NCBI GenBank assembly: GCA_014382365.1
Contig: JACNJW010000027.1
Span: 62,001-126,000, forward strand
DNA: 64,000 bases
DNA from: SAR324 cluster bacterium
GTDB lineage: Bacteria; SAR324; NAC60-12
Reading direction: 5' to 3'
Within the stretch, counting starts at the first letter, position 1. Each line of letters begins with the position of its first letter. Both the position numbers and the translations under genes were made by a program. Below are positions 1-64,000 of this stretch, piece after piece. The notes beneath the pieces were generated by a model. It was given only the letters and a program-made list of their open reading frames with translations. It was not told the origin of the DNA and made no database searches.

Positions 1-2
1 CA

Positions 3-1622
3 ATATCTTTCCTTCTACCAGCAGAAGATGTAACTTTCCGCAAAATAACTTTTCCATTCCAGGAAAGGAAAAAAGTAGAACAAGCTCTACCCTTTGAGCT
101 TGAAGAAGAATTGATGGTTGACCTGGCACAAACAGCATATAGAGTAGAGGTTCATTCATTGTCTGACCAAAATGCTGAGGCCCTGGTTTTGTTGATTGAC
201 CGGGAACGCTTAACAAAACTGCAGCAACTTTGTCTGGAACGGGACTTATTAATCAGGAATGTGGATTGTGCCGCACATTCACTCTTCAGGTCATTAAAAT
301 ACAAGGACACTACGCAGTCCAATACACGGCACTTATTTCAGATCTATTTGGGTGGTGATGAGGCCTTTATAAATACAATACGAGATGGACGTCTTGATGA
401 AATCAAAATTTTTCCCAATCGTATTCCAGCAATACTTCAGGAACACCTTGTCAAAGCAGGAAATTCACTTTCTGTGTTTTTGCAGAACTTTGCCCTTCAT
501 CCGGACAGTGAAGATCATCCGGACACAAATTCTGCAGATGAGGTCACGTTTGTACAACTCAAGGAAGAACTTCGTTGGTTATGTGCACAACTGACCCTGC
601 ATCTTAGAATAAAAAATTATGACTCTGATAGTCAAATTGAAGTCCATGGAATTTTTGGACCGTTAATCATGTGGGATAGCGTGGTTTTCCGCAGACGCTC
701 TTTTCCTTTGCCGGAGGCTGAAGCCTTTAGTGAAAGGTCACAAGAAAATATAGATTTCACACTGTCTTCTGAAAATTCTGCAAGAAATGAGTTTGCTAAA
801 CAACACATGACTGCCGGAAGAACTCCGGATACACTTGAGGAGTTACTGTTGGAAGCTCGACAGAGAGAAGAGTTTGAAGGAACAGCAGCAGCTGAAAGTG
901 CAGAAGAGGTAAACCCAGAATCAGCTGAAAAGACTCAAAAGGAGCCACAATCGACTGACATTGAGTCAATTAAGAGTCATGCTTCGCTGCTTTCTTTAAC
1001 TGCACGCAAACATTGGGGAATACTGGGTGAGTTACGTCAGGAAGTAGAATTGCTGCTCGAATCACACCAATTGAGTCTCTATCATGAAAGCACTCCTTGG
1101 AAGCACTTTTTAAGAAGAAACCGTATTGCAGTTGCAATTGCAGCAAGTTTACTGATTCTCATTACAGGTAGCATAATCTGGAAAACAAAAACACAATTAG
1201 AGTTGCTGCAACAGGAAATTACCAAAAATGACCGCTTAATTCAAACAGAATTAAGACGTGCATTACCTCAGTCTTCAACTGAAAGCACCAAGGCAATGCT
1301 GATCGAACTTGAGGAAAATATTAAGCAGCGTAAAACATATATTGAAATTAGCAGAAATTTTCAAAAACGTGATTACCGTAATTTGCATTTTCTAAACAAA
1401 ATTTCAATTCTACTCGGGGAAGATGCACCATTCCAGGTAGATAGTATGGACTATGCACCAGAACGATTTTCATTAAGCGGTACGATTGACAGTTACGACC
1501 GTCTCCAAATATTAAAAAACAAATTAACAGCTTTTAAGGAATTTAAAGACAAACAAATTATTGAAAGTAACCGTAAAAGTCCTGAAGGAATCGTTTACCG
1601 TATTTCAATTGATTTAAAATAA
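3..1622 (+). CDS. gspL: Type II secretion system protein GspL (5' end off the window)
   Basis: This is the inner-membrane platform protein that couples the secretion ATPase GspE to the pseudopilus machinery. The frame is open from base 3 to the stop and its start lies outside the window. The first visible residues include FPFQERKKVEQALPFELEEE, the conserved stretch of the actin-like GspL/PilM cytoplasmic domain. One membrane helix lies at about 1123-1185 (RIAVAIAASLLILITG). It is followed by a periplasmic coiled coil and a small ferredoxin-like domain of the GspL/PilN type. A TTG at 111 could be called as a start, but the upstream in-frame homology argues against it. The linker before the membrane helix is long and Glu-rich. 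The gspM-like and gspE genes expected beside it lie 13 kb downstream. Confidence in the family is high; GspL and PilM-PilN-like proteins are hard to tell apart without the missing end. Confidence 0.85.
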   Translation: MSFLLPAEDVTFRKITFPFQERKKVEQALPFELEEELMVDLAQTAYRVEVHSLSDQNAEALVLLIDRERLTKLQQLCLERDLLIRNVDCAAHSLFRSLKYKDTTQSNTRHLFQIYLGGDEAFINTIRDGRLDEIKIFPNRIPAILQEHLVKAGNSLSVFLQNFALHPDSEDHPDTNSADEVTFVQLKEELRWLCAQLTLHLRIKNYDSDSQIEVHGIFGPLIMWDSVVFRRRSFPLPEAEAFSERSQENIDFTLSSENSARNEFAKQHMTAGRTPDTLEELLLEARQREEFEGTAAAESAEEVNPESAEKTQKEPQSTDIESIKSHASLLSLTARKHWGILGELRQEVELLLESHQLSLYHESTPWKHFLRRNRIAVAIAASLLILITGSIIWKTKTQLELLQQEITKNDRLIQTELRRALPQSSTESTKAMLIELEENIKQRKTYIEISRNFQKRDYRNLHFLNKISILLGEDAPFQVDSMDYAPERFSLSGTIDSYDRLQILKNKLTAFKEFKDKQIIESNRKSPEGIVYRISIDLK

Positions 1623-1653
1623 GTACTAACAATTCTATTAATTAATCCCACAA

Positions 1654-4600
1654 GTGAAATCAAAAAAAGAAAACACAGAACTACCATTCCCCGTTATAAA
1701 CGGCACAGGTCAGGGTTATTTCACCCAGCCAACTGTATGCCAAAACCAAGTCATTTTTGTCTGTGAAAACGACTTGTGGCAGGTGCCTCTCGAAGGAGGT
1801 CGAGCTGAGCGTTTAACCAGTTCCATCAGTGAAATACACTCTCCGGAATTTTCTCCAAATGGTGATTGGATAGCTTGCTGTACGATGGAAGAAGGCGAAC
1901 ATGATGTTTATTTGATGGAAGCCAGTGGCGGTCCGCTTCAGCGCTTAACCTGGCTAAACAGTGTGACCCATATTGTTGGCTGGTCCCATGATGGCCAAGA
2001 AATATGGTTCCGCAGTACACACAAAGCGGTACATAGTCGAGGCAGCGATGCCTGGCTTTATCGTGTTTCAATCAAAGGCGGACCAGTGGATGAGTTGCCT
2101 TACGGTCCGGCTATGACTGTGAGTCAGCAGGTTTCCGGAAAAAAAGGGCTCGTCCTTGGACGAAATACACTGAACAATTCTCGCTGGAAACGTTACCAGG
2201 GAGGAATGACAGGAGAGATTTGGGTTGATAAAGGTAATTCCGGAAACTTTGTCCGTTTGCTATGTGAGCTCAAGGGAAATCCAGTTCGACCGTTTTGGCT
2301 ACACAAAAGACTCTGGTTTGTCTCTGATCATGCTGGAGTCGGCAACCTCTTTTCCTGTACACCTGAAGGGAAGGACTTACGCCAAGAGACTTTTCAAAAA
2401 GAATACTATGTCCGTTTTCCTGCAACTGATGGACAGGCACTGGTTTATCATGTTGGTGGTGAACTATGGACACTTAATCCTACTGAAAAAACGAATCCAA
2501 AACGAGAACGTCAAATTACAATTGGTTGGCATTCAACCAAAACCAGTTTACAGCGCCGCTTTTTTTATGGTGACACTTACTGGGAAGAAACTATGCTCCA
2601 CCCTCAGGGACACTTAGTTTCTCTAACTGCGAGAGGAAAATTATTTTCTATGCCGCTGTGGGAGCAAGCGGTAAATCAGCACGGAATTCGTAACGGCGTT
2701 CGTTATCGGCTGCCATGTTGGTTGCCGAATGGTAATTTAGCAGCAATATCTGATGCCTCTGCAGTAAAAAGCACTGCAAAAAAATTGTCTTCTTTGGAAG
2801 AACAGCTTGATGTATTTGGACCTGCACCCTCTGAAATTCCGGTCTATACACACAAACTTCCGCCAGGTCGCATACAGGAAATTGCAGTCTCACCTCGACA
2901 CCCCCTTCTGGCTCTTACAACGAGTAGAATGGAACTATATTTGATTAATGCTGAGACTGGAAAAATCACCAAACTTGATGACTCAAAGGTCCGTGAAATC
3001 AAAGAACCGGTTATTTCCGCTGATGGAAGATGGCTGGCCTACACAAAAAATTTAAGTTTAGAATTGACGGCAATCTTTTTAATTGAGCTCAAGCCTTCTG
3101 CTGACGGCAAACGGACTAAACCTTCTGCTCCTGTACAGATAACTAATCCTGTACGTTATGATTTCAGTCCTGCTTTTGATCCTGAAGGACGTTGGCTTTA
3201 TTTCCTTTCTTCAAGGACATACAATCCCATATGGGACACAGTACAGACAGGAACTTCATTTTCACGTTCAATGAAACCTTATCTATTAACATTAAAAAAA
3301 GACACCCCAAACCCATTTATTGCAATGCCGCATGCTCCTGGCGGACAGGATACTGAGAACACTTCTGTCAGTGAGGCAGACAATGCAACTCAAGGGAAAC
3401 AACAATCAAAAACTCAAAACATCTCTGACGAGAAAAAAAGCTCTATAGAAATAGATCTGGATGGAATCGCAGATAGAATTGTTGAATTTCCAGTTTCAGA
3501 GGGTGTCTATGAACAAGTTTTGGGACTTTCAAACAAAGTGATTTTTACTGAATTTCCACTTGCCAGTTCTCTTGAAGATTTAGCAGAAGATGAACTTGAA
3601 AAAGATCAAGGTCTCTTATGGATCTATGATTTTGAGAAACAGGAGGCTGAAACAATTGCAGAAAACATCGGATTTGTACAAACATCAGCAGCTGATGAAT
3701 CAGAAAATAATTCACGCAGTCTGCTCTACAGTTCCGGAGATCAGTTGCGAGTACTGGAAGCAGGAGTACCTGCTCCGGAAGAGATGAAATCAGATAGACA
3801 ATTTTCTAGAAAGAACGGCTGGCTAGATTTAAGCCGCATCCGAATATCTGTTCAATATAAGCAGGAATGGGCTCAAATGTTTCAGGAATCCTGGCGTTTG
3901 CAAAAAGAGTTTTTTTGGACAGAAGATCTCTCTGGAGTAGATTGGGAACGGGTTTACCAACGTTATGCCTGTTTACTTCCCAGAATAGGTTCACGTTCAG
4001 AGCTATCTGATTTGATCTGGGAAATGCAGGGAGAACTTGGTACATCACACGCGTATGAATATGGTGGTGATTATCCTTATTCTCCACGTTATCCAATCGG
4101 TTGCCTTGGTACAGATCTGGTTTTTGATAAAAAACAAAAATCATGGATTTTCAATAAAATTTACTCAGGTGATATCTGGAAAAACAACGAACACTCTCCA
4201 CTTGCAGAACCAGGAGTTGATGTTGCAGAAGGAGATTTACTCATTGCAGTTGGAGGAGTTCCGGTTGATGAACAAAAGACTCCAGGTGAATTACTGGTCC
4301 ATCAGGCCGGTCAATATGTAGCATTGACTGTACTTGAGGCAGTAAAGAAAAACAGCAGAACAAAAAAAGAAAATCGACAGACACGCCAGGTGATCGTAAA
4401 AACTCTTTTTGGTGAACAGGAGGTACGTTACCGGGAATGGGTCAGTGACAATATTAAAATTGTTGATAAGCTAACCAATGGTCGCATCGGTTACCTTCAC
4501 CTTCCGGATATGAGTACACATGGTATTGCTGAGTTTCATCGAGGATATTTAGCTCAAGTTGATCGTGAAGGATTGATTGTCGATGCCCGCTACAATGCCG

Positions 4601-5091
4601 GCGGCATGGTCTCTCCACTCATTCTGGAAAAATTGGCCCACCGACATTTGGGTTACGACGTACCTCGCTGGGGATCACCGGAATCCTATCCTTACCATAC
4701 TTTACGCGGACACCTGATTGTGATTGCAAATCAATTCACCGGTTCCGATGGTGATATGTTTTCAACAAGTTTCAAACAGCTTCAACTTGGGTCTTTAGTT
4801 GGCAAACGAACCTGGGGCGGTGTTATTGGAATTGATGGTCGTTACCAATTGGTAGACGGTACCACAACCACGCAACCGCAATACTCTATCTGGTTCCATC
4901 ACGCAGGCTGGTCAGTAGAAAATCATGGTGTTGATCCGGATATTGAGGTCGAAGATCCTCCTCAATCTTATGTTAATAATGAGGACCTGCTGCTCACACG
5001 CACTATTCAGGAAATGTTACGACTGTTAAAGGAAAAACCCGTTAAGTCTATCAGCTACACACCATCTCCAAGACGTTTGCTGCCATATTGA
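1654..5091 (+). CDS. Tricorn protease homologue (S41 family)
   Basis: A large cytoplasmic peptidase that in archaea trims peptides released by the proteasome; bacterial homologues are less studied. The protein has 1145 residues, GTG start and no signal peptide. Residues about 20-600 hold WD40/TolB-like beta-propeller blades, with repeated SPNGDW and SADGRW type motifs. An Asn/Ser/Lys-rich linker near 560-610 follows, then the C1 helical domain, a PDZ-like region (about 840-900) and the S41 core. The tricorn catalytic residues are all present: His799 in GTSHAYE, Ser1031 in TGSDGDMFS and Glu1089 in SVENHGVDPD. The length fits the family (about 1050-1150). It starts 31 bases after gspL and may share its transcript, but nothing visible links it to secretion. 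The Pro-Asp-Ile-Glu-Val ending of the core is typical. Family certain; substrate unknown. Confidence 0.93.
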   Translation: MKSKKENTELPFPVINGTGQGYFTQPTVCQNQVIFVCENDLWQVPLEGGRAERLTSSISEIHSPEFSPNGDWIACCTMEEGEHDVYLMEASGGPLQRLTWLNSVTHIVGWSHDGQEIWFRSTHKAVHSRGSDAWLYRVSIKGGPVDELPYGPAMTVSQQVSGKKGLVLGRNTLNNSRWKRYQGGMTGEIWVDKGNSGNFVRLLCELKGNPVRPFWLHKRLWFVSDHAGVGNLFSCTPEGKDLRQETFQKEYYVRFPATDGQALVYHVGGELWTLNPTEKTNPKRERQITIGWHSTKTSLQRRFFYGDTYWEETMLHPQGHLVSLTARGKLFSMPLWEQAVNQHGIRNGVRYRLPCWLPNGNLAAISDASAVKSTAKKLSSLEEQLDVFGPAPSEIPVYTHKLPPGRIQEIAVSPRHPLLALTTSRMELYLINAETGKITKLDDSKVREIKEPVISADGRWLAYTKNLSLELTAIFLIELKPSADGKRTKPSAPVQITNPVRYDFSPAFDPEGRWLYFLSSRTYNPIWDTVQTGTSFSRSMKPYLLTLKKDTPNPFIAMPHAPGGQDTENTSVSEADNATQGKQQSKTQNISDEKKSSIEIDLDGIADRIVEFPVSEGVYEQVLGLSNKVIFTEFPLASSLEDLAEDELEKDQGLLWIYDFEKQEAETIAENIGFVQTSAADESENNSRSLLYSSGDQLRVLEAGVPAPEEMKSDRQFSRKNGWLDLSRIRISVQYKQEWAQMFQESWRLQKEFFWTEDLSGVDWERVYQRYACLLPRIGSRSELSDLIWEMQGELGTSHAYEYGGDYPYSPRYPIGCLGTDLVFDKKQKSWIFNKIYSGDIWKNNEHSPLAEPGVDVAEGDLLIAVGGVPVDEQKTPGELLVHQAGQYVALTVLEAVKKNSRTKKENRQTRQVIVKTLFGEQEVRYREWVSDNIKIVDKLTNGRIGYLHLPDMSTHGIAEFHRGYLAQVDREGLIVDARYNAGGMVSPLILEKLAHRHLGYDVPRWGSPESYPYHTLRGHLIVIANQFTGSDGDMFSTSFKQLQLGSLVGKRTWGGVIGIDGRYQLVDGTTTTQPQYSIWFHHAGWSVENHGVDPDIEVEDPPQSYVNNEDLLLTRTIQEMLRLLKEKPVKSISYTPSPRRLLPY

Positions 5092-5132
5092 TTTATTAAA
5101 ATTTTTTTATTTCAGATACTTATAGACTACAC

Positions 5133-5172
5133 TTTTAATATACAAAGCGACAATGAACAAAGTATATTAAAA
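5133..5172. repeat. AT-rich inverted repeat downstream of tricorn gene
   Basis: Perfect 11-bp arms (TTTTAATATAC and its complement) are separated by 18 bases, about 40 bases after the tricorn stop. It could form a transcript-end hairpin, but there is no clean T-run after it on the + strand. The rest of the 219-bp gap (5092-5310) shows nothing else I can support. Confidence 0.5.
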
Positions 5173-5310
5173 AATATTGGGTTTCTCGCTGCACTACTAA
5201 GGTTTTGCTTTAAAAAAGTATTATCAAATTTTACTTGAGAATCAAACTGTTTTTTGCGATAATAATTAATTATAAAATTTTGTTGTAAGACTTCTCTTAT
5301 AAAACCTTCC

Positions 5311-6045
5311 ATGCCACTAACAATTCAGCCTCTTATAGATCTTGCCGATACAGATCACAATTTACAAAAAGCTATCTTTGCCAGGTCGCATTTGGAGCGA
5401 CAAATCAACAATGCTCGTGAAATAGTAGATCAGCATAAAAAATTGTTTGAACAAAAAAATGAAGAATTAGCAAATTTGAACAATGAAAGTAAGGAAGTTA
5501 AAAACACGATTCAAACTCAGGAAGAGTTAATTACACGTCTGGATGGTCAGGTTCCAAAGATTCGCAATGAGAAAGAGTTTGCTTCCAGCAAGAACCAGCT
5601 TGAAGAGTCACGAAAAGTGCTTGGTTTAATGGAAGATAAGATGCTTGAGCTTGATATTAAGAGAGAAGATCTAGAGCAGGAAATTGGATCTATCAACACC
5701 CAGCTTGATGAATCTAATACAGAATTTGAAAAAGAGACATCCGGATTATTAAAAAAATACGAAAAAGCAGAAAAACAAATTGCCAAGCTGCAGCCCCGCC
5801 GGATCCGGCTCTTAAAAAAAGTCCCTCAGAATATCAAACGTTTTTTTGAACGTTGCCAGGAAAGTGGCATCCTGACTCCCATCTGTGCAATTCAGGAAAA
5901 AAGTTGCGGTGGTTGTCATATGGTCCTGTTACCTCAGCTAGTTAACGAATTAATGGCAAACGCAAATTTACATAAAAGTTGCCCTAATTGTTCCAGGATT
6001 TTGTACTACCCTGTGACTGAGGAAGAAGAAGCGTCCTCTGCCTGA
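5311..6045 (+). CDS. Coiled-coil zinc-ribbon protein (COG1579/CdsZ-like)
   Basis: A 244-residue protein with a long N-terminal coiled coil (residues about 5-170, rich in Glu, Lys, Asn, Gln and Leu). It ends in a C4 zinc ribbon: CGGCHM near residue 196 and CPNCS near 223. This is the architecture of the COG1579 family, which includes Helicobacter HP0958/FlgZ and CdsZ-type proteins proposed to act as RNA- or partner-binding adaptors. The length matches the family (about 240). It is soluble and probably cytoplasmic. It stands alone after a 219-bp gap, followed 64 bases later by a small lipoprotein gene. The molecular role cannot be read from the sequence. Confidence 0.85.
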   Translation: MPLTIQPLIDLADTDHNLQKAIFARSHLERQINNAREIVDQHKKLFEQKNEELANLNNESKEVKNTIQTQEELITRLDGQVPKIRNEKEFASSKNQLEESRKVLGLMEDKMLELDIKREDLEQEIGSINTQLDESNTEFEKETSGLLKKYEKAEKQIAKLQPRRIRLLKKVPQNIKRFFERCQESGILTPICAIQEKSCGGCHMVLLPQLVNELMANANLHKSCPNCSRILYYPVTEEEEASSA

Positions 6046-6109
6046 CATTTCAGTCTAAACATGTTTGTATTAGACGTTGATCATTTACTGTTTTCAACAG
6101 ACTGCAATC

Positions 6110-6406
6110 ATGAAAAAGAGTATTGTACTGCAGCTACTAATTTTTGCAATTATAACAGGCTGCAACTCTTCTGACAACTCTCAGTTTTTATATCCTTCTG
6201 CTAGAGCCATGGAGGTGCGCTATCTCTGCCGCCTACCATATCTTGACGCGGCAGCTCCACATCAATCTTGGTCTAGATCCACACCTGTCCTGCTGATAGT
6301 TGGAGAAACAAAAGTCATCGTCTATTTTAAAAATGACCGCACCTTTGTTCTGGACAGAACCTCAGAAATAACACTACCAGCCGGAAAGTACCACTGCCCA
6401 CTCTGA
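6110..6406 (+). CDS. Small predicted lipoprotein
   Basis: A 98-residue protein starting MKKSIVLQLL with a lipobox (ITGC) at about residue 18, so probably an anchored periplasmic lipoprotein with about 80 mature residues. A TTG 33 bases upstream would extend it, but the ATG at 6110 places a normal signal peptide at the N-terminus. The mature part is short, with two Cys and a hydrophobic beta-rich segment (LLIVGETKVIVYF). I do not recognise a family. It ends convergently only 9 bases from the 3' end of trpE(G). Probably real because of the clean lipoprotein signal. Confidence 0.6.
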   Translation: MKKSIVLQLLIFAIITGCNSSDNSQFLYPSARAMEVRYLCRLPYLDAAAPHQSWSRSTPVLLIVGETKVIVYFKNDRTFVLDRTSEITLPAGKYHCPL

Positions 6407-6415
6407 GTTAATAAT

Positions 6416-8578
6416 TTATAACTCAGACTCCAATAATTCACTCAGCACCTTATTTATCATTCGCAATCCGGTTTGATCTTTGAGAGTCAAAATGGATTCC
6501 GGATGGAATTGTACCGAGGCCACTGGCAAAGTTCTGTGTTGCAGCCCCATGATCAAACCCTCTTCTGATTTGGCAGTAATTTCCAGGCAGTCCGGTAAAG
6601 AATTTGAATCCACATAAAGACTGTGATAACGACCAGCACTGAAAGGATTCTGCAGCCCCGAATAAAATGATTCATCATTGTGAGATATCCTGGCAGATTT
6701 GCCATGCACCGGATGCTCAAGAATCAATAATTTTGCACCAAAATGTTCTGCAATTCCCTGATGTCCAAGACATACTCCGAAAACAGGAATTTTTCTGGCA
6801 AGTGCTTCACCAACAAGTTCCGGCACATTTTGTTCACTTGGAAAGCCCGGACCCGGTGAAATGAAAAGTAAATCCGGAGCTATTTCGTCCAGCATTTTAT
6901 AAGGGAAACCGGAGCGGAGAGTAATAACTTTTGCACCGGTTTGCCTGACATAACCTGCTAATGTGTGAACAAAACTATCTTGATTATCAACAAATAAAAC
7001 CGTTTTTGCCTCACCAGTTTGCGGTAAGTCAAAATCAACTGAAGTCGGTGGTTTGCTGCCTAAAGTTGCACCCAAAAAAGCAGAAGCCTTGATGTGTGTT
7101 TCCCGCTCTTCTGCAGCCGGATCAGAGTCATAAAGCAGGGTTGCACCGGCACGAACGGTGGCTTGTCCGTTTTTAAGATGAACTGTTCGTAAAGTCATAC
7201 CTGTACTGACGTAGCCGTTAAACCACAAAAATCCGATGCAGCCGCTATACCATCCTCGCGGTGATTTTTCCATATTTTCAATGGTTTGCATGGCAATTGG
7301 CTTTGGTGAACCAGTCACCGTACAGGCCCACATGTGAGTTAAAACAGCATCTAAGGCATCTCTGTCTTTGTTTAAAATACCTTCCAGATGATCAACTGTA
7401 TGAATCAGGCGTGAGTAACGTTCCAACAGTCTCCGGCCGATTAAACGGACACTACCTGGCTCACAAATTCTGGCCATGTCATTCCTGTCTACATCCGTAC
7501 ACATTGTGAGTTCTGATTCCTCTTTTTCCGAAGAAATTAGTGCCTTGATACGTTCAGCAGTTTCCATCGGATCACCGCCGACAGCTACTGTTCCTGAAAT
7601 GGGGCTGGTTTCAAAACGTTCTTCTTTGACACGCACATACATTTCCGGAGATGCACCAACCAACTGCTCTTTTCCCATGTTAATCAAAAAACTGTAGGGA
7701 CTGGGGTTTTGTTGACAAATTCTCTTGAATAAATTGGCTGGCCGATCTGCAAATCCGGTAGAAAAAGCTTGAGAAAGCACAACCTCAAAAAAATCTCCCC
7801 GGCTACAGCCTTCCTGAATTTTTTTCACCTTCTGCTCAAACTCACCTGCCTTATGATCACATTTAATTATCCCATCCGCTTTTCCAGCAGTCACAGGGAA
7901 TTCCGTACCTGTGTTCCACCAGCTTTCAGTCATGCCGTCTAGAGTTTCAATGTGATATTCAATTTTATAAGCTTCTTCCTTCTGCCGATCAACAACCACC
8001 AATTCTACCGGCAGGAACAAATGACAGTCTATTTGTTCCGGATCCCGCTGATGTTTTGCTTCAATATTTTCAAATTGAAAAACCAGATCGTAACCAAATG
8101 CACCATAAAGTCCAAGATATGGGTCTGTACTGCGGAACAATTCAAATATTTTTCTAATGACAGAAAACAGACTCGGCTGTCGGCTTCTCTCTTCTTCAGG
8201 AAAGAAATCCGGCATTGGTTTCACAGAACCTGAAATTTTTTCTGCAGGCAGATCTGCTGTAGCTTCAAAAACAAAAGACTCCAGATGCGGATGTTTTTCT
8301 AATGCAGGTGCTATCAATTTCAGCAGGCGGGTTCCATTTGGATTGAGAGCATTGATTTCGAATTGCCGTTTCCTGGCAATCAGTTCCAGCGCAGGATGTA
8401 CAAAGCCCAAATCCCAACGTGAATACCGATCCGGAACTTCGTAGTTACTGACAAAAAGTGCACCCTTATGCGTATCGATATATTGATATATCTTGTCCAG
8501 TGCGTGGGAGGAGTCCAGCGGTGTGATAGATTTTTCTATCTTGACTCCACCATCTGTTGTAAAAATTGAGTTGTTCAT
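6416..8578 (-). CDS. trpE(G): Anthranilate synthase, fused TrpE-TrpG
   Basis: Converts chorismate and glutamine to anthranilate, the first step of tryptophan synthesis. Both subunits are in one 720-residue chain. Residues 1-510 are the chorismate-binding TrpE part, with motifs SPEMYVR, PISGTVA, DVDRNDMARICEPGSV and the C-terminal RAGATLLYDSDP. Residues 525-720 are the class-I glutamine amidotransferase TrpG, with triad Cys603 (GVCLGHQG), His692 and Glu694 (FHPES). This fused clade is known from Rhizobium, Azospirillum and Legionella. The gene lies 33 bases downstream of trpF on the same strand, so the two are probably co-transcribed. No trpC, trpD or trpA is in the window. Confidence is very high. 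Confidence 0.96.
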   Translation of the reverse strand: MNNSIFTTDGGVKIEKSITPLDSSHALDKIYQYIDTHKGALFVSNYEVPDRYSRWDLGFVHPALELIARKRQFEINALNPNGTRLLKLIAPALEKHPHLESFVFEATADLPAEKISGSVKPMPDFFPEEERSRQPSLFSVIRKIFELFRSTDPYLGLYGAFGYDLVFQFENIEAKHQRDPEQIDCHLFLPVELVVVDRQKEEAYKIEYHIETLDGMTESWWNTGTEFPVTAGKADGIIKCDHKAGEFEQKVKKIQEGCSRGDFFEVVLSQAFSTGFADRPANLFKRICQQNPSPYSFLINMGKEQLVGASPEMYVRVKEERFETSPISGTVAVGGDPMETAERIKALISSEKEESELTMCTDVDRNDMARICEPGSVRLIGRRLLERYSRLIHTVDHLEGILNKDRDALDAVLTHMWACTVTGSPKPIAMQTIENMEKSPRGWYSGCIGFLWFNGYVSTGMTLRTVHLKNGQATVRAGATLLYDSDPAAEERETHIKASAFLGATLGSKPPTSVDFDLPQTGEAKTVLFVDNQDSFVHTLAGYVRQTGAKVITLRSGFPYKMLDEIAPDLLFISPGPGFPSEQNVPELVGEALARKIPVFGVCLGHQGIAEHFGAKLLILEHPVHGKSARISHNDESFYSGLQNPFSAGRYHSLYVDSNSLPDCLEITAKSEEGLIMGLQHRTLPVASVQFHPESILTLKDQTGLRMINKVLSELLESEL

Positions 8579-8611
8579 GGCTTCAAATTGTCTTTATAAG
8601 GTTGAAATAAT

Positions 8612-9235
8612 TCATTTTCTAAGATTGTTAATAAATTTTTCAACTCGCCATAAATCTTTAATACCAGGTTCACTCTCGACACCACTACAGACATCTACTG
8701 CCCAAGGTTGTACTTTTTTGACTGCCTCAGCAACATTTTCAGGTGTCAGTCCACCTGCTAGAATCAGCTTACCCACAACGGATGCTTTTCCTGCCAGCTC
8801 CCAGTCAATTGTTTTTCCAGAACCACCATAATGAGTTTTGCTGTAAGCATCCAATAAAAATGTTTCCTGTCCGTATTCTTGAATTTGCTCTAATTTAAAT
8901 TCCGGAGAAACTCGAAATGCTTTGAACCAGTTTGGAGTTAATTTTTTGCAGACTTGAGGTTGTTCATCTCCATGCAACTGTGCCAGATCCAGACTTGATT
9001 CATGCATAATTTTTGTTAATATTGCTGTTGATTCGTTGACAAAGACTCCTACCGTAGTGACAGTTTCCGGTAATGCAGCAACAATTTTACGGGCTGTATC
9101 CGGATTCACATAACGGGAGGAACCGCTCCAACAGTTAAGTCCTATCCAGTCTGCTCCCAGCTCAACACAGGCTAAAGACTGCTCAATACTGGTGAGACCA
9201 CAAATTTTGATTATTGGTGCCGTACTATGATTCAT
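8612..9235 (-). CDS. trpF: Phosphoribosylanthranilate isomerase
   Basis: Converts N-(5-phosphoribosyl)anthranilate to CdRP in tryptophan synthesis. A 207-residue TIM barrel of usual length. The catalytic Cys12 sits in IKICGLT, the general-acid Asp in LLDAYS, and the phosphate-binding loops are LAGGLTPENV and DVCSGVE near the end. It is first in a two-gene - strand unit with trpE(G). The 109-bp region upstream is shared with the divergent DUF167 gene and probably holds both promoters. Confidence is high. Confidence 0.95.
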   Translation of the reverse strand: MNHSTAPIIKICGLTSIEQSLACVELGADWIGLNCWSGSSRYVNPDTARKIVAALPETVTTVGVFVNESTAILTKIMHESSLDLAQLHGDEQPQVCKKLTPNWFKAFRVSPEFKLEQIQEYGQETFLLDAYSKTHYGGSGKTIDWELAGKASVVGKLILAGGLTPENVAEAVKKVQPWAVDVCSGVESEPGIKDLWRVEKFINNLRK

Positions 9236-9252
9236 CTGTATTAGCTTCTGGA

Positions 9253-9281
9253 TTGGTTTTTTCTAACTGAAACGTTATAAT
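9253..9281 (+). promoter_or_regulatory. Sigma-70-type promoter for the DUF167 gene
   Basis: TTGGTT at 9253-9258 and a perfect TATAAT at 9276-9281 are separated by 17 bases. They lie in the divergent trpF / DUF167 gap and read towards the gene at 9345. The spacing is ideal and the -35 is partial. Confidence 0.55.
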
Positions 9282-9344
9282 GTGCTGTTGTTCTAAGATA
9301 CGAAGACTGGAAAAATATGCAATGAAAAAATTCTGCTAAACCGG

Positions 9345-9665
9345 ATGTCTGTTCAAAATTCTGCTTTTCACTGGAATAGAAACACTTTGGTACTGCATAT
9401 TATGCTTCAGCCCCGTGCCTCAAAAAATGAGTGGTCAGGATTTTTCGACGGCAAAATACGTCTTCGAGTTACTGCAGCACCGGTTGACAATCTGGCTAAC
9501 AGAGAATGTGAGAAGTTTGTTGCAAAAGCACTAAAAACTGCAAAAACAAATGTCAGGGTAGTACGCGGACACAACAGCCGGACTAAAACTGTAGAAATAC
9601 AGCAAGCAGATTCAAAAAGCTGGCAAAATATATTAGCTCAATTGAAGCCTGTACACCCTGGATAA
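9345..9665 (+). CDS. DUF167 (YggU-type) protein
   Basis: A 106-residue protein of the DUF167/YggU family. Typical motifs are LQPRASKNE (residues about 22-30), the LRVTAAPVDNLAN stretch and the C-terminal VVRGHNSRTKTVEI strand. The family is widespread, small and of unknown function, with a compact alpha/beta fold. In many genomes it sits beside yggT; here it is alone between trpF and the TPR gene. The upstream promoter is well formed. Family confident, function not known. Confidence 0.88.
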   Translation: MSVQNSAFHWNRNTLVLHIMLQPRASKNEWSGFFDGKIRLRVTAAPVDNLANRECEKFVAKALKTAKTNVRVVRGHNSRTKTVEIQQADSKSWQNILAQLKPVHPG

Positions 9666-9685
9666 AAGGTTTGCACTCAATTCGG

Positions 9686-9712
9686 TTGCAGTTTTAAAAT
9701 TTAGAGTATACT
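9686..9712 (+). promoter_or_regulatory. Possible promoter for the TPR operon
   Basis: TTGCAG at 9686-9691 and TATACT at 9707-9712 lie 20 bases upstream of the GTG start at 9732. The 15-base spacer is shorter than ideal, so this is tentative. Confidence 0.3.
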
Positions 9713-9731
9713 TGTTTATTTAGACAAACAC

Positions 9732-12700
9732 GTGAAAATTAATAACCAAAAGATACTATCTAAACTGAGATCCACAGGCGTTCCTGCTTTGATGCTGAGT
9801 CTTTTTCTCTGTTTTGGTGCCGGCACAGCTGCAGCACAGTGCTGGACAAGTGATCTCAGTGAAGAAGAACAGTTAGCAATAACACGCGAGACATTTGAGG
9901 CTGAATTGTATTCAGAATCAAGTGAGGCGGCAAAATGTTATCTGGAAGATTTTCCGCAGGGCTCCGGTCGTGAAGAAATGTTATTTCTGCGGGCAGAATC
10001 TTTTCGTAAAGGAGGTGATCTAAAAAGAGCTGCCGAAGTGTACGAGGAACTGCAGAATAACTTTCCAAAGAGCAAAGCGTATTTGGATAATGCCATGCTG
10101 CAGGAAGGGATATCGCTGGCTAAAAGAAAACAATATTCTGCTGCAGTTAAATCATTAAATTTAATGATAAACGACTACCCTAAATCACCACACAGAAATG
10201 AAGCACTTTTTTGGCTGGGCTATGTGTCTTCATATAGAGCCGAGTCGTTGCGTAAAAATGATAACGAAAGGGCACTGCTTGATTATCAAGCTTCTGTGCA
10301 GCATTTCAGGAATGCAAATCCAGAATTTTTGACTTCTAAGCAACAACAGGAACGTTGGTATTTGTTGGGAAGAGCCTGGTGGTTTCTTGATAACGTGACC
10401 AAAGCAAGTCAGGCCTGGAATGAATACATCAACCTCTCAGACAGCATCACACCGCAACATGCTTTGAATCTTAAATTTCAACTTGCAACAGGTTTTCAGC
10501 AAACTAAAGATTACGAAAATGCAGAGAACTGGTTTGCACGAATTGTAAAGGAGCATCCTGATTCAAAACTGGCTACAGAATCTGCATTTTTACGGGCAGA
10601 AATGGCTTATGCTGGTTCGATTCTTAAAACACATACGGCAGCACTGGACTCCCAGCTAAAAAATCGTCTGGTAAAATATTACAAACTGTACTTGGATCGC
10701 AAAAATAAAAAACATCGTGCGCTTAGTTATTATCGCATAGGAATTTTGCTTCAAGACCACAGGCCACAGGACACAATATCTGCTTTTCAGAATTATTTGA
10801 ACACCAAGGACAAAACATATGCTGCTGAAGTACACTATCGTTTAGGATTTTTATTTATTGAAGCTAAACAGCAGAAAAATGCTATTCAAATCTTTGAAAA
10901 ATATTTAAAAACCAAAGACAAAACATATGCTGCCGAAATACACTATCGTTTAGGCTATTTGCTTATTGAAACAAAACAGCAGAAAAAAGCTATTCAAATC
11001 TTTGAAAAATATTTAAACAGCAAAGACAAAACATATGCTGCTGAAGTACACTACCAGTTAGGGTTCCTCTATATAGAAAGCAAACAGCAAAAAAAGGCCA
11101 TTCAAATCTTTGAAAAATATCTCTCAGGAAAGGATGAACGATATACTGCCGAAATACAAATTCGCTTAGGTTACCTCTATATCGAAACCAAACAGCAAAA
11201 GAAGGCAATCAAAATCTTTGAGAAATATCTTGCAAGCGGAGCAATCAAAAACACGGCTGAAACACAATTAAGTTTGGGTTATCTCTACGTGGAGGCCAAA
11301 AAACCTTTTCTGGCAATTTCTGCATTGGAGCAAGTTCGCATGCATCCGGATCATCAAAGAAATTATGAACTGCTAAAAACATTAATGCTGCTTTATCGCG
11401 AAAATGTTTCTGAAGAAAAATATGAACAATTTCTCTTGAAAGTAAACAGTGATCAAAAATTAACTGAAAAAGTCCGGCATGAATTTCAAACTCAGTTAGT
11501 TCTTGAATATTTTGAGCACAAAAAGTGTGACAAATTGATCTCAGAATTAAATATTAAACCTGGTTATCTACAAAAATCTAAAAAAACAAATCCTGAAGAG
11601 TGGCAACACTTACTGTATATGAGAGGTAGTTGTCTGCTAGAAACAAGAAAGTGGGACGAAGCACGCTTAGATTTACGTCAAATCCGTAATACTGAAAAAT
11701 ATCGTCAGCAAGCAATTCAGATGCTGCTTGAAGCACATAGACAGTTAGAGGACTGGAAGTCAATCACCTGGGAATTCCAGGAGGTTTATGACAGAAAATC
11801 ACCAGCACTAACAAAAACAGATTTTCAGCTTTGGGTTTTTGCTGCACAACGGAGAGATGATTTTCAACGTCTTGGTCGTCTAAAAATCATTTACGAACGC
11901 TGGAAGCAAGCCTACCCTGAAGATTCGCAAAATTTAGCAGAAATTAATAAATATATCACAGGAATGCGTCTGCAGGAATTAACTGCACAGGAAAACTGGA
12001 AAGCAGTTTCAGCACATATCCGGAAGCAGGTTCAAACTGGGTTCATATCCCTTGACGAACAGCATTTTTCGCAATTACTCTTTGCAGAAAACAAACTGGC
12101 TAACTGGGCAGGTGTCCTGAGTGCATATGTCCTTTTGAGTAAACATGACCGGAAACGTGCTGAAACACTTGATGCCTTGATCAGTAGAGCTAAAGTTGCA
12201 GAAAAACTTGAAAACAAAGAACTCTCAATAAAATTTTATCAACAAGCTCTAAAAGTAAAACCTCTTAATCAAGACGATAAAAAAAAGCAGGCTGAAATAA
12301 AAAACTTCCTGGCACAAAGATCATTTCAGCAATGGATTAAGAAGGGTGAGTGGGCCAAAGTCAGCAAGACAATCAGACAGGAAGTGGCTGCAAATCAGAG
12401 AAAATTGGATGATGCAAATTTTGAACTGCTGCTGTATGCAGAAAACAAACTGGCTAACTGGGCAGGTGTCCTGAGTGCATATGTCCTTTTGAGTAAACAT
12501 GACCGGAAACGTGCTGAAACACTTGATGCCTTGATCAGTAGAGCTAAAGTTGCAGAAAAACTTGAAAACAAAGAACTCTCAATAAAATTTTATCAACAAG
12601 CTCTAAAAGTAAAACCTCTTAATCAAGACGATAAAAAAAAGCAGGCTGAAATAAAAAACTTCCTGGCACAAAGATCATTTCAGCAATGGATTAAGAAGGG

Positions 12701-13541
12701 TGAGTGGGCCAAAGTCAGCAAGACAATCAGACAGGAAGTGGCTGCAAATCAGAGAAAATTGGATGATGCAAATTTTGAACTGCTGCTGTATGCAGAAAAC
12801 CAAAAATCCGGAAGCAAAAAGTATAATGGAATTTTGGATGCTTATGCGCTTTTGGCAACCTTTCACAAAAACAAGACGGTTACAGTCAAGGCCCTGATTG
12901 ATCAGGGATATGCTGCTGAAAAACTAGGTGGGTTCCGGCGTGCAAAAGGATACTACAGAAAAGCTCTCATAAAAACTCCAGACAAAAATATTAAGCTTGT
13001 TCTGCAGTTGACAGGTGAACTGAAACGACTATATGAACGTTCAAAGGATTACAAGTCTTTGGTACGCACATACAAACGTGCATATAGTGCACTCAAGAAA
13101 AGTTCCCTGCCAAAAAAAGAATACCGTACTTATGCCTACCTCATTGGCTACCATCAATCAACTCATCTTAAACAAAATAATAAAGCCAGAATCTGGCTGA
13201 TGCGTTCTGATGGCGGAGGCTCTACATCACAGGAATTACAGGCAGTATTTTGGGTGGCTAAACTGGACCGTGAAGCCAACAAACCGGAAATGGCAATAAA
13301 ACGACTTAAGGAATTAGCCGGAAGGAAAATTCCAAAGAACTCCTCTTTATATGTACAAATACATTTTGAGCTTGGGACACTTTACCATTTTAAGGAAAAA
13401 TGGAAATCTGCTTTACGGCATTATGTTCTCGCGTCAAAAGCCCGTGCTCCAAAATCATTAAAACAATTTCAAAAAGCCGCAAAAGAGAAGGCACAAGAGA
13501 TCGATAATTACCTGAAATCTATTCAAGCTTCAAAAGGATGA
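9732..13541 (+). CDS. Large exported TPR-repeat protein
   Basis: 1269 residues with a GTG start and an N-terminal signal peptide (hydrophobic LMLSLFLCFGAG, likely cleavage after GTAAA), so predicted periplasmic. The rest is tetratricopeptide repeats: an N-terminal YfgC/BamD-like set (residues about 40-290), five near-identical 36-residue units (about 361-540), then a longer-period set. In that set a 118-residue block is present twice with no DNA difference. TPR superhelices act as protein scaffolds. The gene overlaps the next one by 4 bases (ATGA) and starts a run that ends with gspM/pilO-like, pilP-like and gspE genes, which suggests an envelope-machine accessory role (inference). It is not a recognised T2SS core subunit. 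Confidence 0.85.
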   Translation: MKINNQKILSKLRSTGVPALMLSLFLCFGAGTAAAQCWTSDLSEEEQLAITRETFEAELYSESSEAAKCYLEDFPQGSGREEMLFLRAESFRKGGDLKRAAEVYEELQNNFPKSKAYLDNAMLQEGISLAKRKQYSAAVKSLNLMINDYPKSPHRNEALFWLGYVSSYRAESLRKNDNERALLDYQASVQHFRNANPEFLTSKQQQERWYLLGRAWWFLDNVTKASQAWNEYINLSDSITPQHALNLKFQLATGFQQTKDYENAENWFARIVKEHPDSKLATESAFLRAEMAYAGSILKTHTAALDSQLKNRLVKYYKLYLDRKNKKHRALSYYRIGILLQDHRPQDTISAFQNYLNTKDKTYAAEVHYRLGFLFIEAKQQKNAIQIFEKYLKTKDKTYAAEIHYRLGYLLIETKQQKKAIQIFEKYLNSKDKTYAAEVHYQLGFLYIESKQQKKAIQIFEKYLSGKDERYTAEIQIRLGYLYIETKQQKKAIKIFEKYLASGAIKNTAETQLSLGYLYVEAKKPFLAISALEQVRMHPDHQRNYELLKTLMLLYRENVSEEKYEQFLLKVNSDQKLTEKVRHEFQTQLVLEYFEHKKCDKLISELNIKPGYLQKSKKTNPEEWQHLLYMRGSCLLETRKWDEARLDLRQIRNTEKYRQQAIQMLLEAHRQLEDWKSITWEFQEVYDRKSPALTKTDFQLWVFAAQRRDDFQRLGRLKIIYERWKQAYPEDSQNLAEINKYITGMRLQELTAQENWKAVSAHIRKQVQTGFISLDEQHFSQLLFAENKLANWAGVLSAYVLLSKHDRKRAETLDALISRAKVAEKLENKELSIKFYQQALKVKPLNQDDKKKQAEIKNFLAQRSFQQWIKKGEWAKVSKTIRQEVAANQRKLDDANFELLLYAENKLANWAGVLSAYVLLSKHDRKRAETLDALISRAKVAEKLENKELSIKFYQQALKVKPLNQDDKKKQAEIKNFLAQRSFQQWIKKGEWAKVSKTIRQEVAANQRKLDDANFELLLYAENQKSGSKKYNGILDAYALLATFHKNKTVTVKALIDQGYAAEKLGGFRRAKGYYRKALIKTPDKNIKLVLQLTGELKRLYERSKDYKSLVRTYKRAYSALKKSSLPKKEYRTYAYLIGYHQSTHLKQNNKARIWLMRSDGGGSTSQELQAVFWVAKLDREANKPEMAIKRLKELAGRKIPKNSSLYVQIHFELGTLYHFKEKWKSALRHYVLASKARAPKSLKQFQKAAKEKAQEIDNYLKSIQASKG
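10812..11351 (+). repeat. Five 108-bp tandem units encoding TPR motifs
   Basis: Units start at 10812, 10920, 11028, 11136 and 11244. Each codes 36 residues with the core RLGYL.IE.KQQKKAIQIFEKYL. Units 1-4 are very similar in DNA and the fifth is diverged. They expand the superhelix of the TPR protein. Confidence 0.85.
12084..12800 (+). repeat. Perfect 354-bp tandem duplication inside the TPR gene
   Basis: Bases 12084-12437 and 12438-12791 appear identical on direct reading, and the first 9 bases of a third copy follow (12792-12800). The period is 118 codons, so the frame is kept and the protein gains a second identical 118-residue block. The lack of even synonymous changes implies a very recent duplication, gene conversion or an assembly error. 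Confidence 0.9.
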
Positions 13542-14632
13542 AAGATAAACTCAAAATAAAATATCCAGAAAATATTCTTAGTCTCATTTCTGACTATAGC
13601 AGACAAACTAGACAGTCGTTCAAAAGGCATATTTTTCTGCCTTGCCTGCTGGTACTATTTTTTGTGGGAACACCTTTTTCCGCATTTTCTCAAAATACTG
13701 CACCAACAAACACGATAATTATCAAAGGCCAGGTAAGGTTACCCTCAGGAGTAAATATGCCTGCAGATGCTCTTGATGTTGTACTCTTGAAATTTGTTTT
13801 AAGTACTGAAGGCCAGGTCACTCCGGCCGGTCCGCAGGGTAGAGTAAAAACGAACCCTGAAGGTAAATATGAGTTTGTCGGAGTTAGTCCGGACTTACGT
13901 GCAGGATTTCAACTTGGGACTCGTGTTGAAACTAAATTGTACAGTTCAAAAATATTTTTCATGAGAGACGGAGAAACACTGATTGAAACAGACATCATTA
14001 TACCTGGAATTTCAACAGCTGTTGAAAACCTTGAGACAAATCAGATCTCAATGGTAGTTGAAACAGGTTTAGCTCAAATCACCGTGACTGAGGTTCTACT
14101 CATTAACAATTCATCTCCTGACAGAATTGACAGCAGAAGCAAGCCTCTGCAACAAAAACTACCCATAGGCCTGAAAAATTTCAGGATGTTGGAGACAAAT
14201 TCCGGAACCAAGATTCAACATACGTTGGTAGACAATTTTTTAAAAATAGAAAATATATTTCAGCCAGGAAACACACAAATAATTTTTCAGTATAACCTGC
14301 CGGTCTGGTTTGGCAGTTTGGAAATAAACAGGAAATTTAATCACTCTCTGGACAAAGTAAGAGTTTTAACACCAGAAGGTGTCTTGCAGATTGAGTCTAA
14401 TCAACTCATTTCTTCTGCAAAACAAAATCTGCATGAAACTGTATTTGTGACCTGGAACGGCAAAGCTTCAGATTCAACTCAACTAAATTTCAAAATCAGC
14501 AATGTTACTGCAAGTTCACTGCAGTATAGCGGTGTTGCCGCAGTGTTACTAATTTTATTATTTTCTGCAGTTGCATTATTTTACCGACAACGACTGCTTC
14601 AGCAAAAACAAATTGAGGACCCTGCTTCCTGA
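13538..14632 (+). CDS. Membrane-anchored protein with carboxypeptidase-regulatory-like domain
   Basis: 364 residues. A hydrophobic segment at about 31-50 ends in AFS-Q, which fits a signal peptide with a long basic N-region or a signal anchor. A beta-rich domain follows (about 60-150), with the pattern of a transthyretin/carboxypeptidase-regulatory fold (IKGQVRLPSG and NPEGKYEFVGV). A second beta domain runs to residue 325 and a C-terminal membrane helix lies at 327-350 (YSGVAAVLLILLFSAVALF). Most of the protein is therefore periplasmic. It overlaps the TPR gene by 4 bases and is followed 8 bases later by the gspM/pilO-like gene. Similar orphan proteins occur in deltaproteobacterial envelope operons. 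The specific function is unknown. Confidence 0.7.
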   Translation: MKDKLKIKYPENILSLISDYSRQTRQSFKRHIFLPCLLVLFFVGTPFSAFSQNTAPTNTIIIKGQVRLPSGVNMPADALDVVLLKFVLSTEGQVTPAGPQGRVKTNPEGKYEFVGVSPDLRAGFQLGTRVETKLYSSKIFFMRDGETLIETDIIIPGISTAVENLETNQISMVVETGLAQITVTEVLLINNSSPDRIDSRSKPLQQKLPIGLKNFRMLETNSGTKIQHTLVDNFLKIENIFQPGNTQIIFQYNLPVWFGSLEINRKFNHSLDKVRVLTPEGVLQIESNQLISSAKQNLHETVFVTWNGKASDSTQLNFKISNVTASSLQYSGVAAVLLILLFSAVALFYRQRLLQQKQIEDPAS

Positions 14633-14640
14633 GCTTTCCC

Positions 14641-15237
14641 ATGACATTAGTTTCAGCTATTTCCGTAACTGATTGGAATTATTCTCGGTCACGGCAATAT
14701 ATTTTGTTTGGACTGTTGCTGCTGTTTGCTGCACTTTTGTTTAATAATTTTTTGCTGCAGCCTGAACTGAGTCACATAAAGCTGCTGCAGACTAAAATCC
14801 AGCAGCTTAACAAGGGATTGCTACAAATAAAAACCGCAAACAACAACGCAAAACAATTAATTAACTTTCAGGCTCTGCAAGAAAGAGAAACTGCATTAGA
14901 ACTCTTGTTTCCCAACGAATGGAAAAGGGTTGATTTGCTACGTTGGCTTACAAAGTCGATTCAGAAAAATGGATTGATTTTTGAGCGGCAGACTTTGCTG
15001 GAACAAACACCAACCCAACTGTCTCAAGCATTGAACATCCATTTATTACTGAGAGGCAAATATCAGCAACTCCAGCATTTTTTGAATCAGTTAAAGCAAA
15101 GTCCCAGATTACTGGTCTTGAAAAAACTTCATTTGGAAAATACAACACCTGCTCTAAAGGAACCAAATCTAAAAATTGAACTGGTTTTATCTGCCTTTAA
15201 AAAGCAGGAGTATTCCTTAGCAAAAGATCTCAAATGA
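14641..15237 (+). CDS. GspM/PilO-like inner-membrane protein
   Basis: 198 residues: a short cytoplasmic N-terminus, one membrane helix (about 20-40, LFGLLLLFAALLFNNFLL), a coiled coil (about 42-75) and a small periplasmic alpha/beta domain. This is the bitopic architecture shared by GspM and PilO, which pair with GspL/PilN in the secretion or pilus platform. It lies between a periplasmic membrane protein and a PilP-like gene and overlaps the latter by 4 bases. Sequence identity to the family is always low, so the call rests on architecture plus the neighbouring gspE. Its natural partner gspL is 13 kb upstream. Confidence 0.7.
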   Translation: MTLVSAISVTDWNYSRSRQYILFGLLLLFAALLFNNFLLQPELSHIKLLQTKIQQLNKGLLQIKTANNNAKQLINFQALQERETALELLFPNEWKRVDLLRWLTKSIQKNGLIFERQTLLEQTPTQLSQALNIHLLLRGKYQQLQHFLNQLKQSPRLLVLKKLHLENTTPALKEPNLKIELVLSAFKKQEYSLAKDLK

Positions 15238-15740
15238 ACTGCGGAAAGCTGTTTTTAACATTCATCTTCCTTTTCCAGATTGCAGCTGCTGAAGTTTTTG
15301 CTGTAAATGACATGCTGAAAAAGAGTCCTGCTAAAACAATTTTAAAAAATCCATTTCGCAGTTTGCTGCCTACAAATAACAACTTAACTCCACTTGCTCA
15401 ATCACTCTCAAAAAATACTATTCAAAAAAATGATAAAACACTGTCGCTCAAGAAAAAAGAAAATAACAAGAAGTTGATGACGAAGGAGCCTGAAGTTCTG
15501 CCTGAACAAAGAACCGATATTTCCTCACAGGGAAAAAAATTATTTCAAAGTCTTAAACTAAAGGATATTCTGGAAACATCCGAAGGCCGTTATGCATTAA
15601 TAGACGAAAATAAAATAACTTATTTTGTTCAAGAGGGTGAGTGGTTGAATCAAGTTCTTCTCAAACAACTTAAAAAGAACAGTGCCGAATTAAAAGAAAT
15701 TGATGGAGAAACAACCATTATCTTAAAACTACAAGATTGA
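15234..15740 (+). CDS. Periplasmic PilP/GspC-HR-like protein
   Basis: 168 residues with a signal peptide or signal anchor at 1-23 (LFLTFIFLFQIAAA). A Lys/Asn-rich low-complexity linker covers about 24-100. A small C-terminal beta domain (about 105-168) has the pattern LKDILETSEGRYALIDENK. That resembles the homology-region or PilP fold that links the inner-membrane platform to the outer-membrane secretin. Position directly before gspE and after the gspM/pilO-like gene supports this. It is short for GspC and lacks a PDZ domain. Assignment is by fold pattern and context only. Confidence 0.5.
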   Translation: MNCGKLFLTFIFLFQIAAAEVFAVNDMLKKSPAKTILKNPFRSLLPTNNNLTPLAQSLSKNTIQKNDKTLSLKKKENNKKLMTKEPEVLPEQRTDISSQGKKLFQSLKLKDILETSEGRYALIDENKITYFVQEGEWLNQVLLKQLKKNSAELKEIDGETTIILKLQD

Positions 15741-15858
15741 TTTTTTATTTCTCTCTCAAACTGTTTTGCTGAAGTCAAACTGTGAATATTTACTGATACA
15801 GCATCATTGGCAACGGCTGCTGCTCTGAATTGTCAAAGATTTAAACTATAATAACCAC

Positions 15859-17571
15859 ATGTATACCTACCATCCGGTTGTTGAAATATTGGTTAAGGAC
15901 TATGGAACTACCCCCGAGTCATTGGAACCGCTGCATGAACAACTGCTGGCCTATCGTGAAAATACTGAAGGTTTGAAAGAAGCCTTGCTTAAACACAAAG
16001 TAACCAGCGAAACCCAGTTTCAGCAGGCATTGGCTTCCTACTATGATTTGGAATATCGCGAAGATTTTAATGATACTCCGGTGGTCAGAGAATTTACTGA
16101 CTTCATTCCGATACGTTATGCAAAAAAAAACATTTTCTTTCCCCTGAAAAAAGAAAATTTCAGACTTGAAGTGGCCATAGCAAATCCGGAACTTTCACAA
16201 CCGCTGGATGATCTTGCCCGACACTTCAAATGTCATATTGAGCCGGTAATTTCACATAAACAGGCTGTGTTGAATTTGATTAATCGTGCTTATGATGAAT
16301 CTTCTGCATCTACCGAAGAAGCAGTTGAGCAACTTGATTCCGATGAAACGTTCGAAAATATTCTAGCAGTTGAAGAACCCGAAGATTTACTGGATGCAAC
16401 TGATGAAGAGCCCATTAAACGTTTAGTCAACAGCCTCCTTTGGCAGGCAGCAAAAGATGAAGCCAGTGATGTACATATCGATCCAACTCCGCGCTCTTCC
16501 ATTGTGCGTTATCGAATTGACGGAGTACTGCAGCAAGTAACTGTATTCCCCCGTCAGGTGCATGTCACAGTAGTTAACCGTATTAAAGTCATGTCCCGCC
16601 TGGATATTGCTCAAAAAGGTCTTCCGCAGGATGGGCGGTCGATGGTCTTGATTGCAGGTCGTAAAATTGATATCAGGGTTTCAACTGTACCGACTGTCCA
16701 TGGCGAAAAGATTGTCATGCGTCTCTTGTATCAGGATGAAAAAATGATGCAGCTGCGTCAACTTGGATTAGCAAAATATATTCTCAATCCATTTCTGCGC
16801 ATGGTAGACAGCAGCGGTGGGATCATCCTTGTTACGGGACCAACCGGTAGTGGAAAAACCACCACACTTTATGCCTCTCTTGCAGAAATTGATCACGAAG
16901 CTCGTAACGTAATAACCATCGAAGATCCTGTAGAATATAAAATTTCCGGTTACAGTCAGATCGAAGTTAAACCCAAACTCGGTTTAACTTTTGCTAATGC
17001 TTTGCGTTCAGTTTTGCGTCAGGATCCTGATGTAATTATGGTTGGAGAAATGCGCGATACAGAAACTGCAAAAATTGCCATTCAATCTGCTTTGACGGGA
17101 CACCTTGTTTTCAGTACAGTCCACACAAACAGCGCCCCCGCCACCATCACCCGCCTGATCGATATGGGTATTGAGCCGTTCCTCGTTTCCTCTACAATTA
17201 TCGGCGTGCTTGCACAACGTCTCGTACGGAGAATTTGTCAGGATTGTCGCAATAGTTATCAGCCGCACCCGGAACAACTTCGTGAATTAGGGATCAAGGA
17301 AGTCAGTTTTCGCAAACTGGGTCGAAGTTTTTTTAAAGGGGAAGGCTGTGACAAATGTCGAAATACCGGTTACCGCGGTAGAATAGGAATCCACGAACTA
17401 TTGATAATGAGTGAGAATGTTAAAAACACAATTCTTGAAAACAGCGACTCTGCAGCCATAAAAAAACAAGCTTTGAAAGAAAAAATGATTACCTTAAGAC
17501 GTGATGGCGTAAATAAGATTCTACACGGCTTAACCACTGCTGAAGAAATCCTTTCAATTACTACTGAATAG
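15859..17571 (+). CDS. gspE: Type II secretion ATPase GspE
   Basis: The hexameric cytoplasmic ATPase that powers pseudopilus assembly, bound to the membrane through GspL. It has 570 residues. The N-terminal GspE/PilB N1 domain covers about 30-150, followed by an acidic linker. The ATPase core has Walker A GPTGSGKTT (Lys333), the Asp box, a Walker B-like DPDVIMVGEMRD, the His box STVHTNSA, and a Zn site of two CxxC pairs (CQDC and CDKC) followed by NTGYRGR. The zinc motif is common to GspE and PilB. The GspL at the left edge favours GspE over PilB. It starts 118 bases after the previous gene, with a TATAAT at 15847-15852 that is too close to the start to be a sure promoter. Confidence 0.9.
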   Translation: MYTYHPVVEILVKDYGTTPESLEPLHEQLLAYRENTEGLKEALLKHKVTSETQFQQALASYYDLEYREDFNDTPVVREFTDFIPIRYAKKNIFFPLKKENFRLEVAIANPELSQPLDDLARHFKCHIEPVISHKQAVLNLINRAYDESSASTEEAVEQLDSDETFENILAVEEPEDLLDATDEEPIKRLVNSLLWQAAKDEASDVHIDPTPRSSIVRYRIDGVLQQVTVFPRQVHVTVVNRIKVMSRLDIAQKGLPQDGRSMVLIAGRKIDIRVSTVPTVHGEKIVMRLLYQDEKMMQLRQLGLAKYILNPFLRMVDSSGGIILVTGPTGSGKTTTLYASLAEIDHEARNVITIEDPVEYKISGYSQIEVKPKLGLTFANALRSVLRQDPDVIMVGEMRDTETAKIAIQSALTGHLVFSTVHTNSAPATITRLIDMGIEPFLVSSTIIGVLAQRLVRRICQDCRNSYQPHPEQLRELGIKEVSFRKLGRSFFKGEGCDKCRNTGYRGRIGIHELLIMSENVKNTILENSDSAAIKKQALKEKMITLRRDGVNKILHGLTTAEEILSITTE

Positions 17572-17876
17572 CTTAAATTCAGCTAACAATTTGTAATCCG
17601 ATGATAGAAATGTAGCTAAAATAAATAATTAGACGCTATCAACTCTTGCTATTTCTTAATAATATCAAAATAATGCTTGCATTGTGTTTTAATCATTGTT
17701 AGATTTACTGGCAAAAAGCTGGCCAGCTTCCTCGCAAGAGGTTTTATATGGTTCTTTTTTCTGTAGAACTCTTGTTACTTGCCTGTGTTGGGCATAGCGG
17801 AGTCGCTTCTTTCGAATTCTTTTTTTTCGAATTTCAGTCGGTTCTGTATTTATTCCTCTAAATCAAATGGAGAGTC
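17572..17876. other. Intergenic region upstream of the Liv operon
   Basis: 305 bases with no gene. It holds a perfect 14-bp palindrome, AAGCTGGCCAGCTT, at 17716-17729. There are also two TTCGAATT copies 15 bases apart (17811 and 17826). A possible promoter, TTGCAT at 17677 and TAGATT at 17700, has a 17-base spacer. These make it the likely control region of livJ and the genes behind it. A good ribosome-binding site (GGAGAG) precedes the livJ ATG. Confidence 0.45.
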
Positions 17877-19118
17877 ATGATTAAATTGAAAACTATTTTG
17901 TCCGGGTTGTTGTTGACAACTTTGTCAGTTTTTGGAGCATCGACTGTTATTGCAGCCAGTTGCCCGATTAAAATCGGCGGACTTGCTCCGCTTTCCGCAC
18001 CGGGAACGGTTGTCGGAGGAGAAGCCATGCGCGATGCTATGTTGATCGCACAAGATGACATCAATGCCAAAGGTGGAGTTTTGGGATGCGATGTGAAGGT
18101 TGTCATTGCGGACACCGAAGGTCTGCCGGAAAAAGCGGCGGCCATGATGCAGAAGTTGATCACTCAAGACGGCGTTGTTGCCGTTGGTGGTGGTTATCAT
18201 AGTTCAGTCGGTGTTGCCGGAAAAGATGTGGCAAATGCGCGTGAAATTCCAGTGGTTTTTGCGGAAACATGGAACGACACCATTACCGGTGACAAACAGA
18301 AGTTCATCTTCCGGATTGCCCCTTTGAGCTCCTGGGCTTCATCCACAATCTGGAAACACGGTCTCTTGGTTCCTGGAATCAAGAAAGCAGCAATTCTCAC
18401 TGAGAATACAGATTATGGAATTCCTGCTGCTGCGGAAACAACCAAAGGTTTAAACTCCGGTGGTGTGGAAGTAGTTACTTTTAGCGTTGATATCGGCACA
18501 CAGGATTATGCCGGAATCGTTGAACGTATCAAAGCGGAAAAACCCGACTTGATCATCGTTTTGGCAACTGGAGAAGCAGGTTACAATTTCACCCAGCAAT
18601 CTGCGGACGCCGGAATTGGACCAATGGATATTCCTTTTCACACCGGTCAAGTTTCACTGGAAAGTAAAGCTTACTGGGAAAATGTGCCTGACGGAAATTT
18701 AGCCTTCGTCCAGCGTATCGGTGTTCCGGAAAATCTGTTCACTGCTGAAGGCAAAAAATTCGCCAAAGTGTACAAAGCAAAAACCGGAAAAGGTGACGTT
18801 GAAAGTTATGCAATGGAAGCTTACGATTCGATCGCAATTCTCGCCCAAGCCATTAATGAAGCCGGTTCGACTGACGGAAATGCCATTGTAAACGCTCTTG
18901 AGGACATCAGCCATGCTGGTACTTTGGGACGTATCTATTTCCCCTACGGAACAAAGAAAGATCCAAGTGCTGACGGCAAAGGTTCCGAGTGGTGGCACCA
19001 ATGGCCGGATGTTGCTTTGACCGTGATTCAGTATCAAAAAGAAGGTCAAAGTTCCGGTGACTCTCCAATTGTGTTTCCGGATGCCTATAAAACCGGAGAA
19101 CCTATTTACGTAAAGTAA
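17877..19118 (+). CDS. livJ: Liv-type ABC importer, periplasmic binding protein
   Basis: 413 residues with a clear signal peptide (about 1-26, ending VIAA) and a type-I periplasmic-binding fold (Peripla_BP_6). The start of the mature protein, IKIGGLAPLSAPGTVVGGEAM, is typical of the branched-chain amino acid, amide and urea binding group. The strong ribosome-binding site GGAGAG is 4 bases before the ATG. It is the first gene of a complete importer and is separated from the permease by a strong hairpin, the usual arrangement for making more binding protein than membrane parts. The family takes branched-chain amino acids, amides, urea or other small polar compounds; the ligand cannot be told here. 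The polyamine enzymes behind the operon make amines worth considering (inference). Confidence 0.9.
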   Translation: MIKLKTILSGLLLTTLSVFGASTVIAASCPIKIGGLAPLSAPGTVVGGEAMRDAMLIAQDDINAKGGVLGCDVKVVIADTEGLPEKAAAMMQKLITQDGVVAVGGGYHSSVGVAGKDVANAREIPVVFAETWNDTITGDKQKFIFRIAPLSSWASSTIWKHGLLVPGIKKAAILTENTDYGIPAAAETTKGLNSGGVEVVTFSVDIGTQDYAGIVERIKAEKPDLIIVLATGEAGYNFTQQSADAGIGPMDIPFHTGQVSLESKAYWENVPDGNLAFVQRIGVPENLFTAEGKKFAKVYKAKTGKGDVESYAMEAYDSIAILAQAINEAGSTDGNAIVNALEDISHAGTLGRIYFPYGTKKDPSADGKGSEWWHQWPDVALTVIQYQKEGQSSGDSPIVFPDAYKTGEPIYVK

Positions 19119-19137
19119 TAAACTCTCTCAACAAATT

Positions 19138-19168
19138 AATGCTTCCCATGTTCTGCATGGGAAGCATT
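19138..19168 (+). terminator. Strong hairpin between livJ and livH
   Basis: Perfect 13-bp stem (AATGCTTCCCATG and its complement) with the 5-base loop TTCTG. It starts 20 bases after the livJ stop and is followed by a weak pyrimidine tract. Probably a partial terminator or 3'-end stabiliser that sets the binding-protein to permease ratio. Confidence 0.75.
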
Positions 19169-19209
19169 TACTTATCCTTATTTCTTAATAAAATATAAGC
19201 TAAAGCTGA

Positions 19210-20481
19210 ATGGAAAATTCTGCCATTTTTTGGTGGACCACCCTCTGGATGCTGTTTTGGGGAGTGGTCGGAAGTGCTGTCACACGCCGGGTATATTTGC
19301 ACAAAGACCTTGATACCTCAAACTCGGTTCTGGTAGGTTCGTTGGTTGGAGCAGCATTTGGACCAATTGGGTTAATTCCTCTCTGGAAAAAATCCCCTGA
19401 AATCAGCAGAAATTTAATTCTTTATCCTTCCCTCCTCGCTGTCGGTATATTGATGGCCGCATTTGCTCTTGCTGATCCGGAAAATAATTGTGTCTCCAGT
19501 CTTTCATTTGTTTCATCACAGATAATGAATGGCTTAATCATCGGCATCATTTACGGATTAATGGCTCTCGGGCTGACATTGATTTACTCAATTTTGGGTC
19601 TTGTCAGTTTTGCTCACGGTGAATTTTATATGATTGGCGGTATGATTGTTTATTATTCTACAGCCGTCTGGTTTCCCGGACTTCCTCCGGTTATGGGTGT
19701 ACTGATCGCCTGTCTACTGACTTTTATTTTCGGTGCAATTTTTGAAAGATTATTTTTGACTCCGCTGTATGACGGCCGTATTGACCGTCCGGTGGAATAC
19801 GGGATTCTCATTACCTTTGGACTTGCCTTCACAATGCAGTATTTCGTACAGGCAATCGGTGGTGCAAATCCGGTTAAAGCAAGACGTTTCTTCGATTTTC
19901 CCAGAATCCGACTGCCTGATGCTGCAGATCCATGGTTGATTAAAACGAGTCGTGGCAACATGGAATTATTCGACACAATTTCCATTTCAAATCCGCGTTT
20001 TGTGGCGGCTGTCATTTCTATTCTGGTGTTATTCGTACTCTTATTTTTCCTCTACCGAACCTGGACCGGAAAAGCCCTGCGTGCAGTCAGTCAGGATCGT
20101 GAAGCAGCGACAATTGCCGGAATCAATCCACATAAAATGAATATGCTGGCCTTTGCCTTGGGCGGCATGATTGCCGCGTTATCCGGAGCGACTTTGGTGC
20201 AGGCCTTTTCCTGGTTGCCGCAGGTAGGTGCAATTCCGGCGATGCGTTCCTTCGTGATTGTTGTACTGGGCGGATTGGGTTCACTACCGGGAGCTTTCAT
20301 TGGCGGAATCATCATTGGTTTGGTTGAGGCAGCAGGTACAGGTTGTATTCCTGATCCTCAGAAAGCAGCTTCTTATATTCCGGCCTACGGCATGATCGTC
20401 CTTACTCTTACCTTACTGCTGCGTCCTACAGGTTTGTTGGGCCGTCGATTTGCCAGCGGAACACACGGGAAATTCCTATGA
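19210..20481 (+). CDS. livH: Liv-type ABC importer permease with N-terminal extension
   Basis: 423 residues, about 120 longer than the usual LivH. The canonical permease starts near residue 103 (QIMNGLIIGIIYGLMALGLT, then LVSFAHGEFYMIGG). It contains the cytoplasmic coupling motif near DREAATIAGINPHKM. The extra N-terminus (1-100) holds three predicted membrane helices: about 8-26, 39-59 and 69-88. The last ends ALADPENN, which could be processed or form a periplasmic loop. The ATG at 19210 lies 41 bases after the hairpin and no internal start would preserve the helices. Overlaps livM by 4 bases. Confidence 0.88.
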   Translation: MENSAIFWWTTLWMLFWGVVGSAVTRRVYLHKDLDTSNSVLVGSLVGAAFGPIGLIPLWKKSPEISRNLILYPSLLAVGILMAAFALADPENNCVSSLSFVSSQIMNGLIIGIIYGLMALGLTLIYSILGLVSFAHGEFYMIGGMIVYYSTAVWFPGLPPVMGVLIACLLTFIFGAIFERLFLTPLYDGRIDRPVEYGILITFGLAFTMQYFVQAIGGANPVKARRFFDFPRIRLPDAADPWLIKTSRGNMELFDTISISNPRFVAAVISILVLFVLLFFLYRTWTGKALRAVSQDREAATIAGINPHKMNMLAFALGGMIAALSGATLVQAFSWLPQVGAIPAMRSFVIVVLGGLGSLPGAFIGGIIIGLVEAAGTGCIPDPQKAASYIPAYGMIVLTLTLLLRPTGLLGRRFASGTHGKFL

Positions 20482-21704
20482 ACCGAAAACAAACTCTAAG
20501 TTTGATCAGCCTGATTACGATCGTGTTTTTTCTTGCGTTTCCGTTTGTCTATGCGCAGCGGGATTATGATTACATCATGCACATTTTGATCACCGGATTT
20601 TTCTATGCGATTCTGACTTCCAGTTGGTCAATGCTGGCCGGATACGCAGGGCAATTTTCTTTTGGTCACATGGGTTTCATGGGGCTAGGGGCCTACGGGA
20701 CAGCATTGTTCAGTCACTATTTTTATCTCTCTCCTGTGCCGACAAATTTATGTACTGAATTTGCAATTGGCGACACATACCTCATTATCAAAAATCCGAT
20801 TGGTGTAACTTCCAGCACTCTTGTTCAGGACTGCTTGACTAAGACAATGGCTGTCTGGGACGGAACTGTTGAAGTAACTCCGATGCCGATTTGGATAGGA
20901 ATTCTGATAGGCACACTGATCGGTGGAATTTTCGGATTCTTGATCGGTTTACTGGTTATGCGTTTGCGTGCAGCTTATCTTGCACTTTTTACTTTAGGAT
21001 TTTCAGAAATTCTACGTGCAACCATCAGTGCAGAAATCGAAATTACCCGTGGACAAGCCGGGATTGAACTACCGCATCTTTTCGAAAATGGGATTACTAT
21101 TTTTGGACATGCCTACACAAAAACGGATAAGATCCCTCCATATTATGTGATGTTCTTTCTGTTGTTGATCTGTTTATCGTTTTTGGCCTGGCTGGCTAAA
21201 TCCCGTTTTGGACTTTTTGTACGTGCCTTGCGTGAAGATGAAGATGCAGCGGCAGCATTGGGAGTCAACACGATACGTTACAAAATAATGGTTTTTGTAA
21301 TCACATCAACCATGGCAGCCCTAGCCGGAGCAGTGCAGGCACACTATATAGGCATAATTACTCCTAACAATTTAATGCTTTTGCAAATGAGTTTGGTGGT
21401 AGCAATGGCAGTAATTGGCGGATTAGAAAACTTTGCAGCAGCAGCAATTGGAGCAATCCTGATTGAATTTTTGCTGGAATTATTGCGGGAAAGTTTTGTG
21501 ATTGGAGGAATTGAAGTGGACATGACAATCTGGCGTCTCGTCTTTTTTGGCATATTGTTGATGTTAACTTTACGTTTTTACCGCAACGGTTTGATCACGC
21601 CGATAATCAATTATTTCACCCGCGGCCATGTGGCTTCCGAAACAGTTGAGAAAAGAATGGCCTCCGATACCGACGCTCAGCAGGGAGTTACGAATCAAAA
21701 ATGA
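20478..21704 (+). CDS. livM: Liv-type ABC importer permease, second subunit
   Basis: 408 residues, the partner permease of livH. About 9-10 membrane helices, with the family motifs GYAGQFSFGHMGFMGLGAYG near residue 55 and the coupling motif REDEDAAAALGVNTIRYK near 253. A periplasmic loop at about 80-130 is longer than usual and carries two Cys (LCTEF and QDCLTK) that could pair. Starts inside the livH stop (ATGA) and ends inside the livG start, so translation is coupled across the operon. Confidence 0.92.
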   Translation: MNRKQTLSLISLITIVFFLAFPFVYAQRDYDYIMHILITGFFYAILTSSWSMLAGYAGQFSFGHMGFMGLGAYGTALFSHYFYLSPVPTNLCTEFAIGDTYLIIKNPIGVTSSTLVQDCLTKTMAVWDGTVEVTPMPIWIGILIGTLIGGIFGFLIGLLVMRLRAAYLALFTLGFSEILRATISAEIEITRGQAGIELPHLFENGITIFGHAYTKTDKIPPYYVMFFLLLICLSFLAWLAKSRFGLFVRALREDEDAAAALGVNTIRYKIMVFVITSTMAALAGAVQAHYIGIITPNNLMLLQMSLVVAMAVIGGLENFAAAAIGAILIEFLLELLRESFVIGGIEVDMTIWRLVFFGILLMLTLRFYRNGLITPIINYFTRGHVASETVEKRMASDTDAQQGVTNQK

Positions 21705-22444
21705 TAGAGCTTGAAGTTAAGAATTTAAATAAACGTTTTGGGGGACTTCACGTTCTCAAAGATGTATCCTTTAATGTTAAAGGAGCAGAACTAATCGGGT
21801 TGATCGGTCCTAACGGCGCCGGTAAAACCACACTGACCAACATCCTCGACGGAGCCATCAAACCCAACAGTGGAACTGTTTATCTGAATGGAGAACGTAT
21901 TGACCAGTTGGCACCTTTTGAAGTGGCTAAAGTCGGATTGGGAAGAACTTTTCAGGTTACACGTTCATTCAGGAGGATGACAGTACTGGAAAATCTTTAT
22001 GTGCCTGCTCTTGCAAAAGATGTGGTGGCGCACCAGTCAGAAGTCATGGAAAAAGCGCTGGATGTTCTTGAATTTCTTACCATGCGGCACTTACGCAACG
22101 AGTACGCCCAGGCACTATCCGGTGGGCAGCAAAAACTACTGGAACTAGGACGGTTGTTGATGCTCGATCCGGATGTGATCATTCTGGATGAACCATTTGC
22201 CGGTGTTCATCCTAAACTGATGGAAATTATTTACGGCTACATCCGCAGAGTGAATGAAGAAGGGAAAGCTATAATCCTCATCAGTCACCAGATGGATTCT
22301 ATTTTTACACTTTGCAAACGTCTTTTAGTGCTCAATTATGGTGACTTGATTGCGGATGGAACTCCGGACGAAGTTAAACATGACCCGATAGTGATTGACG
22401 CATACCTTGGAACTGACGAAGAGGAAGAGGTAGAGGTAGAGTAA
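21701..22444 (+). CDS. livG: Liv-type ABC importer ATPase LivG
   Basis: 247-residue ABC ATPase that hydrolyses ATP on the cytoplasmic face to drive import. Walker A GPNGAGKTT (about 34-42), signature LSGGQQKLLELGR, Walker B VIILDEPFAGVHP and the switch His in ILISHQM are all intact. The AGVHP form after Walker B is the LivG hallmark. The last residues are a run of Glu and Val. Overlaps livM by 4 bases. Confidence 0.94.
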   Translation: MIELEVKNLNKRFGGLHVLKDVSFNVKGAELIGLIGPNGAGKTTLTNILDGAIKPNSGTVYLNGERIDQLAPFEVAKVGLGRTFQVTRSFRRMTVLENLYVPALAKDVVAHQSEVMEKALDVLEFLTMRHLRNEYAQALSGGQQKLLELGRLLMLDPDVIILDEPFAGVHPKLMEIIYGYIRRVNEEGKAIILISHQMDSIFTLCKRLLVLNYGDLIADGTPDEVKHDPIVIDAYLGTDEEEEVEVE

Positions 22445-22496
22445 GTGAAAAATGAAACAACATCACAATAACAGCGACTTTTAAATCAGACTGAAT

Positions 22497-23231
22497 ATGC
22501 CGGAAAATAGCGAAGCAAATGTGGTTCTTGAAATCCAAAACCTCTATGTCGGGTATTACCGTGATTTGAATATTCTACAGGACATCACCATCAAGGTCCG
22601 CAAAAACCAAATCACTGCGATTCTTGGCGCAAACGGAGTAGGGAAATCAACCGCGCTCAAAGCAGTTTTCGGATTTTTACGACCAAATGCGGGTGACGTT
22701 TTACTGGAAGGTGAAAGTGTACTCAATGTGCCTGCACACCAACGTATTTTAAAAGGACTGGCTTATATTCCTCAACAGCCCGGAGTTTTTAAAGATATGA
22801 CTGTTGAGGAAAATTTGGAATTAGGAGGTTGGACTTTCAGGAAAGATAAAAAACAGGTACGTGATAAGATTGAAGCAAATTACGAAAGATTCCCTGTGCT
22901 GAAAGAGAAACGCAAGCAAATCACCGGGGAACTTTCCGGAGGACAACAACGGATGGTAGAAATCAGCAGGACTTTGATGGTTGAACCAAAAGTACTGTTG
23001 ATCGATGAACCGACTGCCGGACTTTCAAAGATGTTAGCTGAGGAAGTGTACGAGATGCTTTCAATGCTGACAACTCAGGATAATTTGAGTATTTTAATTG
23101 TCGATCAGGAAATACGACAAGCCCTCAAAATAGCTGATTATGTTTATGTACTGGAACTTGGACGTAACAAGTTCGAAGGACCCGCCTCTGAATTTACTGA
23201 CCTTAAACAAGCCTTTTGGGTTGGAACTTGA
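22497..23231 (+). CDS. livF: Liv-type ABC importer ATPase LivF
   Basis: 244-residue ABC ATPase, the second nucleotide-binding subunit. Walker A GANGVGKST, signature LSGGQQRMVEISR and Walker B KVLLIDEPTAGLS are present. In place of the switch His the sequence reads LIVDQEIRQA, as in many LivF proteins, which read VEQ there. It follows livG after 52 bases and completes the importer. Confidence 0.93.
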   Translation: MPENSEANVVLEIQNLYVGYYRDLNILQDITIKVRKNQITAILGANGVGKSTALKAVFGFLRPNAGDVLLEGESVLNVPAHQRILKGLAYIPQQPGVFKDMTVEENLELGGWTFRKDKKQVRDKIEANYERFPVLKEKRKQITGELSGGQQRMVEISRTLMVEPKVLLIDEPTAGLSKMLAEEVYEMLSMLTTQDNLSILIVDQEIRQALKIADYVYVLELGRNKFEGPASEFTDLKQAFWVGT

Positions 23232-23321
23232 TCTTGTCGTTTAATTAAAATAATTTAAGTAGACAAAGTAACATTTCAACTTAAACGGTAAATCAAGTCT
23301 GCCAAAAAGACTGAAACAAGA

Positions 23322-23380
23322 ACCGCAAAGAAAACATCTGCTCAGCTTTGCGGTACTATAGCGAAACTCTGCGGTATAAT
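23322..23380 (+). promoter_or_regulatory. Inverted repeat and TATAAT upstream of the deacetylase gene
   Basis: Arms ACCGCAAAG (23322-23330) and CTTTGCGGT (23346-23354) are separated by 15 bases. A second CTCTGCGGTATAAT follows, giving a TATAAT at 23375-23380, 14 bases before the ATG at 23394. It could be an operator-promoter that gives the deacetylase gene its own control, or a weak hairpin after livF. Confidence 0.4.
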
Positions 23381-23393
23381 TGCAGTAACAACA

Positions 23394-24428
23394 ATGCTCG
23401 CATTTTTCGATCCGGAACAATTAAAACACAAACCCAAGTTTTCCCTCTTCAGCGGTGCCCCCAAACCAAATTCTGAAGTTGCAGAAAGAGCGAAAGTTTT
23501 AAGAGCAGCACTTTTGCAGCAGGGTCATGAGCTCAGAATTGCTAAACCTCATGGAATTTCTCCGGTGGCTGCAGTTCATTCACAGGACTATCTCCATTTC
23601 CTCGAAAATATTTATCAACGCTGGCAGGAAATTCCAGGATCTTCAGCAGAAGTAATTCCAAATATTCATCCTAACCGCACTTCCGGAAACGAACCCTGTG
23701 GAATTCCAAAATCTGCTGTTGGACAAGCAGGATGGTACATGGCAGATACCGCTTGTCCGATCAGTAATGATACCTGGAACTCTGCTTTGGCAAGTGCAAA
23801 TAGTGCTGTTGGTGCTGCAAAACATGTAATGGAAGGACATGACTCTGCATATGCACTTTGTCGCCCGCCCGGACATCATGCCTTTGCTGACTTAGCCGGA
23901 GGATTTTGTTTTTTAAACAACTCTGCCATTGCCGCACAACATTTAAGATTGAACTTTCAGAAAGTTGCAATTCTTGATGTTGATGTGCACCACGGCAACG
24001 GAACCCAAAGCATTTTTTATCAGCGTAATGATATCCTGACAGTTTCACTGCACGCAGACACCGCAAATTTCTACCCCTTTTTCTGGGGCTATTCGCACGA
24101 ACTAGGAGATGCTCAAGGCACTGGTTTTAATTATAACTTTCCCCTGGACCATGGAACAAATGATGAAGAGTACCTGCAAACTTTAAAAACGGCGCTTGAG
24201 CGCATAACTGAGTTTTCAGCACAGGCAATGGTCATCGCTTTGGGACTCGATGCTTACAAAGGTGACCCCTACAAGGGACTCGGAGTCAGCACCCAGGGCT
24301 TTGCAAAAATTGCGGCTGAAATTGCTAAATTAAAATTACCCACCGTTTTAATTCAGGAAGGTGGTTATCTTTCTGAGGCACTTGGTGACAACTTGAACAG
24401 TTTTCTGAGTGGTTTCGAAAATGGCTGA
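23394..24428 (+). CDS. Histone-deacetylase-like / acetylpolyamine amidohydrolase-like enzyme
   Basis: 344-residue zinc deacetylase of the class II HDAC and acetylpolyamine amidohydrolase superfamily. Key residues: tandem His in RPPGHHA (His161, His162), zinc ligands Asp197 and His199 in DVDVHHGNGTQ, the third ligand in GLDAYKGDP, and the transition-state Tyr in QEGGYL. The GLDAYKGDP form recalls the acetylpolyamine amidohydrolase branch, which removes acetyl from N-acetylputrescine, cadaverine or spermidine. No signal peptide, so cytoplasmic. It lies directly behind the Liv importer and 9 bases before an SSAT-like acetyltransferase. That pairing supports an acetylated amine as substrate (inference); lysine deacetylation of proteins remains possible. 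Confidence 0.88.
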   Translation: MLAFFDPEQLKHKPKFSLFSGAPKPNSEVAERAKVLRAALLQQGHELRIAKPHGISPVAAVHSQDYLHFLENIYQRWQEIPGSSAEVIPNIHPNRTSGNEPCGIPKSAVGQAGWYMADTACPISNDTWNSALASANSAVGAAKHVMEGHDSAYALCRPPGHHAFADLAGGFCFLNNSAIAAQHLRLNFQKVAILDVDVHHGNGTQSIFYQRNDILTVSLHADTANFYPFFWGYSHELGDAQGTGFNYNFPLDHGTNDEEYLQTLKTALERITEFSAQAMVIALGLDAYKGDPYKGLGVSTQGFAKIAAEIAKLKLPTVLIQEGGYLSEALGDNLNSFLSGFENG

Positions 24429-24437
24429 AATCCCAAA

Positions 24438-24911
24438 ATGATTATCATACGAAAAGCTTTAAAAAAAGATGCTGGAATCGTTTTTCAAATGATCCGTGCA
24501 CTTGCAGAATACCATGGTGAGAGTGCTGATTTCCGTGCAACTCTTGAAGATGTTGAACGAGATGGATTTGGAGAATCTCCGCTTTATGAATCTTGGCTGG
24601 CAGAAATTAACGGAACTCCTTTAGGATTGGCTACATTTTTTCTCTGCTACTCAACCTTCAAAGGCAAACCAAGTCTGCTGCTTGATAATCTTTTTGTTCA
24701 GGAGTCTGCCAGAGGTGCAAAGATTGGTGAAAAATTGGTAAAGCAAGTCAGCAAACGTGCTCTGGAGTTGAACTGCTGCAGAATGGAATTGCTCGTTGAA
24801 AAAAACAATCCTGCACGGGCCTTTTATGAGAAACTTGGATTTTCTGAAACTGCCGACCGCGTTTACAGTATCTACAGCGAAAATTTTAATAATCTTGCTG
24901 CTTTGAATTAG
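24438..24911 (+). CDS. SSAT-like GNAT N-acetyltransferase
   Basis: 157 residues, acetyl-CoA-dependent GNAT fold. It resembles the spermidine/spermine and thialysine N-acetyltransferase group more than ribosomal or general GNATs. It shares IRKALKKDAG, ALAEYH, the DGFGESP turn, YSTFKGKPSLLLDNLFV and a C-terminal FYEKLGF. The acetyl-CoA loop is ARGAKIGEKL, close to the family R/Q-x-x-G-x-G/A pattern. Probably acetylates a polyamine or small amine in the cytoplasm. The gene starts 9 bases after the deacetylase gene, so the two are one transcript with opposing activities. Confidence 0.85.
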   Translation: MIIIRKALKKDAGIVFQMIRALAEYHGESADFRATLEDVERDGFGESPLYESWLAEINGTPLGLATFFLCYSTFKGKPSLLLDNLFVQESARGAKIGEKLVKQVSKRALELNCCRMELLVEKNNPARAFYEKLGFSETADRVYSIYSENFNNLAALN

Positions 24912-25229
24912 TAAAGACTGGTTGTAAGACACAATTAAATTTAAAGATGATTAATATACGTATAATTCGCACAAATAGCGGATTTTTACTCAGAAAATAA
25001 CATGTTTTTAGTAAATAAAGTAAAATAATACTTTACTTTACTGAATTTATAATGTAAGGTTTTCGGAAGATGGAGGAACTACCTCCAAATCTATCCTGTT
25101 TAAGTATTCACTCAGGACAGGTTATAACAGCCATTAGGACTAAGAATCCTAAATCAGAAGTTAAGTAATGCAAAATCCGGGTTCACGTCCTTTTTGGTAA
25201 ACTGCTAACAATCAATTTGGAGTTCAAGT
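24912..25229 (+). promoter_or_regulatory. Structured leader and promoter region of the symporter gene
   Basis: 318 bases without a gene. TATAAT at 25048-25053 follows an inverted repeat, TAAAGTA at 25016-25022 with its complement at 25029-25035, set in a longer imperfect palindrome; that could be an operator. The expected transcript leader (about 25060-25229) can fold into three successive hairpins: 25071-25087 (GGAGG/CCTCC core, 5-base loop), 25095-25121 (CCTGT/ACAGG) and 25134-25152 (TTAGGA/TCCTAA). I cannot match them to a known riboswitch. A ribosome-binding site (TTGGAG) precedes the ATG at 25230. Confidence 0.5.
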
Positions 25230-27167
25230 ATGGATCCTAAAATTGTTTGGCTGTTCGTATTCGTAATCCTTTACTGGGGTTACTGTATTTTCTGGGGGAT
25301 AAAAGGAGCAATTGCTTCTAAGACCGCCAGTGACTACATGGTTGCAGGAAGATCTATCCCACTATGGGTTTTTGTCCTCGCAGCAACAGCAACATCCTTT
25401 TCCGGTTGGACATTCGTCGGCCACCCGGGTTTAATCTTCAGAGACGGTTTCCAATACGCCTACGCCTCCTTTTACACCATTACCATTCCGTTCACTGGTG
25501 TCATGTTCCTCAAACGCCAGTGGATGCTGGGTAAACGCTTTGGTTACGTAACACCCGGCGAGATGCTAGCGGACTATTTTAAAGGGGATGGGGTCCGTGT
25601 ACTGACCGTAGTAGTCGCGCTTTTCTTCTCCATACCTTATCTGGGCGTGCAATTACGAGCCTCCGGCTTTTTGTTTAACGTTCTGACAGACGGAATGCTG
25701 TCAGTAAATGTAGGCATGTGGATGCTCTCCATTGTAGTATTCATTTATGTGGCTTCAGGCGGGTTACGGGCGGTAGCGTATGTAGACACACTACAATGTG
25801 TTTTATTGGCCTTGGGTATAACTGCAATCGGCTTTATCGGTCTGGACGCTGTAGGCGGCTGGACTGTCTTGAAGGCCAATATTATTACTCTGGTCCAAAA
25901 TGATGCCAAATTAACACCGGATGGTTACAGCCATTACATCGCAATTCCGGGTGTCATACAATTTGTTTCATCTGGACCAAGTGCTGCTGGTGGAGCCTGG
26001 ACGGGTATGATGGTCCTGACCTATATGTTTGCACTGATGGGTATCCAGTCCGCACCGGCCTTTTCCATGTGGTCTTTTGGTAACAAGAATCCTGAACCAT
26101 TTGCTCCACAGCAGGTTTGGGCTTCCTCAGCAGGAATCGGTTTCATACTCTTTTTCTTCACAGCTATTCAGTCATTTGCGGCCCATTTCCTTGGTGGTGA
26201 CAAAGTCATGCTGGATGCAGGTGTTGGCAGTAATGCCTTTGGAGTTGAAAGCTGGTCTGAAAAAACTGGACTCTTTGCTCAAGGGAATCTGGTCCCGGAA
26301 ATGATTAACCTTGTTGGCAGCACGACACCCTGGCTGGTTGGTTTACTGGCAGTCTGTGCACTGGCGGCAATGCAGTCAACTGGTGCGGCATACATGTCCA
26401 CTGCCGGTAGTATGCTGACTCGGGATTTGTACAAGCACTTCATCAACAAAGAAGCAGATCACAAAACTCAGATCTTCTTTGGACGTGTAGGTGTCTTGTT
26501 TATCGTCGGTTCTGCTCTAATTGTGGCAACCACTTCCGCAGATGCACTTGTCTTGTTAGGTGGTTTGGCTGTAGCCTACGGTTTTCAAATGTGGCCCGCA
26601 CTGATGTCAGTCTGCTGGTTCCCCTGGTTTACCAGACAGGGAATCACCTGGGGACTGTTCTTCGGAATTATTGCTGTCACGCTGACAGAAACAATTGGAA
26701 AGAACATCTTTGGAGATGCTCTTCCCTGGGGTCGTTGGCCCTGGACCATGCACTCAGCAGCATGGGGGATCTATTTCAACTTGGGTGGAGCAATCATAAT
26801 TTCTGCCTTGACTCAAAATAGTGATGACAGAAGTCACAGACAGACCTATCATGATTTCCTTCATGAACATGCAGGTTTGTCTGATGAAAAACGTGGTTTA
26901 GTCCCCGTTGCCTGGATAATCACACTTGCCTGGTTCTTCTTTGGAATTGGACCCGGTGCCGTAATTGGAAACACTATTTTTGGTGATCCAAATGCACCTG
27001 ACACCTGGGCTTTTGGAATTCCATCCATCTGGACCTGGCAAATCATTTTCTGGGTACTTGGTGTTGGAATGATGTGGTTCCTGGCCTACAAAATGGAAAT
27101 GTCTTTGGTTCCTAAAAAAGAAGTAGAAGCTTTAGTTGAAGATATTGGTGACTCAGTCAAAGCCTGA
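25230..27167 (+). CDS. Sodium:solute symporter (SSS family)
   Basis: 645 residues, about 14 predicted membrane helices, an inner-membrane Na+-coupled importer. Typical SSS features are ASDYMVAGRSIPLWVFVLAATATSFSGWT at the start of helix 2, GGLRAVAYVDTLQ (the family Asp-Thr-Gln motif) and AALAAMQSTGAAYMSTAGSMLTRDLY around helix 8-9, which carries the Na+ site residues. The length is greater than for PutP or PanF (about 500), and the C-terminal part has extra helices, as in the longer SSS branch near ActP-type systems. The usual small partner (DUF4212 or DUF485) is not upstream. A CBS-DUF294 protein and a DnaQ exonuclease protein follow, a neighbourhood seen with SSS transporters elsewhere. Substrate unknown. 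Confidence 0.9.
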   Translation: MDPKIVWLFVFVILYWGYCIFWGIKGAIASKTASDYMVAGRSIPLWVFVLAATATSFSGWTFVGHPGLIFRDGFQYAYASFYTITIPFTGVMFLKRQWMLGKRFGYVTPGEMLADYFKGDGVRVLTVVVALFFSIPYLGVQLRASGFLFNVLTDGMLSVNVGMWMLSIVVFIYVASGGLRAVAYVDTLQCVLLALGITAIGFIGLDAVGGWTVLKANIITLVQNDAKLTPDGYSHYIAIPGVIQFVSSGPSAAGGAWTGMMVLTYMFALMGIQSAPAFSMWSFGNKNPEPFAPQQVWASSAGIGFILFFFTAIQSFAAHFLGGDKVMLDAGVGSNAFGVESWSEKTGLFAQGNLVPEMINLVGSTTPWLVGLLAVCALAAMQSTGAAYMSTAGSMLTRDLYKHFINKEADHKTQIFFGRVGVLFIVGSALIVATTSADALVLLGGLAVAYGFQMWPALMSVCWFPWFTRQGITWGLFFGIIAVTLTETIGKNIFGDALPWGRWPWTMHSAAWGIYFNLGGAIIISALTQNSDDRSHRQTYHDFLHEHAGLSDEKRGLVPVAWIITLAWFFFGIGPGAVIGNTIFGDPNAPDTWAFGIPSIWTWQIIFWVLGVGMMWFLAYKMEMSLVPKKEVEALVEDIGDSVKA

Positions 27168-27181
27168 TTTACTACACTTTT

Positions 27182-27219
27182 CTACCGGAAGAAGCCAAGC
27201 AGTTTCTTCCGGTAGTTTT
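27182..27219 (+). terminator. Rho-independent terminator after the symporter gene
   Basis: Perfect 12-bp stem (CTACCGGAAGAA and its complement, 27182-27193 and 27204-27215) with a 10-base loop, followed by TTTTG. It starts 14 bases after the stop. Confidence 0.8.
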
Positions 27220-27352
27220 GTGATAATTCAAAATCATTGTCGCACCCCGCCAACAAAGTTCGCTTTCCATTTATGTGCTCATTCGTTATCATAAGAGCAC
27301 TTTATATTTAAACATTTCTGGTAGTTTTTAGTCCACATTCAAGAGCAATTGC

Positions 27353-27586
27353 ATGGATGAAACAAGTATACAGCTTTGGTATTGGGGTAGTTCCCTTGTT
27401 TTAGCAGTATTACTGTTTTTCCCAGTAGAAAAAATGCTCTGGGTCAAGCGTGTGCGTAGTACAGAACGCAGGTTAAAACGTGAGACCAGTCTGGAAGAAC
27501 GAGACGAGGAACGCCGCAAAGCCCGCTCGATTGCAGGAATAATTGTGATCAGTTTTTCCTTTTTATTTAATTACACTTTTTTTTAA
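27353..27586 (+). CDS. Small two-helix membrane protein
   Basis: 77 residues. Two hydrophobic helices (about 7-30 and 60-77, the second ending FLFNYTFF) flank a strongly charged Arg/Glu/Lys region (about 32-58, many Arg). I do not recognise a named family. It does not match the DUF4212 or DUF485 partners of SSS transporters. It ends 4 bases before the next gene, so the two are probably translated together. Likely real given the coherent membrane topology and tight spacing. Confidence 0.6.
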   Translation: MDETSIQLWYWGSSLVLAVLLFFPVEKMLWVKRVRSTERRLKRETSLEERDEERRKARSIAGIIVISFSFLFNYTFF

Positions 27587-27590
27587 AAAT

Positions 27591-28205
27591 ATGGCCTCCA
27601 CTCTTGCTGACCCGCAGATACAAAGATTTCTAAAATGGATGGCTATTTTAACTGCGATTCTGGTGGTTGGATACAGTACTTTTCATTACATCTCAGGTGG
27701 TTCAGAAGAAGTAGGAGAACTTCATTACAGAACCGGTAATCTTAGACTGGAAGACAGAGATTATCAGGCTGCACTGACTGAATTCAACCTGTTGCTAAAA
27801 GAAGAGTTTGCTAATCCTGCCGGACTACTGGGAAGAGCTCTAGCCTTAAAAGAATTAGGGCGCCTTAACGAGGCACTTGAAGACATAACTGCAGCTCTGG
27901 AACTAAAACCTGACTTTGCGGCAGCTTTTGCTAACCGCGGAATTATCCTGGATAATTTGGGGCAATATGAAAAAGCTCTCCTGGATTATCGAAAAGCAGT
28001 TCAACTGGATCCGGAAATTGGAGAGGGTCCGGATTGGATTACCCGTTTTCTCCGGAATCAGGCAGAATCACCTTCAACCATTGTGGATCGGGCAAATTAT
28101 TTAGAATTAGAATTAAAAAAACCTGCTGCTGAACAACATCTCAACAACCCTGAAGAAGATGCAAAACAACGTTCTTATAAACTTGAGGGAAGTTTTTCAG
28201 ATTAA
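27591..28205 (+). CDS. Membrane-anchored TPR protein
   Basis: 204 residues: an N-terminal membrane helix at about 14-32 (WMAILTAILVVGYSTFHYI), then three to four TPR units (about 40-145). The units include GLLGRALALKELGRLNEALEDI and FANRGIILDNLGQYEKAL. The C-terminal tail is polar. With no signal cleavage site it is probably anchored with the repeats in the periplasm. It lies between two small membrane proteins in the symporter / DUF294 locus and may be a scaffold. The specific function is unknown. Confidence 0.75.
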   Translation: MASTLADPQIQRFLKWMAILTAILVVGYSTFHYISGGSEEVGELHYRTGNLRLEDRDYQAALTEFNLLLKEEFANPAGLLGRALALKELGRLNEALEDITAALELKPDFAAAFANRGIILDNLGQYEKALLDYRKAVQLDPEIGEGPDWITRFLRNQAESPSTIVDRANYLELELKKPAAEQHLNNPEEDAKQRSYKLEGSFSD

Positions 28206-28232
28206 CAACATTTCAACCTGTCGAGAAAAATA

Positions 28233-28415
28233 GTGCTGGAAAGTACAGAGTGGACTGATTATGCATTTGTACTGATAATCGGATTTATTGCTTACCACGG
28301 CATAAGCTATCGAGACTCTGAAGGTGAACGTGAAATGGTTCATCTGCTTTTTGGCTGTATTGCATTATTTTATGGTATCTGGGTTTTAGGCCGCGACATT
28401 CTCGGTGTGCTTTAG
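28233..28415 (+). CDS. Small membrane protein (60 residues)
   Basis: 60 residues from a GTG start, 27 bases after the TPR gene. Two hydrophobic helices (about 10-24, AFVLIIGFIAYHGI, and 37-58, VHLLFGCIALFYGIWVLGRDI) are joined by a charged RDSEGERE turn. No family recognised. No strong ribosome-binding site is seen, so the exact start and even expression are uncertain. The helical hairpin pattern and lack of overlap favour a real gene. Confidence 0.45.
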   Translation: MLESTEWTDYAFVLIIGFIAYHGISYRDSEGEREMVHLLFGCIALFYGIWVLGRDILGVL

Positions 28416-28455
28416 TCTGAATCCCCATTTCCTTTTCTGATCCCATCATTTACTT

Positions 28456-29916
28456 ATGCAAAAAACCAAACCACATGGGATTTCTCCTTTCAAAAACAAG
28501 ATGGCCGACCTCGTAAGTCGGCAAACAAAGAGCATTCCTCACCATCTTCCAGTAAGTGTGGTTGCCCAGCAAATGGCTGACTCAGGAATCAACTCAATGG
28601 TTGTTGAACAAAACGGAGTGCTGGCCGGAATAGTAACCTCTACAGACTTAGTTCGTCATATACTGGCAAAAAACCTGTCGGGAAGTACACCCATATTTTC
28701 AGTGATGAGTGCACCGCTCATTTCAATTGATCAGGAAAGTCCGATCTTTGACGGATTAATGTTGATGGTGCAAAATAAGATAAAGCACCTTGCAGTAACT
28801 ACAAACGGAAATATTTCCGGAATTGTTTCCGGATGGGATTGGCTGACTTTTCAAGAACGTCATCCTGCAGCATTGTTCAACGAAATTGCTGAAGCACCAA
28901 GTTTCCAGACAGTAGCTCTTTTGAGGACAGAAGCACTTGAGCTGGTGGAACAATTATTTGAGGAAGAGGGTAATGCACGGTCTCTGACACAACTAATTAC
29001 TGAAATAAACGATCGTGTAACTGAAAGAATCATTCAACTCACACTTGAGAAACTGAAAGCGGAAGGAGAAGGCAATCCTCCGGTAAAATATTGCTGGATT
29101 GCAATGGGAAGTGAGGGCAGGAAAGAGCAAACATTAAGTACCGATCAGGATAATGGTCTTGTCTTTGAAAATACTTCGCAAGCAGAATTAGATTCAGTCA
29201 AAAACTGGTTTTTGAAGTTTGCAGTAATTGTAATTGAAGGTCTGGTCCTTTGTGGATTTCCACGCTGCAAGGGAAACATCATGGCCAGTAACCAGGATTT
29301 ATGCCTTTCACAGACAGAGTGGGAACAACTCTTTGTAAAAATATTATCAAACCCTGATCCCTATGCTTTACTAAAAGCTTCGATATATTTTGATTTCCGC
29401 TCAATATACGGCGAATCAAAGCTAGTAAATTCTCTGTGGCAGAATTTGACAGACAAAATACGGCTCAGCCGTGGATTTCTGAGACATCTGGCCCAAAACA
29501 ACATCGAAGCCGGACGCCCTCCTATTTACACATTGGAATGGAAATTCCGCAGTTTTTTTTCACTCTTTCTTCCTCCTGTTGACCTCAAGAGACAAGCGCT
29601 CACACCTTTGGTCATGAGTATCCGTACACTGGCACTGGCTCATGGAATCAAGGAAACTCACACACTTTCACGTATTGAAGAGCTTGTTGCTTGCCAAGCT
29701 CTACCTGCACAATTAGCAGAAGCTGTCTCCAATGCCTATGACTTCATAATGCTATTGAAAATTCGTCAAAACTTTGAGTTTCAGGCAGATTCTTCTGCAG
29801 TTACAAACGAATTACAAACGAAACTGCTTAATCCTCTGCAAAGCAGCTTTTTATATGAAACTTTAAAAACCATTTATGATCTTCAGGACTACGTTAATGA
29901 TATCTTTGGTAATTGA
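28456..29916 (+). CDS. CBS-pair protein with DUF294 nucleotidyltransferase-like domain
   Basis: 486 residues, cytoplasmic. Residues about 15-135 are two CBS motifs (SINSMVVEQNGVLAGIVTSTDLV and KHLAVTTNGNISGIVSGWD types), which usually bind adenine nucleotides. Residues about 145-345 are DUF294, a GlnD-like nucleotidyltransferase fold, with Gly218-Ser219 and Asp230/Asp232 in the TDQDNG motif, so the catalytic acidic pair is retained. The C-terminal helical domain (about 350-486) is the usual DUF294_C. Such proteins often sit beside SSS transporters and DnaQ-like exonucleases in proteobacteria, but what they modify is not established. Here the next genes are a receiver domain and a pseudokinase-exonuclease. 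Confidence 0.88.
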   Translation: MQKTKPHGISPFKNKMADLVSRQTKSIPHHLPVSVVAQQMADSGINSMVVEQNGVLAGIVTSTDLVRHILAKNLSGSTPIFSVMSAPLISIDQESPIFDGLMLMVQNKIKHLAVTTNGNISGIVSGWDWLTFQERHPAALFNEIAEAPSFQTVALLRTEALELVEQLFEEEGNARSLTQLITEINDRVTERIIQLTLEKLKAEGEGNPPVKYCWIAMGSEGRKEQTLSTDQDNGLVFENTSQAELDSVKNWFLKFAVIVIEGLVLCGFPRCKGNIMASNQDLCLSQTEWEQLFVKILSNPDPYALLKASIYFDFRSIYGESKLVNSLWQNLTDKIRLSRGFLRHLAQNNIEAGRPPIYTLEWKFRSFFSLFLPPVDLKRQALTPLVMSIRTLALAHGIKETHTLSRIEELVACQALPAQLAEAVSNAYDFIMLLKIRQNFEFQADSSAVTNELQTKLLNPLQSSFLYETLKTIYDLQDYVNDIFGN

Positions 29917-29980
29917 TCACCTGCAGGGATCAACAATATATGGATTATTTTTCAGCAAGCTCTGAAATAGAGAACAAATC

Positions 29981-30364
29981 ATGCCAAAAAAAATTTTAAT
30001 AATTGAGGATGACCCTGCAATTGTTGTCTCACTGGAATTTTTAATGTTGCAACAGGGCTATGATGTTCAAGTTACTACAAATGCAGAAGAGGGAGAAAAA
30101 ACAATTAGACAGCAAATGCCTGACTTAATTCTGTTGGATATTAACCTGCCTCAACGTTCAGGCTTTGAACTTTGCCGGCAGTTAAGAGCAGACTCAAATT
30201 TTGATCAAACAAGGATAGTGTTGCTGACAGCAAAAGGCCGGGAGGTGGACTATCAAAAAGGAATTGCATTTGGAGCAGATGAATATATTATCAAACCTTT
30301 TTCCACCAGAGATCTAGTACAAACTGTGCATGATCTGCTCTCAACTACAAGAAATTTAATATAA
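29981..30364 (+). CDS. Stand-alone response-regulator receiver domain
   Basis: 127 residues, a receiver domain and nothing else. The acidic pocket is Glu9-Asp10-Asp11, the phosphoacceptor Asp53 (LLDINLP), Thr83 and Lys105 (IIKPF), all intact, so it should be phosphorylatable. No output domain, so it probably acts by binding a partner. Its stop overlaps the next start by one base (TAATG), which pairs it with the membrane pseudokinase-exonuclease. Confidence 0.92.
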   Translation: MPKKILIIEDDPAIVVSLEFLMLQQGYDVQVTTNAEEGEKTIRQQMPDLILLDINLPQRSGFELCRQLRADSNFDQTRIVLLTAKGREVDYQKGIAFGADEYIIKPFSTRDLVQTVHDLLSTTRNLI

Positions 30365-32520
30365 TGAGACCCCGAGAACGACTGACTTTCAGCTGGTTAC
30401 TCCTCAGTTTTGTTTTGCTAACCTCTCTTGCGGGTATTGAATTTTATGTTTTTGTACAGTTGAGTGCTGCACAAAAGGGACAACTTTTAGAATTACTTTT
30501 TCCTTATCGCTACTTCATTCTCGTACCAATACTCATCCTGCTTGGTTTAATAATTTTTGGTGCAAAGTGGGTCCTGGAAAATTTGTGGCTGCCTTTAGCA
30601 CAACTGACTGATGAAGTGGAATTGCTCTTTAGCAGCAGAACAAGCAGTAGCTTGACTTCCAGAGTTCCATTACATTTCCAGCGCATATCGTGTTTACTGA
30701 ATGAGCAGTCAAAACGCATAGAAAAACTGCAAAAAGGGATTGAATCCAAAATTTCACAGGCAAAAAAAGAGTTGGAACAGGAGAAAAATGTTTTTGCGGC
30801 TCTGATAGAAGAGTTAAGTGAAGGGGTAATAGTCTGCAACAGTAGCGCCTATATTCTCCTCTATAATAAGTCTGCACAGGAACTGTTTGTAGATCAAGAG
30901 AATGGAAACACTGCAGAAAATACTAACAAATCACAACTGGGATTAGGACGTTCGTTCAACACAATTTTACCAACACCAAGATTAAAATATACACTTAATG
31001 AACTACAGGAGCGTCACCGACTAGGAAGTTCACACCTGGTTCAGCATTTCAGCACCTGGTTTGGTTCTAAACTGCTACGTGTTCAAACAATTGGGATTCT
31101 AGATCCGGAAAACAAACTTAGCGGTTTTGTTTTTATCTGTGAAGATCTTGCTCCACATTCGAGTGATTATCACCCGCATGAAGTACTTGAGCTACTTCAT
31201 GATGAACAGAGACGTGCCAGTATTGCCAACATCCGCAGTTCAATTGAAACATTGCAGGATTATCCGGAAATGCCGACAGAAAAATATCGGCTGCTGATGA
31301 AAACAATTCAGGAACACTCAGTAAAACTTAGTGAGCAACTTACCCACAACCCAATGCATAATAAAGCTGAACTGCGTGTACTTTGTCCTCTGGAACTTAC
31401 TCCAATTCAGGAATGGTTGCAAAGTTTGAATATTAATCCTGAACGACCGCTAAAATTAACCTGTATCATGGCTGACTCAAGTCAAACTTGGTATGTCCAA
31501 CTGAACCGCTATTTTTTCAGTCAAGTCCTTGAATTCCTTTTTCAGCAGCTGCATCAGCTTCTGCACTTGACTCAACTTGAAATAAGACTGGACCGCAAGG
31601 ATCAATTTATCATGTTGGATATTTGCTGGCAGGGAAAAGAATTAGCTCCTGTGGAATTGCGAAATTGGCTTAACCATCCTTTGAGATCTATTTCAGAAGA
31701 TCAGACTGTTAACATTTCAGAAATTTTACGACAACATGATGCCGAAATTTGGTTTGAAGGTCTGCCGGACAGCCTTGAACACGGACTGAGGTTATTTGTT
31801 CCTTGCCTTGATGAAATGGATCCAAAATTTGAGTTGAAGAGCCATATTAATTTAGGTAGCCGGCCCGTTTTTTATGATTTTGACCTTTTCCACAAAACAT
31901 CTTTGTCAAAAAAATGGAATGAAGTACTACTGACTGAAGCAACTTATACAGTTTTTGATACAGAGACTACCGGACTCAATCCTGCAGGAGGTGATGAAAT
32001 CATTTCAATTGGAGCTATCCGCATTGTTAATGGTCAAATATTAAGGAATGAAACATTTTCTCAACTGGTCAATCCGCAGCGTGAAATTTCTCCACAGTCG
32101 TTTCAGATACATGGTATCTCCGTTGAAGAACTGCAAGATAAGCCACTGATATCTCAGGTGCTGCCTCTGTTTCACAGCTTTGTGCAGGATTCAATTTTGG
32201 TGGCACATAATGCAGCCTTCGATCTGAGGTTTCTGCAAATGAAAGAAGATTCGAGTGGATTAATCTTTGATAATCCTGTGCTCGATACTCTCTTACTTTC
32301 TGCGGTCATACATCCCAATTTAGACAAACATGATTTAGACACGCTTGCTCAACGTTTTGGTTTAGATTTCAAGCAGCGACATTCAGCCATGGGTGATGCT
32401 GAAGTTACTGCTCAAATCCTGCTTGAGCTTTTTCCAATGTTAAATTCTAAGAGAATCAATACAATACAGGATGCCCAAAGTGCAGCAAAGAAAAGCTACT
32501 ATGCCCGCCTCAAATATTAA
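30364..32520 (+). CDS. Membrane PAS/degenerate histidine-kinase protein fused to DnaQ-like exonuclease
   Basis: 718 residues. Two membrane helices (about 9-33 and 46-68) are followed by a HAMP-like coiled region. A PAS-like domain covers about 145-270. A DHp-like helical pair (about 275-325, RRASIANIRSSIETL) comes next, where the position of the phospho-accepting His appears to be Asp or Gln. A weakly conserved ATPase-like region (about 340-480) precedes the exonuclease. The C-terminal 190 residues are a complete DEDDh 3'-5' exonuclease with Asp532, Glu534 (FDTETTG), Asp620 (HNAAFD), His673 and Asp678. The nuclease therefore looks active while the kinase looks inactive. It is the last gene of the symporter/DUF294/receiver locus. 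Exonuclease part certain; kinase-like part moderate; target (DNA, RNA or small oligonucleotide) unknown. Confidence 0.85.
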   Translation: MRPRERLTFSWLLLSFVLLTSLAGIEFYVFVQLSAAQKGQLLELLFPYRYFILVPILILLGLIIFGAKWVLENLWLPLAQLTDEVELLFSSRTSSSLTSRVPLHFQRISCLLNEQSKRIEKLQKGIESKISQAKKELEQEKNVFAALIEELSEGVIVCNSSAYILLYNKSAQELFVDQENGNTAENTNKSQLGLGRSFNTILPTPRLKYTLNELQERHRLGSSHLVQHFSTWFGSKLLRVQTIGILDPENKLSGFVFICEDLAPHSSDYHPHEVLELLHDEQRRASIANIRSSIETLQDYPEMPTEKYRLLMKTIQEHSVKLSEQLTHNPMHNKAELRVLCPLELTPIQEWLQSLNINPERPLKLTCIMADSSQTWYVQLNRYFFSQVLEFLFQQLHQLLHLTQLEIRLDRKDQFIMLDICWQGKELAPVELRNWLNHPLRSISEDQTVNISEILRQHDAEIWFEGLPDSLEHGLRLFVPCLDEMDPKFELKSHINLGSRPVFYDFDLFHKTSLSKKWNEVLLTEATYTVFDTETTGLNPAGGDEIISIGAIRIVNGQILRNETFSQLVNPQREISPQSFQIHGISVEELQDKPLISQVLPLFHSFVQDSILVAHNAAFDLRFLQMKEDSSGLIFDNPVLDTLLLSAVIHPNLDKHDLDTLAQRFGLDFKQRHSAMGDAEVTAQILLELFPMLNSKRINTIQDAQSAAKKSYYARLKY

Positions 32521-32755
32521 CTCCAAAAACTATTTGTTCAACTGCATTCTCTTGCTCTTTTGTGTTCATTCAATTTATTCTAAAAACACAAACATGACAG
32601 CATGACATAAAAATTGCGGATTATTGAAAATAATGAAAAACTTGAATTATATATATTTCTGGTAATCATACAATACTGTTAATCAAAGTCTATTGCCGGT
32701 ATAAAGTGCTTAGTTTAGCGGATTATAAAACCAAACTTTTTTGATCAAGGAATTG

Positions 32756-33982
32756 ATGATTCTAAAAACAAATGGAGAGCGACTGTGGAACTCACTGATG
32801 GAAATGGCAAAAATAGGTCCAGGTGAACTTGGCGGTAACCGCAGGCTTGCATTGACAGATGCAGATATTGAAGGGCGTGAGCTCTTCCGTAAATGGGCTG
32901 CTGACGCAGGCTGTACTTTTCGACTGGATACAATGGGAAATCTATTTGCCTGCAGATCTGGTAAAAGTCCTGACGCTGCACCTGTAATTGCCGGAAGTCA
33001 TTTAGATACGCAGCCTTCCGGCGGTAGATTTGATGGAATCCTGGGTGTTCTTGCTGCACTTGAAGTTGTCCGTTCACTTAACGATCACAATGTTATCACT
33101 GAATCTCCAATTGAAATTGTAGTCTGGATGAATGAAGAAGGTGCACGTTTCCCCCCGGCAATGATGGGTTCAGGGGTTTTTGCTGGTATTTTTGAACAGT
33201 CAGAAATCTACACGCATCAGGATCCTGACGGAACCACAGTAGAAAGCGAATTAAGGCGAACTAAACAGTTGGGAGAAACTTTTTGCGAAGCCTTCCCGAT
33301 CAAGGCCTATTACGAACTGCACATAGAGCAGGGGCCAATCCTTGAGGCAGAAGGCCTCAGAATCGGAGTGGTCACTGGCGGTCAGGGTGCATACTGGACA
33401 CACATAACCCTACATGGACAAGGTTCACATGCCGGCACCACACCAATGAACTACCGCAGAGACCCCATCATGGGTGCAGCCAGAATTATCACGGAACTGC
33501 GGAAAATAATACGGAAGCATCCTGCTGCTGTTGGTACAGTCGGCCGACTGGAAACTCACCCTTCTTCTATCAACACAATACCGGGTAGAGTTTTTTTCAC
33601 AGTTGATACCAGACATCCGGATGAAGAAATTCTGGCACAAATCAACCAGGACCTGGAAATCCTGGTCCAAAAAATTTGTACCGAAGAGCAACTTGAAAGT
33701 GAGTTGACTAATATCTGGAAAGCTCCAACTATCAACTTTAATCAGGATTGTGTCTCCAAGGTCAGGAGTGCTGCTGAATCTTTAGGCTACAGTCATCAGG
33801 ATATTGTTTCAGGGGCAGGTCATGATGCATGTCAGCTCAGCCACATTGCCCCGACTGGCATGATCTTTATTCCCTGTGAAAACGGATTGAGCCATGATGA
33901 AGCTGAAAACGCTTTACCGGAAGATGTAACTGCAGGAGCAGATGTCCTGCTCAACGCTATTTTGGCAAGCGCAGCTAACTAA
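32756..33982 (+). CDS. M20-family amidase/carbamoylase (N-carbamoyl-amino-acid hydrolase type)
   Basis: 408 residues, cytoplasmic dinuclear-zinc hydrolase of the HyuC/AmaB/allantoate amidohydrolase group. Motifs: GSHLDTQPSGGRFDGILG (zinc His and Asp), NEEGARFPP, HIEQGPILE (zinc His) and GAGHDACQL near the C-terminus. The SHLDTQPSGG form is typical of N-carbamoyl-L-amino-acid hydrolases and beta-ureidopropionases. ATG 32756 is preferred because AAGGA lies 4 bases upstream and family members start near NGERLW; TTG 32741 is an alternative. The gap before it (32521-32755) shows only AT-rich sequence. Followed 66 bases later by a C45 acyltransferase. Confidence 0.88.
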   Translation: MILKTNGERLWNSLMEMAKIGPGELGGNRRLALTDADIEGRELFRKWAADAGCTFRLDTMGNLFACRSGKSPDAAPVIAGSHLDTQPSGGRFDGILGVLAALEVVRSLNDHNVITESPIEIVVWMNEEGARFPPAMMGSGVFAGIFEQSEIYTHQDPDGTTVESELRRTKQLGETFCEAFPIKAYYELHIEQGPILEAEGLRIGVVTGGQGAYWTHITLHGQGSHAGTTPMNYRRDPIMGAARIITELRKIIRKHPAAVGTVGRLETHPSSINTIPGRVFFTVDTRHPDEEILAQINQDLEILVQKICTEEQLESELTNIWKAPTINFNQDCVSKVRSAAESLGYSHQDIVSGAGHDACQLSHIAPTGMIFIPCENGLSHDEAENALPEDVTAGADVLLNAILASAAN

Positions 33983-34048
33983 CAGCTAAGAGAACTCGCT
34001 GATTTTTTTTAAAATTCAAAAGTCAGTACCAAGTATTTAAGAAAAATT

Positions 34049-35104
34049 ATGTCAGTTGAACAACTCAAAACAATTGAAGTCGCCGGAACTCCAAAAGAAA
34101 TTGGTTTTGCAATTGGAAAAGCTGATGCTGATTCAATCCGGCAACAGTTACTTACGCTTACTGAATTTAGTGCTTTGGAGCAGTACTGGCAGGGCAGCAG
34201 TTATCTTTGGCGACTTGATGCTGCAGCTCGCAGCGTTTTTCCGGAATATGTTTTAGAGCTTGAAGGAATGGCTCTGGGAGCACAAGTCGCATATGAGTCT
34301 CTTTTTCTTTGGAACTGCAGAGGTGATTTGCCGCTAAACGAGGGGGAAAATCCCGAATCGGTGGAACATGCACCCGAGGGCTGTACAACTCTTCTTTTAC
34401 CGGCAGTCGACGGTCGCAGTGCGGTAATTGCACACAATGAAGACGGTCCGCCTGAACTGAATGGACACTGTTACTGGCTCACTGTCAGACAGGACAATGG
34501 TACAAATTATTCTACTTTCCATTATCCCGGAATGCTGCCGGGGCATACCTTTTCTGTAAATAGCCGAGGTCTGGTGCAGACTATCAACAATATCCGAGTT
34601 AGTGATCTGAAAACCGGAATTCCACGGCATTTCATTTGTCGGGCAATTTTGGATAGCAAAACTTTGGACGAGGCTCTTGAGTTTCTTCAACGTCAGGACC
34701 GTGCCAGTGGATTTCATCACTCACTCGGACATAGTTCAGGAAACGAACTGCTTTCGGTAGAAGCTCCTGCCAGCGGTTGTGCAGTCAAAAAAATAAAATC
34801 AGCCGCCACACATGCCAACCATTTACTGAATGAAGTGTTTTGCGGGCTCTCACAAACTGTAACGGAATCTTCCGCCTTTCGTCAAAACATGTCTGAAAAA
34901 CTGATTTCAGAATCTGTTTCCACAGATCCAAAGTCCATCCTTTTTCATCAGCCCTCTCAGGGACTTTCCATTTTTCGCAGGCCAAACGACGGAGGTGATG
35001 ATTATGCTTTCACTCTGGCAACAGGAACTTTCTGCATCTCCGCGAGCGGAGTCAAGTGGCAGATTCATCTCGATAAAAATGAAATTCCTGCTCTTTCAAA
35101 TTAA
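34049..35104 (+). CDS. C45-family acyltransferase/amidase (isopenicillin N acyltransferase-like)
   Basis: 351 residues, an Ntn-hydrolase of the peptidase C45 family, which hydrolyses or transfers acyl groups at amide bonds and matures by self-cleavage before an internal Cys. The nucleophile is Cys112 in EGCTTLLLP, followed by the family pattern IAHNEDGPP and the FHYPGMLPGHTFSVN region. No signal peptide. It sits between a carbamoylase and kbl-tdh, so a role in freeing amino acids or amines from acylated forms is plausible (inference). A link to beta-lactams is not implied. Confidence 0.85.
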   Translation: MSVEQLKTIEVAGTPKEIGFAIGKADADSIRQQLLTLTEFSALEQYWQGSSYLWRLDAAARSVFPEYVLELEGMALGAQVAYESLFLWNCRGDLPLNEGENPESVEHAPEGCTTLLLPAVDGRSAVIAHNEDGPPELNGHCYWLTVRQDNGTNYSTFHYPGMLPGHTFSVNSRGLVQTINNIRVSDLKTGIPRHFICRAILDSKTLDEALEFLQRQDRASGFHHSLGHSSGNELLSVEAPASGCAVKKIKSAATHANHLLNEVFCGLSQTVTESSAFRQNMSEKLISESVSTDPKSILFHQPSQGLSIFRRPNDGGDDYAFTLATGTFCISASGVKWQIHLDKNEIPALSN

Positions 35105-35118
35105 GCTTGATTCATTCC

Positions 35119-35150
35119 GCAATTATAGTGTAGTTATACACTGGAATTGC
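35119..35150 (+). terminator. Hairpin after the C45 gene
   Basis: Outer arms GCAATT/AATTGC and inner arms AGTGTA/TACACT form one interrupted stem 15 bases after the stop. There is no clear T-run, so it may be an mRNA end stabiliser rather than a true terminator. Confidence 0.5.
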
Positions 35151-35306
35151 AGAGAAATAAATTTCTTTTATCATTTCTAGTGAAGCCAATAATCTTAATG
35201 ATATTAGTGTGGTTTTCTACTAATAATTTCTTGCTCCGCTGGAAACGACGCGAATTAAAGACTTTTTGAGAAGCCATCAAAGATAATTTTCCAAAACAAA
35301 AAATTC

Positions 35307-36497
35307 ATGAGCAAAAACTTCTTCAACAATCTAAATGAGAAACTGGAAGAATTAACAAGCGCAGGATTATATAAATCAGAACGGATTATAACTTCCCGGC
35401 AATCCGGAAACATTTCCGTTTTGCCCGGCAACAACGTGCTAAATTTCTGTGCCAATAATTATCTGGGGCTGGCAGATAATCCGGAGTTGATTAAGGCCGG
35501 AAAAACGGCACTTGATGAAAAAGGTTATGGAATGGCGTCTGTCCGTTTCATCTGTGGAACACAGGATGTGCATAAAGAACTGGAAATGAAAATTTCTGAA
35601 TTTTTGGGAATGGAAGACACAATTCTCTATTCCTCGTGTTTTGATGCCAATACCGGTTTATTTGAAACACTATTGGGAGCAGAAGACGCAATCATATCCG
35701 ATGCTATGAATCACGCATCCATCATCGACGGTGTACGCCTGTGCAAAGCACGTCGTTTCCGTTATCTCAATAACGACATGTCGGATTTGGAAAAGCGTTT
35801 GCAGGAAGCCGCAGATGCGCGTTTTCGTTTGATTGCTACTGATGGAGTGTTCTCCATGGACGGCATCATCGCAAACCTGAATGGCATTTGCGAACTTGCG
35901 GAAAAGTACGATGCGCTGGTGATGGTTGATGATAGTCACGCGGTCGGCTTCATGGGTAAAAACGGGCGTGGAACTCCGGAACATTGTGGTGTTGCAGACA
36001 AAATTGACATCTTAACCGGAACACTTGGAAAGGCACTTGGCGGAGCTTCCGGAGGCTACACCAGTGCGAAAAAAGAAATCATAGAATGGCTGCGTCAACG
36101 ATCCCGTCCTTATCTGTTTTCGAACACTTTGGCGCCTGTTATCGCCGCAACAACTATCAAAGTGCTGGAATTGATTGACATCCGTCCGGAACTCCGTAAA
36201 AAGCTTTTTGAGAATGCGGATTTTTTCAGAAAGGAAATGACGACACTTGGTTTTACACTCGCGGGTGCTGGACATCCGATAATTCCGGTTATGCTTGGAG
36301 ACGCAGAACTGGCCCAAAATTTTGCTACAAACATGCTAAAACAAGGCATCTATGTGATCGGATTTTCTTTTCCAGTTGTTCCTGAAGGTCAGGCCCGGAT
36401 ACGGTCACAAATGTCTGCCTCACACAGTCGAAATGATGTTGAATCCGCGATTCAGGCGTTTAAACAAGTTGGACAGCAGCTGGGAATAATCAAATGA
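35307..36497 (+). CDS. kbl: 2-amino-3-ketobutyrate CoA ligase (glycine C-acetyltransferase)
   Basis: 396-residue PLP enzyme that splits 2-amino-3-oxobutyrate with CoA into glycine and acetyl-CoA, the second step of threonine breakdown. Alpha-oxoamine synthase motifs: [34 protein letters not shown], and the PLP Lys242 in [13 protein letters not shown]. Usual length (about 398). Its stop overlaps the start of tdh by 4 bases, giving the classic kbl-tdh operon. Confidence 0.96.
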
Positions 36498-37543
36498 AAA
36501 ATGCGAGCAGAAAAATTATGAAAGCACTGGTCAAAGCAAAACCGGAAATTGGACTGTGGATGGAGCAGGTTCCAATACCGGAATATGGTCCAAACGATGT
36601 TTTGGTTAAAATCAGGAAAACGGCAATCTGCGGCACCGATGTTCATATCTGGAAGTGGGACGAATTCATTTCAAAACTTGTTCCTGTACCAATGGTCGTC
36701 GGCCACGAGTTCTGCGGAGAAATAATTGAAGTTGGAGCCTCAGTCACAAAATATAATGTGGGGCAGCGTGTCTCCGGAGAAGGTCACGTCATATGCGGAA
36801 GTTGCAGAAACTGCAGGGCGGGGCGAGGACACTTATGCCGAAATACACTTGGAATCGGCGTACAGTTGCCAGGAGCTTTTGCTGAATTCCTACGTCTGCC
36901 AGAAGACAATGTTGTGCCTATTCCAGCAGATATTCCGGATGAAATCGCCTCAATTTTTGATCCATTCGGAAATGCGGTTCATACTGCTCTGACTTTTGAT
37001 TGCGTTGGAGAAGATGTGCTGGTAACAGGTGCAGGACCAATCGGCATCATGGGTGCTTTGGTTGCCCAAAAAGCAGGAGCACGTAAAGTTGTTATCACTG
37101 ACATCAATCCACAGCGCATTCAGCTTGCCGAAAAAATGGGAGTTAATTATGTGGTCAATACCGAAAATGAAGATTTGCAGGAAGTCATGCAGAAAATCGG
37201 CATGCAGGAAGGTTTTGACATTGGACTGGAAATGTCAGGTGCAGCTCCTGCCTTTCGTGATATGATTGATAAAATGAACAATGGAGGAAAGATTGCAATT
37301 CTTGGCATCTCCTCAACCGGATTTGACATTGATTGGAATAAAGTCATATTCAAGATGTTGAAAATACACGGAATATACGGCAGGGAGATGTTTGAGACCT
37401 GGTACAAAATGATTGCCTTTGTGCAGTCCGGTTTAGACCTTTCTCCCCTCATCACCCACCGTTTTCCAATTGATGATTTCCAAAAAGGATTTGCTGAAAT
37501 GCTGTCCGGAAATTCCGGCAAAGTAATTCTCGACTGGGAATAA
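36494..37543 (+). CDS. tdh: L-threonine 3-dehydrogenase
   Basis: 349 residues; oxidises threonine to 2-amino-3-oxobutyrate with NAD+. Zinc medium-chain dehydrogenase: catalytic Cys in [12 protein letters not shown] and His-Glu in GHEFCGE, structural zinc Cys cluster [15 protein letters not shown], and Rossmann motif GAGPIGIMG. The ATG at 36494 couples translation to kbl. An internal ATG at 36518 begins [10 protein letters not shown], exactly where E. coli Tdh starts, and is an equally good start. Confidence 0.95.
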
Positions 37544-37908
37544 TGCTTACAAAAAGGGAAGTTAGTTGATTCTTTTTTAGAAATACTCTTCTTTGAGAGT
37601 CTTTAAAAAAGTTTGAAGTCCAAGTAGTATCTTCGACAGTTTGCCTTGTCATTTCGAGCGAAAAGACAGATTTTTTTGATCTTTGTGCAGTTGCTTCAAC
37701 AAGATTTTTCGCACAACTCGAACTGACACCGATTCAGGACTTTATACCAGAGGAACTTTCTTGATTTTATAATATATCTTTACATTTACTTTCCAGAGAG
37801 TTAGCGTAAACAAGCGGTTTGTAAGAGTACATTAGTTTTCTTGCGGAAGCTCAGAAATAATTCGGAATCAGTTCCTAAAGGAACGAAAATAATTCTATCA
37901 ACCTTGAG
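37544..37908. other. Intergenic region with inverted-repeat remnant, upstream of hisP
   Basis: 365 bases with no gene. TGTCATTTCGA at 37647-37657 and its near-complement TCGAACTGACA at 37718-37728 bound an imperfect palindromic element of about 82 bases with AGATTTTT-type arms, like a degraded intergenic repeat. A related half is at 45261. Near the hisP end, GTTCC-TAAA-GGAAC at 37871-37884 forms a small hairpin. No clear promoter. Confidence 0.45.
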
Positions 37909-38694
37909 GTGAATTTGGATTACCGCAAGACTGCCCTTTTGGTGGATAATCTACACAAGTATTTTGGTCAGGAAGAGGTACTAAAGGGGATTTCGCTGGA
38001 AGCTTGTGAAGGTGATGTGATTGCAATGGTGGGAGCCAGTGGCTCCGGTAAAAGTACTTTTCTGCGCTGTGTCAATTTGCTGGAAACGCCTACAAGTGGT
38101 AGTATCTATGTGCGCGGTGAACTGATTCGTATGAAACAGAACCGCAATGGAGATTCTGTACCTGAGGATCTCAAACAGGTTGAACGAATCCGGACTAGAC
38201 TGGGAATGGTTTTCCAGCAGTTCAATCTCTGGTCACATATGACCGTTTTGGAAAATGTGATCGAAGCCCCGGTACATGTCCTGAAAATAGCAAAAAAAGA
38301 AGCTGTTGAACGAGCTGAAGAGTTGCTGTATAAAGTTGGTATTTACGACCGGATGCACTATCACCCTGCGCACCTTTCCGGAGGTCAACAACAGCGTGTT
38401 GCCATTGCAAGAGCGTTGGCAATGGAACCTGATATGCTTTTATTTGACGAACCAACATCCGCACTTGATCCGGAACTTGTAGGAGAAGTTCTGCAGGTTA
38501 TGAGAGATCTGGCAGAAGAAGGGCGGACAATGATCGTGGTTACCCACGAAATGGGTTTTGCTCAGGAAGTCTCATCAAGAGTAGTTTTTTTGCATGAGGG
38601 TAGTATTGAAGAGGATGGCCCACCCTGGAAGGTCTTTAAAAACCCTTCCTCAGAACGGTTTCGACAGTTTGTTTCAAAATATGTCGAAAATTGA
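37909..38694 (+). CDS. hisP: Amino-acid ABC importer ATPase (HisP type)
   Basis: 261 residues, polar-amino-acid ABC ATPase. Walker A GASGSGKST, Q-loop FQQFNLWSHMTVLENV, signature LSGGQQQRVAIARALA, Walker B MLLFDEPTSALDPELVG and switch VTHEMGFA. The FNLWSHMTVLENV stretch is the HisP/basic amino-acid form. Two starts are possible: GTG 37909, which lies inside the GAGGTGA ribosome-binding sequence, and TTG 37915, which that sequence serves at proper spacing. TTG is mechanistically more likely. First gene of the importer, followed by a hairpin and hisJ. Confidence 0.93.
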   Translation: MNLDYRKTALLVDNLHKYFGQEEVLKGISLEACEGDVIAMVGASGSGKSTFLRCVNLLETPTSGSIYVRGELIRMKQNRNGDSVPEDLKQVERIRTRLGMVFQQFNLWSHMTVLENVIEAPVHVLKIAKKEAVERAEELLYKVGIYDRMHYHPAHLSGGQQQRVAIARALAMEPDMLLFDEPTSALDPELVGEVLQVMRDLAEEGRTMIVVTHEMGFAQEVSSRVVFLHEGSIEEDGPPWKVFKNPSSERFRQFVSKYVEN

Positions 38695-38695
38695 A

Positions 38696-38720
38696 AACTT
38701 AAGCCATTCAGGCTTAAGTT
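38696..38720 (+). terminator. Perfect hairpin between hisP and hisJ
   Basis: 10-bp perfect stem (AACTTAAGCC and its complement) with 5-base loop ATTCA, 2 bases after the hisP stop. No T-run follows, so partial termination or transcript processing is more likely than full termination. Confidence 0.65.
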
Positions 38721-38777
38721 GGAATAATCCAGCTGGTTTTTCCAGTTATTGTTTATAACTACCAAAAGGAGTAGCTA

Positions 38778-39548
38778 ATGAAAAAGTTAATTACTGTGGC
38801 CTTGTTGGCCTTGCTGACACTGGGAACCAGTGTTTCTGCAAAAGAATGGAATAAAATTCGAGTTGGTGTTGAGGGTGCATATCCTCCATTCAGCTGGGTT
38901 GAATCTGACGGGACACTGAAAGGATTTGACATAGAGATTGCAATGGCGCTTTGCAAGGAAATTGGCGCTGAGTGTGTTCTGGTTCCGCAGGACTGGGATG
39001 GAATTATTCCAGCTTTGCTGGCTCGAAAATATGATGCAATCATTGCATCGATGTCAATCACTGAGGAGCGCAAAAAGAAAGTTGCTTTCTCGGATAAATA
39101 TTACAACTCACCTGCCAAGTTCGCCCGTAAAAAAGGTTCCGGAATCACGATTTCCAAAGCAGGACTTAAAGGCAAGACTGTTGGGGTACAACGTGCGACA
39201 ATTCACGAAAATTTTGTCGTCGGACAATTTGGAGACAGCGTGAATATCAAACGTTATGGAACTCAGGATGAAGCCTATCTTGATGCAGTTGCCGGTCGTG
39301 TGGATCTACTCCTTGCGGATTCTATCGCCATGGAAGATGGGTTCCTCAAAACAGACAAAGGCAAAGGCTGGGAGTTTGTCGGACCGGGTTACTCTGATCC
39401 AAAATATTTTGGTGATGGTGCTGGAATTGCTGTTCGTAAAAACAACGGAGATTTGGTTGAACTTTTTAATAAAGCCATTAAGGCTATCCGTGCAAATGGT
39501 GTTTATAAAAGTATCAACAACAAATATTTTGCCTTTGACATCTATTAA
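38778..39548 (+). CDS. hisJ: Basic amino-acid binding protein (HisJ/ArgT-like)
   Basis: 256 residues: signal peptide 1-21 (ending SVSA) and a type-II periplasmic-binding fold (SBP_bac_3). The N-terminus IRVGVEGAYPPFSWVESDGTLKGFDIEIA, the QDWDGIIPALLARKYDAIIASMSITEERKK stretch and RYGTQDEAYLDAVAGRVD match the lysine/arginine/ornithine/histidine group, which also includes opine binders. A good AAGGAG site precedes the ATG. Flanked on both sides by hairpins, which would set its expression apart from hisP and hisQ. Confidence 0.9.
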   Translation: MKKLITVALLALLTLGTSVSAKEWNKIRVGVEGAYPPFSWVESDGTLKGFDIEIAMALCKEIGAECVLVPQDWDGIIPALLARKYDAIIASMSITEERKKKVAFSDKYYNSPAKFARKKGSGITISKAGLKGKTVGVQRATIHENFVVGQFGDSVNIKRYGTQDEAYLDAVAGRVDLLLADSIAMEDGFLKTDKGKGWEFVGPGYSDPKYFGDGAGIAVRKNNGDLVELFNKAIKAIRANGVYKSINNKYFAFDIY

Positions 39549-39560
39549 TCATGATCCCGT

Positions 39561-39600
39561 TTGAGGCTTCGCTGCAGACTTCGGTGTAACCCTCAATCTT
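39561..39600 (+). terminator. Possible terminator after hisJ
   Basis: TTGAGG at 39561-39566 pairs with CCTCAA at 39591-39596 and is followed by TCTTTTC. The 24-base loop makes it a weak candidate. The stronger hairpin at 39622 lies just downstream. Confidence 0.35.
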
Positions 39601-39621
39601 TTCTGATTATACATTTAGTTT

Positions 39622-39647
39622 GCCACGGAATTCGACAATTCCGTGGC
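39622..39647 (+). terminator. Strong perfect hairpin between hisJ and hisQ
   Basis: 11-bp perfect stem (GCCACGGAATT and its complement) with 4-base loop CGAC, followed by a C/T-rich tract CTCCCTTTCTCTC. Probably a partial terminator that keeps binding protein in excess. Its right arm contains the GTG at 39643, which therefore is unlikely to start hisQ. Confidence 0.75.
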
Positions 39648-39675
39648 CTCCCTTTCTCTCTCCCACAAAAAACTG

Positions 39676-40362
39676 ATGTTTGACTTACACGGTTATTTCC
39701 CGATGATTCTGGACGGAATGCTGTTAACTGTGGAGGTCGCTCTGCTTTCTCTTTTAATTGCTGTCATACTTGGTTTGCTGGGTGCTTTAGCCAAGCTTTC
39801 AAATTCCAAAATTGCCCGTACTCTCGCAACAGTATACACCACCATTATTCGAGGAATTCCTGACCTAGTCTTGATGACTCTGGTTTTTTTTGGCGGACAA
39901 ATTCTACTTAACAACATTGGAGACTCTCTGGGTTGGGAATATATCGATATCAGCCCCTTTATTGCCGGAACTCTGACCATCGGTTTTATTTTTGGAGCAT
40001 ACATGACCGAAACTTTTCGTGGCGGAATTCTAGCAGTTTCACGTGGGGAGATTGAAGCTGCCCTAGCATTTGGCATGTCAAAGAGGAAAGTTTTTATACG
40101 TATCACCTTACCACTAATGGTACGCCACGCACTTCCAGGATTCGGAAATAACTGGATGGTGCTGGCCAAAACGACTGCTCTTGTTTCTGTAATTGGACTG
40201 CACGATATGGTCTACAATGCCGGTGTTGCCGGAGGATCAACTCGCCAACCTTTTACCTTTTATCTGGTAGTCGCTATGTTGTTTTTATGTATCACCGGAC
40301 TTTCAGATCTCGGTTTGCGCTGGGCCAACCGCCGTTACAGTATTGGTGTAAGAAAGGTTTGA
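39676..40362 (+). CDS. hisQ: Basic amino-acid ABC importer permease HisQ
   Basis: 228 residues from ATG 39676, about five membrane helices. The start MFDLHGYFPMILDGMLLTVE aligns with the usual HisQ beginning. The coupling motif is REIGE-like: SRGEIEAALAFGMSKRKVFIRI, followed by PLMVRHALPGFGNNW. A longer frame from GTG 39643 exists but runs through a hairpin stem and adds a polar tail not found in the family. Three bases separate it from hisM. Confidence 0.92.
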   Translation: MFDLHGYFPMILDGMLLTVEVALLSLLIAVILGLLGALAKLSNSKIARTLATVYTTIIRGIPDLVLMTLVFFGGQILLNNIGDSLGWEYIDISPFIAGTLTIGFIFGAYMTETFRGGILAVSRGEIEAALAFGMSKRKVFIRITLPLMVRHALPGFGNNWMVLAKTTALVSVIGLHDMVYNAGVAGGSTRQPFTFYLVVAMLFLCITGLSDLGLRWANRRYSIGVRKV

Positions 40363-40365
40363 GAT

Positions 40366-41058
40366 ATGGATTTTGAAGCAATTATTGATAATCTTCCACT
40401 CTACCTGGAAGGTCTCTGGGTGACAATCCAACTGGTGGTTCTAGCTTTAGTTTCCGGATTTGGCTTAGCTGTTCCTTTGGCGCTGCTTGCAGTTTCAAAA
40501 AACTCTTTCTTAAGCTTTCCTGCAAAAACTTATATCTATTTCTTTCGGGGAACTCCTTTGTTGGTACAGATGTTTCTGCTTTATCACGGATTAGCCCAAT
40601 TTGAAGCTGTCAGGGAGAGTGTTCTCTGGATTGTTTTTAAGGAAGCCTATTGGTGTGCCGTGACTGCTTTTGCTTTGAATACTGCCGCATACACTGCAGA
40701 GATATTGCGTGGTGCAATCGAGCAAACACCTTTTGGAGAAACTGAAGCTGCTCAGGCTTGCGGGATGTCAAAATTCACAATGTACCGACGTATTATTCTG
40801 CCTGGCTCATTCCGGCGTGCTTTACCGGCATACGGCAATGAAGTAATTTTTATGCTGCACGGCAGTGCACTGGCAGGAGTGATTACGATTGTTGATTTAT
40901 TTGGTGCAGCAAAAATAGTGAATGCCCGCTATTTTGTGCCTTTTGAATCGTTCATCACTGCAGGATTCTTTTACTTATGCTGTACATTTATCATTGTCTG
41001 GTTTTTTAAATGGGTTGAAAAACACTGGTATGCGCATTTGCGTCCCAGAACTTCCTGA
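40366..41058 (+). CDS. hisM: Basic amino-acid ABC importer permease HisM
   Basis: 230 residues, partner permease of HisQ, about five membrane helices. Motifs YIYFFRGTPLLVQMFLLYHG, FALNTAAYTAEILRGAIEQTPFGETEAAQACGMS and RRIILPGSFRRALPAYGNE are typical of HisM. It completes hisP-hisJ-hisQ-hisM. The next gene is a class-III aminotransferase 108 bases on. Confidence 0.93.
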   Translation: MDFEAIIDNLPLYLEGLWVTIQLVVLALVSGFGLAVPLALLAVSKNSFLSFPAKTYIYFFRGTPLLVQMFLLYHGLAQFEAVRESVLWIVFKEAYWCAVTAFALNTAAYTAEILRGAIEQTPFGETEAAQACGMSKFTMYRRIILPGSFRRALPAYGNEVIFMLHGSALAGVITIVDLFGAAKIVNARYFVPFESFITAGFFYLCCTFIIVWFFKWVEKHWYAHLRPRTS

Positions 41059-41166
41059 GCAATATTTTACATAGCCTCAATTTTTGTTTTCAGCTTGCCC
41101 GGGATAACTTTTTTAGTTTAGATTTGCCCTAACATATTTCAAAATATCTGTAATTATTTTGAGAAA

Positions 41167-42507
41167 ATGACTTCTCCAGAATCACATCTTTTTTACCAAT
41201 CCCGTATACGCCGCCCTTTGGTGGATCGTGCGGAAGGTATTTATCTTTGGGATCAATCCGGAAAACGTTACATCGACGGGTCCAGCGGTGCAATGGTCTC
41301 CAACATCGGACACTCAAATCCCAGAGTGCTTGAAGCCATGCATTTGCAAATGCAAAAGGCAACTTTCGCCTACCGACTTCATTTTGAAAATGAACCGGCG
41401 GAAACTCTGGCTCGTCGACTTGTCGAATATATGCCGGAAAATTTGGACAAAGTTTTTTTTGTTTCCGGAGGTTCTGAGGCCGTGGAATCCTGCCTTAAAA
41501 TGGCACGGCAATATGCGCTGTCAAAAGGTGAGCCTCAACGCTACAAAACAATCTCCCGTTTTCCGTCATATCACGGCAGTACATTGGGTGCATTGTCCTC
41601 AACCGGAATGGCTTTGATGTCTGCACCTTTTGATCCAATGATTCAGCAAATGCCGAAAATTCCGGCACCAACTGTTTATCTTGACCGTAACCGGAAAACT
41701 CCGGAAGAAGCCGGATTGTATTATGCAAATTTTCTGGAAGCAGAAATATTGCGTCAAGGGCCGGAAACCGTTTTGGCATTTATCATGGAACCGATTGGTG
41801 GAGCTTCAACCGGTGCTTTGGTTGCGCCGGACAGTTATTACGGACGCATCCGGGAAATCTGCGACCGCTACGGTGTTCTCTTGATATACGATGAAGTCAT
41901 GTGTTGCGCCGGACGCAGCGGACGCTATTATTTAGGCGGTTCACATTGGTCGGCCAAACCGGATTTAATCGCCATGTCCAAAGGTATGGCCGCCGGATAT
42001 TCACCCTTAGGGGCCATGGTTGCTTCAGAAAAAATGGTGAAGGCTGTATTGGATTCCGGCGGATTTATTCACGGTCACACTTATGCAGGAAATCCTTTGG
42101 CGTGTTCTGCCGGACTTGCAGTTTTGGAGGAAATTGAACGGCAAAATCTACTCGCAGAAACTGAACAAAAAGGAGACTTGCTAAAAAAACGATTAGAAAT
42201 ATTGATGGAAAAATTTCCTTTTATTGGTGATGTTCGCGGAAAAGGCCTTTTGCTGGCAGTCGAATTTGTGGCAGACCGGGAAACGATGCAACCGCTTCCT
42301 ACGGAACTGAATGCCCACAGCGAATTAGTAGAAATGGCGTTTGAACGAGGATTGATTATTTATTCACGCCGCACCCGTGGCGGACGCATCGGCGATCACT
42401 TTTTGATTTGTCCGCCGCTGATTATTGAAGTAGAACAAATCGACGAATTGCTGGAAATTTTCACGGACACATTGGTAGAATTTGCACATAAACACGGTCT
42501 TTTATGA
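41167..42507 (+). CDS. yodT: Class-III aminotransferase (YodT-like)
   Basis: 446 residues, PLP-dependent aminotransferase of the omega/ornithine-type class III. Motifs: SGGSEAVESCLKMARQY (PLP phosphate loop), SYHGSTLGALS, IMEPIGGASTGALVAP, LLIYDEVMCCAGRSGR, and PLP Lys272 in AMSKGMAAGYSPLGA. It overlaps the next gene by 4 bases, and the order aminotransferase, CoA-transferase A, CoA-transferase B, M20 deacylase is that of Bacillus subtilis yodT-S-R-Q, tied to acetyl-beta-lysine / beta-lysine degradation. Gene name assigned by that synteny. The exact amino donor is inference. Confidence 0.88.
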   Translation: MTSPESHLFYQSRIRRPLVDRAEGIYLWDQSGKRYIDGSSGAMVSNIGHSNPRVLEAMHLQMQKATFAYRLHFENEPAETLARRLVEYMPENLDKVFFVSGGSEAVESCLKMARQYALSKGEPQRYKTISRFPSYHGSTLGALSSTGMALMSAPFDPMIQQMPKIPAPTVYLDRNRKTPEEAGLYYANFLEAEILRQGPETVLAFIMEPIGGASTGALVAPDSYYGRIREICDRYGVLLIYDEVMCCAGRSGRYYLGGSHWSAKPDLIAMSKGMAAGYSPLGAMVASEKMVKAVLDSGGFIHGHTYAGNPLACSAGLAVLEEIERQNLLAETEQKGDLLKKRLEILMEKFPFIGDVRGKGLLLAVEFVADRETMQPLPTELNAHSELVEMAFERGLIIYSRRTRGGRIGDHFLICPPLIIEVEQIDELLEIFTDTLVEFAHKHGLL

Positions 42508-43208
42508 ACAAACAAAAAGAGATAACTGAAACCATTGCCAAAATCCCTTCCGGAGCAACTGTCATGGTGGGTGGTTTCGGTTCACCAGGAACGCCGTTTA
42601 CACTACTTGACGAACTGTTGCGTCAGGGACAGGACCGGCTGACGTTGATCAAAAATGACGCGAATGAACCAGGTTACGGTATTGCCAAACTTATTGAAGC
42701 AGACCGGGTGGACACCCTGATTGCCTCACATATCGGACTGAATAGACAGGCAGTGGGACGCATGAATTCCGGACAATTGCGGGTTGAGTTTTATCCACAA
42801 GGAATTTTGGCAGAAAAAATCCGCACTGCCGGAGCAGGACTTTTCGGTTTTTTGAGCGACATCGGAATCGAAACTGAAATTACTGATCCAAGTCAAATCA
42901 TTGAATGGCAAGTCGACAAATCCGTAACCAAGCGTAAACTGAAAGTTGAAACCGCACTGCACGCGGATTTTGCTTTGATTCACGCAGCACGAGCGGATCA
43001 TTTTGGGAATTTAATATATACTGACAGTGCAATCAACTTTAATCCACTGATGGCAATGGCTGCAGAAAATGTTTTTGTCGAAACCTTTGATTTACAAGCT
43101 CCGGGTGCGTTCCCACCGGAACAGATTCACACGCCATTTGCTTTTGTATCTACGGTAGTTCAAGTTGATCTCAGCCCTGAATATGAATTGATGGAACATT
43201 ATGTCTAA
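42504..43208 (+). CDS. yodS: CoA-transferase subunit A (YodS/AtoD-like)
   Basis: 234 residues, alpha subunit of a 3-oxoacid-type (family I) CoA-transferase. The glycine-rich loop VMVGGFGSPGTPFTLLDEL near residue 20-38 and the HAARADHFGNLIY motif near 172 are diagnostic. Translationally coupled to the aminotransferase before it (ATGA) and to subunit B after it (8-base overlap). The heterodimer moves CoA to an acid produced by the pathway, probably an amino-keto acid (inference). Confidence 0.92.
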   Translation: MNKQKEITETIAKIPSGATVMVGGFGSPGTPFTLLDELLRQGQDRLTLIKNDANEPGYGIAKLIEADRVDTLIASHIGLNRQAVGRMNSGQLRVEFYPQGILAEKIRTAGAGLFGFLSDIGIETEITDPSQIIEWQVDKSVTKRKLKVETALHADFALIHAARADHFGNLIYTDSAINFNPLMAMAAENVFVETFDLQAPGAFPPEQIHTPFAFVSTVVQVDLSPEYELMEHYV

Positions 43209-43890
43209 GCCGGAACGTCCGGTGCGAACCGAACGAATTCTTCTCCGGGCCGCACAGGAAATTAAATCAGGACTTGTGATCAATCTGGGAATCGGTTTAC
43301 CGACTTTGGTTCCGGATTATTTACCGGACGATTTTGACGCTTTGATTCATTCCGAAAACGGCATTCTAGGTTGTGGACCCATAGCAAAACGGGCACAAGC
43401 ACGAGCGTCTTTGATTGATGCCGCCGGACATTATGTTACGCTCCGTTCCGGAAGCAGTTGTTTTGACAGCTCGGTCTCTTTTTCCATGATTCGGCGCGGA
43501 CGCATTGACCTTTGCATGCTCGGAGCTTTTGAAGTGGATCAATCCGGAAATTTGGCCAACTGGAAAATTCCCGGAAAACTTTCGCCCGGAATCGGCGGCG
43601 CAATGGAATTAGCACAAAAAGCAAAACGACTGATTGTGCTCAGCACCCACACAGACAAACACGGACGTCCCAAAATTCTCGAACGCTGCCGGCTGCCTTT
43701 GACCGCCCCTGTTTGTGTCAATCGTATCATTACTGACGAAGCCGTTATCGATGTAACTCCGGACGGTTTGCTGGTGCAGGAAATTGCGGAAAATATTTCT
43801 GCAGAAGAATTGCAAAATCACACTGAAGCAAACTTGATTTTTCCAAAAACAAATTTAACCGGAACGTCCGGTGTGAGGAGATTCAAATGA
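43201..43890 (+). CDS. yodR: CoA-transferase subunit B (YodR/AtoA-like)
   Basis: 229 residues, beta subunit carrying the catalytic Glu52 in SENGILGCGP. Other family motifs: NLGIGLPTLVPDYL and LGAFEVDQSGNLANWKIPGK. Starts 8 bases inside the subunit A gene and overlaps the deacylase gene by 4, so all four genes form one translational unit. Confidence 0.92.
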   Translation: MSKPERPVRTERILLRAAQEIKSGLVINLGIGLPTLVPDYLPDDFDALIHSENGILGCGPIAKRAQARASLIDAAGHYVTLRSGSSCFDSSVSFSMIRRGRIDLCMLGAFEVDQSGNLANWKIPGKLSPGIGGAMELAQKAKRLIVLSTHTDKHGRPKILERCRLPLTAPVCVNRIITDEAVIDVTPDGLLVQEIAENISAEELQNHTEANLIFPKTNLTGTSGVRRFK

Positions 43891-45170
43891 CAAATGAACT
43901 CGAACAAAAAATCCTTGCCAGCTGCGACAAACTGTTTCCGGCAGTGCTGGATTTTACGGAAGAAATGGTAAAACAATACAGCGTCTTGAATCAGGAGCAG
44001 GGCGTTTTGGAAGTAGTGGAGAGACAGTTATCCGAGATGAATTTATCTCCAATTCGTGTGCCAATTGATCTGGAGCGACTCGGCTCGCATCCACTGTTTG
44101 CCCCTGTACCCTGGGCTTATGACAAGAAATATAATTTGGTTACCGTACTCAATCCCGGAGCTTCCGGAACCAGTCTGGTTTTCAACGGTCATCTGGATGT
44201 GGTTCCGGCGACTCCGTTTGAAATGTGGACGAAACAACCAAATGATCCCTGGCGTGATTCGGAATGGTTATACGGACGCGGTTCCGGAGATATGCAGTCC
44301 GGAGTGGCCGCCATGATTTATGCCGTGCAAGCTGTCCGGGAGGCCGGAGTGGAGATTCGCTCACCGCTGACAATTCAAACTGTGGTCGAAGAAGAATGTA
44401 GCGGAAACGGGGCTTTAGCTTGTGTGGAACGTGGCTATGACGGAGATTTTGTTTTGATTCCGGAACCCTTTGGACCGACAATTTACACAGGACAACTTGG
44501 CGTAATGTGGTTCAAAGTTATTTGTAAAGGTTCCCCGGTTCATGTTCAGGACACATCGGCAGGTGAAGATGCGATTGAGCGGTTATTGCTGCTGATTCCT
44601 GCACTCAAGGATTTGGAAACGGAGCTTAATGAACATCATCGCGTACCGCCTTATGACCAAATGGAACACCCCTTTAATCTCAATATCGGTAAAATTTCCG
44701 GAGGTAATTGGGCTTCCAGTGTTCCGGCACATGCAGAATTTGAAGCACGTCTTAGTTTCCCTCCGGGCATGACTGCCACGCAATTTATGCAAATGGTGAG
44801 CGATCGCATTGAAAGAGAGCCTTACACCACCGCCGGTCGCCATGATGTTTTCGCCACAGAACGTCCGGTTGTCCGTTTCGAGGGTTTCCGTTCAGAAGGG
44901 CATTTGATTGATGTAAAACAACCAGGAATTCGGATGTTGGAAAATTGCCACCGCGATTTGACTGCACAGGGTGCGGAACATTATCTTTCCACCTGCACCA
45001 CAGATTTACGCGCTTTTCATTTTTACAGCCGCACCGGCGGAACTTGTTACGGCCCCGTAGCCCGCAACATTCACGGTGTCGATGAAGCAGTCAATATCGA
45101 GTCCGTGCGACACACATTGAAAACTTACGCCCTTTTCATCAGCCGTTGGTGCGAAATTTCTCCGGCTTAA
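43887..45170 (+). CDS. yodQ: M20 ArgE/DapE-type deacylase (YodQ-like)
   Basis: 427 residues, dinuclear-zinc amidohydrolase of the acetylornithine deacetylase / succinyl-diaminopimelate desuccinylase group. Zinc motifs FNGHLDVVP and GRGSGDMQSGVAAMIYAV, general base in VEEECSGNG, and a late LSTCTTDLRAF. It is longer than DapE (about 375) and matches the YodQ size class. As the fourth gene in the yodT-S-R-Q order it probably removes an acyl group from a beta-lysine-like diamine. The lysine 2,3-aminomutase and acetyltransferase of that pathway are not in the window. Confidence 0.9.
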   Translation: MTNELEQKILASCDKLFPAVLDFTEEMVKQYSVLNQEQGVLEVVERQLSEMNLSPIRVPIDLERLGSHPLFAPVPWAYDKKYNLVTVLNPGASGTSLVFNGHLDVVPATPFEMWTKQPNDPWRDSEWLYGRGSGDMQSGVAAMIYAVQAVREAGVEIRSPLTIQTVVEEECSGNGALACVERGYDGDFVLIPEPFGPTIYTGQLGVMWFKVICKGSPVHVQDTSAGEDAIERLLLLIPALKDLETELNEHHRVPPYDQMEHPFNLNIGKISGGNWASSVPAHAEFEARLSFPPGMTATQFMQMVSDRIEREPYTTAGRHDVFATERPVVRFEGFRSEGHLIDVKQPGIRMLENCHRDLTAQGAEHYLSTCTTDLRAFHFYSRTGGTCYGPVARNIHGVDEAVNIESVRHTLKTYALFISRWCEISPA

Positions 45171-45260
45171 TAATTTTACTGAAGCAACCTTTTAAATACT
45201 AAAACTTAGTCATTGCTTTCATAGCGATAAATCTTATATCAGCGCCCAAACTAATACCTT

Positions 45261-45289
45261 TAAGATTTCTTCCGACTGTCGAAATGACA
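45261..45289. repeat. Half copy of a TGTCATTTCGA-type intergenic repeat
   Basis: TAAGATTTCT...GACTGTCGAAATGACA reads as the right half of the palindromic element seen at 37647-37728: TCGAAATGACA is the exact complement of TGTCATTTCGA. It lies in the 138-bp gap between the deacylase and the oxidase. A degraded, non-coding repeat. Confidence 0.45.
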
Positions 45290-45308
45290 ACAATTTAAGT
45301 ATGCAACA

Positions 45309-46640
45309 ATGAAAACTAAAATCATTTCTACACTACCAAAAAACGACAACAATTGCGGCTGGATAAAACAACTTCCGTCGCGCACGAGTCAACCTTCTCT
45401 TGCCCGTGAGGAACTGGCAGATTGGGTTGTACTTGGTGCCGGCTACACAGGTCTTGCCACAGCACGGCAATTGTCGAAATTGCATCCTCAGGCACGCATA
45501 ATTCTCCTGGAAGGACAAAAAGCAGGCGAAGGATCGAGCGCCCGAAATTCCGGATTTCTGGTGGATTCAATTCTAAATGAAAGTCATTTTTCTGCGGCAG
45601 GGCTTGAAGAGTATCGGAAAAAATATGAGATAAAACATGCCGGAGTTAAAGCTGTACAACAAATGGTTGCTGAACTCGGCATCGATTGCGATTTAGAGGC
45701 CAGCGGGAAATTTCATTGCACAGCGACTAAGTCAAATGAGAAAAAACTACTCAATTTCAGCAAGCTGCTGTCAGAGTTGGAATTGAAGCATAAAATTCTT
45801 GAAGGTGAGGAATTGCGGCAACGACTCGGCAGTTCTTATTACCGCATGGCTTTGTGGACAGCAGGTGGAGTGATGCTGCAGCCCGCAAAACTGGCACGCG
45901 GGATGCTGGATAAATTACCGGAACAAGTGGAACTGTTTGAAAATTCTCCGGTTTTAAGCTGGCGTAAACTCAGTAATTCCGAGGGTTATCAATTGTCCAC
46001 GCCTTCAGGACAGGTGAGCTGCAAAAAGCTGATTGTGACGGTGAATGGTTTTTTGGCAAGTTGTGGTGTAAAAGCGAATCGCACTTTTCCTTTGACACTG
46101 ACGGCCGGTCTGACCCGCCCCTTGACAGCTGGAGAAGATGAAGCCATTGGCCGGCCGGACTCCTGGGGAGTATTGTCAGCGCAATCAATGGGAGCAACTG
46201 TGCGGCTAACCAAAGACCGCCGGATTTTGATGCGTAATACTGTCGAAGTCTGGCCGTCAATAAATATGAGTACCGCAGATTTGCAGACCCGTAAAGAAAA
46301 TCATATTATTGGGTTGAAGCGACGTTTCCCGCAACTTGGTGGTGATTTATTTGAATCCAGCTGGTCGGGGACTATTTGTATCAGCGGCAACAACGCCAAT
46401 GTATTTACAAAAGTAGAAGACGGAGTGTACGCTGCTGGTTGTTATAATGCCAGCGGAATTGGAATGGGAGTCTTATTCGGAACAGAAATTGCCAACCTGG
46501 CCAGTGGTGAGATGACTGAAGAGATCCGGATGATTCAAACTAACTCCAAGCCAATGTACCTTCCTCCACAACCTTTTCTTCGCTGGGTTGTTGGATTACG
46601 TATCTTACGTGACCGCTTACTGGCTCGACATGAGCAATAA
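45309..46640 (+). CDS. FAD-dependent amine/amino-acid oxidase (PuuB/DAO family)
   Basis: 443 residues, DAO-fold flavoprotein. FAD Rossmann motif VVLGAGYTGLATARQL (about 40-55), the ARNSGFL motif that covers the flavin, and a C-terminal AGCYNASGIGMGVLFG dinucleotide-contact motif, all typical of the gamma-glutamylputrescine oxidase (PuuB/OrdL) group. The family oxidises amines or amino acids to aldehydes or keto acids with H2O2. The location 138 bases after the yodQ-like gene suggests an amine in the same catabolic set. No signal peptide. Substrate not determined. Confidence 0.85.
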   Translation: MKTKIISTLPKNDNNCGWIKQLPSRTSQPSLAREELADWVVLGAGYTGLATARQLSKLHPQARIILLEGQKAGEGSSARNSGFLVDSILNESHFSAAGLEEYRKKYEIKHAGVKAVQQMVAELGIDCDLEASGKFHCTATKSNEKKLLNFSKLLSELELKHKILEGEELRQRLGSSYYRMALWTAGGVMLQPAKLARGMLDKLPEQVELFENSPVLSWRKLSNSEGYQLSTPSGQVSCKKLIVTVNGFLASCGVKANRTFPLTLTAGLTRPLTAGEDEAIGRPDSWGVLSAQSMGATVRLTKDRRILMRNTVEVWPSINMSTADLQTRKENHIIGLKRRFPQLGGDLFESSWSGTICISGNNANVFTKVEDGVYAAGCYNASGIGMGVLFGTEIANLASGEMTEEIRMIQTNSKPMYLPPQPFLRWVVGLRILRDRLLARHEQ

Positions 46641-46905
46641 ACACAATCAGACCGACTACTCAGAGCAAAAGAGACACAAAGACGAAAGGATTATTTTATT
46701 TGTTTTGTTATAAATTATCCTCTATCCGTGTTTTAAACTCAGGAGAAAGAAATAACTTGTCACAATATTATAATTACTCCGACCCTATTTATTTTTTACC
46801 TGCTCATATTTCGATATTCATTTACAGCATCTTATATGTATTACAAACTTAATCATCACAAATAAAACTCAAACCATATAATTATCTTAAGAAAGGAACC
46901 AAACT

Positions 46906-47514
46906 ATGGCAGACTTATTTAACGAAAAAGCAAATGACTGGGATACTAAAGAAGTTGTACTGACACTCTCGACTGCAGTGGCAGCAACAATACTGAAAAA
47001 TATACCACTTAATGAACGGATGCAGGTGATGGACTTTGGTGCAGGTACAGGCTTAATCAGTTCACAAGTAGCGCCTTTGGTTGAAAAAATTGTTGCAGTT
47101 GACACCTCTGAATCAATGCTGAACCAGCTTGCTTCAAAAGCTGAATTACAACAGAAAGTTGAAATTGCCTGCCAAAATATTTTAACAAATAACTTAGCTA
47201 AAAAGTTTGACCTGATAATGAGCGCCATGGCATTGCATCATGTGGATGACACAAATAAGCTTATGCTTAAATTTGCAGAACATCTTCATCCTGGAGGGCT
47301 TATTGCTTTAGCTGACCTAGATCTGGAGGACGGAAGTTTTCATGCCGAGGGTACTGAAGGTATTTTCCACTTCGGTTTTGACAGACATAAACTTCAGTGC
47401 ACTTTGGAGGACTCAGGATTTGTCGAGATCAATTTTGTAACAGCGCATACCATCCAAAAAGAAGAAAAGGAGTATCCAGTATTTTTGGTTGTTGCAAAAA
47501 AGAAGTTCTCATAA
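46906..47514 (+). CDS. Class I SAM-dependent methyltransferase
   Basis: 202 residues. SAM motif I VMDFGAGTGLIS (about 41-52), acidic loop VAVDTSESML, motif ALHHVDD and a C-terminal beta hairpin ending FLVVAKKK. Resembles small UbiE/Methyltransf_11-type enzymes. AAGGAA ribosome-binding site 7 bases before the ATG. It stands alone: 265 bases of AT-rich sequence with no clear signal precede it, and 160 bases separate it from yajC. Substrate unknown. Confidence 0.85.
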   Translation: MADLFNEKANDWDTKEVVLTLSTAVAATILKNIPLNERMQVMDFGAGTGLISSQVAPLVEKIVAVDTSESMLNQLASKAELQQKVEIACQNILTNNLAKKFDLIMSAMALHHVDDTNKLMLKFAEHLHPGGLIALADLDLEDGSFHAEGTEGIFHFGFDRHKLQCTLEDSGFVEINFVTAHTIQKEEKEYPVFLVVAKKKFS

Positions 47515-47674
47515 AACAAAGCTCAAAATATTATTCATTCCTGTATATCAGCCTTACTGCACTCATTGTCAGCAGACATTTAATTGAAACCGTGCTATTT
47601 TTTGGTGAAATTTTCTGAATGAGGTGCTACACTATTATGTTATTTAGTTTTAAAACCTCATAGGAGTTTATTCA

Positions 47675-48049
47675 ATGTTTACATTCAGCACAGTAGCTTA
47701 TGCACAATCTGCAGGAGCAGCCTCACAGCAGAGCCCGTTTTTCCAATTTATCCCGTTGGTTTTAATCCTGGGCGTTTTCTGGTTTCTAATTATACGACCG
47801 CAACAAAAAAAACAGAAAGAACACGTTCGCATGGTTGACAGCCTGAAAAAGGGCGACAAGGTTGTCACAAATGGTGGTATCTTTGGTACAATTGTAAAAG
47901 TAGGCGACGACCGTATCACTCTCGAGATTGCCAGTAAAGTGCAAATCCAAATTGAGCGACAGCAGGTAGCCCGCATGGATCAAAAGTCGGGTGGAAACAA
48001 GGATGTAAAAGCTGATGAACCTGAAGAGAAAAAAGAAAAAAAGAAGTAA
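47675..48049 (+). CDS. yajC: Preprotein translocase accessory subunit YajC
   Basis: 124 residues, one membrane helix (about 24-42, FIPLVLILGVFWFLIIRPQQKKQKE). The RPQQKKQKEH motif right after it and the soluble VTNGGIFGTIVKVGDDRI domain are the YajC signature. The C-terminal tail is Lys/Glu-rich. Stands before secD-secF, the usual order. A TAGGAG ribosome-binding site precedes the ATG. Confidence 0.96.
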   Translation: MFTFSTVAYAQSAGAASQQSPFFQFIPLVLILGVFWFLIIRPQQKKQKEHVRMVDSLKKGDKVVTNGGIFGTIVKVGDDRITLEIASKVQIQIERQQVARMDQKSGGNKDVKADEPEEKKEKKK

Positions 48050-48148
48050 ATCCAACTTCTTTGCAATGTCGTGTAAATAACTAAAATTGCAGCCCTACAT
48101 TTAACCTTGAGAACCTGAATTCAGATATAAAATCCCTGGTGCCTGTTT

Positions 48149-48157
48149 TGTTATAAT
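48149..48157 (+). promoter_or_regulatory. Extended -10 promoter element upstream of secD
   Basis: TGTTATAAT, a perfect extended -10, lies 54 bases before the secD start. No good -35 is seen, as is usual for extended -10 promoters. It suggests that secD-secF can be transcribed separately from yajC. Confidence 0.45.
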
Positions 48158-48211
48158 CCCGTCTAATAATCTAAAATATATCCTTAATCAGTAAATCTAA
48201 AAACTAAAATC

Positions 48212-49780
48212 ATGGACATTAAACTCAAAGGATCCATCATACTTATCGTCTTAGTTGCAGCATTGTATTATGCATTTCCAACATTCAGGGCATATCAACC
48301 AGGTGTCGATCCACAAACAGTGGACAATAAGGTCAACCTTGGCCTTGACTTACAAGGCGGAATGTATCTCGATATTGAAATAAAAACTGAGGCTGCCGTC
48401 AAAGAAATGTTGCGCAGAACTGCAGTTGAGCTGGAGGATTTGCTGATTGATCAACAAATTGATTTTGTAGAGGTGCGACAAGCAGTCGATTCTCTGATTG
48501 TCGAAATGGAAACCGGAAAAAAAGTAAATTTAGAGCTTGCTCCATACGACCGCTTTCTGGATCAATTTGAGCAGACTTTACAAGGTGATGTAACTTTTCT
48601 TAATCTAATGACTGAAGATGCAGAGCGTATCCGGAAAAATGCTGTTAGTCAGGCACTTGAAGTATTACGGAACCGCATAGACAGCCTGGGTATCAGCGAA
48701 CCTTCTTTGCAGCAGCAGGGAGAAAACAATATTGTCATTCAGCTTCCTGGCTTAAAAGACAGAGACCGTGCTATTGAGTTGATTGGACCGCAGGCTATTT
48801 TACAATTTCAAATTGTCAATAATAATGCTACTCCAAGCACTTATAATAGGCTGACAGAAGTTGTTAAATATCAAGAAGTTTGGGACAAAACAACTAACAA
48901 GCTGATTTCCAAACGACCCTATGTTTTAGAAAAGAAGATCTTAATGACGGGTGAGTTCATTCGTGATGCCCGTGTCCGCATTGATTCCCGTGACAACCGC
49001 CCCTATGTTGCACTCTCCTTTGACTCAATTGGAGCTGATCGTTTTGCAAAAATCACACGGCGCAACGTTGGTCGAAATATGGCGATTGTGCTGGACAACA
49101 AAGTGCAGTCTGCCCCTGTCATCAGAGAGGCCATTACCGGAGGAGAAGCCTCAATTTCCGGTCAGTTCACTGTTGAAGAAGCAGACACTTTAAAAATAGT
49201 TTTACGCTCCGGATCACTTCCTGCGCCCATTGAAATTCGTGAAGAGCGGACAGTTGGAGCGAGTCTTGGGGAAGATTCGGTGGAACAGGGACTGACATCA
49301 TTGATGATCGGAAGTGTACTGGTCTTAATCTTTATGATTTTTTATTATCGGCTGGCAGGAGTCTTTGCTGCAATAGCCCTGGTTTTCAATGTCATTTTAA
49401 TAATTTCAGTTCTTGGTGCATTTGGAGCAACACTTACCTTGCCGGGTATGGCCGGTATTGTGCTGACAATCGGAATGGCCGTTGATGCGAATGTTTTGAT
49501 CTTCCAACGTATACGCGAAGAAATAAAACGTACTGAAAATCCTAGAGCTGCAATTCAGGAGGGCTTCGGCAAAGCATTCCGTACTATTCTGGATGCAAAC
49601 ATAACCACCCTTTTTGCGGCACTTGCACTGCTACAGTTTGGTACAGGGCCCATCAAGGGCTTTGCCGTCACACTTTCGGTAGGTATTCTTGCCAGTATGT
49701 TTACAGCAATTGTCGTGACCCGTTTCTTTTTTGACTTTGTTTATTTACGAAAAACAAAATTACGATCACTCAGCATTTGA
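48212..49780 (+). CDS. secD: Protein-export membrane protein SecD
   Basis: 522 residues; with SecF uses the proton gradient to help release exported proteins on the periplasmic side. N-terminal helix (about 8-25), the D1 motif VNLGLDLQGGMYLDIEI, a large periplasmic domain (P1 base and head), then five C-terminal helices with LTIGMAVDANVLIFQRIREE, which contains the conserved transmembrane Asp. Length within the bacterial range. Followed by secF after 37 bases. Confidence 0.97.
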   Translation: MDIKLKGSIILIVLVAALYYAFPTFRAYQPGVDPQTVDNKVNLGLDLQGGMYLDIEIKTEAAVKEMLRRTAVELEDLLIDQQIDFVEVRQAVDSLIVEMETGKKVNLELAPYDRFLDQFEQTLQGDVTFLNLMTEDAERIRKNAVSQALEVLRNRIDSLGISEPSLQQQGENNIVIQLPGLKDRDRAIELIGPQAILQFQIVNNNATPSTYNRLTEVVKYQEVWDKTTNKLISKRPYVLEKKILMTGEFIRDARVRIDSRDNRPYVALSFDSIGADRFAKITRRNVGRNMAIVLDNKVQSAPVIREAITGGEASISGQFTVEEADTLKIVLRSGSLPAPIEIREERTVGASLGEDSVEQGLTSLMIGSVLVLIFMIFYYRLAGVFAAIALVFNVILIISVLGAFGATLTLPGMAGIVLTIGMAVDANVLIFQRIREEIKRTENPRAAIQEGFGKAFRTILDANITTLFAALALLQFGTGPIKGFAVTLSVGILASMFTAIVVTRFFFDFVYLRKTKLRSLSI

Positions 49781-49817
49781 TTTTCACCACCACAGCAAAT
49801 TAACCAACAAAATAATT

Positions 49818-50750
49818 ATGCAATTTCTTACATTTAAAGACGGTCAATTTATAGATTTTCTAGGTTACAAACGTCTGGCAGCAATTTTCTCCGGAATTTT
49901 CGTAATCGCAGGAATTGTTTCAATTGCAGCACACGGCGGCTTGAAATACGGTATTGATTTCCGAGGTGGAACAAATGTGCAAATTCAATTTGCGACTCCA
50001 CCCAATCTGGATCAGTTGCGTAGTTTTTTTGCAGAAAAAGGTATGAAGAATGTAGTCCTGCAAACTTTTGGTGATGCTGCTGATCAGGAAATTTTACTGG
50101 GACTTCCGCTTAACAGTCCACTTGGTACAGGCGAGAATTTAACAACAGAATTGCGCAAGATTCTTGAGCTGCAGCATCCAAAACTGGAAATTCGCCGCAT
50201 CGAAACAATTGGTCCAAAAGTTGGCGACGAACTAAAAGTCAGTGCAGTGCAAGCCATTTTGATTGCCTTAGGACTGGTTTTACTCTATATCACAGTACGA
50301 TTTCAATGGCGGCAGGGTGTCAGTGCGATTGTGGCCTTAGTACACGATGTAATGATTGTTATAGGCATGTTCTCGATATTTGATAAAGAATTTTCATTGA
50401 CTGTTGTAGCAGCTTTACTGACAGTAGTAGGATACTCGCTAAATGATACTATTGTCGTTTTTGACCGGATTCGTGAGAATCAGGGAAAATACCGCAAAAA
50501 ACCCTTTGAAGAAACCATCAACTTGAGCATTACTGAAACCCTGAGCAGAACACTAATCACTTCCGGAACAACATTGTTGGTTGTGTTGGCCCTATTTTTA
50601 CTGGGTGGTGAAATCATTCATGATTTTGCATTTGCCCTGCTTGTTGGTGTTTTGATCGGTACATTTTCCTCAATTTATGTTGCCAGTCCTGTGGCAGTAT
50701 TTTTGACAAAATTTGCTCCACCGGCAGGAACTGCTCCTGCAACAAGCTGA
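49818..50750 (+). CDS. secF: Protein-export membrane protein SecF
   Basis: 310 residues. GLKYGIDFRGGTNVQIQF near the start, GYSLNDTIVVFDRIRENQ in helix 4 and six membrane helices. The reading frame is open back to 49731, but that region overlaps secD and codes nothing SecF-like. The ATG at 49818 gives the normal start MQFLTFKDGQFIDFLGYKR. Ends 9 bases before tyrA. Confidence 0.96.
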   Translation: MQFLTFKDGQFIDFLGYKRLAAIFSGIFVIAGIVSIAAHGGLKYGIDFRGGTNVQIQFATPPNLDQLRSFFAEKGMKNVVLQTFGDAADQEILLGLPLNSPLGTGENLTTELRKILELQHPKLEIRRIETIGPKVGDELKVSAVQAILIALGLVLLYITVRFQWRQGVSAIVALVHDVMIVIGMFSIFDKEFSLTVVAALLTVVGYSLNDTIVVFDRIRENQGKYRKKPFEETINLSITETLSRTLITSGTTLLVVLALFLLGGEIIHDFAFALLVGVLIGTFSSIYVASPVAVFLTKFAPPAGTAPATS

Positions 50751-50759
50751 GTTGGATAA

Positions 50760-51632
50760 ATGTCTGCTTCCGGATTTAAACCGTTTGAGACATTAGCAAT
50801 TGTGGGCCTCGGACTGATCGGAGGTTCATTTGCCAAAGACGTGCGCCGTTTAGGCCTGGCTCAGCGTATCATCGGATATGAAAATAATCCTGAATATCAC
50901 ACAGAAATCAGCAACAGAGAGCTGGTTGATTACCTGTCCGCTGAACCTGATGCAAAACTGGCTGAGGCTGAATTAGTATTGCTTGCAGTTCCAGTCAAAG
51001 CCTTAAGTCAGGTACTTAGCCAGATCCGCCCATTTCTCTCTGCATCAGCAATTGTAACTGATGTCGGTAGCGTTAAATCTCCACTTGTAAAAATTATGAT
51101 CTCTCCTGAATATTCGGACATACGCTTTGTAGGCGGACATCCGATTGCCGGTTCGGAACATTTTGGTCCTGGTGCCGCACAGGTTAATTTGTTTGCAGGA
51201 AAACGCTTTATTCTGACACCCAGTGAAAATACCGACCCGAAACTTATCAGCATAGTCAGTGCGCTTTGGAAATCACTTGGAGCCGAAGTCTCAGAAATGG
51301 ACGCCGATTCGCATGATAAGATGTTTGCTTCAGTCAGTCATTTACCACATCTGCTGGCATACGCAAGTATTCAGGCCATAGCAAATTCTGAAACTCCGGA
51401 TGCTCTAAAACATTCCGGTGCCGGTCTGAAAGATTTTTCCAGAATCGCCTCTTCCAGTCCGGAGATGTGGGCTGATATTTTTCTCGAGAATCAGGATAAC
51501 CTGCTCAAGAGAATGAAAACTTTTACAGCTGCAATGACTGAGCTTGAGGATGCAATGCAGAAAAATGATAAAGAAAAACTGATTGAACTGCTGACACAGG
51601 CTAAAAAAGAGCGAGACCGCTGGATGACTTAA
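50760..51632 (+). CDS. tyrA: Prephenate dehydrogenase
   Basis: 290 residues; oxidative decarboxylation of prephenate (or arogenate) to the tyrosine precursor. N-terminal NAD(P) motif LAIVGLGLIGGSFAKDV, catalytic His region FVGGHPIAGSEHFGP, and the helical dimer domain with SHLPHLLAYA and GLKDFSRIASSSPEMWADI. No chorismate mutase or ACT domain, so it is the monofunctional form. Possibly on the secDF transcript (9-base gap), though unrelated in function. Converges with the cytochrome gene 21 bases away. Confidence 0.95.
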   Translation: MSASGFKPFETLAIVGLGLIGGSFAKDVRRLGLAQRIIGYENNPEYHTEISNRELVDYLSAEPDAKLAEAELVLLAVPVKALSQVLSQIRPFLSASAIVTDVGSVKSPLVKIMISPEYSDIRFVGGHPIAGSEHFGPGAAQVNLFAGKRFILTPSENTDPKLISIVSALWKSLGAEVSEMDADSHDKMFASVSHLPHLLAYASIQAIANSETPDALKHSGAGLKDFSRIASSSPEMWADIFLENQDNLLKRMKTFTAAMTELEDAMQKNDKEKLIELLTQAKKERDRWMT

Positions 51633-51653
51633 GCCAACTGGGATATATTATGC

Positions 51654-53006
51654 TCAGTGTTTAATCTTGGGCCAGTAAGTCTCAAAATTAAACAGAGGTG
51701 AGTGACTGCCCTGGTGACAGCCAACACAGCTGGATTTTGGATTTTGGAGCGCCGGTGGAACTTTGTTATTTTCGAGATGCGCACGTGCGGGACCATGACA
51801 GTTTTCACACTGTACATTTTTCAAATGTGGTGTAGTTTGTAAACTGAGAAAGCCTGTGCCACCCTCAAATTTGAGAGCAGATTCCGGAGCAGTTACAGGT
51901 GCCTTCCAAGGTTTCAGTCCAACCACATGACATTCAAGGCATTCAGGATCAAAGTGTTTACCCTTATTTTCCAGAGTCCTGAAAGCATGAGCATGGCGGC
52001 TTTTTCCCCAAACAGTTATACTCTCTGCATGACAAACAGCACAAACTTCATTTCCTAGAAAAGGAGACTCCTTGCGCTGCTTTTCCATGCGCTCCAAATT
52101 ACTAAAAAACAGTTCTTTTACTGCAGAATCATAAGCCCGAAAGGTTTCTTCCAGTTCCGGAGCATCCTCGAAATCTCCCCGCAACCAGGTCACAGACAAA
52201 CCTGCCGGCACACCATTTTTATTTTCCGGAATCAACTTTCCTGACTCAGTCAGTTTTCCTGTTAAAAGCCCCTGACCTTTTGTTGGAATCATCGGATAAG
52301 TCTTCCGCGGAATCTTAATTTCCATTACTTGCTGCAGTTCATTATCATTGGTGCTGCCAACAACAATCAGATCAAAAATGCCGGACTCTCCGAATTTATC
52401 CAACTCAACCTCATTACCACGAAATAAGAGAATCCGGAAGGAACTGTTTTCATTGAGCGCTTCTTCATGCCAGCTTGAGAGCAGCCTAGAATTCACCGGC
52501 AAAATGACAGACTCTTCATTCTGATTTTGGTAAACAAGTTGAGGTGACAAATATCCTGATACAGAGAGAGTCAGGCCTCCCTGTTTAATTGTTTTAGAGT
52601 TTAATAAATTCAGTTTGCCGCTTTGATTGCTGAGCAGATAGGGGACATCATCATCTAGAGACTGCAGACCGTTAAGCCATTCGTTTGGACCAAGCAGGAC
52701 TACTTGAGGATTCATTTTTTTCAGGGAAGCATGGATCAGACTTACTTTGAGGTCACCCTGTCCGGAGGGTTCGGGAAAATTATTTCCAAGGTCGAAATAT
52801 AATAACTTTGGATTATTTGAGAGTTGCTGTTTGAAAAAAGTCAGCCGCCGTAGCAACCCCCCCATGTCACCTTCTTCCGCACAGCCGCAGGGTTGGATTT
52901 CTCCGCGCAAATCTCCTGAGAATACCAGTAGTGTCCCCTGAGCTGGTAGCAAATTTGGACTAAGAAACAACAACCACAAAAAAACAGCTGCCATTGAGCG
53001 CTGCAT
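51654..53006 (-). CDS. Exported tetraheme cytochrome c fused to degenerate metallophosphatase-like domain
   Basis: 450 residues from the ATG at 53006; signal peptide about 1-22. Residues about 25-300 resemble the 5'-nucleotidase/UshA-type calcineurin fold in outline (SGDLRGEIQPCGC, then FDLGNNF). The hallmark GNHE is replaced by GPNEW, so phosphatase activity is doubtful; a PCGC Cys pair is present. The C-terminus carries four CxxCH heme sites at about 322-326, 356-360, 400-404 and 427-431, spaced as in cytochrome c554-like proteins. A TTG at 53021 would overlap the upstream gene, while the ATG is 1 base after its stop. Last gene of a four-gene envelope cluster. Probably a periplasmic or surface electron carrier. 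Confidence 0.85.
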   Translation of the reverse strand: MQRSMAAVFLWLLFLSPNLLPAQGTLLVFSGDLRGEIQPCGCAEEGDMGGLLRRLTFFKQQLSNNPKLLYFDLGNNFPEPSGQGDLKVSLIHASLKKMNPQVVLLGPNEWLNGLQSLDDDVPYLLSNQSGKLNLLNSKTIKQGGLTLSVSGYLSPQLVYQNQNEESVILPVNSRLLSSWHEEALNENSSFRILLFRGNEVELDKFGESGIFDLIVVGSTNDNELQQVMEIKIPRKTYPMIPTKGQGLLTGKLTESGKLIPENKNGVPAGLSVTWLRGDFEDAPELEETFRAYDSAVKELFFSNLERMEKQRKESPFLGNEVCAVCHAESITVWGKSRHAHAFRTLENKGKHFDPECLECHVVGLKPWKAPVTAPESALKFEGGTGFLSLQTTPHLKNVQCENCHGPARAHLENNKVPPALQNPKSSCVGCHQGSHSPLFNFETYWPKIKH

Positions 53007-53007
53007 T

Positions 53008-54327
53008 TTAATTTTCGCCAATGCAGATTACCTCACGGAAACTTACTTTTCCGTCACCTTTAACTGCAGTTTCAACACCAAGACTACGCATATTCTTAAT
53101 TGCAGTGTAGAGATTGCTTTCTGCTTTTTCGTAGGAATCCGTATATGTTGTGGCAGGACTATCTGTAGCGTAAATCAGTCTGGCTTGGGTCATAGCTAAA
53201 CCACTGACAGTTACAGCACTTAAACTACTGTCAACTGAACTGGTTAAATCTGTCAGGCTGAGCAAATTCTTGCTTTTTAAATCAGATGATGAGGTACTAT
53301 TGTCGGCGGGATTGTTAACAAGTAGATACAACACATCATAGGTGGCTGCTGCAGTGCAGATTCCGTCGTTTTTTGCTTTTGCACCATTATCCAATTTACT
53401 CAAGCCATCAGAAAGACTTTTACGCAGACTGTTGGTAGTACTAATGCCGAGTGCAGCAAAATCACCGTCAAGGGCATTAGAAATGCTGGTCAATTCACTT
53501 ACCATAGTTATTTTACTGGTCAAACTACCTCCACCGGAGATATCAGTCATACTTTCCAATTTGAAAATCGGTCTGATTTCAGTAATCGTCACACCATCTG
53601 TAACAGCCTTTGCTGCGCAATTGCTGCCCGAACTTGGATCTAACACATAATTATCTGCATAGGTAACACATTTACTCATATCACTATTGGAAATATATGA
53701 AGTGCTGCCGGCAACAACTTCATAGCGGCTGTAAGCACTTATGGTAGTACCACCTCCGGAGCTATTGACAGCTGAAGTATTTAGTTTCGAAAAATTATTT
53801 ACTTCAATACTGGAAACTGTGCCATTTGAATCATTATCAAGCATCCCATAATTGAGGTAAATCATGTCTGCGATATTGGCAAACATTGAAATTTCAATTT
53901 CCTCATTTGTACGCGATCTTGAACTTCCGTTGCAGCGGCTGGATGTCAGAATTGAATTAGCTCCAATCAAACACAGCGCATTTGTAACATAACCTCTATT
54001 CCCTACTGCATAGTCTGTGGCAGAAGTCAGCTTTGAAATTCCCAGTGTTTTTGTCAGGTTGTCAGTTGCACCTTTCTTGAGAAAGTTTGCAAAGGAGACT
54101 CCTGCCTGTCCCAGATAACCGCTGGCTCTTTCGTAATTACTGCAGTTGGTATTTGCCGCAACTGTTGAATATTTTTCTTCATCAAGCTGTACCGCACAAC
54201 TTTGGGTAGACTCTTTTTTGTCTGCACAAGCAGTCAACAGCAGTATCAGTAAAAGCAGAAAATAACTGAAAAGAGATTCCCACTTAACACTATTTTTGAA
54301 GATTTGATTTAATGAATACATATCCAC
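53008..54327 (-). CDS. Predicted lipoprotein of unknown function
   Basis: 439 residues. Hydrophobic segment about 21-33 followed by lipobox LTAC, so an anchored lipoprotein. The start is GTG 54327 or ATG 54321. The mature part is Ser/Thr/Asn-rich, with several Cys (about eight, enough for disulfides) and an acidic DNDSNGTVSS motif reminiscent of a calcium loop. I recognise no family. It lies between a second lipoprotein (6 bases upstream) and the tetraheme cytochrome (1 base downstream). Tight spacing implies joint function at the envelope. Confidence 0.7.
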   Translation of the reverse strand: MDMYSLNQIFKNSVKWESLFSYFLLLLILLLTACADKKESTQSCAVQLDEEKYSTVAANTNCSNYERASGYLGQAGVSFANFLKKGATDNLTKTLGISKLTSATDYAVGNRGYVTNALCLIGANSILTSSRCNGSSRSRTNEEIEISMFANIADMIYLNYGMLDNDSNGTVSSIEVNNFSKLNTSAVNSSGGGTTISAYSRYEVVAGSTSYISNSDMSKCVTYADNYVLDPSSGSNCAAKAVTDGVTITEIRPIFKLESMTDISGGGSLTSKITMVSELTSISNALDGDFAALGISTTNSLRKSLSDGLSKLDNGAKAKNDGICTAAATYDVLYLLVNNPADNSTSSSDLKSKNLLSLTDLTSSVDSSLSAVTVSGLAMTQARLIYATDSPATTYTDSYEKAESNLYTAIKNMRSLGVETAVKGDGKVSFREVICIGEN

Positions 54328-54333
54328 AAGTTG

Positions 54334-55917
54334 TTAAAGTGTACCATTCAGGTTCTGAAGTACAGAATCTATCTTGTGCCGTGTAACCACATCCTGGTCA
54401 CTTGCAAAGGCCAGCCTCAGATTGGCCTCTTCCGGAAAGACCGCAGCACCGGCAAGGATTGAATCAAGATAAAGTCTGCGCAGAGACAAGTTTTCGGCAG
54501 CCTCTGCTTTTTCCACTAAAGCTTCAAACAATGGTCGCGGATTATTTTTTTGCAGCTTTATTGAAGAATACAAACTACCGATCATTTTTAGTAAAGGTGC
54601 CAGCTCTGTTTCAGTGCGTGCTCTTTCAATTGCTTTTAAGACTCGTACCGTCAGCTTCTTCGTATCCAAGACTAGTCCTTTTTGTAAAGCAAATGTCATA
54701 TTTTCCAGCATTATTTCCCGCTTGAGCAGATCTTCTGGGGATTCATCAAATGAGTTAAAAGCAGTTTCTACTGGGACCGGCAAGCCTGTATCAAATCCAC
54801 TGCGCTGTCGCTCATGCTGCTGATGCAGGACTGCATCAAGATGAGTTTCTACAAAATTAACAGAACCTTCAAGGATCCCACGATACTTCTTTTCAGCAAG
54901 TACAGGTGATTTTTCTGCAGGAAATCCATAGAGTTTTACCTTTTCACGGGTTGCCCCAAGCAACTGCCTTAAATCTACAGAAATATCTTCATTTTCTGCC
55001 CAGGTTGAAATTTGCTCCCGAAAATCATTTTCTTTTTCTTCCTGGAGATAGAAGTTTTCAATTTCGCCTGCAAACCGTATCAAACGCCCCCGAATTAAAA
55101 ACTGACTGTCCAGATCTTCCAGAGGATCTTCCATCCAGTCCCAGACAACTTCCTTGAGATTGTCCATCTCTTCATTCCAATCTTCACGTTGGTCAAGAGG
55201 AACGCGTTTTGTCGCAGGTCCGTAGGCACCAGCTTCAACTGCAGTCTGATCTGCATTATCCGGTATTGCGTTTTTAACTTCTCGTCCAAGATCCCATTCC
55301 TCCTGATTTTTACGCACATTTTCATCACAAATATTTTCCGGACAGTTTGCCAGTGTCGGTTCAGTGAGTAACAATCTGTTGAGTGCACTAACTGAATGGT
55401 ACTGTAGTTCCGGAGCAAGACCCTCAAATTGATTTAACAAAAAAGACAAGGCATCTTTCCTGATGCCATACTTGACGCCAAAACGCATATCCAGGCCATC
55501 ATGTTTTTCCTGAAAACCCAGATCTCCGCTCACAAGATTTACCACATTATCAATAACGGAGAATTTTAGATGAGTTGGCCAATCCGGCGATTCCAGCACA
55601 GTCTCCAGACGTGAGAGGCTTCTGTCACGAATATCACCATCATCACTGGTAAAGGCCAGAAATGTTAAAGCTCCAATTGCAAGTTCCCGTTTTCCGGGTT
55701 CACCCATATGTTTGGAAATATAACGGGCTTCACGCAAGGCACTGACTTGTTCCTGAATCGAGCTCTCATATTGACTCTTGAGTTTTTCCATTGACGAATC
55801 AAGAGCTTCATAACTAAAGCTCTGCTCAAACGTCAGATAGGTCAATCTTCCCTGCGTAGCACATCCACTCAACCACATCAATGATATGGAAATCATCAGG
55901 AAAGTTATATTTTTCAT
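54334..55917 (-). CDS. Predicted lipoprotein, helical/HEAT-like
   Basis: 527 residues from ATG 55917, chosen because AAGGG lies 5 bases upstream and the frame then begins with a clean lipoprotein signal (MKNITFLMISISLMWLSGC). ATG 55935 would add six residues. The mature protein is mostly helical with repeated Leu patterns such as LAIGALTFLAF and LQYHSVSALNRLLL, which recall HEAT/armadillo repeats, and a charged mid-region. No family recognised. Second gene of the cluster behind the outer-membrane barrel. Confidence 0.7.
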   Translation of the reverse strand: MKNITFLMISISLMWLSGCATQGRLTYLTFEQSFSYEALDSSMEKLKSQYESSIQEQVSALREARYISKHMGEPGKRELAIGALTFLAFTSDDGDIRDRSLSRLETVLESPDWPTHLKFSVIDNVVNLVSGDLGFQEKHDGLDMRFGVKYGIRKDALSFLLNQFEGLAPELQYHSVSALNRLLLTEPTLANCPENICDENVRKNQEEWDLGREVKNAIPDNADQTAVEAGAYGPATKRVPLDQREDWNEEMDNLKEVVWDWMEDPLEDLDSQFLIRGRLIRFAGEIENFYLQEEKENDFREQISTWAENEDISVDLRQLLGATREKVKLYGFPAEKSPVLAEKKYRGILEGSVNFVETHLDAVLHQQHERQRSGFDTGLPVPVETAFNSFDESPEDLLKREIMLENMTFALQKGLVLDTKKLTVRVLKAIERARTETELAPLLKMIGSLYSSIKLQKNNPRPLFEALVEKAEAAENLSLRRLYLDSILAGAAVFPEEANLRLAFASDQDVVTRHKIDSVLQNLNGTL

Positions 55918-55945
55918 AAGAACCCTTGGGGTCATAATAGTTGGT

Positions 55946-57079
55946 CTAAAAAATCAATGATGTTTGAAAACTCCAGCGTTTATCTTCAAGCTCTCCTGCA
56001 TATCCACCGATTTCCTGTGAATACTTTGCCAAGTCAATCTTGAGTTTCCAGAGGTTGAATGACATTCCCATGCTGTTGTAAGTACCGTTTCGTCCTAACC
56101 TTAAAGATATTAAGTGATGACCATTATTCAATTTGTTCCAGCCAACCTCAAAGCCCATTTTAAGATTGCGCTGTGTAATCATACTACCTTGCGATACCAG
56201 TTTGTTTGCATCTGCCAGGTCGTGATAATCTGCAGCAAGGATAAAATCAAAACCGCTTAACTCGGATTCTGTGCTTGCACCAATGTTGAGCGTCATTGGA
56301 ACCTTACCGGCACCCTTAAAATTCAGTCCACCTATATTTTGCAGACTCACTGCAACTTTTGGTTCAAGGTTATGAATACTGTCAAAATGATAAACTGCAC
56401 CTGCATCCGGTGCAAAAGAGGCTTTGTTGGAAAATTTCTTTTGGAGTTTGGTCGTTTTTTTATCTTCAGTAACTTCTATGACTGCTTCATCAAAGACATG
56501 TAACTTTGTATCGATTCCTGCCCTTTGTACCAGCTTGGCACCCAATCCGACATCTAACTGATAATCCAGAAAGCTCCAAGCCATTCCACCGGCTAATCCG
56601 GTTTGCATGTAGGCTTTTGACTCTAAGTATGGAAAAACTGGATTCCTGACTTGAATATCCAAGAGTCCATTTGAAAACAAAGACCAGCCGAATCTGGAAT
56701 TCACATGACTGAGAAATCCCAAACCTCCTTCTGCATAGATTTTTTTTCCTGTCAAAGAACCTATTCCACCTTGTTCGATATTTATATTATCAGGATCAAT
56801 ACTGGCATTTGAGGTATAAGAGGAGAGAGGATTTTTTGGTAAGCCAACATTTGTGGTCATGTTGAAGCCCACCAGTTCATACATATTGTAAGTGACTGAG
56901 CGTAATCCTGCCGTATTGTAAAAAAGCAACATTTCGTCGTTGGCCACCGCAGTAAAGGCATTCCCCATTCCGCGTGCACGAATGCTTTCACGTACAAAGG
57001 CTGGTTCTGCGGCTTGAAGCAGTGGAACAAGCATGATCCACATAGCCAGCAAGGTGCTTATCTTTTGTAAAACTCGCAA
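55946..57079 (-). CDS. Predicted outer-membrane beta-barrel protein
   Basis: 377 residues from a TTG start; signal peptide about 1-23 (ending LLQAA). The opening RESIRARGMGNAFTAVANDEMLLFYNTAGLRSV is the pattern of FadL/OmpP1 and PorV-like barrels. The remainder alternates polar and aromatic strands and ends WSFQTSLIF, a typical terminal beta-signal with a C-terminal Phe. First gene of the barrel, lipoprotein, lipoprotein, cytochrome cluster. Could be a hydrophobic-compound channel or a pore for an electron or export conduit (inference). Confidence 0.78.
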   Translation of the reverse strand: MRVLQKISTLLAMWIMLVPLLQAAEPAFVRESIRARGMGNAFTAVANDEMLLFYNTAGLRSVTYNMYELVGFNMTTNVGLPKNPLSSYTSNASIDPDNINIEQGGIGSLTGKKIYAEGGLGFLSHVNSRFGWSLFSNGLLDIQVRNPVFPYLESKAYMQTGLAGGMAWSFLDYQLDVGLGAKLVQRAGIDTKLHVFDEAVIEVTEDKKTTKLQKKFSNKASFAPDAGAVYHFDSIHNLEPKVAVSLQNIGGLNFKGAGKVPMTLNIGASTESELSGFDFILAADYHDLADANKLVSQGSMITQRNLKMGFEVGWNKLNNGHHLISLRLGRNGTYNSMGMSFNLWKLKIDLAKYSQEIGGYAGELEDKRWSFQTSLIF

Positions 57080-57113
57080 AATCGTTCTTCGTTTCTATGG
57101 TCAATGTTTAAAA

Positions 57114-57359
57114 TCAGCAGTCAACCTGTCCTGAGTCAAAAAGACCATGCGAATAATCGAGCATGCGTTGCTGAATCTCTGCATGATTTTCATCTGGATA
57201 AATATCCTGAAATATAGTGTATCCTAACATGTTCCAGGCAACAAGTCCATCATCCAAATTCAACTCATTTTCGTCCAGCAAACGCAAAAAACTACGGACA
57301 GTTTGTTCAATTTGGATTTTACGTTTTGCATCATCTAAAATGGATGACTTTGCAGACAT
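57114..57359 (-). CDS. Hypothetical 81-residue protein
   Basis: 81 residues from ATG 57359: Glu/Asp/Leu-rich, helical, soluble (DENELNLDDGLVAWNMLGY). The frame is open upstream to a TTG at 57413, but that part runs through a hairpin (57375-57411), so the ATG is preferred. No family recognised. It lies between the trpB2 terminator hairpin and the barrel gene. Confidence 0.55.
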   Translation of the reverse strand: MSAKSSILDDAKRKIQIEQTVRSFLRLLDENELNLDDGLVAWNMLGYTIFQDIYPDENHAEIQQRMLDYSHGLFDSGQVDC

Positions 57360-57374
57360 ATTTTCTGTCAAATA

Positions 57375-57411
57375 GGCGGTTTCAGGAAATTGTTTTCTCC
57401 TGAAATCCGCC
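57375..57411 (-). terminator. Hairpin after trpB2
   Basis: GGCGG(A)TTTCAGGA pairs with TCCTGAAACCGCC (one bulged A), 10-base loop, 11 bases after the trpB2 stop. On the - strand it is followed by TATTTG. Probably ends or attenuates the trpB2 transcript. Confidence 0.6.
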
Positions 57412-57421
57412 AATAAAAAGG

Positions 57422-58789
57422 TTAAGATGCTGCAACCGGAGGCAATTTTGCCAAAGCATCACTCAAAGATTGTTCATCATAGTTTTTGTCTTCAAGAGAT
57501 CCGGAAAAATAATCCGTATAGGCTGCCATATCAAAATGACCATGTCCGGATAAATTGAAAAGAATTGTTTCGGATTTACCCTCTCTTTTGCAGCGCATTG
57601 CTTCTTCAACTGCACCTTTGACTGCATGCGAAGATTCCGGAGCAGGGATTATTCCCTCAGAACGTGCAAAAGTAACCGCAGCTTCAAAACATGGAGTTTG
57701 ATGGTAGGCTACTGCCTCCAGTAAACCAAGTTCTTTGGTATGACTTACCATTGGTGCCATTCCATGATATCGTAATCCACCTGCATGGAAACCTGGAGGC
57801 ATGAACGATGATCCCAGAGTGTGCATCTTGGTCAGCGGAGTTAAATTACCAGTATCTCCAAAATCATAGGCATACTGTCCGCGTGTCAGACTTGGGCAGG
57901 CTGCAGGTTCAACTGCAACTGCACGAATACTTTGACCACCTCTGAGTTGTTCTCCGATAAATGGGAAAGCAATTCCCGCAAAGTTGGATCCGCCGCCGGC
58001 ACAGCCCACAACAACATCCGGGTAATCTCCAGCCATTTCCATCTGCTTCAGAGCTTCCTGTCCAATTATAGACTGGTGTACCAGAACATGATTCAAGACA
58101 CTACCAAGAGAGTATTTAGTATCATCTCTCTGAGCTGCCAATTCAACTGCTTCTGAAATGGCAATCCCCAAACTGCCTGGCGAGTTTGGATCCTGTTCCA
58201 GAATAGCACGTCCAGATTGAGTTGTATCAGAAGGTGAGGCAATACAGCTGGCCCCATAAGACTCCATCAAAGCGCGCCTGTACGGTTTTTGCTGGTAACT
58301 GACTTTCACCATAAAAACCTGAACTTCAAGATCAAAAAATGCTCCTGCAAAAGCCATTGAAGAGCCCCACTGTCCGGCGCCTGTTTCCGTTGTGATTTTT
58401 TTAATTCCTTCTTCTGCATTGTAAAATGCCTGTGCTACTGCAGTATTTGGTTTGTGACTCCCTGCGGGACTGACACCCTCATACTTGTAGTATATCTTAG
58501 CGGGAGTATCGAGCGCTTTTTCCAATCTTCGAGCCCGAAACAAAGGAGAAGGTCTCCACTGTTTGTAAATGTCACGTACAGGCCCAGGTATCTCAAGATA
58601 GCGTTCTGCTGAAACTTCCTGCATGATCAAAGCCATTGGAAACAGAGGAGCCAAGTCATCCGGCCCTACCGGTTCGTGTGTCCCGGGATGCAGTACTGGC
58701 GGAGGAGGTTCTGGAAGATCCGCAACAATATTATACCAGTCTTTTGGAATATCTGATTCAGGAAGCAAATATTTTATTGTATCACTCAT
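57422..58789 (-). CDS. trpB2: TrpB2-type PLP-dependent tryptophan synthase beta homologue
   Basis: 455 residues, longer than TrpB1 (about 400) and with the TrpB2 start pattern: an EPPPP stretch near 27-31 and IPGPVRDIYKQWRPSPLFRARRLEK. PLP Lys113 lies in AGSHKPNTA (TrpB1 has a different context) and the phosphate loop is GCAGGGSNFAG. TrpB2 proteins condense indole and serine on their own or make related products. No trpA is nearby, and the trp genes at 6.4-9.2 kb are far away. Ends before a hairpin. Confidence 0.92.
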   Translation of the reverse strand: MSDTIKYLLPESDIPKDWYNIVADLPEPPPPVLHPGTHEPVGPDDLAPLFPMALIMQEVSAERYLEIPGPVRDIYKQWRPSPLFRARRLEKALDTPAKIYYKYEGVSPAGSHKPNTAVAQAFYNAEEGIKKITTETGAGQWGSSMAFAGAFFDLEVQVFMVKVSYQQKPYRRALMESYGASCIASPSDTTQSGRAILEQDPNSPGSLGIAISEAVELAAQRDDTKYSLGSVLNHVLVHQSIIGQEALKQMEMAGDYPDVVVGCAGGGSNFAGIAFPFIGEQLRGGQSIRAVAVEPAACPSLTRGQYAYDFGDTGNLTPLTKMHTLGSSFMPPGFHAGGLRYHGMAPMVSHTKELGLLEAVAYHQTPCFEAAVTFARSEGIIPAPESSHAVKGAVEEAMRCKREGKSETILFNLSGHGHFDMAAYTDYFSGSLEDKNYDEQSLSDALAKLPPVAAS

Positions 58790-58828
58790 GATTTTATCCT
58801 TATTAATGATGAAGAAAAGATGGTGATT

Positions 58829-59827
58829 CTAAAGCAAATCAACCACCACACGTCCTTGCTGACCACCAGCAAGAATCTTGTCTATTTCCGGATTCAGCTC
58901 ATCCAAAGTACATTCAGTGGACAACTGATTAAGCTGAGGGATTTTCCATTCCCCGGCCAGCTTGTTCCAGACCTCTTTACGAAGGTTCATCGGAGTTTCT
59001 CCGGAATCAATTCCTAACAAACTCACTCCTCGTAAAATAAACGGAAAAACGGTTGTCGGCAAATCAGCAGATGCTACTAACCCTGTTGCCGCAACAGCTC
59101 CTCCGCGTTTCATTGCTTTAAGTAGCGTAGCCAGGGTAGTGCCTCCCACTGTGTCTACTGCACCGGCCCAACGTTCTCTCAGCAACGGTTTTTTTGAATC
59201 ATCGTTGATTTCATTTCTGCTTATAACTTCTTTGGCTCCCAGTCCGCTTAAAAATTCTGTTGCAACTGTTTTTCCTGTTGAAGCCGCAACAGTGTAACCT
59301 AAATGTGAGAGCAGTGCAACAGAGACGCTCCCAACTCCACCAGTTGAACCACTCACCGCAATCTCACCCTGCTCAGGTGTAATTCCATGTTTTTGTAAGG
59401 CATATACTGAAAGTGCCGCAGTATAACCTGCAGTACCATAAATCATGGCTTCCCTGAAAGAAAGACCTGCAGGAAGCGGAACCACCCAGTCTGCAGGGAC
59501 TCGAATATACTGTCCAAATCCTCCTGAGGTATTCATACCCAGATCATAACTCGTAACGATCACAGAATCACCTGCCTTGAAGCGTGAGTCTGAACTTTCT
59601 GCCACCTCACCTGAGGCATCTATTCCAGGCGTGTGTGGATAATTCCTCGTTACTCCAGGATTACCAGTGCAGGAAAGTCCATCCTTGTAATTCAATGAAG
59701 AATAGCGGACGCGGACCAACACTTCACCTGCAGGCAGATCATCAAGAGAACGTTCTATGACTTCTCGGCTGAAAGTACTATCGTCAGCTTTACTGACCAG
59801 CAAAGCACGAAAGGTAGAAACACTCAT
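58829..59827 (-). CDS. acuI: YhdH/AcuI-type acryloyl-CoA reductase (quinone oxidoreductase family)
   Basis: 332 residues, zinc-free medium-chain reductase. Motifs SSLNYKDGLSCTGNPGVTRNYPHTPGIDASG, YDLGMNTSGGFGQYIRVPADWVVPLP and the NADPH motif VSGSTGGVGSVSVALLSHLGY are those of YhdH/AcuI. AcuI reduces acryloyl-CoA to propionyl-CoA and protects marine bacteria that meet DMSP-derived acrylate. No DMSP lyase or CoA ligase is in the window, so the substrate is family-based. Between a 110-residue ORF (19 bases upstream) and trpB2 (39 bases downstream). Confidence 0.88.
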   Translation of the reverse strand: MSVSTFRALLVSKADDSTFSREVIERSLDDLPAGEVLVRVRYSSLNYKDGLSCTGNPGVTRNYPHTPGIDASGEVAESSDSRFKAGDSVIVTSYDLGMNTSGGFGQYIRVPADWVVPLPAGLSFREAMIYGTAGYTAALSVYALQKHGITPEQGEIAVSGSTGGVGSVSVALLSHLGYTVAASTGKTVATEFLSGLGAKEVISRNEINDDSKKPLLRERWAGAVDTVGGTTLATLLKAMKRGGAVAATGLVASADLPTTVFPFILRGVSLLGIDSGETPMNLRKEVWNKLAGEWKIPQLNQLSTECTLDELNPEIDKILAGGQQGRVVVDLL

Positions 59828-59846
59828 ATTAAATTTTGGTTTGTTG

Positions 59847-60179
59847 TTAAGTAAAAAATTTTACCAGCGGCTCAATTGCAACTAAATCCTCTTCGTCGCA
59901 TGTCTCCAGCCAGGATTCTTCTTTGCCGATTTTAACAATCAACATCGGCCCCCAACAGGGGTTTTCGTTAAATTCCCACTCTGTCTGTCTTTCCTGTGAG
60001 GCACCTTCGCCGTCAAAATAGGCGAGAAACGGTCCGCCCAATTCTTCCATATCAGTGGAATCACATCTTAATAAATCACAAAGTGTCTCTAAATCAAGAG
60101 TCTCTTCAATCAGTTCTGTGTTCTGCTCGTCTGGGTCAATATAAATCCAAGTCCCATGTTGACTAAAATCTGACTTCAT
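59847..60179 (-). CDS. Hypothetical acidic 110-residue protein
   Basis: 110 residues, strongly acidic (many Asp and Glu), soluble, with Trp-rich patches (WEFNENPCWGPMLIV). No family recognised. It is first in the - strand run toward acuI and trpB2. The 115-bp gap upstream is shared with the divergent rnhA. Confidence 0.6.
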   Translation of the reverse strand: MKSDFSQHGTWIYIDPDEQNTELIEETLDLETLCDLLRCDSTDMEELGGPFLAYFDGEGASQERQTEWEFNENPCWGPMLIVKIGKEESWLETCDEEDLVAIEPLVKFFT

Positions 60180-60254
60180 CTAAACCATAAAAACTATTGC
60201 AGAATATCAACACCATAATTCTTGTAATTTGAAATCGCAGTCAAGTCCAGTTTC

Positions 60255-60263
60255 TGTTATAAT
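60255..60263 (+). promoter_or_regulatory. Extended -10 promoter element for rnhA
   Basis: Perfect TGTTATAAT, 31 bases before the rnhA ATG, without a clear -35. The same 9-mer lies upstream of secD. Confidence 0.5.
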
Positions 60264-60294
60264 GTGATTCTTCCTTCAAAATATTCAGCAAAAT

Positions 60295-60768
60295 ATGTCC
60301 AAAAATACTGTTATAATCTACACTGACGGAGCTTGCTCGCCAAACCCTGGAATTGGAGGGTGGGGTGCAGTTTTAATTTCAAAAGAACATGAGCTCCGCA
60401 CCGAACTCTCTGGTTCAGAAGTTGACTCAACCAATAACCGTATGGAATTGACTGCTGCAATCAATGCTCTCAGAGCACTAAAAAAACCATGTCAAGTCAG
60501 GCTTTTCACAGATTCCAGTTATCTGAAAAATGCATTTGAACTAAAATGGTTAAATAACTGGAAAACCAAAAACTGGAAAACCAAAGGCGGAAAACCGGTA
60601 GCAAACAAGGACCTTTGGCTGCTGTTGCTGGAAGTCAGCAATAAACATCAGGTCTCCTGGCATTGGGTCAAAGGTCATTCAGGTGATCCCGAAAATGACC
60701 GTTGCGACGAACTTGCAGTGAATGCCAGACTGGAACTTGCTGCATCAATAAAAACGAAAGCCAGCTGA
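60295..60768 (+). CDS. rnhA: Ribonuclease HI
   Basis: 157 residues; cuts RNA in RNA-DNA hybrids. Catalytic Asp11 (YTDGACSPNPG), Glu51 (NNRMEL), Asp73 (FTDSSYL) and Asp138, plus His128 in KGHSGDPENDRCDELA. The basic handle NNWKTKNWKTKGGKPVANKDLW is present. Usual length. Converges with the ytfJ-like gene 20 bases away. Confidence 0.97.
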   Translation: MSKNTVIIYTDGACSPNPGIGGWGAVLISKEHELRTELSGSEVDSTNNRMELTAAINALRALKKPCQVRLFTDSSYLKNAFELKWLNNWKTKNWKTKGGKPVANKDLWLLLLEVSNKHQVSWHWVKGHSGDPENDRCDELAVNARLELAASIKTKAS

Positions 60769-60788
60769 AATAAGTTATTGGCCGACCG

Positions 60789-61313
60789 CTACAAATTATC
60801 CCAGACTGCCTTTACTATTTCTTTAACCTGAGCATCAGTGAATTTACCGTCAACACTGTAAAGTACCTTCCCGTCTTTACCAAAGAGGATGATATCACTG
60901 TTGTCGTCACTCAAACCCCACTTCTCAACCATAGTCTTTTCCAGGTCTTTTACATAAACGGTTGATTTGTATTCCTCTTGTTTGCTTTTCAACTTTATGT
61001 TGATAGCAAGGTTTGGCAACCAGGTCGCAGCCATGTTGATGACCGCAACAGAACCATATTTTTCTGAGGGATAATTTTCTGCCTTGAGGGCTTCACTGAC
61101 ATGATTATTGAGATCTGATTCGTCTGGATCCACGTAAAACAGGACCAGCACTTTTCCGGAAACCAACTCCTCACTGCTCCACTGGGTTCCATCAACTCTG
61201 CCACCCAAATCATCTTTCAGTACAATTGTTGGCGGAATTTCTCCAATTGGCAATTCTGCAAATGCAATTGTGGAAGAGAGAATAAAAAAGCTCAAAATTA
61301 CAAGTATTCTCAT
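60789..61313 (-). CDS. Exported YtfJ-like thioredoxin-fold protein
   Basis: 174 residues with a signal peptide (about 1-19, ending AFA). Thioredoxin-like fold without a CxxC motif; VLVLFYVDPDESDLNN, VAVINMAATWLPN and the C-terminal DGKVLYSVDGKFTDAQV match the YtfJ family of periplasmic proteins of unknown role. Lies downstream of serS on the same strand (73-base gap). Confidence 0.8.
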   Translation of the reverse strand: MRILVILSFFILSSTIAFAELPIGEIPPTIVLKDDLGGRVDGTQWSSEELVSGKVLVLFYVDPDESDLNNHVSEALKAENYPSEKYGSVAVINMAATWLPNLAINIKLKSKQEEYKSTVYVKDLEKTMVEKWGLSDDNSDIILFGKDGKVLYSVDGKFTDAQVKEIVKAVWDNL

Positions 61314-61386
61314 AGTATCTTTTCTGGTTTGAGGTTAAAGAAAAAACACACTATAGCTTAATTTTACACAATGGAAAGACAATAAT

Positions 61387-62658
61387 TTATTTACTGACTT
61401 TTTTTGCACGTATATCCGGGATGTTCAAACATGGCGGTAGCTTGATTGAACCGTCTTTCTGCTGTCCATTTTCGATGAGTGCAATCAAGGTACGTGAAAC
61501 CGCAATTGCAGTACCATTGAGCATGTGTACAAATCTATTTTTTCCTGTATCAGCATCTTTGAAGCGAATGTTCATCCGTCGTGACTGATAATCTGTACAG
61601 TTTGAAGTCGAAGTTACTTCACCCCATTTCCCACGTCCAGGCATCCAGGCTTCCAAGTCATACTTTCGATATGCAGGTCCACCAAGGTCTCCAGTGCAAA
61701 TATTAACCAGTTGATATGGAATACCCAGTTCCTGATAAATTTTTTCTTCTATTTCACGCATATTTTCATGCATTTCTCCAGATTTTTCTGGATGGGTAAA
61801 GGCAAACATTTCGATTTTAGAAAATTGATGTACCCGGTAAAGTCCGCGTGACTCTCGGCCTGCAGCACCGGCTTCGGTACGGTAACAATGTGAAAGACCG
61901 GCATACATAATCGGCAGGTCTTCTACCTTCAAGACCTTGTCCATCATTAAGCCCCCAAGAGTGATTTCAGCAGTTGCAATCAAACAGAGTTCAGAATCTT
62001 CGACTGAATAAATCTGAGTCTCTGCTCCACGAGGGTTGAAACCAATTCCATCTAAAATCTGCTGACGTGCCAGGTCCGGAGTAATATGAACCGTGAAGCC
62101 TTCGTTTTGTAACAAATTAAGCGCATATTGTGCTAATGCCAACTCCAAAAATACTGCCTGATTTTTGAGGTAATAAAATTTTTGACCACTTACTTTTGCT
62201 CCTCCATCAAAGTCAATCAGATCGAGATTTTCCATCAGTTCAAGATGGTCTTTTGGTTCAAAGTCAAACTCCGGAACTGTGCCAACCTGCCGAATCGGTA
62301 TGTTATCTTCATCCGTTAAACCTTCAGGTGAATCCGGATGAGTCAGGTTTGGTATCTGCTTCTGCAAATCCAGACGCTGTTCTTGAAATTCCCGTAGCAA
62401 AGTTTCTTTTTCCGACTCTTCGTCGCGCAGTTTTTTTGCTTCCTCAATCAGCGGCTGACGTTCATCTGGTGAAATCTTACTTTTCATTTTATTGCTGATT
62501 TCGTTTCTTCGCTGCCTGACAGAATCGACTTCAGTAGTAAGTTGTCTGACTTGAGTATCAAGTTCCAGCAATTTTTCCAGATCTACCTGGACATTTCGTT
62601 TACGGCAATTTTCAGCAATTTCTTCGGGCTGATTTCTTATTAATTTAAGATCAAGCAT
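61387..62658 (-). CDS. serS: Seryl-tRNA synthetase
   Basis: 423 residues. The N-terminal coiled-coil arm (about 1-110) binds the tRNA variable arm. Class II core follows: the TAEITLGG motif, motif 2 HCYRTEAGAAGRESRGLYRVHQFSKIEMF, and motif 3 LNGTAIAVSRTLIALIENGQ. Serine site residues are in the usual places. 22 bases downstream of gatA. Confidence 0.97.
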   Translation of the reverse strand: MLDLKLIRNQPEEIAENCRKRNVQVDLEKLLELDTQVRQLTTEVDSVRQRRNEISNKMKSKISPDERQPLIEEAKKLRDEESEKETLLREFQEQRLDLQKQIPNLTHPDSPEGLTDEDNIPIRQVGTVPEFDFEPKDHLELMENLDLIDFDGGAKVSGQKFYYLKNQAVFLELALAQYALNLLQNEGFTVHITPDLARQQILDGIGFNPRGAETQIYSVEDSELCLIATAEITLGGLMMDKVLKVEDLPIMYAGLSHCYRTEAGAAGRESRGLYRVHQFSKIEMFAFTHPEKSGEMHENMREIEEKIYQELGIPYQLVNICTGDLGGPAYRKYDLEAWMPGRGKWGEVTSTSNCTDYQSRRMNIRFKDADTGKNRFVHMLNGTAIAVSRTLIALIENGQQKDGSIKLPPCLNIPDIRAKKVSK

Positions 62659-62680
62659 TCACAAATTTCAGTATTGAGAA

Positions 62681-64000
62681 TTATGGATTTTTATTATTTT
62701 TGAGCAAAATATTTTCCGGACGAAGTTGATGATATTCCGTCACATTCTGAACAGCAGCAGCGGTAGCTAAGAGACTGCGGTCCTCAAATCGCCGTCCCAT
62801 TAACTGTAACCCAACTGGTAACCCTGCTTTGGTTGGGCGCCCAGGAATTGAGATTGCAGGCGTTCGAGTTAGGTTTGCCAATACACTGCAAATATCTGCC
62901 AGATACATGGCCAGCGGATTTTCAGTTTTTTCAGCCAACTTGAATGCAGGAAAGGGTGAGACTGGCCCCATAACAAAATCAAATTCGGTAAATAACTGTT
63001 CTACCTGCTGTTCCATCCAGGCTCTAACCTGCACTGCTCGGCCGTAGTATTGATCATAATATCCGGAACTTAGTACAAATGTTCCGAGCATTATTCTACG
63101 TTTAACTTCCTCGCCAAATCCTTCTTTCCTGCTGCTTGCATAAAGTGATTTCAGGTTTGGCTGCTCTTGCTTACGGACTCCATAACGAATTCCGTCAAAA
63201 CGCCCCAGATTGGAACTTGCTTCTGCAAAGGCAAGAACATAATAGGTCGGAATTACATATTTCAAAAACTCAAGTGCTCTGCGTTCAACTACTGCCCCCT
63301 GTTTTTGCAGCATCTCAACTAATTCATTCACACTTTCCACCACTTCCGGATCAGCAGATTCCACATCAACGTATTCTTCCGGGAGACAAAATCGCAACCC
63401 TGAAAGCTCTAATTCCGGAGGTGCGGAAGGCAATACGGTTTTGGCAGAAGTACTGTCATTGACATCATGTCCGGCAATGACAGCAAAAGCATAACTACAG
63501 TCTGAGGCATTCTGAGCAAAACAGCCGATTTGATCCAGTGATGAGCCGTAAGCAACCAGGCCGTAACGTGAAACTGTACCGTAAGTTGGTTTCAATCCAG
63601 TCACACCACACATTGACGCAGGTTGACGTACAGAACCGCCGGTATCGGAGCCCAACGCCAGCAAAGACATTCCGCAGGCAACAGATACTGCTCCACCGCC
63701 GCTGCTTCCGCCAGGAACACGCTCTGTGTCCCATGGATTAAGAGTAGGCCCATATGCTGAATTTTCAGTGGATGAACCCATTGCAAACTCATCCATGTTT
63801 GTAGTTCCAATTATCAGTGCATCTTCAGCCAACAATTTTTCCACAACAGTAGCATGGTAGGGTGAATGATACTCAGCAAGAATTTTTGAACCACATGAGT
63901 TACTCAAATCCGGATCATTGATACAGATATTATCTTTGATTGAAACCGGAATTCCTGCCAGTTTACCAACCGACTTACCGGATGCAATTTTCTCATCAAT
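62681..64000 (-). CDS. gatA: Glutamyl-tRNA(Gln)/Asp-tRNA(Asn) amidotransferase subunit A (5' end off the window)
   Basis: 439 residues visible. The frame is open to base 64000, so about 45-50 N-terminal residues are missing. Amidase-signature triad: Lys in PVSIKDN (visible residue 22), the cis-Ser in GGSVRQPASM and the nucleophile region PGGSSGGGAVSVACG/GSDTGGS. The C-terminal part PTKAGLPVGLQLMGR is typical of GatA. Works with GatB and GatC (not visible) to amidate mischarged tRNA. A TTG at 63907 could be mistaken for a start. Probably co-transcribed with serS. Confidence 0.95.
   Translation of the reverse strand: MDEKIASGKSVGKLAGIPVSIKDNICINDPDLSNSCGSKILAEYHSPYHATVVEKLLAEDALIIGTTNMDEFAMGSSTENSAYGPTLNPWDTERVPGGSSGGGAVSVACGMSLLALGSDTGGSVRQPASMCGVTGLKPTYGTVSRYGLVAYGSSLDQIGCFAQNASDCSYAFAVIAGHDVNDSTSAKTVLPSAPPELELSGLRFCLPEEYVDVESADPEVVESVNELVEMLQKQGAVVERRALEFLKYVIPTYYVLAFAEASSNLGRFDGIRYGVRKQEQPNLKSLYASSRKEGFGEEVKRRIMLGTFVLSSGYYDQYYGRAVQVRAWMEQQVEQLFTEFDFVMGPVSPFPAFKLAEKTENPLAMYLADICSVLANLTRTPAISIPGRPTKAGLPVGLQLMGRRFEDRSLLATAAAVQNVTEYHQLRPENILLKNNKNP

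Follow-up and report, generated by a model that had tools for sequence, protein, structure and literature searches.

Introduction

The seven co-directional genes at positions 25,230–32,520 of the analyzed window (the whole 64,000-nucleotide stretch of SAR324 cluster bacterium DNA) raise the question of whether a Na+ symporter, a nucleotidyltransferase-like protein, a lone receiver, and a pseudokinase–exonuclease make up one complete signalling chain, as supposed in the original prediction. DUF294-CBS proteins, like the DEDDh exonucleases that partner them, are widespread in bacteria and are under the control of acetate/pyruvate sensor systems, but no biochemistry is known for them. The SLC5/STAC system CrbS/R of Pseudomonas has the DUF294 gene among its targets (PMC5715377; PMC8402216), and in P. 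putida this gene forms, together with the exonuclease gene, one operon targeted by the SLC5 kinase system (PMC9927547). On pyruvate, P. putida mutants in the exonuclease and actP-I were impaired, but the DUF294 mutant was not, and mRNA decay was proposed by the authors (PMC9927547).

Results

Two modules in the seven-gene block

ORF calls and Pfam matches agreed with the original prediction as far as the genes themselves are concerned: all seven ORFs are intact, lie on the plus strand at the predicted coordinates, and are separated, in gene order from the symporter onward, by 185, 4, 27, 40, 64, and −1 bp, with a further 220 bp between the last of them and the next gene, which encodes an M20 peptidase (start at 32,741). 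Rather than a single complete chain, the block consists of two modules, A (25,230–28,415) and B (28,456–32,520). Module A begins with the SSS symporter gene (25,230–27,167; 645 aa; PF00474 SSF, E = 7e-32), and directly 3′ of its stop codon lies a terminator-like hairpin (27,182–27,215, plus strand) with a 14-pair stem and a T tail. The module continues with sm1 (27,353–27,586; 77 aa; two TM helices predicted from hydropathy), which is conserved beside the symporter in SAR324 genomes, and with two more conserved genes, encoding a membrane-anchored TPR protein (27,591–28,205; 204 aa; Pfam TPR matches; one TM helix) and the small membrane protein sm2 (28,233–28,415; 60 aa; GTG start). The CBS-DUF294 protein, the lone receiver, and the pseudo-histidine kinase–DEDDh exonuclease fusion are encoded by Module B.

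When the window was compared by blastn with locus L166 of the same-genus genome G001, the DNA aligned over 24,984–28,418 and 32,756–34,623 only, and the intervening indel (28,419–32,755, plus strand) holds exactly the three Module B genes. In G001, sm2 runs directly into the M20 peptidase gene, and the DUF294, receiver, and fusion genes are absent there; these three are therefore present or absent as a unit. A single transcript is unlikely because of the terminator-like hairpin and the 185-bp gap after the symporter, which is probably its own transcription unit within a separable module. So, the original placement of the symporter in one chain with the signalling genes was not supported, and an operon of all seven genes was rejected in view of the occurrence of Module A alone in G001 together with the hairpin. 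The GC content of the three Module B genes is 37–41% versus 41–47% in Module A and the peptidase gene. That Module B recently entered SAR324 from elsewhere was considered and rejected, as the receiver tree placed the receiver among SAR324 receivers and the GC difference was not decisive.

The symporter and its surroundings in other genomes

Among SAR324 genomes, of which the class has 52, symporter orthologues were found in G001 (95%), G020 and G026 (79%), and G032 and G040 (74%), and the order symporter–sm1–TPR is kept in all five, with sm2 also present wherever the contig extends that far. Hairpins with T-runs occur at the same position 3′ of the symporter in G001, G020, and G026, their sequence differing, and on folding of these relatives those of G020 and G026 resembled ordinary terminators. 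Assignment of the window symporter to the VC_2705/DUF4212-type acetate symporters was rejected, since its TIGR03648 score of 81.9 bits lies under the family cut-off of 320.75; by this comparison, it represents a subfamily distinct from VC_2705/ActP. An acetate-type symporter query of the window genome matched the window symporter only, with no second symporter.

In G020, the genes after Module A encode a small peptide, an SLC5 kinase, and a lone receiver, and in a Desulfobacterales locus (L076), a symporter and a TPR protein precede an ACS-family acyl-CoA ligase, a receiver, and a fusion. Although the window block is composite, the symporter module repeatedly lies beside parts of the signalling system, which speaks for a functional connection between the two.

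The CBS-DUF294 protein and its exonuclease partner

The first gene of Module B (28,456–29,916; 486 aa) encodes two CBS domains followed by DUF294 and DUF294_C (Pfam). The predicted intact residues Asp230 and Asp232, as well as a third aspartate, Asp313, are invariant in 29 aligned DUF294 sequences, and the alignment, the structural model, and Foldseek agreed on a nucleotidyltransferase fold with a GS...DxD motif, the third Asp, and a GlnE-like C-terminal helical domain. The model (pLDDT 88) matched CBS proteins, GlnE (1v4a), the C-terminal domain of GlnE (3k7d), and DrrA (6yx5), the GlnE/DrrA matches covering the whole chain at moderate TM-scores of 0.45–0.52; as modelled, the protein has the GlnE/DrrA-like fold of protein adenylyltransferases. 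DUF294_C has been placed in the GlnD/GlnE-type C-terminal group (PMC3710099). A search of viral folds with the DUF294 protein returned CBS noise only, and its best named match was in a SAR324 MAG (48%).

The neighbours of DUF294 were surveyed in 80 named loci, a non-random sample of the closest relatives. An exonuclease lies at most 500 bp from DUF294 in 55 of them, and 56 of the 61 exonuclease matches in 1.36 Mb fall within 500 bp of a DUF294 gene. A symporter is also a frequent neighbour (39/80 loci). In the window, the CBS-DUF294 protein, its nucleotidyltransferase motif intact, is accompanied by a DEDDh exonuclease that is intact too, as in the PP_0354/PP_0353-type pair of P. putida, with the receiver gene lying between the two genes. 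At nine loci, all of the Rhodocyclales type, a stand-alone exonuclease coexists with the fusion; there, the stand-alone copy has lost four of its five catalytic residues (D-V-V-R-N at the five positions, D-A-V-R-N in two of the nine), and the fusion copy is intact. At the same time, the stand-alone exonuclease is intact in 25/33 fusion-free loci. This decay where the fusion is present, against mostly intact copies elsewhere, suggests that the fusion has replaced the stand-alone copy in its role as exonuclease.

A lone receiver and a dead kinase carrying a nuclease

The receiver (29,981–30,364; 127 aa; Response_reg PF00072) keeps the predicted intact Asp53, which is invariant, like Lys105, in 21 aligned homologues; it has no output domain by Pfam and is not the DNA-binding regulator that characterizes SLC5/STAC systems. 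The gene for the fusion (30,364–32,520; 718 aa; RNase_T, exonuclease at approximately residues 523–718) follows. Its AlphaFold model (pLDDT 75) contains two TM helices, a HAMP/coil region, a PAS domain (154–261), a two-helix DHp segment (271–327), a CA-like domain (335–482), and the exonuclease (528–717), and Foldseek matched it to the WalK, VicK-like, and ThkA kinases, to DnaQ/Pol III epsilon, and also to RNase T. No histidine occupies the H-box column of the DHp helix in any aligned fusion, and the N, G1, and G2 boxes were found in none of them, but residues D532, E534, D620, H673, and D678 of the exonuclease are invariant in 39 fusions. Because the kinase motifs are lost family-wide and the five exonuclease residues never vary, the fusion joins, as judged from these alignments, a conserved dead kinase to a live nuclease; the original description of a membrane pseudokinase joined to a DnaQ exonuclease was thus borne out.

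The receiver gene adjoins 25 of the 30 fusions with a pseudokinase segment and none of the six without it (Fisher p = 2e-4, shared ancestry ignored; p = 0.17 for SAR324 alone), and five segment-carrying fusions have no adjacent receiver. The segment was called by a length of at least 200 aa and by HMM score; an earlier criterion, a phmmer match (23/24 versus 0/10), was discarded as too favourable, since it missed the Paracoccus segment. This pattern is consistent with a receiver that docks on the dead kinase, as DivK~P does on DivL in Caulobacter, the precedent for a pseudokinase that reads a receiver (PMC4211667). The literature searched contained no description of this receiver/dead-kinase/exonuclease cassette.

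The SLC5 sensor kinase is encoded on another contig

The 25 fusions with usable context and an adjacent lone receiver include that of the window (at locus L115, the receiver sits inside an over-long ORF). The 24 other loci come from Alpha- and Betaproteobacteria, Desulfobacterota/delta MAGs, and SAR324, and each of them has a gene for a CbrA/CrbS-like SLC5 sensor kinase no more than 0.6 kb from the receiver–fusion pair, shared ancestry again being ignored in the count. An AcsA-type acetate-CoA ligase, a VC_2705 symporter/DUF4212, and DUF294 are often found among the neighbours. Receiver, pseudokinase–exonuclease, and DUF294 genes recur together across phyla, so the lack of conserved co-occurrence that was named as a refutation of the original prediction was not found.

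In the window genome, the only full-length SLC5 kinase is encoded on contig C69 and none in the block; the single AcsA-type ligase homologue (79%) is also on another contig. The kinase matches the SLC5 part of a solved histidine kinase (chain 10ed, E = 3e-63) over its transporter part; its HisKA and HATPase domains (Pfam) have intact HELRTPL, N, G1, and G2 motifs. By these motifs, it joins an SLC5 transporter-like domain to a competent histidine kinase, the combination that marks SLC5/STAC systems and that no window gene has. In the region between these two parts, where a STAC domain would lie, no Pfam match was reported, and the alignment to 10ed ends at residue 591. The kinase was not accepted as a strict orthologue of the exonuclease-linked kinases, as its placement was not resolved in the tree. 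Upstream of it lies a small peptide gene, and approximately 7 kb away a second lone receiver of the same family, which makes cross-talk possible; we infer that the C69 kinase is the partner of the window receiver.

Discussion

Taken as a signalling chain, the locus is best read through its receiver-to-nuclease link, and that part of the original prediction stands; its completeness does not, since the SLC5 kinase usual at the other loci is encoded on another contig. Receiver phosphorylation is the work of kinases, and the order originally proposed, from nucleotidyl transfer through receiver phosphorylation to the nuclease, was abandoned for this reason.

The preferred reading, to which a probability of about 0.5 is given, is a wiring from the receiver through the dead kinase to the exonuclease, with SLC5 kinase input and two carboxylate modules. 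Both modules would help the cell to take up and use a small carboxylate, of the acetate, pyruvate, or propionate type as suggested by the gene neighbours, Module A supplying the symporter and its three accessory membrane proteins and Module B the output side of an SLC5-sensor-kinase system. The kinase of that system would sense the substrate and phosphorylate the lone receiver in trans, and the receiver would dock on the dead DHp/CA part of the membrane exonuclease and thereby switch the nuclease. The exonuclease would act as the conserved partner of DUF294, a putative CBS-controlled GlnE-like nucleotidyltransferase, and this pair would most likely set and remove a nucleotidyl mark that restricts the use of the carboxylate. 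Such a writer/eraser pair predicts that loss of the eraser is harmful and loss of the writer silent, so by our own reasoning the P. putida phenotypes fit it but do not prove it. The fullest form of the proposal, a nuclease-type eraser as a two-component output, in which the receiver acts through the dead kinase to switch a DEDDh exonuclease, and the latter strips nucleotidyl marks placed by the CBS-sensing DUF294 protein from a carboxylate transporter or ligase, is speculative and on balance improbable.

Control at the level of RNA is a somewhat better candidate than that form, but still a doubtful one: the exonuclease would trim RNAs of carboxylate uptake or metabolism, DUF294 would add nucleotides to RNA, and the receiver would gate decay at the membrane. 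DNA or RNA is the usual substrate of DEDDh exonucleases, the Foldseek matches include RNase T, and mRNA decay is what the P. putida authors suggest (PMC9927547); however, the closest full-chain solved relatives of DUF294 are the protein adenylyltransferases GlnE and DrrA rather than RNA tailing enzymes, and DUF294_C falls in the GlnD/GlnE-type group. It is also quite unlikely that the fusion exonuclease is constitutively active, with the pseudokinase as an anchor or dimeriser and the receiver acting on another partner. Membrane PAS-exonuclease forms without the pseudokinase segment do exist (L137, L138, and L047), but the receiver adjoins only forms that keep it. The least probable reading is that the block forms a chain complete in itself, in which the symporter provides the input and DUF294 modifies either the symporter or the receiver: co-direction of the genes and the symporters near DUF294 speak for it, but the block is without a kinase, Module A stands without Module B in G001, the hairpin follows the symporter, and elsewhere it is the SLC5 kinase that adjoins the receiver.

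The preferred receiver-to-exonuclease wiring has its nearest relative in CrbS/CrbR (MxtR/ErdR; acetate and pyruvate use), where an SLC5-type kinase, a small-acid transporter, an acetate-CoA ligase, and the DUF294–exonuclease pair are likewise parts of the same circuit (PMC5715377; PMC9927547). In that system, the DUF294–exonuclease operon is under the transcriptional control of a DNA-binding regulator, whereas here the kinase is encoded in trans, the receiver is bare, and the exonuclease is attached to a dead kinase, which suggests post-translational control. The pair PP_0354/PP_0353 of P. putida likewise consists of adjoining CBS-DUF294 and DEDDh exonuclease genes, but PP_0353 is stand-alone and soluble, with no receiver or pseudokinase. 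The CbrX-CbrA transceptor shares an SLC5-sensor kinase after a two-helix membrane peptide of ~60–80 aa, but CbrA passes its signal to the sigma-54 activator CbrB, and there is no exonuclease. DivL-DivK also combines a pseudo-histidine kinase with PAS domains and a lone receiver (PMC4211667), and no phosphorylatable DHp His is present in the window fusion; DivL, however, keeps its N/G1/G2 boxes and signals to CckA, and the window fusion has lost these boxes and ends in a nuclease.

The cassette is a genuine, conserved variant of the SLC5-kinase carboxylate circuit, and the exonuclease in it appears to be under post-translational control. It points to the exonuclease as the probable controlled output, with the SLC5 kinase, the receiver, and the dead kinase as the likely input. 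A five-gene operon in the cultivable Paracoccus denitrificans PD1222 (PDEN_RS25395-25415), in which the SLC5 kinase, the receiver, and the fusion are encoded by PDEN_RS25405, RS25410, and RS25415, makes the cassette testable. If true, the eraser reading would amount to a previously undescribed kind of reversible modification circuit.

Where the fusion of a membrane pseudo-histidine kinase to a DEDDh exonuclease co-occurred in a surveyed locus, the stand-alone exonucleases adjoining DUF294 carried dead catalytic sites, with D-V-V-R-N or D-A-V-R-N at the five catalytic positions (loci L073, L082, L083, L095, L112, L116, L123, L126 and L127; for example, L082:11404-12072). Other DUF294 arrangements were also encountered. 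In Anaerolineae/Chloroflexi MAGs (L074, L081, L086 and L119), DUF294 lay within proteins of approximately 1230 aa, encoded immediately 3' of symporter-like genes, and 20 kb of Desulfobacter latus (L105) held four DUF294 copies, which adjoined an exonuclease fusion without a neighbouring receiver.

A further lone receiver of the same family as the window receiver was located on another contig of the window's own genome (C69, L149:2081-2470), approximately 7 kb from the SLC5 kinase and followed 3' by a kinase-like gene and a second receiver gene. In the same-genus relative G001, IS3-like transposase fragments, recognised by eye, were situated immediately 5' of the symporter gene (L166:2195-2759).

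In the window, the block is flanked upstream (23394-24911) by a GNAT gene and a histone-deacetylase-family amidohydrolase, and downstream (32741-37543) by genes for an M20 peptidase and an acyltransferase of the AAT family, together with one gene of the aminotransferase family and another resembling alcohol dehydrogenases (possibly for the breakdown of threonine).
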